In this document: one piece after another, positions 1 through 38,977 of the stretch | How the letters are laid out: each line of letters starts with the position of its first letter | Numbering within the stretch: position 1 is the stretch's first letter | Assembly: GCA_002909145.1 (NCBI GenBank) | Contig: PNQY01000076.1 | Span: 1-38,977 of the forward strand | DNA from: Candidatus Thioglobus perditus | Lineage (GTDB): Bacteria > Pseudomonadota > Gammaproteobacteria > PS1 > Pseudothioglobaceae | Reading direction: 5' to 3' | DNA: 38,977 nt | Made by a program: the position numbers and the translations under genes | The notes under the pieces: model-generated | What the model was told of the DNA's origin: nothing | Seen by the model: only the letters and a program-made list of their open reading frames with translations | Databases searched by the model: none

Positions 1-100
1 TACTACTACAAGCTTTATACACAAAAATAAAATATCAAAAATAATCAAAATTAACTAAAAACCGCCCAAAACACAGTCAAAAACCAACAAAAAACTGCTC

Positions 101-126
101 AAATCAAGGCAAAAATGCCTTGATTT
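101..126. repeat. Perfect inverted repeat (possible terminator or RNA hairpin)
   Basis: An 11-bp perfect stem (101-111 with 116-126) closes a 4-base A loop. On the minus strand the stem is followed, after GAGCAG, by a run of six T, so it could act as a second terminator for leftward transcripts. The stretch 1-275 is otherwise AT-rich with no credible gene. Confidence 0.45.
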
Positions 127-275
127 GGCAAGTAAATGTTATTTTTGATTAGAAATCAGAGGAAAAACAGTCAAGAAAATTCAAGTTTGGGGAAATTTAG
201 CAAATAATTGAAATTGGGATTTTTTTTATTACTTGCTATATATTTAATCAAAAAAATAAACAGCAGACGAAAAAA

Positions 276-296
276 AACCAACACTTAGTGCTGGTT
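276..296 (-). terminator. Rho-independent terminator of the repeat-protein gene
   Basis: The arms 276-285 and 287-296 form a hairpin with one G-U pair, flanked by an A run at 270-277 that reads as a U tract on the minus strand. It lies 27 bases beyond the stop codon of the leftward gene at 323-892, as expected for that gene's terminator. T residues on the other side could make it work in both directions. Confidence 0.8.
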
Positions 297-322
297 TTAT
301 AGTTTTGTATTACTATTAAGTA

Positions 323-892
323 TTACTTAGCAGTTGGAGAGTAAGAATCTCTTGAGTCTGCAGTGCCTGCAGCCTTGCCATCTGCGTAACCTTTGGCGTA
401 TGCATCAGCTTGACCTTTGGCGTAACCGTCAGCTTGACCTTTGGCGTAACCGTCAGCACGACCAGCAGCATTAGCATCAGCAACACCTGAAGCAGAACCA
501 TCGGCAGAACCACTAGAAACGTTCTTAGTTTTGTTCTTGTTGTTGTAATGGAAACCCCAATCAGAATCGTTGTCCATATCGTTGTTGTTTGAGAATGGAC
601 CGAAGTTAGAACCGCCGTTGAATGGACCCATATTAGAACCACCAGTCATTGGACCCCAGTTTTGACCACCAGTGAAAGGACCCCAGTTTTGACCGCCGTC
701 GAAAGGACCGAAGTTAGAACCACCGTCGAAAGGACCCCAGTTAGAAAGACCACTACCAGTGCCCCAACCATCGTTATTGCCACCGTAGTAACGGTTACCG
801 TAAGGGCCATAATTGTTGTTACCAAAGTAAGCAGAAGCTGAAGTTGCTACCATTACTGTAGCAAGTGCTAATACTTTTGTTACGTTTTTCAT
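323..892 (-). CDS. Secreted Gly/Asn/Trp-repeat protein, sulfur-globule-like
   Basis: Predicted 189-residue secreted protein. Residues 1-21 form a Sec signal peptide ending Ala-Ser-Ala. Residues 50-101 hold six copies of a 9-residue unit of the type GGxNWGPFx. Residues 129-177 are a low-complexity Ala/Gly/Asp tail with an 8-residue repeat (ADGYAKGQ type). Sulfur globule envelope proteins of purple and colourless sulfur bacteria share this architecture: signal peptide plus Gly, Asn, Trp and Pro-rich short repeats. I therefore infer a role in enclosing periplasmic sulfur deposits. The start at 892 is preferred over an in-frame ATG at 904 because GGAG lies six bases upstream of 892. The gene stands alone with its own terminator and 114 bases from icd. 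A generic surface or extracellular matrix protein is the main alternative. Confidence 0.7.
   Translation of the reverse strand: MKNVTKVLALATVMVATSASAYFGNNNYGPYGNRYYGGNNDGWGTGSGLSNWGPFDGGSNFGPFDGGQNWGPFTGGQNWGPMTGGSNMGPFNGGSNFGPFSNNNDMDNDSDWGFHYNNKNKTKNVSSGSADGSASGVADANAAGRADGYAKGQADGYAKGQADAYAKGYADGKAAGTADSRDSYSPTAK
390..461 (-). repeat. Three tandem 24-bp repeats inside the secreted protein gene
   Basis: Units 390-413, 414-437 and 438-461 are near-identical and encode the 8-residue repeats of the C-terminal tail. They preserve frame, so copy number changes would alter tail length without breaking the gene. Confidence 0.8.
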
Positions 893-1006
893 ATGTATCT
901 CCATTTTTTTAGTTATGTATGATTATAAGTGACATTTAATGCCCACGACCAACAATAATACCCATACAAACAATATGTGCAAGACTATTAGTGAAGAATA
1001 ATACTG

Positions 1007-2254
1007 TTACATAGAATCAATCAGTGCGTCGCCAAATTCTGAACATGATAATAAATCAGCACCTTCCATAAGTCGTTCAAGATCGTAAGTGACTGTTTTG
1101 TTTTGGATAACAACTGACATCGCCTCTAAAATTTTATCTGCTGCTTCGGTCCAACCCATGTGTCTCAACATCATTTCTGCAGATAGGATAATAGAGCCTG
1201 GATTAACTTTATTCAAGCCCGCATATTTAGGCGCTGTACCGTGAGTAGCCTCAAAGACAGCTGTTGTATCTGATAGGTTTGCACCTGGTGCAATACCAAT
1301 GCCGCCCACTTGAGCTGCAAGAGCATCAGATATATAATCACCGTTCAGGTTGAGTGTGGCTATAACAGAGTACTCATCAGGTCGTAATAAGATTTGTTGC
1401 AAGAAGGCATCAGCGATAACATCCTTAATAGTAATAACCGTTCCTGTTTTAGGATTAGTGAATTCACACCATGGGCCATCACCCAGAACTTGAGCGCCAA
1501 ACTCTTCTCGAGCGAGTTGGTAGCCCCAGTCTCTAAAGCCACCTTCGGTGAATTTCATGATATTTCCCTTATGCACAAGTGTGACAGAGTCTTTATCGTT
1601 ATCAATAGCATATTGGATTGCAGCGCGAACTAAGCGATCTGTGCCCTCTTTGGAAACCGGCTTGATGCCGATACCTGAAGTTTCCGGGAAACGAATCTTA
1701 GTTACTCCCATTTCGTCTTGCAAAAAATTAATTAGTTTTTTTACTTCCTTTGTGCCTGATTGATATTCAATACCGGAATAGATGTCTTCAGAGTTTTCTC
1801 TAAAGATTACCATATCAATTTTTTCTGGGGCTTTTACTGGTGAAGGGGTGCCATTAAAATACTGTACCGGACGTTGGCAAATGTATAAATCTAATTGTTG
1901 ACGTATTGCTACATTAAGTGAGCGCATGCCTCCACCAACAGGAGTGGTAAGTGGGCCCTTAATGGTAACGCAATACTTTTTGATAGCGTCGAGTGTCTCT
2001 TCGGGCAAAAATTCTCCATAAATAGAGTCAGCCTTCTCTCCTGCAAATATTTCCATCCAGGCTATAGATCTAGCGCCTGAGTACGACTTCTCAACTGCAG
2101 CATCGACAACCTTGAGCATAACAGGACTAACATCAACACCGATACCGTCACCCTCAATGTATGCAACTATCGGTCTAGAAGGTACCTGTATTTGGTCATC
2201 TTTGTAGGTAATAATTTCGCCATCATTTGGTGCTGTAATGTGTTGATAATCCAT
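1007..2254 (-). CDS. icd: Isocitrate dehydrogenase, NADP-type
   Basis: Converts isocitrate to 2-oxoglutarate and CO2 in the TCA cycle, in the cytoplasm. The 415 residues match the length of E. coli Icd (416). Visible are the substrate-loop segment [12 protein letters not shown] around residues 107-118, whose Ser112 corresponds to the serine phosphorylated by AceK in E. coli, the [10 protein letters not shown] signature at 152-161, and the HGTAPKYAG segment whose Lys-Tyr pair is typical of NADP specificity. It is the last gene of the leftward unit from 4934, 20 bases after rimI. The upstream sequence has only a weak AGG. No clear terminator is visible in 905-1006. Confidence 0.97.
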
Positions 2255-2274
2255 AATATTATTTGCCTAGTTTT

Positions 2275-2706
2275 TTAGATATTTATACGCATAATTATAG
2301 CACCTTCACCGTTACGATAATATTTATTACGTACTTCTAGGGCTTTAAAGCCATTTTTCTCATAATACGATAATGCATCAATATTTGACTCTCTAACCTC
2401 GAGCATAATAAATTCAATATTTAGTTGTCTTAATTTTTCTACTTGATAATTTAATAGTATCGAGCCGAGGCCTTTTTTACGGTAATCTGGATGTATACAG
2501 ATATTAAGTATGTCTGCATAGTTAACACAAACGTTAGCCAGGCAATATCCCAATATAATTCCATCCTCTAGCAATAGGTTGGCGAGAGTATTGGTGTTAT
2601 TTAGGCTGTCTTTGAATTGTCCAACACTCCAGGGTTGCTGATAAGACAGTTTCTCTATCTCTAAAACCTTATCTAGGTCTTGGATTTTAAACTTACTAAA
2701 GGAAAT
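2275..2706 (-). CDS. rimI: Ribosomal-protein-alanine N-acetyltransferase (GNAT), start codon uncertain
   Basis: GNAT acetyltransferase of the RimI type, which acetylates the N-terminal alanine of ribosomal protein S18 in E. coli. The acetyl-CoA motif lies in HPDYRKKGLGSILL, and the C-terminal part has the family LEVRESN and YYEKNGF motifs. The TTG at 2574 would give only 99 residues and cut the fold. Homologous sequence continues upstream in frame (IQDLDKVLEIEKLSYQQPWS aligns with the RimI N-terminus), yet no ATG, GTG or TTG occurs between 2574 and the upstream stop at 2749-2751. I give the ATT at 2704-2706 as the most plausible start (143 residues; E. coli RimI has 148). It overlaps the end of ilvA by 11 bases. 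A CTG at 2647-2649 is another option. Function is confident; the start is not. Confidence 0.75.
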   Translation of the reverse strand: MSFSKFKIQDLDKVLEIEKLSYQQPWSVGQFKDSLNNTNTLANLLLEDGIILGYCLANVCVNYADILNICIHPDYRKKGLGSILLNYQVEKLRQLNIEFIMLEVRESNIDALSYYEKNGFKALEVRNKYYRNGEGAIIMRINI

Positions 2707-4189
2707 ACTGATAGGCTTTATTGTTGGTTTCGTTTTGATAGAAATACCCTAGCTCATCAAACTTACGCTCAAGTTTAGCCACGTCACTAGCCTCTAGACC
2801 AATTAATACACGACCAAAATCAGCACCATGGTTGCGATAATGGAACAATGAAATATTCCAGTCACTACCAATCTTAATTAAGAAATTAAGTAGCGCCCCA
2901 GGACGCTCAGGAAACTCAAAACGATAAATCACTTCATTTTTGCAATTAGCTCGCCCACCAACCATATAGCGGATATGGGTTTTAGCGATAGAGTTGTCAC
3001 TCATATCAAGCACATCAAATGACTCAGATAGCTTATCTATTAGTAATTGCTTTTCCTTAAGCCCTTCACTTAAAGCCACACCAACAAAAATACGTGCCTG
3101 AGATTTAGACCCATAGCGATAGTTAAACTCAGTAATAGAATGATTATCTAACATTTGGCAGAATTTTAAAAAACTACCAGGCTTTTCATCAATAGTAACT
3201 GCAATAATGGCTTCATTATGTTCGCCAAGATCAGCACGTTCAGCAATGTATCTTAGACGATCGAAGTTAACATTTGCACCAGACACAATTGAGACGATGT
3301 TTTCATTTTCTATACTTTCGTTTTCTATATATTTTTTAACTCCAGCTGTGGATAAAGCTCCAGCAGGCTCAGATATACAACGCTCATCCTCATAAATATC
3401 TTTAATAGCGGCACAAATCTCATCATTGCTCACTAGCACTACTTCATCAACAACCTGTTTGGCGATTGGATAGGTTTTTTCACCAATTTGCTTAACCGCA
3501 ACTCCATCAGCAAAACGCCCTACTTCTGGCAATATTACTCGTTCACCATTTTTAAGCGCTTGATATAAAGTTGGAGAATCCTCTGGCTCAACACCAATTA
3601 CCTTAATATTTGGCTTATAGTGCTTGATGTATGTTGCCATACCAGCAATAAGACCACCGCCACCAACAGGAATAAAGACTTTGTCAATATTATCAAGTTG
3701 AGATAATATCTCTTTAGCTATGGTAGCTTGACCAGCCATAACTTCGATATCGTCATATGGATGGATAAACACTAAATCCTGATCTTTTTCAAGTTGCTTA
3801 GCATATTGATATGCATCATCATAAACATCGCCATGTAAAACTACTTTGGCATCAAGCTGCTCTACTGCATTTACTTTAATTTTAGGTGTGGATATAGGCA
3901 TAACAATAATAGCATCAATACCAAGCTTCTTAGCTGATAGCGCTACACCCTGGGCATGATTACCCGCAGAAGATGCAACTACGCCTTTCGCAGCCTGATC
4001 TTTAGTAAGACTAGATATTTTCTGATATGCACCTCTAAGTTTAAAGGCATGGATTGCCAGTTCATCTTCTCTTTTAAGATAAACGTTATTAGCTGTGCGC
4101 TTAGATAATTGATGCGCCAAAGATAGTGGAGTTACACTTGCTAACTCGTAAACTTTTGAATTATTGGCTAAATCAACAATGTTTTGCAT
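2696..4189 (-). CDS. ilvA: Threonine dehydratase, biosynthetic
   Basis: PLP enzyme that deaminates threonine to 2-oxobutyrate, the first step of isoleucine synthesis. The N-terminal catalytic domain has the PLP-lysine segment FKLRGAYQ, the SAGNHAQG substrate loop and a glycine-rich phosphate-binding loop (PVGGGG). Two ACT-like regulatory domains follow, which mark the biosynthetic, isoleucine-inhibited form rather than the short catabolic TdcB. The start at 4189 is chosen because AGGA lies five bases upstream; in-frame ATGs further up lack a ribosome site and would lie deep inside the preceding gene. It yields 497 residues (E. coli 514). It overlaps the phosphatase gene upstream by 17 bases and rimI downstream. 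Confidence 0.96.
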   Translation of the reverse strand: MQNIVDLANNSKVYELASVTPLSLAHQLSKRTANNVYLKREDELAIHAFKLRGAYQKISSLTKDQAAKGVVASSAGNHAQGVALSAKKLGIDAIIVMPISTPKIKVNAVEQLDAKVVLHGDVYDDAYQYAKQLEKDQDLVFIHPYDDIEVMAGQATIAKEILSQLDNIDKVFIPVGGGGLIAGMATYIKHYKPNIKVIGVEPEDSPTLYQALKNGERVILPEVGRFADGVAVKQIGEKTYPIAKQVVDEVVLVSNDEICAAIKDIYEDERCISEPAGALSTAGVKKYIENESIENENIVSIVSGANVNFDRLRYIAERADLGEHNEAIIAVTIDEKPGSFLKFCQMLDNHSITEFNYRYGSKSQARIFVGVALSEGLKEKQLLIDKLSESFDVLDMSDNSIAKTHIRYMVGGRANCKNEVIYRFEFPERPGALLNFLIKIGSDWNISLFHYRNHGADFGRVLIGLEASDVAKLERKFDELGYFYQNETNNKAYQYFL

Positions 4190-4934
4190 GTAATTCCTGT
4201 AAGTAACCAACATCAACATATGATGAATCAGTTTGATCACCTTTAATCAATTTGAATGGCTTGTTTTTTTCACCTAGGTTATTAAGCACAACCAATGCGC
4301 CATCAAACTGATGCTTATCTGTATATTCATTCACAGTAATAACAGTTTTCAAACCTGCTGATGTTGCTGAAATAATACCATTATAAGAGTCCTCGAATGC
4401 TAAGCATTTTGAAGGATCTATATTCATTTTATCCATTACGTAAGTGTATATATCGCCTGCTGGCTTTAGGTTTGGCACTACATCACCGGCGCCAATTACC
4501 TCAAACCAATCAAGTGCATCTTTACCCAAAGTGTTGGCAATTAGTGCATCAACATTTGCTGGAGTGGTCGTGGTAGCAATTGCCAAGCGCAAACCTGCAG
4601 CTCTTGCCTCATTAAACAAACGCTCAACACCTGGCCGTAAAGGTACAGCGCCTTCACTCATTAGACGAACATAGATTTTTGTTTTAAGTGCATGAATTGA
4701 AGCAACAAAGTTATCCAAATCATCGTGTAAAAACCCAGTGTTGTATTTTTCTAAATAATACTTAATACGTAATTGACCACCTGTTACGTCTAATAACTCA
4801 TGGTAAAGTTCATTCGACCAGACCCAATCCAAGTCTAATTCTCTAAAAGCTAGATTAAAGGCTACTAGATGACCGTCACGCTCAGTGTTTGCAAGGGTTC
4901 CATCAACATCAAAGATTAATGCTTCTAATGACAT
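4173..4934 (-). CDS. HAD-superfamily phosphatase, CbbY-like
   Basis: HAD hydrolase of the CbbY/phosphoglucomutase-like subfamily, 253 residues. Motif I is DVDGT at residues 9-13, followed by a helical cap containing the CbbY-like TGGQLRI segment. Motif II is the Thr-rich ATTTT stretch, and motif IV is AFEDSYNG near residues 200-207. In Calvin-cycle bacteria CbbY dephosphorylates xylulose-1,5-bisphosphate, an inhibitor of Rubisco. Here it is first in a unit with ilvA, with no cbb genes in the window, so the substrate cannot be fixed from context. It diverges from dksA across 90 bases. No clear Shine-Dalgarno is visible. Confidence 0.8.
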   Translation of the reverse strand: MSLEALIFDVDGTLANTERDGHLVAFNLAFRELDLDWVWSNELYHELLDVTGGQLRIKYYLEKYNTGFLHDDLDNFVASIHALKTKIYVRLMSEGAVPLRPGVERLFNEARAAGLRLAIATTTTPANVDALIANTLGKDALDWFEVIGAGDVVPNLKPAGDIYTYVMDKMNIDPSKCLAFEDSYNGIISATSAGLKTVITVNEYTDKHQFDGALVVLNNLGEKNKPFKLIKGDQTDSSYVDVGYLQELHAKHC

Positions 4935-5024
4935 AATAAAATTTATAATGAGAAATGTTAAAAATAAATTGCTATTTTAAAGCAGTTTAGGTATAAACGT
5001 ATTTTTTTTACTTATTACTCAATT

Positions 5025-5435
5025 ATGTCAGAGCCAAGTTTCGGAGAGATTTTAGATTACAAACAGGCAAAAAATGAAGAGTTCATGAGCGAAGCTCAAT
5101 TGGATCATTTCAAGAATAAACTTAAAGCCTGGAGAGATCAGTTAGTTCGTGATGCTGAATCCACTATTAACCACATTCAAGAAGACTCTACTCAAGTTGC
5201 TGACATTAATGATAGAGCCACTCTTGAGGAAGAATTTGCATTAGAACTAAGAACTCGTGATCGTGAAAGAAAGCTAATCAGTAAAATTGATAAAACTCTA
5301 CATATAATTGAAATGGGTGACTATGGCTACTGCAAAACTTGTGGAGCTGAAATTGCACTAGTGCGTCTAGAAGCTCGTCCTACTGCAGATGAATGCATTG
5401 ATTGTAAAACTATTGCAGAGAAAAAAGAAGTTTAA
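5025..5435 (+). CDS. dksA: RNA polymerase-binding transcription factor DksA
   Basis: Binds the RNA polymerase secondary channel and, with ppGpp, adjusts rRNA and amino-acid promoters. 136 residues against 151 in E. coli; the N-terminus is shorter. The coiled-coil tip keeps the two functional aspartates (Asp60 and Asp63 in DINDRAT). A four-cysteine zinc finger is complete (Cys103, 106, 124, 127). The RDRERKL segment follows the tip, as in the family. It is a single gene, divergent from the CbbY-like gene and convergent with thiL. Confidence 0.95.
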   Translation: MSEPSFGEILDYKQAKNEEFMSEAQLDHFKNKLKAWRDQLVRDAESTINHIQEDSTQVADINDRATLEEEFALELRTRDRERKLISKIDKTLHIIEMGDYGYCKTCGAEIALVRLEARPTADECIDCKTIAEKKEV

Positions 5436-5443
5436 TTGTATCT

Positions 5444-5466
5444 GGTTATGGGTCTTGCCTATAACC
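5444..5466. terminator. Hairpin between convergent dksA and thiL
   Basis: A 9-bp stem with one G-U pair (5444-5452 with 5458-5466) and a 5-base loop sits between the two convergent stop codons. Neither side has a proper U tract, so termination efficiency is doubtful. Its position suggests a shared 3' end structure. Confidence 0.45.
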
Positions 5467-5468
5467 TA

Positions 5469-6398
5469 TTAAAAATGCTGATAAGAATTACACTTCTTAT
5501 CAAAATCACCAACCCTAGTTAACTCACACGAATTATCAATAACTCCAATTCGAGTTATCTTAAAGCCACTTTCATCTTGCAACGCATTGAGTAATTCTAT
5601 ATTCTCATCTGGCACAGTAAAACAAAGCTCATAGTCATCTCCACCAGCAATCACTAGACACCAGTCGTTGCTACTTTCGATATAAGCCTCAACTTCATTA
5701 GACAAGGGAATGCTAGCAAGATCTATATTTGCACCAACTTTAGATTTGGTTAGGATATGCGATAAATCCTGCTCCAATCCATCTGATATGTCTATACATG
5801 CATTAGCAATATTTACTAATTTTTGCCCCAAAAATATTTGTGGGTTGGGTCTATTTAACTGCCTTAAAGTATCTTTTGATGGGTTTTTACCATTCTCAAT
5901 CTGTCGCCATGCATAAGCTGCATCACCAATAGTGTTAGATACAAATATAGAGTCTCCAACTTTAGCTGTCGATCTAAGTAGAGCCCTACCCTTATCAACC
6001 TCTCCAATTACATTTATAGTTATACTCAAACTACCTTTGGTTGTATCTCCACCAATTAAAGATATATTAAATTTGGTAGATAATTTTTTTAACTCAGCTG
6101 AAAACTCACTTAACCAATCTTCCTCTAAACTAGGCAATGCAATTGCTAAGGTAAAGTACTTGGGTTTGGCACCCATAGCCGCCAAATCACTAAGATTAAC
6201 CGCTAACGCTTTATGAGCAATATCTGCTGCGCTAGTATTTAAGGGAAAATGAACTCCAGCAATCAAGGTATCAACACTGGTAACCAATTGACACCTGTTT
6301 TCAATATCAATAACTGCACAATCATCACCAACCCCTAAGTGAGTTGAATTTAAATCACTCCAGTTAAAATATTTTTCTATTAAAGAGAACTCGTTCAC
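5469..6398 (-). CDS. thiL: Thiamine-monophosphate kinase
   Basis: Phosphorylates thiamine monophosphate to thiamine diphosphate, the last step of coenzyme synthesis. 309 residues. The N-terminus EFSLIEKYF followed by GVGDDCAV matches the ThiL family, with the metal-binding Asp residues in GDDCA and in SVDTLIAGVHF. Later are the GGDTT segment and the ISDGL motif. The start codon is GTG at 6396-6398, since no ATG is available there and the N-terminus aligns with E. coli ThiL. Last gene of the obgE-thiL operon, 14 bases after the membrane protein gene. thiC elsewhere in the window supplies the pyrimidine branch of the same pathway. Confidence 0.95.
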   Translation of the reverse strand: MNEFSLIEKYFNWSDLNSTHLGVGDDCAVIDIENRCQLVTSVDTLIAGVHFPLNTSAADIAHKALAVNLSDLAAMGAKPKYFTLAIALPSLEEDWLSEFSAELKKLSTKFNISLIGGDTTKGSLSITINVIGEVDKGRALLRSTAKVGDSIFVSNTIGDAAYAWRQIENGKNPSKDTLRQLNRPNPQIFLGQKLVNIANACIDISDGLEQDLSHILTKSKVGANIDLASIPLSNEVEAYIESSNDWCLVIAGGDDYELCFTVPDENIELLNALQDESGFKITRIGVIDNSCELTRVGDFDKKCNSYQHF

Positions 6399-6412
6399 AA
6401 TAAATTTTTGAG

Positions 6413-6922
6413 TTATTTTTGTGAATATTTTTGCATAAGCTTATCGTCAACTTCACCACGTCCAGCGTTAAACATTGACCCAGAACCGATTACTGCACCA
6501 ACTAGAATAGCAATAAACAGTGGAATAATGCTAAGCCTCATAGTAATTGCCTCGGCAATAGTTGATCCGTCCATACCAGCATTAGCGCCAGTATCTAGTA
6601 AAGACCCTACGGCTAAAATTAAAAAATAAAACACATAAGCGCCAATTAGCATCTTGTAGCGATTAAGTGACAACTGCCAGTGTAGATAAACTAGTTTAGT
6701 ATTTTGAATTTTGGCTTTTTTAGTGCGGAAATAAGTGTAAATAATAATAAAACAGGAGAGAATAATTGAGCTTGCAACAGATCCGGTCATGCCAACATTA
6801 AAAAGCTTAACCAAGGCTAAAGTAAAAAATAAATGCACAATCATTACATTAACTGTAAATAACTCATGTGGGATTTTTGCATATGCACGCTCTTGTGCGC
6901 TAGCGTTGATAGTGACAAGCAT
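6413..6922 (-). CDS. Unrecognised four-helix membrane protein
   Basis: 169-residue protein that I do not recognise. It has four clear hydrophobic segments, near residues 25-42, 48-65, 91-110 and 130-150. A basic loop (RTKKAKIQNTK) lies between helices 2 and 3. No catalytic or metal-binding motif stands out. It lies 18 bases after nfuA and 14 before thiL, so it is co-transcribed with cofactor genes. The ATG at 6922 has no good ribosome site; an internal Met at residue 27 is a possible alternative start but would clip the first helix. Confidence 0.75.
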   Translation of the reverse strand: MLVTINASAQERAYAKIPHELFTVNVMIVHLFFTLALVKLFNVGMTGSVASSIILSCFIIIYTYFRTKKAKIQNTKLVYLHWQLSLNRYKMLIGAYVFYFLILAVGSLLDTGANAGMDGSTIAEAITMRLSIIPLFIAILVGAVIGSGSMFNAGRGEVDDKLMQKYSQK

Positions 6923-6940
6923 AGGTGTTATTCTACACCA

Positions 6941-7519
6941 TTACATATAGGCGTTATCGGTTTGCGTGTGATCTGTAGCGTCACGTACAGATTTAATCTC
7001 AGGGAATTTAGCTTTAAGTTGCGCCTCGACACCTTGTTCAAGCGTAAGCTTTACTGAAGAGCAGCCTTGGCAACCGCCACCAAAATTAAGGATAACGTTC
7101 ATATCTTCAGTAATATCAACTAATTCAACAAATCCACCATGAGAAGCCAAACCTGGACTTATCTCAGCAGCGATTACGTATTTAATTTTTTCTGCTAGAG
7201 GTGCATCATCGCCTGGCTCTTCACCTTTGGCGTTTGGTGCAGTAATGGTTAACTTCTTACTAGAGCCATCATCCTTTAGCGATACTTCAGATTCTTCTAG
7301 ATATTCAAAGTTTGATTCGTCAATATAAGAATTAAAACCCTTGTATTCAAATTTCTTATAACTACCTTCTAGATCTTTAGGAAAACAAAAATTAAAAGTT
7401 ACTGTGGCAGCAGGAGTTCCAGCTTTTTCAATATCAACCTTGAGCCCAAGATCACCTTCATCTTGTTGGGCGAATAAATCAGCAACATAATCTTGCGCCT
7501 CATCAGTAATATTAAACAT
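6941..7519 (-). CDS. nfuA: Fe-S cluster carrier protein NfuA
   Basis: Carries and delivers 4Fe-4S clusters to apo-proteins. 192 residues, as in E. coli (191). It has an N-terminal degenerate A-type carrier domain (residues 1-100, without the A-type cysteines) and a C-terminal Nfu domain with the cluster cysteines Cys150 and Cys153 in GGGCQGC. The start is secured by AGGAG five bases upstream, inside the end of panC (8-base overlap). A likely client in this window is the radical-SAM enzyme ThiC. Confidence 0.96.
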   Translation of the reverse strand: MFNITDEAQDYVADLFAQQDEGDLGLKVDIEKAGTPAATVTFNFCFPKDLEGSYKKFEYKGFNSYIDESNFEYLEESEVSLKDDGSSKKLTITAPNAKGEEPGDDAPLAEKIKYVIAAEISPGLASHGGFVELVDITEDMNVILNFGGGCQGCSSVKLTLEQGVEAQLKAKFPEIKSVRDATDHTQTDNAYM

Positions 7520-8357
7520 TTTTTCTCCTAAAAATTATATTGTCAATTAGCCTAACAGGCCCTAAAAATACTGCAGATAATATAGCAATTTCGTGCGTAT
7601 TATCGGTAATTTGCCTAAGGGTATTAGCATCCAGCACTTCAATATAATCTAATTTAAAGTGATGTTCTAGCTGTTTTTTTGCTTGATTTATCAATAAATC
7701 AAGCTGTTGATTATTCAAATAACCTTGTTTTAACTCGTTAAGTATCTTATATAAATTTGCTGCAGTTATCGCCTCATTAGTAGATAAATATTGATTACGA
7801 GTACTCATAGCCAGGCCACTTTTTTGCCTAACAATATCTCCAGATTTAATATCAATATCAAGAGATAGATTTTTAACCATTTGTTTAATGATTAGTAATT
7901 GCTGATAGTCTTTTTGTCCGAATATAGCAACATCAGGTTTTACAATATCAAACAGTCGTTTAACTACTTGTGCAACACCTTGAAAGTGCCCTGGCCTTGA
8001 TGCTCCACATAATATTCCTTCAGTGCTATCAAGCTTAATATCAGTAGCAAAGCCATCTGGATATACTCGATCTGCATCTGGATTAAATAAAACATCTACT
8101 TCATTATCTATAAGTAAAGACTTGTCATTAGATAAAGTATTTGGGTATTTGTCGAAATCCTCATTCTCTCCAAATTGAGTCGGATTAACAAAGATACTTA
8201 CAACTACTTTATCAGCCTTTTGTTTTGCCAGCCTAACCAAAGATAGGTGCCCTTCATGCAACCCACCCATAGTTGGTACAAAAGCAATAGTTTCATTTTT
8301 TTTACGATAGCTATCTAGTGCTAACTGTAATTTAACTACGTCGTTAAATATATGCAT
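7512..8357 (-). CDS. panC: Pantothenate synthetase
   Basis: Joins pantoate and beta-alanine with ATP to give pantothenate, the precursor of coenzyme A. 281 residues (E. coli 283). The nucleotidyltransferase motif appears as PTMGGLHEGHLSLV near residues 28-41, and the KMSKS-like loop as SGLAMSTRNQYLS near residue 180. The start ATG shares its A with the TAA stop of panB, implying translational coupling. Confidence 0.97.
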   Translation of the reverse strand: MHIFNDVVKLQLALDSYRKKNETIAFVPTMGGLHEGHLSLVRLAKQKADKVVVSIFVNPTQFGENEDFDKYPNTLSNDKSLLIDNEVDVLFNPDADRVYPDGFATDIKLDSTEGILCGASRPGHFQGVAQVVKRLFDIVKPDVAIFGQKDYQQLLIIKQMVKNLSLDIDIKSGDIVRQKSGLAMSTRNQYLSTNEAITAANLYKILNELKQGYLNNQQLDLLINQAKKQLEHHFKLDYIEVLDANTLRQITDNTHEIAILSAVFLGPVRLIDNIIFRRKNV

Positions 8358-9139
8358 TAATAACTATGATCTAAACCTGGAAAAGTTTTATCTTTAACTG
8401 CATTTATAAAAGTATTTACTGCAGTCTCAATACTGCCACTTTCATTAAGAAAATTTTTAACAAATTTTGGCATATACCCAGTATTGATGCCGAGCATATC
8501 ATAACAAACCAACACTTGCCCATCACAGTCAACTCCAGCCCCTATACCAATAGTAGGTATAGAAATAGCCTCACTTACACGTTTAGCCAAATCATTTGGT
8601 ATACACTCAAGCACTATTACACCAACTCCTAAAGACTCCAAAAGTAGAGCGTCTTTGATTATTTTATTGGCACCGGACTCATCTCTACCTTGAACCTTAT
8701 AACCGCCCATCTCTAATACAGATTGTGGCTGCAATCCAAGATGGCCACATACTGCAATATTATTATCTTGTAAAATTTTGAAAGAATCCTTGTGCTCAGA
8801 TCCACCCTCAAATTTAACCATTTGTGCGCCTACATCAACTAAACGCTTAGCATTTTCCAGTGTTTGCTCAGGGCTCGTATAGCTCTGATATGGCATATCA
8901 GCCACCAATAGTGAATTACTAACACCTTTAGCCACTAATTTTGTGTGATAAATCATATCTTCCATACTCACACTAAGAGTGTTTTCACCACCTTGAATTA
9001 CATTACCAAGCGAATCACCCACTAGGATAACATCAATACCACAATTATCAAAAAGCTTGGCGAATGAAGCATCATAAGCAGTTAAACAGGTAATTTTTTC
9101 AGATTTTTGTTTGAATTCTTTAAGTTGTGGAATATTCAT
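8357..9139 (-). CDS. panB: 3-methyl-2-oxobutanoate hydroxymethyltransferase
   Basis: Transfers a one-carbon unit from methylenetetrahydrofolate to 2-oxoisovalerate, forming ketopantoate. 260 residues (E. coli 264). Family features are LTAYDASFAKLFD near the N-terminus, the Mg-binding VGDSLGNV segment, the catalytic-region GHLGLQPQS and the IGIGAG segment. The start overlaps the folK stop as ATGA. The panB-panC pair next to folK is a common gammaproteobacterial arrangement. Confidence 0.97.
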   Translation of the reverse strand: MNIPQLKEFKQKSEKITCLTAYDASFAKLFDNCGIDVILVGDSLGNVIQGGENTLSVSMEDMIYHTKLVAKGVSNSLLVADMPYQSYTSPEQTLENAKRLVDVGAQMVKFEGGSEHKDSFKILQDNNIAVCGHLGLQPQSVLEMGGYKVQGRDESGANKIIKDALLLESLGVGVIVLECIPNDLAKRVSEAISIPTIGIGAGVDCDGQVLVCYDMLGINTGYMPKFVKNFLNESGSIETAVNTFINAVKDKTFPGLDHSY

Positions 9140-9602
9140 AATTTTATTAACTCCAAGATATTTATTTTATTAATTAACTCTTGTATATCTCCAAGTACTG
9201 GAATCTTTAAATCAGGTTCAATCTCTGCCAATGGCACCAACACAAAAGCCCTGTTCATCATTTGTGGGTGTGGAATTACTAGTTGCTTAGAAGCTATAAC
9301 TTGAACACCATAGAGAATAACATCCAAATCTATTGTTCTAGCTCCCCATTTTTTTTCTCTAACCCTATGCTGCTTATCTTCAATATTCTGACATACATAT
9401 AATAACTCAAGCGCTGTAAGGTGTGTGTCTATCTTACACATTGCATTTATATAATCTGGCTGTTCAGATCCATCGATTGGTTTTGACTGATAAAGACTAG
9501 ATAATCCAACTACCTTAATATCATTGGTTTGATTTAGTGCAATAACTGCATCTTTGATTTGTTGCTTAGGATCGTTGAGATTTGAACCTAAGCCTATGTA
9601 TG

Positions 9603-9609
<7 letters not shown>
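9136..9609 (-). CDS. folK: HPPK, folate biosynthesis pyrophosphokinase
   Basis: Transfers pyrophosphate from ATP to 6-hydroxymethyl-7,8-dihydropterin in folate synthesis. 157 residues (E. coli 159). YIGLGSNL opens the protein, and the HPPK signature [15 protein letters not shown] is near residues 88-102. The start is TTG at 9607-9609: the only other in-frame codon before the upstream stop is an ATT, and the N-terminus aligns with the family from this point. It overlaps proB by 7 bases and panB by 4. Confidence 0.95.
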
Positions 9610-11385
<1,776 letters not shown>

Positions 11386-11434
11386 TTAAAACAACAAGGT
11401 CTAAAATACAATGAACGACATTATACACTGCTAG

Positions 11435-12691
11435 ATGAATCAAACCTTATACAGCTTAGTTGGATACTTACTCTTGCCAGTAATGATTCTGCGTTTAATT
11501 ATCAAGGGTATAAAAAGTCCGCTATATTCAAAACGCATAAGTGAAAGACTAGGGATAATTGATACAATTCCGGTGCCTATAATTTGGCTACATTGTGTAT
11601 CTGTAGGTGAATTCCGTGCATCAATAACTCTAATTGATAAACTGATAAAAAAATATCCTGAACATAAAATACTAATAACCACAACCACGCCAACTGGCTC
11701 TAAAACTCTAACTGATCATTATCAAAATCAAGTGCTGCATCTATACTTTCCATTTGACCTAGGATTTATTGTTAATAAATATATAAAAAAAATCAATCCA
11801 GAGATTTGTATTCTACTAGAGACAGAAATCTGGCCAAATCTTATACACATCCTTAACAAGAACAATATCCCTACTCTATTAATAAATGCTAGATTATCAG
11901 CTAAATCTTTAGCAAAATATCAAAAATTTGCACCAAATCTTGCCAAACAAACACTAAATAAACTTACACTAATAGCAACCCAAAATCAAAACTCTGCTGA
12001 ACGGTTTATTGAGCTTGGAGCCAATAAAAACAAGGTTAAAAATACTGGTAATATTAAATTTGACCAAAATCCAAAAACTGATAAAGTTGCAAGCAAAGAG
12101 ATTAAAAAGATTGTTGGTAAGCGTAGGGTTGTGGCCTTTGCCAGTACACACAGAGGCGAAGAAGAAGAAATCATCAACAGTTATTTAAAGTATGGCAATA
12201 TTGATGCGCTGCTGGTTGTTATTCCTCGACATCCTGAGCGTTTCAACGAAGTGTATAAATTATCTAAAAATAAAGATATAAATATTATTAAACGCTCTAG
12301 CAACAAAACTGCTGAGGATGCACAAATACTGCTTGGCGACTCTATGGGTGAAATGATGAGTTACTTTGATGTTGCCGATATAGTATTTATGGGTGGCAGT
12401 TTAAATAATACCGGTGGACACAATATGCTGGAGCCAGCAGCACTAGCAAAGCCGATTATTTTTGGGCCAAATGTATTTAACTTTGCAGAAATATCTGCAG
12501 ACTTACTTAACAAAAAAGCCTCCATTCAAGTACAAAATGCAGATGAGCTATTTAAAGAAATTGTTAAATTATTAGATAATGACAGAAAAGTCAAAACACT
12601 TGGAGAAAATGCCAATCAATACTTTAAATCCAAACAAGGTGCGGTAAAAAATATCATTGACATTATTGATAAAAATTTAGAAAAAATATAA
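11435..12691 (+). CDS. waaA: Kdo transferase (lipid A glycosylation)
   Basis: Adds Kdo to lipid IVA at the inner face of the cytoplasmic membrane, showing that the cell makes a Kdo-type lipopolysaccharide. 418 residues (E. coli 425). It has an N-terminal hydrophobic anchor (about residues 5-22), the catalytic-Glu segment HCVSVGEF, the LLETEIWPNL motif and the C-terminal GGSLNNTGGHNMLEPA nucleotide-sugar site. No Shine-Dalgarno precedes the ATG at 11435, so a very short leader is possible. Convergent with thiC, whose stop codon lies 8 bases away. Confidence 0.96.
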   Translation: MNQTLYSLVGYLLLPVMILRLIIKGIKSPLYSKRISERLGIIDTIPVPIIWLHCVSVGEFRASITLIDKLIKKYPEHKILITTTTPTGSKTLTDHYQNQVLHLYFPFDLGFIVNKYIKKINPEICILLETEIWPNLIHILNKNNIPTLLINARLSAKSLAKYQKFAPNLAKQTLNKLTLIATQNQNSAERFIELGANKNKVKNTGNIKFDQNPKTDKVASKEIKKIVGKRRVVAFASTHRGEEEEIINSYLKYGNIDALLVVIPRHPERFNEVYKLSKNKDINIIKRSSNKTAEDAQILLGDSMGEMMSYFDVADIVFMGGSLNNTGGHNMLEPAALAKPIIFGPNVFNFAEISADLLNKKASIQVQNADELFKEIVKLLDNDRKVKTLGENANQYFKSKQGAVKNIIDIIDKNLEKI

Positions 12692-12699
12692 ACAAGTCG

Positions 12700-15592
<2,893 letters not shown>

Positions 15593-15683
15593 AATATATT
15601 AAAATATAATAATATTCTTATATATATTGCAAAATAGTATATAATATGTATTAATACAAACGTATATATTTCGAGGGTCTATT

Positions 15684-16535
15684 ATGGAAAATAAATCACT
15701 TTTTACTTCAATTACTCTCGTAGTAGTAATTGTGGTTGGATATTTTTTACACAACGAACAAGTTGACAAACTTCAAGCTGAAATAGACATCATAACCGCA
15801 GAATACAACGCCAAATTAAATTCTATACAGGCTGATACTAAGCTAGATCCTATACAGGCTGATACTAAGCTAGATCCTATACAGGCTGATACTAAGCTAG
15901 ATCCTATACAGGCTGATAACAAAAATGCAAAAACTAAGATTATTGACAAACCTACTGTTAATAATGCCAATATATCTGCATTAGAGGATTTAAACAATCA
16001 ACTAATAAGTGCACACTCAGAGATAAAAAGTATGCAGAAAAAACTATCATTAGCCACTAGCAAGTCTGGTGTTTTAACTAATGAAATATCGCAAATGAAT
16101 GATTCTAGAAATGAGGTAAAGTTATTAACCAAATCATTAAAATCAGCCGAACAAAAATTAACAACAGCTCAACAAGAACTATCTCTTTCTGATGATAAAG
16201 TCAAATACCTTCAAGGTGTTTTTGAAACAAAAAACAAAGAAAATATTGTAAAAAATATAGCTCGCATTAAGGCATTAAAAGAATCATCTGGTGGAATTGC
16301 AGTAACCGGACTTATTGTCCCTGTAATAGGTCTGGCAACTTTAGTTTCATACGCTAATGAAGAAATTAACAACTATTGTGCCAATATCAAAAATATAACA
16401 AATCTAGAGAAAGACATATTTGGCAAAGTAGTATCGCTAGATCCTCAAATGCAAAAAGACTTTCACTATCAATGCGAAGTTAGCTTAAAAGATAAAATTA
16501 AAAAAAGTATTAAAAAAATTAAAATAAAAAAATAA
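15684..16535 (+). CDS. Unrecognised coiled-coil membrane protein with tandem repeats
   Basis: 283 residues, family not recognised. An N-terminal membrane anchor (about 8-22) is followed by four copies of a 9-residue unit (PIQADTKLD, residues 47-79). A long heptad-rich region (about 98-180) is typical of a coiled coil. A second hydrophobic segment lies at 204-223 and a strongly basic Lys/Ile tail ends the protein. Two cysteines lie after the second segment (residues 232 and 258). The start is supported by GAGGG five to nine bases upstream. It follows hemB by 91 bases of extremely AT-rich DNA and converges with acs. A structural or envelope-spanning role is possible, but nothing fixes it. Confidence 0.7.
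   Translation: MENKSLFTSITLVVVIVVGYFLHNEQVDKLQAEIDIITAEYNAKLNSIQADTKLDPIQADTKLDPIQADTKLDPIQADNKNAKTKIIDKPTVNNANISALEDLNNQLISAHSEIKSMQKKLSLATSKSGVLTNEISQMNDSRNEVKLLTKSLKSAEQKLTTAQQELSLSDDKVKYLQGVFETKNKENIVKNIARIKALKESSGGIAVTGLIVPVIGLATLVSYANEEINNYCANIKNITNLEKDIFGKVVSLDPQMQKDFHYQCEVSLKDKIKKSIKKIKIKK
15823..15918 (+). repeat. Perfect 27-bp tandem repeat, three and a half copies
   Basis: Units 15823-15849, 15850-15876 and 15877-15903 are identical, and a partial fourth runs from 15904 to 15918. The unit is a multiple of three and lies inside the coiled-coil protein gene, so copy-number change would stay in frame. Perfect identity implies recent expansion. Confidence 0.92.
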
Positions 16536-16538
16536 TTT

Positions 16539-18458
16539 TCAACTTACTCTATTTTTAATAAGATCATTTACAACTTCAGGCTCTGCAAGTGTTGAAGTGT
16601 CACCTAAATTATCATAATCATTCTCAGCAATCTTTCTCAAAATGCGTCGCATAATTTTACCACTTCGAGTTTTAGGTAGTCCTGGTGCAAATTGAATTTT
16701 ATCAACCGTTGCAATTGGTCCAATTTCAGAACGAACTAGTTTAACTAATTCTTTTTTTAGATCATCACTTGGATTTATGCCATTCATAATAGATACATAG
16801 GCGTAAACACCCTGGCCTTTAATATCATGCGGATAACCAACTACAGCAGCCTCCGATACATTTTCATGCAATACCAAAGCAGATTCAATTTCAGCAGTGC
16901 CTAAACGGTGACCTGAAATATTTAAAACATCATCCACTCGACCGGTAATCCAATAGTAACCGTCTTTATCACGCTTAACCCCATCACCAGCAAAGTACTT
17001 GCCTGGGAAGGTTGAGAAATAAGCCTCCATAAAGCGCTCATGGTTGTTATACAGTGTGCGCATTTGTCCTGGCCAAGACCTTGCTAATACCAAAATACCT
17101 TCAGCTTCACCTTCTAAGACGTCTCCTTTCTCATTAACAATTTGAGGATCAACACCAAAAAATGGCGTTGATGCTGAACCTGGTTTAAGCTCAGTTGCAT
17201 AAGGCAATGGTGTAATCATATGCCCACCAGTTTCAGTTTGCCACCAAGTGTCTACTACCGGACATCTAGCCTGGCCAACTTTATGATAATACCATTCCCA
17301 AGCCTCTGGATTGATAGGCTCACCTACTGTACCCAATACACGCAAACTAGATCGATTTGTCTTTTCAACAAACTCATCGCCTGCACCCATTAAGGCGCGA
17401 ATAGCAGTTGGGGCGGTATAAAACGTATCAACCTGGTGCTTATCAACCACCTGCCAAAAACGCGAAGCATCTGGATAAGTCGGAATACCTTCAAACATTA
17501 AGGTTGTTGCTCCATTTGCTAATGGACCATAAACAATATAAGAATGCCCTGTTACCCAGCCAACATCAGCCGTACACCAATACACATCACCCTCTTGGTA
17601 ATCAAAAGTATATTTATGTGTCATAGCAGCATAAAGCAAATAACCGCCAGAAGTATGCAGTACACCTTTTGGTTTGCCTGTTGAGCCCGATGTATATAGA
17701 ATAAATAATGGTGTTTCTGCGTCAAATGACTCACACGGACACTCACTAGGAACATCGGCCACTAACTCATGATACCAAACATCTCTATCACCCCAAGCTA
17801 CATCGCCGCCTGTGTTTTTTACTACAATTACCTTATTGACACAGTCACAACCAGAGATTGCTTTATCGACATTACCCTTAAGTTCAGTAGCACGTCCACC
17901 ACGAACACCTTCATCTGCAGTAATAACAATCTTACACTCAGAGTCAATAACTCTATCTTTTAATGCTTCTGGAGAAAAGCCGCCAAATACAACTGAATGA
18001 ATTGCACCAATACGCGCACATGCAAGCATAGCGTAGCTTGCTTCTAAAATCATCGGCATATAAATACAAACTCTATCGCCTTTTTTAACACCAAGCTTTT
18101 TTAGACCATTGGCCAGCTTTGCAACCTCATCGTGTAGTTGTTGATAAGTTACATTTTGACTAACTTCTGGATCGTCTCCCTCCCAAATAATTGCCGTTTG
18201 ATTGGCTCGCTGTGGCAAGTGTCGATCAATACAGTTGTAAGCTACATTTAGCCTACCACCTTTAAACCATTCGATCTGGCCTTGAGTGTAATCTACATTA
18301 GAAACCTGTGTCCAGCTCTTATCCCAGTTTAAAAAGATATTGGCTTGTTCTGCCCAAAATTTATCCGAATCATTAATTGAATCGGCATACATATTCTCAT
18401 ATTTTTCTTTGTCAATTAATGGAGTTTTGTTGCTCTTTTGAATTGGATACATAGTCAT
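16539..18458 (-). CDS. acs: Acetyl-CoA synthetase
   Basis: Activates acetate to acetyl-CoA through acetyl-AMP. 639 residues (E. coli 652). Adenylate-forming motifs are [11 protein letters not shown] near residue 250, the WWQTETGGH segment, and the C-terminal [15 protein letters not shown], whose lysine is the site of regulatory acetylation in characterised Acs proteins. The start at 18458 has AGGG seven bases upstream; a second ATG two codons in is possible. Last gene of the acetate module, 61 bases after the DnaQ-like gene. Confidence 0.97.
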
Positions 18459-18519
18459 ATAATAACCCTACTAAAATTAATAAATAATACCTAAAAAATA
18501 CCTTTCTAGAAAGCAATTT

Positions 18520-19209
18520 TCAAATCAAATCTTTTAATTTAATTAAATGCTTTCTTCCTATATAGTCAATCTGTGCCAAAAACAGCTCAGCAGTAGCAAT
18601 TGCATCCTGCATAGCATTATGTGCCCTATAGCGTGGCAAGTTATATTTTTCACGTAGCGCATACAAACGCATACTTTGTTGCTTAACATACGGCCCAATA
18701 TGCTGAGACTTTTTTTGCTCAATTTTAAGTGTATCGATCATAACCATAGGCAATGATTTCATCTGGTAAAGCAATAAGCAGGCTCGATTAATAAAGCTTT
18801 TTTCGATGACATCAAAATGTACAACTATAACCCTGCCAGCCATTTCAGATAACAAGCCTTCCATTGCGCAGTTTAATGATACTCCATTTTGTAATTCTTC
18901 ATCAGTCAATTTATGAATGCCGACATTATCCTCAGTAAGCTGCTGCTTTGGATTAATTAAAACATGAGTAGAGGTTTTAGGTAGTAAATGAAGATTTTTG
19001 ATAACTGTGTAGCCCAAGCTAATAATTCTATCATTGTCAGCATCCAGACCGGTTGTCTCAAAATCCAAAACTAAGAATTCTAAATCTTTAATCAGTTTAT
19101 TGCTCTTGACCAAAGGATGGTTTAAATAATCTTTAATAGATGAAGAATGCGTTAACCTTTTAAGGTGTTTTTTTCGGTAATAATCAGCAAAAAAATAACT
19201 AAATATCAT
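18520..19209 (-). CDS. DnaQ-like DEDDh 3'-5' exonuclease of the acetate module
   Basis: 229 residues. Exonuclease motif I is DFETTG (Asp49, Glu51). An Asp sits in VVHFDV, and the last motif is HNAMQD, giving a DEDDh-type active site. It is not the replicative proofreading subunit: a standard dnaQ lies at 24671-25342, and this protein has no obvious clamp-binding motif. It follows the cNMP/CBS/DUF294 gene by two bases. The same pair is found beside acetate symporter genes in other gammaproteobacteria, so its substrate may be a nucleotide signal rather than DNA; that is inference. Confidence 0.85.
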   Translation of the reverse strand: MIFSYFFADYYRKKHLKRLTHSSSIKDYLNHPLVKSNKLIKDLEFLVLDFETTGLDADNDRIISLGYTVIKNLHLLPKTSTHVLINPKQQLTEDNVGIHKLTDEELQNGVSLNCAMEGLLSEMAGRVIVVHFDVIEKSFINRACLLLYQMKSLPMVMIDTLKIEQKKSQHIGPYVKQQSMRLYALREKYNLPRYRAHNAMQDAIATAELFLAQIDYIGRKHLIKLKDLI

Positions 19210-19211
19210 AT

Positions 19212-21044
19212 TTATAATATTGATGTTTGATATTGTGACCCCATTGCTGATTGCATATCAGTCACAATGCTAAATGCATCTTTTAAATGTTTTTGATCTA
19301 AAGATGAAATCTCTTCAGTTAAAACATAATTATCTACAAGATTATCAGATCTTATTTGATACCTCTGGTGCTTAATTCTAATCAAATTAATAAACTTATA
19401 GGCTTCAATTAAATCATTAGCACCAGATTGACTTAAACCACCAGTCTCAGCCAATTCTTTTAACCTATCTTGAGTGTTAATTGACCTAGCTCCATGTGAT
19501 AGGGCATAAACTCTTGCAATGTCAACAATTGGGACAACACCTTTTTTCTTCAAATCTAAAGCATTCTGATTGACACCATTCTTGTCTAAAATAAAATTCC
19601 GAAAGAACCCTAATGGCGCCGTGTAGTGCAAAGCATTCGCGGCCATATGCGACTGAAATATTGTATTTTTAACAGTTTTTTTCAAAACATCAGACAATAA
19701 ATCATCTAATAGAGTTGAATCGCCATATAAGCACTTTAGGTCAAAAAATATACTGGCATACATTAGCGCCTTTGGATCTGGCTCATTAATCCATTTATTA
19801 AAATAAGATTTCCAGACTGAAAAAGGTTGTCGCCACTTATCATTGGTTGCCATAACGTCACCAGGACAATACACATAACCACAGGCATTTAGCCCATCGC
19901 AAACATATTTAGCCAACTTAGAAAAATATTCACCATGCAAATCTTGCTGGTAGTCATCCGATAAGATCAACAAGTTATCTTGATCAGAGTGTGCAATTTG
20001 CTCAGATCTGGCCATTGATCCTGCCACAACCCACGCATACTCTACAGGAGGAGCTCCTAACAAACTTTCAGCTTGTTTTAGCAATTGCTGATTAATTGAT
20101 CGTCCGATTGAACTAACAGAATATGTAATATCATGCTCATCCATATTAGATTCGAAACTTTTTTGCAGCAACAGAGGTACTTGCTTGGATATCATTGTCA
20201 AGTCATCTGAATCTTTTGACACCAAAATCTCGTTAATTAGAAAAACCACATTATGGCTTTGCTTACGAAGTAAATCAGCAGCCGTAATCATGCCAACAAC
20301 TTTCTTATTTTTAACTATAGGTAAGTGTCTAATTTGAGCATTTGCCATTAACAACATTGCCTCAACACCACTTTTATAATGAGCAATGGAGATAGGTTTT
20401 TTACTCATAATGGTACCAACAGGTTCTGTAACATCAAGCTTTTCAGCTGCCACTTTAGTACAAAAAGCACGATCAGTTACAATGCCACACAATTTATCAT
20501 TACTAGTAATAACAACAGATGTGATATTTTTTTTGGTCATTAATTTGGCAACTTGCTCGATACTTGTTTTTTGATCGACCAAATAAGCATCGTTTGCCCT
20601 AGACATAGATAAAACAGAATCATTAAGCAAATTATTTTGCTTAGTAATATTTTGAAATTTTATTCCTGCTTTTAAATTTGCATCTACAAAAAAATTTTCA
20701 ATAGTATTGTTGTTGGAAAATAACTCGTGAAAGTACTGTTTATCAATTCGATAATAAAGAGTATCCTCTTTACAAGAGTGCGTATAAAGCAATAGTTGAT
20801 TGCTATAACCAAACCACTGATGCTCTCCTAGAATTGAAAATAACTTTTCATTTTCATCTTCTATTAACACCGCCCCCTTTCGAACCAAATATAAAAAGTC
20901 AGGCTTTAGTGTTAGAACGTGCCCTTTACGTCGATAACCAACTTCTGTTTTTGAAATTAATAATTCAAGCTGCTCAGGTTCTGAACAGTCAAGCGGTAGA
21001 GTTGCTTTAAAAAAATCAATAATTTCTAAAGCTTCAATTTCCAT
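19212..21044 (-). CDS. cNMP-like / CBS pair / DUF294 nucleotidyltransferase-like protein
   Basis: 610-residue multidomain regulator. Residues about 30-115 form a cyclic-nucleotide-binding-like fold without the usual conserved phosphate-binding Arg cassette. Residues about 150-262 are two CBS motifs. Residues about 280-460 are a DUF294 domain with a GlnD-like nucleotidyltransferase signature: GSMARSE at 342-348 and SDQDN at 353-357, keeping the two metal-binding Asp residues. The remaining C-terminus matches the domain usually paired with DUF294. It probably modifies or senses via nucleotides. It abuts the 158-residue protein upstream and the DnaQ-like gene downstream. Partner and reaction are unknown. 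Confidence 0.88.
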   Translation of the reverse strand: MEIEALEIIDFFKATLPLDCSEPEQLELLISKTEVGYRRKGHVLTLKPDFLYLVRKGAVLIEDENEKLFSILGEHQWFGYSNQLLLYTHSCKEDTLYYRIDKQYFHELFSNNNTIENFFVDANLKAGIKFQNITKQNNLLNDSVLSMSRANDAYLVDQKTSIEQVAKLMTKKNITSVVITSNDKLCGIVTDRAFCTKVAAEKLDVTEPVGTIMSKKPISIAHYKSGVEAMLLMANAQIRHLPIVKNKKVVGMITAADLLRKQSHNVVFLINEILVSKDSDDLTMISKQVPLLLQKSFESNMDEHDITYSVSSIGRSINQQLLKQAESLLGAPPVEYAWVVAGSMARSEQIAHSDQDNLLILSDDYQQDLHGEYFSKLAKYVCDGLNACGYVYCPGDVMATNDKWRQPFSVWKSYFNKWINEPDPKALMYASIFFDLKCLYGDSTLLDDLLSDVLKKTVKNTIFQSHMAANALHYTAPLGFFRNFILDKNGVNQNALDLKKKGVVPIVDIARVYALSHGARSINTQDRLKELAETGGLSQSGANDLIEAYKFINLIRIKHQRYQIRSDNLVDNYVLTEEISSLDQKHLKDAFSIVTDMQSAMGSQYQTSIL

Positions 21045-21521
21045 CTAAAAATCCTTATCCTTGTAAGTGAAAATAGCTGGGACTTCAGCGTAAAAAATAC
21101 TGCCACCTGCATAGACAACAAACTGCAAATAGTCTGTTTTTCTAACATCAACCAATGCACTTTTCCATAATTTTCCACCGGGTTCCACCAACATAATTGA
21201 TTCGGGTGATGACTGGGCATTCTTTTCATGGACCAATGAGAAATTAACATTTTGCAACGGAGTCTCAGACTGCAAATGAAAATAATTTTTACCGTATTGT
21301 AAACTACTAGAGGTAATTGACAATTCTAAACTACCATTTACCAAATCACAATTTCCACTTTCCCATCGACAATTAGGTTTGGCAAGCATCTTATACAATT
21401 GACCATCTACTGCTTTGTGTGGCACTTCAGCAACATAGTAATCAACTGCAAAATAACTAATAATTGCCAATATAGGGGCAACGATCATTGATGTAATAAC
21501 GTGTTTATTTTTAAAAAACAT
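21045..21521 (-). CDS. Small membrane-anchored protein of the acetate module
   Basis: 158 residues, family not recognised. A single N-terminal transmembrane helix (about 8-29) leads to a mostly beta-rich soluble domain with two cysteines close together (in NCRWESGNCD), which could form a disulfide outside the membrane. AAGGA lies before the ATG. It sits between the symporter terminator and the DUF294 gene and directly abuts the latter, so it may sense or support acetate uptake; this is inferred from position only. Confidence 0.7.
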   Translation of the reverse strand: MFFKNKHVITSMIVAPILAIISYFAVDYYVAEVPHKAVDGQLYKMLAKPNCRWESGNCDLVNGSLELSITSSSLQYGKNYFHLQSETPLQNVNFSLVHEKNAQSSPESIMLVEPGGKLWKSALVDVRKTDYLQFVVYAGGSIFYAEVPAIFTYKDKDF

Positions 21522-21545
21522 AATTCCTTTATTTTAAATAAAAAA

Positions 21546-21566
21546 ACACCCGGCATTGCCGGGTGT
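21546..21566 (-). terminator. Rho-independent terminator after the symporter gene
   Basis: A perfect 9-bp GC-rich stem (21546-21554 with 21558-21566) is followed on the minus strand by a T run (21541-21546 in complement). It separates the symporter pair from the downstream regulators and acs, which therefore depend on read-through or their own promoter. Confidence 0.92.
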
Positions 21567-21592
21567 CAAAGCAAAAAACTTAAAAAGTTTTT

Positions 21593-23305
21593 TTAGTTAG
21601 ATGCAGGAACACGAATGTTCTCAACCATCTGCTCAACCTCTGCAGGTACTTTAGCTGTACGACTCATTACAAAGAATGCAACAGCGAAGTTAACCACAGC
21701 ACCAATAGCACCGAACGCATTAGGCTCAATACCTAAGAACCAGTTCGGATCCATGTCACCTAAGAAAGATGTTGACTTCACAAACATAATGCCTTTGTGT
21801 TGGAATACATATAACAATGTGATACCAATACCTGACAACATACCTGCAATTGCACCTTCTTTGTTCATCTTCTTGGAGAAGATACCCATCATAAGTGCAG
21901 GGAAGATACTAGACGCTGCTAGACCAAATGCAAGCGCCACAGTTCCCGCTGCAAAGTCTGGAGGGTTAAATCCGTAATATCCAGCAATTAAAATAGCACC
22001 AATCATTGATAACCTAGAATATTTCAACTCTTCCTTTTCACTAATATTAGGCCTCCATACACCTTTTAATAAATCGTGAGAAATAGATGATGCAATAGCC
22101 AGTAACAATCCTGCTGCCGTTGATAATGCTGCTGCCAATCCACCTGCTGCAACAATAGCGATAACCCAATTAGGTAAGCCAGCAATTTCTGGATTTGCCA
22201 ACACCATAATATCTCTATCTACTTTAACCATTTCATTGGCTTTCTTGTCACCAACATAAGAAATTAATCCATCATTATTCTTATCTTCAAACTTCAATAG
22301 TCCAGTTTTCTCCCAATTTTTAAACCATGCAGGTCTATCAGCATAGGCTAAATTTTGCTCAGCATTAGGCTGATCAATTGTTGTCATTAGGTTTAATCTA
22401 GCCATAGCCGCAACAGCTGGAGCTGTAGTATAAAGAATAGCAATAAATACTAACGCCCAACCAGCAGACTCACGCGCCGCCTTAACTGACTTAACCGTAA
22501 AGAATCTCATGATTACGTGTGGAAGTCCTGCAGTACCAATCATTAAAGACAGTGTATATACAAACATATTAGTTGCACTTAATCTAGCTTGGGTAGTGTA
22601 TTCTGCAAACCCTAGCTGCATTACAACTTGATCAAGTTTATCCAGTAGATAAGTACCATCAGCCATTTCACTACCAAGACCTAATTGAGGAATTGGATTG
22701 CCTGTAAGCATAAATGAAATAAATATTGCCGGAATTGTATAAGCAATAATCATAATCACGTACTGTGCAATCTGCGTATAGGTGATACCTTTCATTCCGC
22801 CCATTACTGCATAAAAAGCAACAATAACCATACCAGTCACTAGACCAGTTGAATAATCAACTTCTAAGAACCTAGAAAATGCAACACCAATACCTTTCAT
22901 TTGTCCAATTACGTATGTTACTGATGCAATAATAAGACAAATAACAGCAACAACTCGGGCTGTTTTTGAATAGTATCGATCAGAAATAAACTCAGGAACT
23001 GTGAATGATCCATGCTTTCTTAAGTATGGAGCGAGCAACATAGCCAAAAGAACATAGCCACCAGTCCAACCCATTAAGAATACCGAACCACCGTATCCAT
23101 AGAATGCAATTAAACCAGCCATTGAGATAAATGATGCAGCACTCATCCAGTCTGCCGCTGTTGCCATACCATTGGCCACAGGGTGAATACCACCACCGGC
23201 TACATAAAATTCACTAGTTGAACCGGCTCTGGCCCAAAAAGCAATACCAATGTAGATGGCAAAAGTTGCACCTACAAATAAAAACGTTAATGTTTGTAAA
23301 TCCAT
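21593..23305 (-). CDS. Na+/solute symporter, VC_2705 subfamily (acetate permease-like)
   Basis: Inner-membrane symporter of the SSS family, 570 residues with about 13 hydrophobic segments. It resembles ActP but belongs to the subfamily that pairs with a DUF4212 small subunit. Conserved features include the ADWMSAASFISMAG region near residues 51-64. A soluble loop at about 310-365 contains DKNNDGLISY (341-350), spaced like an EF-hand calcium loop. Acetate is the likely substrate given acs and the module, but other short carboxylates are possible. AAGGGGA precedes the ATG, indicating strong translation. It is 16 bases downstream of the small subunit. Confidence 0.92.
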   Translation of the reverse strand: MDLQTLTFLFVGATFAIYIGIAFWARAGSTSEFYVAGGGIHPVANGMATAADWMSAASFISMAGLIAFYGYGGSVFLMGWTGGYVLLAMLLAPYLRKHGSFTVPEFISDRYYSKTARVVAVICLIIASVTYVIGQMKGIGVAFSRFLEVDYSTGLVTGMVIVAFYAVMGGMKGITYTQIAQYVIMIIAYTIPAIFISFMLTGNPIPQLGLGSEMADGTYLLDKLDQVVMQLGFAEYTTQARLSATNMFVYTLSLMIGTAGLPHVIMRFFTVKSVKAARESAGWALVFIAILYTTAPAVAAMARLNLMTTIDQPNAEQNLAYADRPAWFKNWEKTGLLKFEDKNNDGLISYVGDKKANEMVKVDRDIMVLANPEIAGLPNWVIAIVAAGGLAAALSTAAGLLLAIASSISHDLLKGVWRPNISEKEELKYSRLSMIGAILIAGYYGFNPPDFAAGTVALAFGLAASSIFPALMMGIFSKKMNKEGAIAGMLSGIGITLLYVFQHKGIMFVKSTSFLGDMDPNWFLGIEPNAFGAIGAVVNFAVAFFVMSRTAKVPAEVEQMVENIRVPASN

Positions 23306-23321
23306 TTAATATCCCCTTATA

Positions 23322-23570
23322 TTATTTTTCGTCAACACCGAATTCTTTGTCAATTTTTCCCATGCTCTTTGCATAGTAAAAAATTAGAATTACGAATGTG
23401 TAGATTGAACCTTGTTGAGCAAACCAGAAACCAAGCTTATACCCTCCAAGTTTTATTGTGTTTAATGCATCAACGAAAACGATACCAAACAAGTATGAAA
23501 CAACAAACCAAATAGTTAGACACTTAATAATAAGTGCAATATTGGCTTTCCAGTAGTTATTATTAGTCAT
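23322..23570 (-). CDS. DUF4212 small subunit of the solute symporter
   Basis: 82 residues with two transmembrane helices (about 10-30 and 46-66) and a charged tail. DUF4212 proteins are the small partner of VC_2705-type symporters and are nearly always encoded just upstream of them, as here. The start at 23570 is fixed by a perfect AGGAGG five bases upstream; a longer in-frame start at 23609 lacks a site. Confidence 0.9.
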   Translation of the reverse strand: MTNNNYWKANIALIIKCLTIWFVVSYLFGIVFVDALNTIKLGGYKLGFWFAQQGSIYTFVILIFYYAKSMGKIDKEFGVDEK

Positions 23571-23610
23571 TAAAACCTCCTCTTTTTTTAGTTCAAGCAG
23601 ATTGTACACT

Positions 23611-23616
23611 CAATAA
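23611..23616 (-). promoter_or_regulatory. Possible -10 element of the symporter operon
   Basis: TACAAT on the minus strand, 41 bases upstream of the DUF4212 start. No good -35 hexamer is at normal distance, which would fit an activated promoter. Confidence 0.3.
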
Positions 23617-23627
23617 TTTATATTTAC

Positions 23628-23641
23628 TTGACTATCATCAA
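23628..23641. promoter_or_regulatory. FNR/CRP-family-like palindrome
   Basis: On the minus strand the 14 bases read TTGATGATAGTCAA and match the FNR consensus half-sites at nine of ten positions. Its centre is about 64 bases upstream of the DUF4212 start. Spacing to the guessed -10 is not the classic -41.5, so it is a candidate only. Confidence 0.3.
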
Positions 23642-23658
23642 ATTCTAATATGTCTTCC

Positions 23659-23674
23659 CAGAAAGGCTTTTCTG
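23659..23674. repeat. Inverted repeat between marR and the symporter operon
   Basis: A 6-bp perfect stem (CAGAAA with TTTCTG, loop 23665-23668), extended by flanking CCC and GGG, lies 18 bases past the marR stop. A T-rich tract follows only on the plus side, so it is a poor terminator for marR and could be an operator. Confidence 0.35.
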
Positions 23675-23691
23675 TGGGGGTATTTTTTGAA

Positions 23692-24180
23692 TTATTCTTT
23701 GAGTAATTTGGTCAAGAGTAAAGTTAAAGTTTGTAATTCGCTCTTAGAAAGTTTTGATTCAAAAAACTGTTTAGAGGCGTGTTGTATTGAAGGGTATTTA
23801 TTTTCAATAAATTTAATGCCAGAGTCAGTAAGTCTTACAATTTTGCTTCTTTTATCCATAGGGTTTGGATCTCTAACAATGTACTTTTTAATTTCTAATT
23901 TAATTAAAACTTTAGTTAAGCCCCCTGAGGACACCATAAGTGAGTTTGATAGCAATGAAGGCGTTAGACGGTGTGGATATGAAAATGATCGTAATAAAAC
24001 CATAACTTCTAATTCAAAAAATGACAGGTCGGACACATTGCTAACCTTTTCCATCAATAAATTAAATTCTGTTGAAGATCTACTTAAGTTAATTGCCGCC
24101 ATAGCCAAATCAACATTAATATCCGGCCAATTCTCATGAAACCGAATTTCTGTATTCTCAATTTTAACAAAGTCAATCAT
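23692..24180 (-). CDS. MarR-family transcriptional regulator
   Basis: 162 residues. The winged helix-turn-helix is clear: LTPSLLSNSLMVSSGGLTK (recognition helix) is followed by the wing RDPNPMDKRSKIVRLTDSG, the hallmark of MarR proteins. Flanking helices form the dimer interface. It lies just upstream of the symporter operon on the same strand and is separated from rpoZ by a terminator, so it has its own promoter. Control of the acetate genes is plausible from position, but the ligand is unknown. Confidence 0.9.
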   Translation of the reverse strand: MIDFVKIENTEIRFHENWPDINVDLAMAAINLSRSSTEFNLLMEKVSNVSDLSFFELEVMVLLRSFSYPHRLTPSLLSNSLMVSSGGLTKVLIKLEIKKYIVRDPNPMDKRSKIVRLTDSGIKFIENKYPSIQHASKQFFESKLSKSELQTLTLLLTKLLKE

Positions 24181-24221
24181 TATTTAATACAATACCTTAT
24201 TAAACTAAATTAAACAAAAAA

Positions 24222-24243
24222 AAATGACGCAGTGCGTCATTTT
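24222..24243. terminator. Bidirectional-looking terminator after rpoZ
   Basis: The stem 24224-24230 / 24234-24240 (ATGACGC with GCGTCAT) is flanked by A runs on one side and T runs on the other, extending the stem and giving a U tract in both directions. It lies 25 bases after the rpoZ stop, on the leftward path to marR. Confidence 0.88.
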
Positions 24244-24267
24244 TTTTTAACTTGTATAGTATTAGTG

Positions 24268-24600
24268 TTATTCGTTAACTTCAGTCACCTCATCAACACC
24301 TTCATCAACCGAAGTAACAGATAATTCTGCTTCAACTTCTTGCTTAGTTTGTGCATCTTGGGCCTTTTGTTGTGCCGTAAGCTCTTCTTCCATTGCATAA
24401 TCTTCAGTTAAAATAGAAGCATCAATAAGGCCAGCTTCAATTTCTCTTAGTGCAACTACAGTTGGCTTATCTTTACCCGCATCTAGTATTGATCTAAAAC
24501 CACCAGAGCTTAACTGATGGGCGCGTTTTGCAGCTACCAAAACTAACTCAAAACGATTATCTACAAAATCCAAACACTCTTCAACAGTTACTCTAGCCAT
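24268..24600 (-). CDS. rpoZ: RNA polymerase omega subunit
   Basis: Small subunit that aids RNA polymerase assembly and forms one ppGpp site. 110 residues (E. coli 91). The N-terminal [20 protein letters not shown] and the AAKRAHQL segment are typical. The longer C-terminus is rich in Glu and Val. GAGAG precedes the ATG. A single gene, divergent from dnaQ across 70 bases; its usual partners gmk and spoT are not here. Confidence 0.95.
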
Positions 24601-24670
24601 AATACTCTCTAACTTTTAGTTATGATAAAATCAATCAATTTTACACGAAAATAAGTTCAAGGAATATTTG

Positions 24671-25342
24671 ATGGAAAGACTAATTGTTTTAGATACTGAG
24701 ACCACTGGTATTGAGCCATCTGAAGGTCATCGAATTATTGAAATTGGCTGCACTGAAATTATAGATAGGGCAATCACTGAAGGCAACGAATATCATCAAT
24801 ATATCCAGCCTGAACGCAATGTTGGCGATTCAGTTAGAATTCACGGTATTACTGATAAATTTTTAACTGGCAAACCCAAATTTGAAGAAATCGCTTCTGA
24901 ATTTATAGAGTATATCAGAGGTGCAACACTAGTCATTCACAACGCTCCATTTGACCTTGGTTTTTTGAACCATGAGCTCAAGCTTATAGGGGCTGATGAA
25001 AGCATTGAAGATATATGCATAATTATTGACTCATTAGAACTATCAAAACAACAGCGTCCAGGAATGATGCACAATCTAGATGCACTATGCCGCAGATTTG
25101 AAATTGATGCTAGCGCCCGTACTGTTCACGGAGCGTTGTTAGACGCACAAATCCTTGCACAGGTGTACTTGGCAATGACAGGCGGTCAGTCAACATTATT
25201 TGGCGACAACACAAATACTAATGATAAGAAAACTAGCAAAAATTCCATTATTAGAATAGATAGTAATAGAGGTAAAATTAAAATCATTAAAGCAAACAAA
25301 GCCGAACTAGAAGAGCATAAAAGCTACTTCGAAAAAGCATAG
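24671..25342 (+). CDS. dnaQ: DNA polymerase III epsilon subunit (proofreading)
   Basis: 3'-5' proofreading exonuclease of the replicase. 223 residues. Motif Exo I is DTETTG (Asp8, Glu10), Exo II is HNAPFD, and Exo III contains HGALLDAQ. A beta-clamp-binding motif, QSTLF, follows the catalytic domain near residue 174, and a Lys-rich tail contacts the polymerase in the family. AAGGA lies eight bases before the ATG at 24671; a TTG one codon earlier is an alternative. It runs into ubiD after 12 bases. Confidence 0.96.
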   Translation: MERLIVLDTETTGIEPSEGHRIIEIGCTEIIDRAITEGNEYHQYIQPERNVGDSVRIHGITDKFLTGKPKFEEIASEFIEYIRGATLVIHNAPFDLGFLNHELKLIGADESIEDICIIIDSLELSKQQRPGMMHNLDALCRRFEIDASARTVHGALLDAQILAQVYLAMTGGQSTLFGDNTNTNDKKTSKNSIIRIDSNRGKIKIIKANKAELEEHKSYFEKA

Positions 25343-25354
25343 GTAGGGTATTTT

Positions 25355-26821
25355 ATGCAATATCAGGATTTACGTGAATTTATTGGTGAACTGGAAAAAC
25401 AAGGCAGGCTTAAGCGAATTACACAGGAAGTAGACGCCAATCTAGAAATTACTGAAATATGTCGTCGAACTTTAGATAAAGAAGGTCCTGCTCTTTTATT
25501 TGAAAATGTAAAAGATTCTAGTATGCCAGTATTGGCCAATTTATTTGGCACCACGGATAGAGTAGCAAGCGCAATGGGTCAGAGCGATTTAATCGCATTG
25601 AGAGAACTAGGAAAAATCCTCGCCGAACTTAAACAGCCAGAACCACCAAAAGGCTTAAAAGATGCATTTGAGAAACTACCAAAATTAAAAAAAGTTCTCA
25701 ATATGCCGGTTAAAACCGTTAAAAAAGGTCAATGCCAAGAAGTTGTTATTGAGGGTGATGATGTAGATCTTAATAAATTACCTATACAAACATGTTGGCC
25801 AGGAGACGCCAATCCACTAGTTACATGGGGTCTAACGATTACCAAAGGTCCTCTAAAAAAGCGTCAAAATTTAGGTATTTATCGTCAACAGTTAATTGGC
25901 AAAAATAAGCTAATTATGCGCTGGCTTTCACATCGTGGTGGGGCGCTAGACTTTAAAGATTGGTGTGATAAAAACCCTGGTCAACCATACCCTGTATCGG
26001 TTGCAATTGGCGCCGACCCTGCTACAACATTAGCAGCAGTTACCCCAATTCCAGACACTCTAAGCGAGTATGCCTTTGCAGGGCTGCTGCGTGGTAAAAA
26101 AACCACAGTATGTAAATGTATTGGCAATGATTTACAAGTTCCAGAGAATGCAGAAATTGTGCTAGAAGGTGTAATTTACCCTGATGAAATGGCTGATGAA
26201 GGCCCCTATGGAGATCACACAGGATATTACAATGAGGTTGAGCGTTTTCCAGTATTTACTGTTGAACGAATCACTCATAGAGAAAACCCAATTTATCATT
26301 CAACTTACACAGGCAAACCTATTGATGAGCCAGCAGTTCTGGGTGTTGCATTAAACGAGGTGTTCGTCCCCCTACTACAGCAACAGTACCCTGAAATTAC
26401 AGATTTTTATCTTCCACCAGAGGCATGCTCTTATAGGATGGCAGTGGTTAGTATTAAGAAACAATACCCAGGACATTCAAAAAGAGTGATGATGGGAGTT
26501 TGGTCATTCTTGCGTCAGTTTATGTATACCAAATTTGTCATTATTGTTGATGATGATATTGACGTGAAAAACTGGAAGGAAGTTATTTGGGCCATGACAA
26601 CTAGAGTAGATCCAACACGCGATACCACTTTAATTGACAACACTCCTATTGACTACCTTGATTTTGCCTCGCCAGTCTCTGGACTGGGCTCAAAGATGGG
26701 TATAGACGCAACCAACAAACTACCTGGTGAAACTGATAGAGAATGGGGGACACCAATTGTTATGGACAAAAATGTTATTCAAAAGATTGATAATATTTGG
26801 AAAGAACTTGGAATTGATTAA
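25355..26821 (+). CDS. ubiD: 3-octaprenyl-4-hydroxybenzoate carboxy-lyase
   Basis: Prenylated-FMN decarboxylase of ubiquinone synthesis. 488 residues (E. coli 497). It opens with the family [20 protein letters not shown] segment. The catalytic-region [13 protein letters not shown] contains the conserved Glu and Asp of the active site, and the C-terminal part carries DDDIDV and the DWA-like RVDPTRDT region. TAGGG lies seven bases upstream. Downstream is the tRNA-Pro promoter. Confidence 0.97.
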
Positions 26822-26846
26822 TTAAAATTCATATCCAATTTAACTA

Positions 26847-26874
26847 TTTACATTCACTATTAACAAAGTATAAT
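26847..26874 (+). promoter_or_regulatory. Promoter of tRNA-Pro
   Basis: A -35 TTTACA (26847-26852), a 16-base spacer and a perfect -10 TATAAT (26869-26874) place the start near 26881, five bases before the tRNA. It is the clearest sigma-70 promoter in the window and probably once served the whole Pro-Arg-His operon. Confidence 0.75.
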
Positions 26875-26885
26875 TATTGTTTTTT

Positions 26886-26962
26886 CGGAGTGTAGCGCAG
26901 TTTGGTAGCGTATCTGGTTTGGGACCAGGTGGTCGGGGGTTCAAATCCCTCCACTCCGACCA
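26886..26962 (+). tRNA. tRNA-Pro (anticodon TGG)
   Basis: Complete 77-nt cloverleaf with encoded CCA. The acceptor CGGAGTG pairs with CACTCCG, the anticodon loop is TTTGGGA with TGG, and the T loop is TTCAAAT. Its last 23 bases recur exactly at 38756-38778, which makes this gene the left border (att site) of the glucose island. Confidence 0.97.
26940..26962. repeat. Left direct repeat (putative att site) in the tRNA-Pro 3' end
   Basis: Identical over 23 bases to 38756-38778; including the upstream variable and T-stem bases the match is 31 of 34 (26929-26962 against 38745-38778). tRNA 3' ends are the classic target of tyrosine integrases. Confidence 0.85.
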
Positions 26963-27136
26963 TTTAAAGCATATTATTAAAGTATATTTAATTCAAATAT
27001 TGCATTAACATAGGCCTATTCTGGATCTTTCAATTCAATAATGATACAGAATACTGTTTAGTCTATTATTTACTTACCGTTGGCCAGTTATATTGGCAAA
27101 TACAGATTAAAAAAATAACTATATTTAGGCTTTACA

Positions 27137-28552
27137 TTAGAGCCAATCAGTGTGGTATGTTTGACCTCTAGGTTTATCGACACGTTCATATTTGTGAGCA
27201 CCGAAATAGTCTCTCTGTGCTTGCAATAAGTTTGCTGGCAAGGATGGGTTACGGTAACCATCAAAGTAACACAAAGATGACGTCATTGCCGGTATAGGTA
27301 CTCCATGCTTTATTGCTAAAGAGCAAGTTCTGCGCCAGCCTTTTTGACAGTTATTTATCTTGTCCCTAAAGAATGGATCTAGTAACAAATTTTTTATATC
27401 TTTGTTGTTGTCATAAGCATCTTTAATTTTATTTAAAAATACCGAACGTATAATACAACCTCCACGCCAAATAAGTGCAATACCACCATAATTAAGGTTC
27501 CACTGATACTCTTTAGCTGCCTCAGAAAGAAGATTGTATCCTTGAGCATATGAAACCATTTTTGCTCCATAAAGTGCGTCATGTATATCTTTAAGAGCTT
27601 TCTCTTTATTTCCATCAAAAAAATTATCTGGTCCACTAAATATTTTTGACGCTTCCACCCTTTCATCTTTGAGGGAGGATAAGTAACGATAGAAAACCGA
27701 CTCTCCAATCAATGTAAGTGGTGCTCCAAGATTGAGAGCTGCAATTCCAGTCCACTTACCAGTGCCTTTTTGCCCAGCAACATCCAATATTTTATCTAGA
27801 ATGGGCTCGCCATCAACATCTTTGAAGGCCAAAATATTAGCTGTAATTTCAATCAGATAGCTACCTAGTTCACCTTCATTCCATTTCTTGAATGTTTTGT
27901 GCATCTCTTCATTAGACATACTTAAAACATCTCTCATTATTTGATAAGATTCACAAATTAGCTGCATATCTCCATACTCAATACCATTATGCACCATCTT
28001 GACAAAGTGGCCTGATCCGCCTTCACCTATCCAATCACAACAAGGCTGCCCATCCACCTTAGCAGAAATCAATTGCAGAATATCTTTTACCGAATCCCAT
28101 GCAGATACAGAGCCTCCTGGCATAATGGCCGGACCCTTTAATGCACCTTCCTCACCTCCAGATACTCCAGCACCAATGAAGTAGTACCCTTTTGACTCTA
28201 ATTCATTAGTTCTTCTTGTTGTGTCATGGTAATTGGAGTTGCCACCATCAATAATAATGTCACCTTTTTCAAGATATGGCAACAACTTATCAATAAAGCT
28301 GTCAACAACTACCCCTGCTTTAACCATCATCATTATCTTTCTTGGTTTTTCAATAGCCATAACAAAGTCATGAATATTGGCACAACCTATAAAGTTTCTG
28401 CCCTTGGCTGTGATATTAACAAAATTATCTACAGACTCTGGAGTGCGATTATGGACCGCCAATGTGAGGTTATGGCTTTCCATATTTAACGCTAAATTTT
28501 GCCCCATTACCCCTAATCCAATTAGGCCGATGTCAGCCTTTGTCTTATTCAT
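27137..28552 (-). CDS. gnd: 6-phosphogluconate dehydrogenase, decarboxylating
   Basis: Oxidatively decarboxylates 6-phosphogluconate to ribulose-5-phosphate with NADP+. 471 residues (E. coli Gnd 468), full length. N-terminal Rossmann motif GLIGLGVMGQNLALN, the NRT NADP-specificity segment, the IIDGGNS region, the catalytic GVSGGEEGA and the Lys in GHFVKMVHNGIEYGDMQ are all present. The start at 28552 is preferred over 28564 because a run of six G lies four bases upstream. Last gene of the island operon, 51 bases after glk, convergent with tRNA-Pro. Confidence 0.96.
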   Translation of the reverse strand: MNKTKADIGLIGLGVMGQNLALNMESHNLTLAVHNRTPESVDNFVNITAKGRNFIGCANIHDFVMAIEKPRKIMMMVKAGVVVDSFIDKLLPYLEKGDIIIDGGNSNYHDTTRRTNELESKGYYFIGAGVSGGEEGALKGPAIMPGGSVSAWDSVKDILQLISAKVDGQPCCDWIGEGGSGHFVKMVHNGIEYGDMQLICESYQIMRDVLSMSNEEMHKTFKKWNEGELGSYLIEITANILAFKDVDGEPILDKILDVAGQKGTGKWTGIAALNLGAPLTLIGESVFYRYLSSLKDERVEASKIFSGPDNFFDGNKEKALKDIHDALYGAKMVSYAQGYNLLSEAAKEYQWNLNYGGIALIWRGGCIIRSVFLNKIKDAYDNNKDIKNLLLDPFFRDKINNCQKGWRRTCSLAIKHGVPIPAMTSSLCYFDGYRNPSLPANLLQAQRDYFGAHKYERVDKPRGQTYHTDWL

Positions 28553-28603
28553 TTTGCCCCCCATAAAGATATAAATATATAAAATTAATTAGTTTAATTA
28601 AAT

Positions 28604-29566
28604 TCAATTTTTGTTGTTTATTAGTATTTGTGACGCCCCTAGAAGACCCATGTATCTAGCTTCTGAAAAATATACAGGTATGCTTTCCATATATCCTCTA
28701 AACCTGCCCTTATCATTGAAGCTTTTCAAAAAATCACTCTTAACAAATAACTCAAAAAAGTTTCTTATAACTCCTCCGGTAATATACACCCCACCAAGTG
28801 CTCCAATATTTAGAGCCGCACTACCAGCAACAGAGCCAAATATTTGACAAAAAAGTTGTAATGTTTCGTAGCATAGCTGGTCTGGATTAGGTTTGTTTGC
28901 TGCACTAGTTATCTGTGCTGGGGTAGTAAATTTAACTTTTTTCTGGTTAATTATTGCCAGTGCTCGATAAAGATTTACAATACCAGGGCCAGACAAAATA
29001 CGCTCCACTGAGACGTGCCCAAATTGTTTTTGCAGTATCTTCATAACTCTAAACTGAAGCTCTGAGTTGGGAGCAAAGTCAACATGCCCACCCTCTCCCA
29101 TTGCTGGAATCCACTCATTCGATGCAGGAATTAATCCACAAACTCCTAGCCCAGTACCTGAGCCAATTGCCAATCTGGCCCTGTCCTTTTGTATTATCCC
29201 TGGATTGATAACTACTACGTCTTTTCTAGATAATATTGTTGTAGCTATAGCCTGAGCAGTAAAATCATTGACCCATATAACATCAATATTATTTAGCGCC
29301 AACATAACATCTTCCTTGTTTACTTGCCAATCATTGTTAACTAGCTTGAATGTTTCTGTGTGTACAGCTCCAGCGATAGCAAAACAAGCTGAATTTATTT
29401 CTACCTGAGGAAGTTCAGTTAAATAAAAATTAATTGCACTCTGCAAATTTTTATATTCGGAGCATGCTAGATAGCGAATATTTTCTAACTCTACACTACC
29501 ATCCTTAACAACGGCAAGCCTGGTGTTTGTTGCCCCTATATCACCTATTAAATTATATTTACTCAT
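28604..29566 (-). CDS. glk: Glucokinase
   Basis: Phosphorylates glucose to glucose-6-phosphate with ATP. 320 residues (E. coli 321). It opens with the phosphate-binding GDIGATNTRLAVV. The catalytic Asp is in VNDFTAQA, and GSGTGLGVC and the GEGGHVDFAP segment follow, typical of the proteobacterial Glk family rather than ROK kinases. It lies 20 bases after pgl. It acts first on imported glucose, as the ABC importer does not phosphorylate its substrate. Confidence 0.95.
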   Translation of the reverse strand: MSKYNLIGDIGATNTRLAVVKDGSVELENIRYLACSEYKNLQSAINFYLTELPQVEINSACFAIAGAVHTETFKLVNNDWQVNKEDVMLALNNIDVIWVNDFTAQAIATTILSRKDVVVINPGIIQKDRARLAIGSGTGLGVCGLIPASNEWIPAMGEGGHVDFAPNSELQFRVMKILQKQFGHVSVERILSGPGIVNLYRALAIINQKKVKFTTPAQITSAANKPNPDQLCYETLQLFCQIFGSVAGSAALNIGALGGVYITGGVIRNFFELFVKSDFLKSFNDKGRFRGYMESIPVYFSEARYMGLLGASQILINNKN

Positions 29567-29586
29567 TTACTATCCATTTAATTTAG

Positions 29587-30306
29587 CTATGGACTCCAAT
29601 ATATACTCAATCCGTGCTCTAAAAAAGCATAAATTGGCATTATATTTGGGTCTTTATTTTTTATAGCCTTTTCGAGAGTTTTTAGTTTGTGCTCACCAAC
29701 TATATAAAGAACTATATTTCTTGATTTACATATCATGGATCTTGTTAAGCTGATACGTTCATATGGTGCTGTGTTTGGATTTACAGCAATGCATTTATTT
29801 TTGTTGTTGATGTCCATAGCCAAGGGCAACTCCTCACTACAAGGAAAGAGTGAAGCTGTGTGTCCATCACAACCCATGCCAAGTATGGATAGATCTATCG
29901 GGCCTTTTAATTTATCAAGAGATTTTTCAGATAAAGCCTGTCCGTCTTTAGCGCTATTTGAGTTGTTCTTGAGCGGGATAAAGTTTGCATTAACGACGTT
30001 ATTTTGTAACAAATTATTTCTTACCAGTAACTCATTGCTGTCTTTGTGAGTCGAATCCACCCAGCGATCATCTATTAGAGTTATATCTGTCAATTCCCAT
30101 TGAACATCTAGCTTGGATAATTTCTGGAAAAGATTTATTGGTGTTGATCCTCCTGAAACTGCCAGACTAACATAGTTATTATTGGCACTCAGGTCTGTGA
30201 ACATTTGTTTTATATCTTGAGTTAAATGTATTGCCAGCTCCTCTTCTGTGCTAGCACTATTCCATTTAACTTTACTTGGTAAGTACTCCGGTCTATCTAT
30301 CTTCAT
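29587..30306 (-). CDS. pgl: 6-phosphogluconolactonase (DevB type)
   Basis: Hydrolyses 6-phosphogluconolactone to 6-phosphogluconate. About 239 residues, the normal size. It shows the family SLAVSGGSTP phosphate-binding segment, LIDDRWVDSTHKDSNE and LGMGCDGHTASLFP. The start codon is uncertain: 30306 overlaps the zwf stop by 14 bases, and ATG at 30321 and TTG at 30330 are in frame. The overlap points to coupled translation with zwf, whose product it consumes. Confidence 0.93.
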   Translation of the reverse strand: MKIDRPEYLPSKVKWNSASTEEELAIHLTQDIKQMFTDLSANNNYVSLAVSGGSTPINLFQKLSKLDVQWELTDITLIDDRWVDSTHKDSNELLVRNNLLQNNVVNANFIPLKNNSNSAKDGQALSEKSLDKLKGPIDLSILGMGCDGHTASLFPCSEELPLAMDINNKNKCIAVNPNTAPYERISLTRSMICKSRNIVLYIVGEHKLKTLEKAIKNKDPNIMPIYAFLEHGLSIYWSP

Positions 30307-31777
30307 ACCATTTATGCCCATACTTTTCAATCATCTGTTTAGCCTCATCCGGACCATTTGATCCTGCGCCATATTTACATAACTTTTGTGATGAGCTCTT
30401 GAATGCTTTGGTAACTTGGTCGCACCATTTCCAGGACAACTCCACCTCTTTTCTGGTTAGGAACATTCTTTGCTCTGAGTTTAATAATTCTAGCAGCATT
30501 TTTTCATAACCATCTGGCATTCTTGAAACCTCCTGAGATTTAAAAAAGTCAAGATGCAGCGGGTCTTTCCTGAGTCTCATTCCTTTATCAACTCCATTGT
30601 CCTTTGTTACCACTTCTAGTGATATACCTTCTGTTGGCTGTAGCCTTATTATTAAGACATTACCGGCAAGCTGTTTCTGGTCTTGGTCGAAAATAAAATG
30701 CTGGTCAGACTTAAAGTGGATAATTATTTGGGTAGCCTTTTCCGCTAACCTTTTTCCTGTACGCAAATAAAACGGGGTTCCAGACCATCTCCAGTTAGAA
30801 ATTTCTGCACGCATACAGATGTATGTTTCAGTTTCACTTTCAGTATTTGCGCCATCCTCTTCTAGATAGCCAGGTACTGACTCACCTAAAACTTTACCAT
30901 CAACATATTGGGCTCTAATAATATCATCTTTAATTGGAGATAAGGCCTTTAGTACCCGCTCTTTTTCATGTCTCATATTTAAAGCATTCAGTTCATTAGG
31001 TGGCTCCATAGCAACAAGACAGAGCAGCTGTAATAAGTGACTTTGCACCATATCTATCATCTGACCTACGTCATCATAATAACCCCATCTACCCTCAATA
31101 CCTATAGTCTCTGCAGCAGTTATTTCTACATATTCGATACATTTAGAGTTCCACTGACTAGCAAAAATTGAATTAGCAAAGCGTAGCGCTATAAGGTTCT
31201 GCACAGTCTCTTTGCCTAAATAGTGATCTATTCTATATATCTGCTCCTCATCGAAATATTTAGCAAGCTTATCGTTCACATTTTTTGCTGATTTATAGTC
31301 AATCCCTATAGGTTTTTCAATGACAATTTTAGATTCTTTATTAATAATTCCATTGTCATTTAAATTATCACAAACCAACTCAATCATGCTTGGCGGTAAT
31401 GCGAAATAATAACTGGTGGCACTACCATTTTTGGGTAGAGATTGTTTTAATTTTTTATAGCCACTAGGATCCTTTAAATCTAGACCGATACAATTAATTC
31501 TACTAACAAACCTAAACTTATTAAAAATGTCACCACTATAGCAATCCTCCTTGACATGGTTTTGTATAGATTCTTTTAGCTTTTCATAAAATTTATTGGT
31601 CTCATTATCATCACGTATAACGCAATGTATAGACAAAGATTTGTCCAAAAATCCTGCCCTCTCTAAATGATAAAAAGAAGGTAAAAGTTTACGCAACGAT
31701 AAGTCCCCTAAACTTCCAAACAACACAAGATCTTGGCTTGTGTGTTTAATGCTGTTATTGTGTTTTATACTGCTCAT
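30293..31777 (-). CDS. zwf: Glucose-6-phosphate 1-dehydrogenase
   Basis: Oxidises glucose-6-phosphate to 6-phosphogluconolactone. 494 residues (E. coli 491). The nucleotide-binding start reads FGSLGDLSLRKLLPSFYHL, close to the usual GASGDLA fingerprint with Ser in place of Ala. IEKPIG and the active-site signature RIDHYLGKETVQNL follow near residues 195-208. First of the enzyme genes, 65 bases after the ATPase gene. No Shine-Dalgarno is visible before the ATG. Two direct copies of TTGATAT lie at 31787-31793 and 31801-31807, just upstream. Confidence 0.96.
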   Translation of the reverse strand: MSSIKHNNSIKHTSQDLVLFGSLGDLSLRKLLPSFYHLERAGFLDKSLSIHCVIRDDNETNKFYEKLKESIQNHVKEDCYSGDIFNKFRFVSRINCIGLDLKDPSGYKKLKQSLPKNGSATSYYFALPPSMIELVCDNLNDNGIINKESKIVIEKPIGIDYKSAKNVNDKLAKYFDEEQIYRIDHYLGKETVQNLIALRFANSIFASQWNSKCIEYVEITAAETIGIEGRWGYYDDVGQMIDMVQSHLLQLLCLVAMEPPNELNALNMRHEKERVLKALSPIKDDIIRAQYVDGKVLGESVPGYLEEDGANTESETETYICMRAEISNWRWSGTPFYLRTGKRLAEKATQIIIHFKSDQHFIFDQDQKQLAGNVLIIRLQPTEGISLEVVTKDNGVDKGMRLRKDPLHLDFFKSQEVSRMPDGYEKMLLELLNSEQRMFLTRKEVELSWKWCDQVTKAFKSSSQKLCKYGAGSNGPDEAKQMIEKYGHKWYEDR

Positions 31778-31842
31778 TTGTACTAGTTGATATTTTGAAA
31801 TTGATATCCTATATTAGGGAAATTCAAGATATGGTAATGTTA

Positions 31843-32937
31843 TTATCGAACCCTTTGCCCTGTTAAGGGGTCGAAAACTATCGCCTTACTTGTATCAACC
31901 TGCAACTTAAAACCTTTATCTGCAATCTCACCGGACTCTGGACTAAGCCTTGCCTGCACTTCAGTGTCGTTCCATTTTCCTATCGCTATAGTGTCTCCTC
32001 CCATAGGCTCTATAACCTCTACATCGAAAATAACTTCATGAATATATGGGTTATTTTCATGTGGCTTTAGATCAGTAAGCATTTCCGGTCTTATACCAAG
32101 CAGTACGCTGTCTAGTCCAGATCTATTGATTGCATCTGAGCAAGGGACTGACAACTGATAGTTTTGTGAACCACTATGAATAACTAGTTTGTCTTCAAAA
32201 ACAATACACTCAACAAAGTTCATACCCGGTGAGCCCATAAAGTCTGCAACGAAGTGGTTTGCGGGATCGTTATAAATTTCATAAGGCGTTCCTAGCTGCT
32301 GTATTATTCCGTCCTTTAAAACAGCAATCCTATTTGCCAATGTCATAGCCTCTACCTGGTCATGTGTCACATAAACTATAGTTGTTCCTAATCTTTGATG
32401 AAGTTTCTTAATTTCGGTTCTCATTTCAACCCTTAACTTTGCATCCAGGTTAGACAATGGCTCATCAAACAGGAAAGCCTTTGGTGATCTTGCTAAAGCC
32501 CTACCCATAGCAACTCTTTGCCTTTGTCCGCCAGAAAGTTGTCCTGGTTTACGATCCAACAGATGGTCTATTTGTAACAACTCTGCCACCTTGTTTACTG
32601 TCTCATCTTGTTCATCCTTTGGCACCTTGCGCATCTCCAAGCCAAAACTTATATTGCGAGCCACATTCATTGTAGGATAGAGTGCATATGACTGGAACAC
32701 CATAGCTATGTCTCTATCCTTAGGCGACTTATCGGAAACGTCACTACCAGCAACAACTATCTGGCCACTAGTTATATCTTCTAGTCCTGCTATCAAATTC
32801 ATAAGGGTAGATTTACCACACCCAGATGGTCCGATTAGAATTAACAATTCCCCATCCTGAATATCTAGATCTATATCTTTTAAGACCTCGGTTGAACCAA
32901 AAGATTTGCAAACATTTTTGAGTTGTATGTGTCCCAT
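31843..32937 (-). CDS. gtsD: Sugar ABC transporter ATP-binding protein (GtsD/MalK type)
   Basis: ATPase of the glucose importer, 364 residues, on the inner face of the membrane. Walker [11 protein letters not shown]-loop, signature LSGGQRQR, Walker [13 protein letters not shown] and the switch His in THD are all present. The C-terminal MalK-like regulatory domain (about 240-364) includes GIRPEML. The start at 32937 is preferred to 32949 since GGAA precedes it. It follows the second permease by 45 bases. The symbol is assigned by analogy with Pseudomonas. Confidence 0.93.
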
Positions 32938-32982
32938 ATTGCTTTCCATTTTAATAATTTATTTAATATTTAATAAGGTGGC

Positions 32983-33852
32983 CTATCCTTTAACAGCGCC
33001 TGCAGTCAAACCACGAACAAAGTACTTTCCTGCAAAAACATATACTATTAGCGTAGGCAAGGCCGCAATAATTGCTGCGGCCATATCTACGTTATATTCT
33101 TTACCGCCTATCGAGGTGTTTACTAAGTTATTTAATGCTACTGTTATGGGCTGAGTTCCGGAGCCAGAATAGACAACACCAAATAAAAAGTCATTCCATA
33201 TCTGAGTAAATTGCCAAATCAAAGTTACCACTATTATTGGAGTTGATAATGGTAGAAATATATGCCTGAAAATATCTATAAACCCGGCACCATCTAGCCT
33301 TGCTGCACGAACTAGCTCTGTCGGAATACCTACATAGTAGTTACGAAAAAACAAGGTAGTAAATGCTACACCATATATTACGTGTACCAAAACTAAACCT
33401 GAAACGGTATTGGATAGGCCTAACTTAGATAAAAGTATTGCCATAGGTAGAAGTATCACTTGAAAGGGAATAAAACAACCAAAAAGAAGTGCACCAAAGA
33501 GTAACTCGCTACCTTTGAATTTCCATTTAGATAAAACGTAACCGTTAAATGCACCAACAATTGTCGATATTATTACCGCTGGAAAAACTATCTTTACGCT
33601 GTTCCAAAAAAATGGAGCTAGACCATTACATTCACTGCCAGTACATGCTGAGGACCAAGCCTTTCCCCATGCATACAATGTTGGGTCATTTGGTAACGCT
33701 AGTAAATTTCCACTACGAATCTCTTCAATATCTTTTAGTGATGTAGAGAACATGACATATAGTGGTGCCAAGTAAATAATAGCAAAAGATATAAGTACCA
33801 GATAAATTAATGTGCGACCTAAATTTATATGGAAAATCTTGTTAATATTCAT
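32983..33852 (-). CDS. gtsC: Glucose ABC transporter permease (GtsC type)
   Basis: MalG-like inner-membrane permease, 289 residues with about six helices. The EAA-type loop that docks to the ATPase reads VRAARLDGAGFIDIFRHIFLPL near residue 195. It opens with a short cytoplasmic tail before helix 1. The start ATG overlaps the previous stop as ATGA, so the two permeases are coupled. Confidence 0.92.
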   Translation of the reverse strand: MNINKIFHINLGRTLIYLVLISFAIIYLAPLYVMFSTSLKDIEEIRSGNLLALPNDPTLYAWGKAWSSACTGSECNGLAPFFWNSVKIVFPAVIISTIVGAFNGYVLSKWKFKGSELLFGALLFGCFIPFQVILLPMAILLSKLGLSNTVSGLVLVHVIYGVAFTTLFFRNYYVGIPTELVRAARLDGAGFIDIFRHIFLPLSTPIIVVTLIWQFTQIWNDFLFGVVYSGSGTQPITVALNNLVNTSIGGKEYNVDMAAAIIAALPTLIVYVFAGKYFVRGLTAGAVKG

Positions 33853-34721
33853 GCTGGTCTCTCCCGTAATTCAGAATATAAATAAGGTATAAGAACTGCC
33901 AAGACCCCAAATAGCATAATAATGGCACTGGCAGCACCCAGGCCCATTTGCGCTCTATTAAACGCAAAAGTGTACATAAAGTTAGCTGGCAAATCTGAGG
34001 CGTAACCAGGGCCTCCTCCTGTCAATGCTTGCACTAGGTCGAAACTCTTAATCGCTATATGTGTAAGAATCACTATTGCACTAAAAAATACTGGTCTCAT
34101 TATCGGTAAGATAACGTACCAGTATGACTTGGCGGTTGATGCGCCATCAATTTTGGCCGCCTTAACTAAATTGTCATCCACCCCACGAAGACCAGCCAAA
34201 AACATTGCCATAACAAAACCACTAGACTGCCATACAGCAGCTATAACAATGGTATAGATCGCCATATCCTGTTCTACAAGCCATCTAAACTCAAAATTTG
34301 CAAAACCCATATCGCGAAATATTTTTTCTATACCTAGACCGGGGTTAAGTATCCACTTCCATGCTGTACCTGTGACAATAAATGAGATCGCCATCGGATA
34401 TAAATAAACAGTTCTTATTGCCCCTTCTGCTCGAATCTTTTGATCAAGAAATATTGCCAATAACAAGCCAATAATTAGCGATATCACAATAAACAAAACT
34501 ATAAATATTAATAAATTATCAAGTGCTACATGCCATCTAGGATTTTGAAATAAACGGATATACTGCTCTAGACCAACGAACTCCCACTGAGGCATCATAC
34601 GACTTTTTGTTAGCGATAGAAGCCCTGTCCACAGAATAAATCCATACATACAAACTATCATTGCCAGTGTAGTTGGAGCAATAATGATTTTTGGAAGATT
34701 TCTTTCTAGAAAATTAAACAC
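33849..34721 (-). CDS. gtsB: Glucose ABC transporter permease (GtsB type)
   Basis: MalF-like inner-membrane permease, 290 residues with about six helices. The EAA loop is KAAKIDGASTAKSYWYVILP near residue 185. The start codon is GTG at 34719-34721, with GGGGA seven bases upstream. It follows the binding-protein gene after 217 bases that contain a strong hairpin. Confidence 0.92.
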   Translation of the reverse strand: MFNFLERNLPKIIIAPTTLAMIVCMYGFILWTGLLSLTKSRMMPQWEFVGLEQYIRLFQNPRWHVALDNLLIFIVLFIVISLIIGLLLAIFLDQKIRAEGAIRTVYLYPMAISFIVTGTAWKWILNPGLGIEKIFRDMGFANFEFRWLVEQDMAIYTIVIAAVWQSSGFVMAMFLAGLRGVDDNLVKAAKIDGASTAKSYWYVILPIMRPVFFSAIVILTHIAIKSFDLVQALTGGGPGYASDLPANFMYTFAFNRAQMGLGAASAIIMLFGVLAVLIPYLYSELRERPA

Positions 34722-34884
34722 AACAACATCCCCATTAAAGATAAATAATTTTAGTAAAAAATATAAATCAAACTTTTATAGCCATAATGTAACAAACACT
34801 TAAAAAACTATTAATAATGCTTGTTGGCCATTTTTTAAAAAGAAGCTTTTATTTTTTTGTTTAATAAAAACCCCGATTTAGAAT

Positions 34885-34922
34885 AGTCGGTGACTATTAA
34901 AACAACACTTATAGTCCCGACT
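34885..34922 (-). terminator. Hairpin between the binding-protein and permease genes
   Basis: Twelve base pairs with one bulge (34885-34897 with 34911-34922) close a 13-base loop. A T-rich run follows on the minus strand after about 15 bases (34864-34874 in complement). This placement, after the binding-protein gene of an ABC operon, usually stabilises or partly terminates the message so that the binding protein is made in excess. Confidence 0.65.
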
Positions 34923-34938
34923 AATTCTCGATTAAAGC

Positions 34939-36192
34939 CTACTTGGCTGCCTTAACAGCGCTAACCAACTGACTTGCACCTTCTGCTGCACTCTGGTCAG
35001 AGTTAAAGAAGTTTGTAGCAACATCATATATAGCTCCTGAAACTGCAGATGAAACCGCCATTCCGTGAGCAAAACTTGGAACTAATCCGCCAGTCTGAGA
35101 GCTAGCTATAAAAGCGTCCATAGAGTCATGTGCACAAGAATCAAACTTATCTCTTGACATGCCTAAACGTGCAGGGATTGAACCCTTGTTAAGATTAAAC
35201 ACCTCTTGAAAATCAGACCCAAGGATTTCTTTAGCCATAACTTTTTGAGCTTGCTGATTGCCTAAGTCGGATTGACTAAAGAAAGCAAAAGAGTCTACAT
35301 TAAATGTAAAGCTACCAGAAGTATCTGGTGCAGCTGTACATGTGTAGTCTGTACCTACACTCTTACCTGCAACCTTGAACTCGCCCTTAGCCCAGTCACC
35401 CATAATCTGCATAGCGGCCTCTCCATTAATTACCATAGAGGTAGCTACATTCCAATCACGTCCAGGTGAGTTAGAGTCAATAAACTGACGTAACTTTCCG
35501 AAAGTCTCAAATACTGCAGTTGTGGTATCACTATTAAGTGCATCCATATCTGTTTCCACGAAAGCTTTCTGATAGTATTCTGGACCGCCAATACCAAGAA
35601 CAACAGCTTCAAAAACTGTAGCATCTTGCCAATCCTGTCCACCATGAGCTAGCGCAATGTATCCAGCATCTTGGATCTTTTTGGCTTGAACCATAAAGTC
35701 GTCCCAAGTAGTTGGAATTGTTGCTCCTGACTTACGAAATACCTCTGGATTAGACCATAACCAGTTAACACGGTGTACATTTACAGGTGCTGCAACATAA
35801 TTACCATTATGCTTCATCACATCTGAAACAACACTAGGCAATAGACCGTCCCAATTGTTATCTTTTGCAACTCCATTAATGTCTGCTAAAAATCCAAGAT
35901 CTCCCCACTCCTGAATAGACGGGCCCTTTATTTGAGCTGCAGTAGGTGGGTTACCAGAAATAGCGCGAGACTTAAGTACCGTCATAGCATTCTCACCTCC
36001 ACCACCAGCAACAGCAAAATCACTCCAACTAACGCCTGCACCATCTAATTTATCTTTTAAGTAATTAACACTAGCTGCCTCACCTCCACTAGTCCACCAG
36101 TGAAGAACTTCAACTTCTCCTGCACTGAATGCTGTAGAGCTTGCCATAAAGGCAGCTGCAGCCAGTGAAGTCATTTTCATATTTTGTTTCAT
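34939..36192 (-). CDS. gtsA: Periplasmic glucose-binding protein (GtsA type)
   Basis: 417-residue solute-binding protein. The first 24 residues are a Sec signal peptide; there is no lipobox. The mature start GEVEVLHWWTSGGEA, the AVAGGGGENAMTVLKSR segment, the YVAAPVNVHRVNW region and FNLNKGSIPAR closely resemble my recollection of Pseudomonas glucose-binding protein GtsA, which makes glucose (or mannose) the likely ligand. AGGGGA precedes the ATG. First gene of the transport operon; two adjacent 10-bp direct repeats lie upstream. Confidence 0.93.
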   Translation of the reverse strand: MKQNMKMTSLAAAAFMASSTAFSAGEVEVLHWWTSGGEAASVNYLKDKLDGAGVSWSDFAVAGGGGENAMTVLKSRAISGNPPTAAQIKGPSIQEWGDLGFLADINGVAKDNNWDGLLPSVVSDVMKHNGNYVAAPVNVHRVNWLWSNPEVFRKSGATIPTTWDDFMVQAKKIQDAGYIALAHGGQDWQDATVFEAVVLGIGGPEYYQKAFVETDMDALNSDTTTAVFETFGKLRQFIDSNSPGRDWNVATSMVINGEAAMQIMGDWAKGEFKVAGKSVGTDYTCTAAPDTSGSFTFNVDSFAFFSQSDLGNQQAQKVMAKEILGSDFQEVFNLNKGSIPARLGMSRDKFDSCAHDSMDAFIASSQTGGLVPSFAHGMAVSSAVSGAIYDVATNFFNSDQSAAEGASQLVSAVKAAK

Positions 36193-36280
36193 TGTTTATC
36201 CCCTATTAGTTAATTGCACTCATGATTGAGAGCAATGTATTCATAGTAGAATAAGAAAAAGATCGAAAGATTTTGTTTTA

Positions 36281-36300
36281 TTACAAATTGTTACAAATTA
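36281..36300. promoter_or_regulatory. Tandem 10-bp direct repeats, candidate response-regulator site
   Basis: TTACAAATT occurs at 36281-36289 and again at 36291-36299, exactly one helical turn apart (reading AATTTGTAA on the minus strand). OmpR/PhoB-type regulators bind such repeats in tandem. The site lies about 90 bases upstream of gtsA, roughly 40-60 bases from a plausible start near 36241, and the neighbouring operon encodes an OmpR-type regulator. Confidence 0.55.
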
Positions 36301-36309
36301 GTGCAAAGC

Positions 36310-37752
36310 TTACGACGGAAAGTAAACCTCAACTGTAAGCCCGCCACCTTTGCGGTCCTTAAGCTCTATCTCTCCGCCATGAATATTTACAATATTACGA
36401 GCTATACTCAAACCTAAACCAGAATGGTTCTTACTTATATTGTGCTCTATACGATAGTAAGGCTCAAATACATTAATTTTTTCCGCATCACTAAGTCCTG
36501 GGCCTCGGTCCATAATCTTTATGAGTATTTCCCCTTCTAGCCTTTCTCCGCTAATCTCCACCCCTTTTCCATAGGTTAGTGCGTTATTAATTAAGTTACA
36601 GAACAACCTCTCTATTGCCAAAGGTCTGCCCTTTATTGTAAGTTTGTCCTGTATATCTAGAATAACAGGTAGACCAGAAATCTTCTCTTTACTAGTAAGC
36701 ACATTAAGCATATCACCTAAATCTATTGACTTAGAGTTCTCATAAATAGTGCCATCAGTCATAACTTGAAGGCTTCCCTTAACCATGGTATCTAAATAAT
36801 CAAGATCCCTTATAAGGTTGTCTTTCATTTCTCCGTCCTCTAAATTTTCTACCCTTAAACGGGCTCTTGTTATTGGAGTCTTTAAGTCATGAGATATGGA
36901 AGCATATGATTGCTCCCTTTCGGAGATAAACTTTTGAATACGCCTGGCCATAGCATTAAAAGCTTTTATTGTAGTTTTCATTTCTTTGGAGCCATGTTCG
37001 GGTAACTGCCTTAGCTTGCGCCCCTTACCTAACAGGTCTGCCTGATTGGCCAATAATTTAAATGGCATTATAATCCATCGAACAAAAATAAGAGTTACAA
37101 GCAAAACTATAATCGAAACCACAGTCAAACTAATTATTCGTTCAGTAGTGAGCCACTCAATTCCCAGCATTACCTCGCCCTTAGGGATAACCGCTGCAAG
37201 ATACATCCACTCTTTCCCTATAGGGAGCTGAACTACAGCTATTGGACTTGAATCGCCAGGCTCTAATAGCGCAAACCTTTTCCATTTAGGCGGTAAATCG
37301 ACCATTAAATTATCACCAGATAATATTTTTAAGTTATCAAAGTCAACAAACTGAATCTGCATCCCAGGAATAACTCCAGTTTGTGCGAACATACTCTCTT
37401 TTATCTTTTTACGGACCAGCAAAGAGAACTCTGTTTCAACTATCTCATCTAAATTTATGTATTTATCATTAATAGAAACAAAAAAACGTGTGCCACCCAT
37501 ATCGCGCAACTGGTCAAGCACTATGTGTCTATATTGGTCGGGTAATTTTCCAAAGAACTCAACAGTTTGGCCGATACGTGAACCCATAGATTGTGAAACA
37601 TCTACCAATCGATTCCTTTCTGATGACTTTAATTGCTCAATCCAGAGTAAAGTGCCTAATAATTGTGCAACCAGTATGCCGGTAAATAGTGCAGATGCCA
37701 TTCTTGCAGCTATAGTTTTTGGTAGCATCCAATCAATTATTAGGTTTTTCAT
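36310..37752 (-). CDS. Sensor histidine kinase (GtrS/EnvZ type)
   Basis: 480-residue membrane kinase. TM1 spans about residues 18-38, a periplasmic sensor domain about 39-205, TM2 about 206-226 and a HAMP linker follows. The phosphoacceptor is His288 in SISHDLKTPITRAR. ATPase motifs are NLINNALTYG (N box), DRGPGLSD (G1) and SGLGLSIA (G2). The start at 37752 is chosen over an in-frame GTG two codons earlier; neither has a strong ribosome site. It is paired with the response regulator upstream. By analogy to Pseudomonas GtrS it senses glucose or a glucose-derived metabolite; that is inference. Confidence 0.92.
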   Translation of the reverse strand: MKNLIIDWMLPKTIAARMASALFTGILVAQLLGTLLWIEQLKSSERNRLVDVSQSMGSRIGQTVEFFGKLPDQYRHIVLDQLRDMGGTRFFVSINDKYINLDEIVETEFSLLVRKKIKESMFAQTGVIPGMQIQFVDFDNLKILSGDNLMVDLPPKWKRFALLEPGDSSPIAVVQLPIGKEWMYLAAVIPKGEVMLGIEWLTTERIISLTVVSIIVLLVTLIFVRWIIMPFKLLANQADLLGKGRKLRQLPEHGSKEMKTTIKAFNAMARRIQKFISEREQSYASISHDLKTPITRARLRVENLEDGEMKDNLIRDLDYLDTMVKGSLQVMTDGTIYENSKSIDLGDMLNVLTSKEKISGLPVILDIQDKLTIKGRPLAIERLFCNLINNALTYGKGVEISGERLEGEILIKIMDRGPGLSDAEKINVFEPYYRIEHNISKNHSGLGLSIARNIVNIHGGEIELKDRKGGGLTVEVYFPS

Positions 37753-37864
37753 GCTCACTTATCTTTTAATATATTAATAAATGACTCTGGTTTTAGTTTA
37801 ATTAACTTAGTACTACATTCAATATAGTCAAACATATTTTGTTATATGCCACTAATACCATTAA

Positions 37865-38524
37865 TTATTTAGAAAGTAAGACGTAACCCTTGCCACGTAC
37901 ACTTTGGATAATCTCACCTTCAAAATGGGAACTAAGCTTGTGACGTAAACGACTCACAGTCGTGTCTATAGATCTGTCATCTGGAAGTGTTCTTCTGCCA
38001 CGAAAAGACTCCCCTATCTGATCCCTACTTTGCACTATACCAATATTCTTTTTTAGGACACACAATAAATCAAACTCTGCCCCGGTTAATCCTATTACAA
38101 CACCATCAACAGAAGCTTCTCTGGCAACGTGATTTATATTGATATGACAATTACTATCATTGTCTACTTTAGTTCTCCTTAATAAAGCCTTAATTCTAGC
38201 CAAAAGCTCTCTAGGATTGAACGGCTTACTAACGTAATCGTCAGCACCAAGCTCAAGACCTAATATTCTATCAAGGTCATCGCTAGCCGCCGTAAGCATA
38301 ATTATTGGAATTGTAGAGTCTTGTCGCAATATACGACATAATTCTAGACCATCTATACCTGGCAATCCAATGTCTAGAACTAACGAACTAAATTGACTAC
38401 TATCTTGATTCAAAAATGACTCAGCATCGGAATATGGATAAACCTCGAAACCATTATTTGTAAGATACTGACTAAGTAACTCAAGTATCTCATCGTCATC
38501 ATCAATAATTGCTATTTTTTCCAT
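37865..38524 (-). CDS. OmpR-family response regulator (GltR type)
   Basis: 219 residues. The receiver domain (1-115) has the acidic pocket DDD at 8-10, phosphoacceptor Asp51 in LVLDIGLPG, Thr78 and Lys100 (SKPF). The C-terminal winged helix (about 125-218) contains LTGAEFDLLCVL and RSIDTTVSRLRHKL, then VRGKGY. First gene of the island, 112 bases before the kinase and read in the same direction as the transport and enzyme genes. It most likely activates gtsA and perhaps its own gene. Confidence 0.93.
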   Translation of the reverse strand: MEKIAIIDDDDEILELLSQYLTNNGFEVYPYSDAESFLNQDSSQFSSLVLDIGLPGIDGLELCRILRQDSTIPIIMLTAASDDLDRILGLELGADDYVSKPFNPRELLARIKALLRRTKVDNDSNCHININHVAREASVDGVVIGLTGAEFDLLCVLKKNIGIVQSRDQIGESFRGRRTLPDDRSIDTTVSRLRHKLSSHFEGEIIQSVRGKGYVLLSK

Positions 38525-38645
38525 CTATGAATATATAACCAAAGTATTAGTAATATACCACATTATTTTACTAAACATTAAAACCCGGATTTTATGACTC
38601 TTTCAATAGTAACAAATTTGCTAGCATATTAAAACCAAAATCATC

Positions 38646-38651
38646 TATAAT
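38646..38651 (+). promoter_or_regulatory. Isolated TATAAT upstream of the tRNA-Pro fragment
   Basis: A perfect -10 hexamer reading toward tRNA-Arg and tRNA-His, without a recognisable -35 at normal spacing. It is the only visible candidate promoter for these tRNAs now that the island separates them from the tRNA-Pro promoter. The rest of 38525-38744 holds no gene. Confidence 0.3.
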
Positions 38652-38718
38652 ATCGCCTGTGAAAAAGGTCTGATGGGTAGTGATTTATGCCACATTTGCC
38701 GCAACTTTAACACAAAAT

Positions 38719-38730
38719 GGCTTTAAAGCC
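38719..38730. repeat. Perfect 12-bp palindrome near the right island border
   Basis: GGCTTTAAAGCC is self-complementary and lies 15 bases before the tRNA-Pro-like block. The octamer TTTAAAGC within it also directly follows tRNA-Pro at 26963-26970. Confidence 0.6.
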
Positions 38731-38744
38731 TTATGTAGCAAGGT

Positions 38745-38778
38745 GTGGTTGAGGTTTCAAATCCCTCCACTCCGACCA
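38745..38778 (+). pseudogene. 3' fragment of tRNA-Pro (right att-like repeat)
   Basis: Matches the variable loop, T arm, 3' acceptor strand and CCA of tRNA-Pro at 31 of 34 positions; the last 23 bases (38756-38778) are exact. The 5' two thirds of a tRNA are missing. All three mismatches lie in the first 11 bases; one, at T-stem position 53, breaks a pair, so the piece looks non-functional. Confidence 0.88.
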
Positions 38779-38808
38779 AAAACTTTTTCCTAGGGTTTTT
38801 AAAAAAAT

Positions 38809-38885
38809 GCGCCCTTAGCTCAGCTGGATAGAGCAACGGCCTTCTAAGCCGTAGGTCACACGTTCGAATCGTGTAGGGCGTGCCA
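38809..38885 (+). tRNA. tRNA-Arg (anticodon TCT)
   Basis: 77-nt cloverleaf with encoded CCA. The acceptor GCGCCCT pairs with AGGGCGT (first pair G-U), the anticodon loop contains TTCTAA with TCT, and the T loop is TTCGAAT. It resembles E. coli tRNA-Arg(UCU). It begins 30 bases after the tRNA-Pro fragment. Confidence 0.96.
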
Positions 38886-38898
38886 CAAAAGTTTTTAT

Positions 38899-38975
38899 GG
38901 CGGGAATAGCTCAGTTGGTAGAGCCCCGGATTGTGATTCCGGTTGTCGCGGGTTCGAACCCCGTTTCTCGCCCCA
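38899..38975 (+). tRNA. tRNA-His (anticodon GTG)
   Basis: Cloverleaf with the extra G(-1) at 38899 pairing with C73, acceptor GCGGGAA with TTCTCGC, anticodon GTG, T loop TTCGAAC and encoded CCA. It follows tRNA-Arg by 13 bases, so the two are surely co-transcribed. The window ends two bases later. Confidence 0.96.
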
Positions 38976-38977
38976 TA

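Follow-up and report, generated by a model that had tools for sequence, protein, structure and literature searches.

A predicted GltR-like operator upstream of the glucose importer gene gtsA in Candidatus Thioglobus perditus and its relatives

The glucose block and its two-component system

The window, a 38,977-base stretch of Candidatus Thioglobus perditus DNA that was analysed at its full length, carries on its minus strand a block of genes in the order regulator, kinase, binding protein, two permeases, ATPase, zwf, pgl, glk and gnd. The regulator gene (37865..38524) encodes a protein with Response_reg and Trans_reg_C domains that is 43% identical to Pseudomonas aeruginosa GltR, in agreement with an initial annotation that had placed an OmpR/PhoB-type regulator upstream of gtsA; it is the likely binder of the operator described below. 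The sensor histidine kinase (36310..37758) is of the GtrS type, aligning with GtrS at 37% identity over 452 columns that take in the sensor region. It is the best GtrS relative in its own genome (322 versus 118 bits) and, judged by its sequence, is a full-length one. The first gene after the operator, gtsA (34939..36192), encodes a periplasmic glucose-binding protein that is 58% identical to P. aeruginosa GltB and whose best solved relative is the sugar-binding protein 5dvf (E 6.7e-141). As in the GtrS-GltR system, the two-component genes thus stand together with the gene of a GltB/GtsA-type glucose-binding protein. The genes gtsB and gtsC and that of the importer ATPase (31843..34721) match the NCBIfam sugar ABC permease and UgpC-type ATPase models, and zwf, pgl, glk (TIGR00749) and gnd (27137..31777), all above their NCBIfam cut-offs, are putatively co-transcribed. 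At the outer edge of the block lie tRNA-Arg (tct) and tRNA-His (gtg), at 38809-38885 and 38900-38975, a possible insertion point for an island.

A tandem repeat and the promoter of gtsA

Between the kinase gene and gtsA, TTACAAATT occurs twice on the plus strand, at 36281-36289 and 36291-36299. These are its only exact matches in the 38,977 bases. The claim of tandem copies starting exactly 10 bases apart was borne out. No other exact 9-mer in the window recurs with a period of 10. When one mismatch was allowed, the window held 40 matches, which is not above the chance mean of 36.1. Read on the gtsA strand, the repeat is TTTGTAAC-AA-TTTGTAAT; it begins 105 bases upstream of the gtsA ATG (36192), which puts it about 100 bases before the start codon, and lies some 10 bases from the stop codon of the kinase gene. 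When the whole window was shuffled 200 times, 24.5% of the shuffles held at least one exact period-10 9-mer; when the 117-bp region between kinase gene and gtsA was shuffled, only 13 of 20,000 did. What excludes chance for this repeat is therefore its place and its conservation, not its mere existence in 39 kb.

To describe the promoter we aligned 14 upstream regions without gaps from the first half-site: those of the 13 close gtsA orthologues of the family and that of G142, a genome of another family whose row was aligned by eye and then checked. The first half-site, GTAAC within TTTGTAAC (36290..36294, minus strand, offset 0), keeps its G and its Y in 14/14 promoters and its A in 13/14. In the second, GTAAT within TTTGTAAT (36280..36284, minus strand, offset 10), G, A and Y are each kept in all 14. 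Two further putative half-sites follow on the same strand, AAAAT at 36270..36274 (offset 20; A in 11/14, C in 12/14) and GATCT at 36260..36264 (offset 30; G in 13/14), so that the two copies first noticed stand but the number of half-sites had to be raised to an apparent four. Both additional half-sites are weak in the window, which counts against the operator reading preferred below, and the information content at offset 20 (0.63) is no better than that of its spacer (0.64).

The predicted -10 element of the gtsA promoter is TACTAT (36243..36248, minus strand). A TANNNT word stands exactly at +46 from the first half-site in 14/14 promoters; elsewhere in the range of offsets 20 to 54 the count is three at most, these other offsets being the only control for the 14-row test; in a test on 12 promoters, the largest count reached in 2000 shuffles was 5. 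A search of 36150-36400 found neither a -35 element nor a promoter of the sigma-70 type, which agrees with the initial view that the gtsA promoter lacks a good -35. Direct repeats one helical turn apart (offsets 0 and 10), a -10 at +46 and no -35 together have the form of an OmpR/PhoB-type tandem operator, and the missing -35 with the fixed +46 spacing, one of the 14 cases coming from another family, argues that it is the operator of an activator. We infer a transcript start near 36236, which would place the strong half-sites at about -61 to -44 and let the weak pair span the place of the absent -35. The CRP consensus is a palindrome, and a CRP site at gtsA was rejected because the operator is not a palindrome of that kind.

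Conservation of the operator

In 18 of the 83 genomes surveyed in the family, the binding protein has a match within an E-value limit of 1e-60; 13 of these matches are close gtsA orthologues, 78 to 100% identical. Conservation of the repeat upstream of gtsA orthologues was a check set beforehand, and a leave-one-out motif match was found within 160 bp upstream of gtsA in 13/13. The best match was equalled by none of 1000 shuffles in 11 genomes, by 1/1000 in G075 and by 16/1000 in G072. The 12 training sites had been chosen by eye before the leave-one-out test. The tandem is visible by eye in 12 of the 13 upstream regions, while in G077, which lay outside the training set, it was located by the motif itself. 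Half-sites and -10 are preserved among eight representatives below 80% identity.

In only four genomes (G000, G015, G005 and G077) is gtsA the gene immediately after that of the kinase. The operator is also present where the two-component genes do not adjoin gtsA; it thus stays with gtsA when the neighbourhood changes, and its presence upstream of all 13 orthologues, with the pair immediately upstream in only four genomes, argues for a GltR-like operator. A GTNAY pair at 10 or 11 bp was present in 10/14 promoters with the system (0.29 expected) versus 0/11 upstream of gtsA-like genes whose adjoining 1.5 kb held no kinase match (0.18 expected), which points the same way. The four promoters with the system that failed this strict test are those of G077, G072, G078 and G142. 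In the G444 family, 27 of 56 promoters examined carry a GGTAAYC anchor and 29 do not; 13 of the 27 anchored promoters also carry the complete set of three additional half-sites, at -42, -31 and -20, an array that was described from the same sequences in which it was counted. G142 (L057, L189) encodes a gtsA product 78-79% identical to that of the window, a kinase 50% and a regulator 53% identical, a similarity that suggests movement of the glucose block between lineages.

Comparison with GtrS-GltR and other OmpR-type systems

Published accounts of P. aeruginosa GltR disagree in both consensus word and mode of action. According to PMC7927077, GltR has the consensus GTNACAAA, derived from 16 ChIP-seq peaks, glucose activates gltB through GtrS-GltR, phosphorylated GltR binds more strongly, and the gltB footprint consists of two protected stretches, from -44 to -13 and from -11 to +15. 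PMC4081096 describes GltR as a repressor that is released from DNA on phosphorylation, with the consensus tgGTTTTTc; at gltB, a sequence difference in the strain of that study is noted in PMC7927077. On the plus strand, GTTACAAA in the second copy of the window repeat fits GTNACAAA; on the gtsA strand the fit is GTAACAAA, in G015 and others. Together with the activation of gltB by GltR, the GTTACAAA match argues for a GltR-like activator operator. The window operator contains no word like the tgGTTTTTc of PMC4081096 and bears no resemblance to it; this consensus and the repressor model that goes with it count against that reading.

The P. aeruginosa gltB promoter, which we took from a plasmid record carrying edd-glk-gltR-gtrS-gltB, has half-sites GTAAC, GTGAC and GTTAC at 0, 11 and 32. 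By the coordinates given in PMC7927077, the first protected stretch spans GTAAC and GTGAC and the second spans GTTAC, so the footprint covers half-sites like those of the window, a further point for GltR-type binding at gtsA. Photobacterium GJ3 has GTTAC at exactly 0, 11 and 32, and TAGACT stands at +58 in both promoters. For these two promoters, a half-site triple at 0/11/32 arose in 1 and 0 of 20,000 shuffles. A -10 at TAGACT would place the P. aeruginosa operator upstream of the core promoter, contradicting the published gltB start, which would put the operator over it. Within its 9-kb stretch, Photobacterium GJ3 has the regulator and no kinase match; in Photobacterium DA100 almost no DNA separates the kinase gene from the gene beside it, and GTNACAAA is absent. 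The plasmid, pHOU1-1 (L145, NZ_CP042268.1 96907-106025), carries edd, glk, gltR, gtrS, gltB, the rest of the importer and oprB, a block whose edd, glk, gltR, gtrS and gltB genes are chromosomal in the literature.

The window shares with P. aeruginosa the order regulator, kinase, binding protein, permeases and ATPase, as well as direct-order GTNAC half-sites that precede the start codon by roughly 100 to 120 bases. It differs in half-site spacing (10, compared with 11 and 21), in the position of the -10 (+46 in the family of the window and in G142, compared with +58 for TAGACT in Pseudomonas and Photobacterium) and in what follows the ATPase gene, which is zwf, with no oprB. Operators of PhoB and OmpR are direct repeats about one turn apart that lie beside the -35 or replace it. 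The window likewise has direct repeats about one turn apart at the -35 place, whereas its half-site word and predicted signal are unlike those of PhoB and OmpR (compare PMC4117788). A search of open-access literature, with few subscription journals in its reach, turned up no account in which the GltR operator is a tandem array.

Which regulator binds, and how

The alternative that survives best, though an unlikely one, holds that the operator is real but is bound by another OmpR-type regulator, for example that of an OmpR/EnvZ-like pair on contig C68 with a similar half-site. Against GltR, the C68 paralogue from the same genome scores 169.5 bits, slightly above the 157.2 bits of the window regulator, and in a tree of 22 regulators it falls closer to GltR; this counts against the window regulator being the GltR counterpart. 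The tree had been reduced from 25 rows by removing own_C8, a misleading long branch, and a few others, and on its 22 rows a single clade of all gts-linked regulators was neither shown nor rejected (p-AU 0.064). Half-sites within the subfamily are also alike. The RstA box TACATNTNGTTACA, as given in PMC4117788, has TACA words 10 bases apart, each tandem word taking one DNA-binding domain, and by reading it differs from the window operator at one specified position. The window regulator, however, scores 134 bits with the RstA model, below its cut-off of 330, and the window target is a glucose importer. The operator occurs where a GtrS-type kinase and regulator are encoded: of the 13 genomes that have a close gtsA, all but G061 gave a match to the kinase (12/13). 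The natural candidate binder is the regulator beside gtsA.

Repression is improbable. Here the regulator would cover the promoter and depart when phosphorylated, as proposed for P. aeruginosa GltR in PMC4081096, where footprints, transcription and EMSA on other GltR promoters are reported. Against this, gltB is activated and phosphorylated GltR binds better in PMC7927077, and at gtsA, whose promoter has no -35, the strong half-sites stand farther upstream than the -35 place, as expected of an activated promoter. That a chance word in AT-rich DNA was kept by common descent alone is very improbable: such repeats are frequent in whole-window shuffles and the intergenic region is largely common to close relatives, but half-sites and -10 persist among the eight divergent representatives and the layout recurs in another family and, spaced otherwise, in Pseudomonas and Photobacterium.

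Autoregulation and wider regulon

A related word upstream of the regulator gene had been taken as a hint of autoregulation. The word, AACAAATTTG, is present some 87 bases ahead of the start codon of the regulator gene (ATG at 38524), but at 38611-38620, one base away from the 38612-38621 first given. It contains a single TTTGTTAC, and the best tandem-motif score in the 200 bp upstream of the regulator was 4.1 versus 23.3 at gtsA, so we rejected autoregulation in the window. The TTTGTTAC upstream of the regulator is common to the window and G005 and absent in G015, which has TATGTCAG at the matching place. Among 10 regulator upstream regions scored, one has a strong tandem: in G077 (L046), TTTGACATACTTTGACAC lies about 95 bases upstream of the regulator gene with a score of 16.1, and by this sequence the regulator may control its own gene there. 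Regulator upstream regions in genus g3 (L047, L027, L029 and others) have in common a stretch like TTGCATAAATATTTTCATTGTTTATAAT that has, by eye, the form of a plain -35/-10 promoter and contains no GltR-type box.

The 18-base operator pattern has two exact matches in the 1.59 Mb of its own genome, the second inside an open frame. Matches with up to two mismatches numbered 94 and 93, compared with 106 and 92 for a reversed control; as this is no more than the control, no wider regulon is visible in the genome and we rejected one. Matches with at most one mismatch lie at 13 other places, five of which were read in context: three are internal to open frames (L114, L124 and L125), L116 runs across a frame end, and L119, with no long frame, resembles a CRP/FNR-type palindrome by eye. 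Three genomes with the regulator pair and no close gtsA (G012, G065 and G079; L087, L086 and L085) carry a similar box, AATTTGTAATACTTTGT[AT]AC, flanked by the gene of a binding protein of 47% identity and by a divergent gene, which the box faces; in G012 this divergent gene is Gig2-like (PF07350).

Proposed mechanism and implications

We consider it probable, at roughly four in five, that the repeat is the core of the operator by which a glucose-responsive two-component system activates gtsA. The computation established that the repeat exists and is conserved, that it keeps a constant distance from a -10 in a promoter with no -35, and that the kinase and the binding protein are related to their P. 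aeruginosa counterparts. By sequence comparison, these most likely mark a conserved GltR-like activator operator of the glucose importer, with binding and activation as predictions. The regulator encoded in the window would be the protein that binds the operator, it would act as the activator of gtsA, and glucose would be the signal of the two-component system. In the proposed sequence of events, periplasmic glucose, probably in the form of glucose-loaded GtsA, would switch on the GtrS-type kinase, which would phosphorylate the OmpR/PhoB-type regulator encoded beside it. Regulator dimers would then bind head to tail on GTNAY half-sites spaced by one helical turn, of which the two strong ones would occupy about -61 to -44 and the two weak ones the place of the absent -35, and the bound regulator would recruit RNA polymerase to gtsA and the genes that follow.

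We further propose, tentatively, that a GltR-type operator is in general not a single word of the published kind but a phased array, with three to five G-Y-N-A-Y half-sites at intervals of 10-11 bases, which lineages shift by about one helical turn relative to the -10, keeping the face of the helix and not the distance. The lineage of the window may use a non-orthologous regulator, swapped in under a conserved kinase and operator.

The comparison resolved the operator layout more finely than the published accounts of GltR that were consulted. It would also add to the reach of two-component control over the gts importer a lineage that is known here from genome sequences alone, several of the related records being metagenome-assembled. 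For GltR itself, on which the literature conflicts both in the consensus word and in the mode, activator or repressor, it would provide a sharper and testable definition of the operator.
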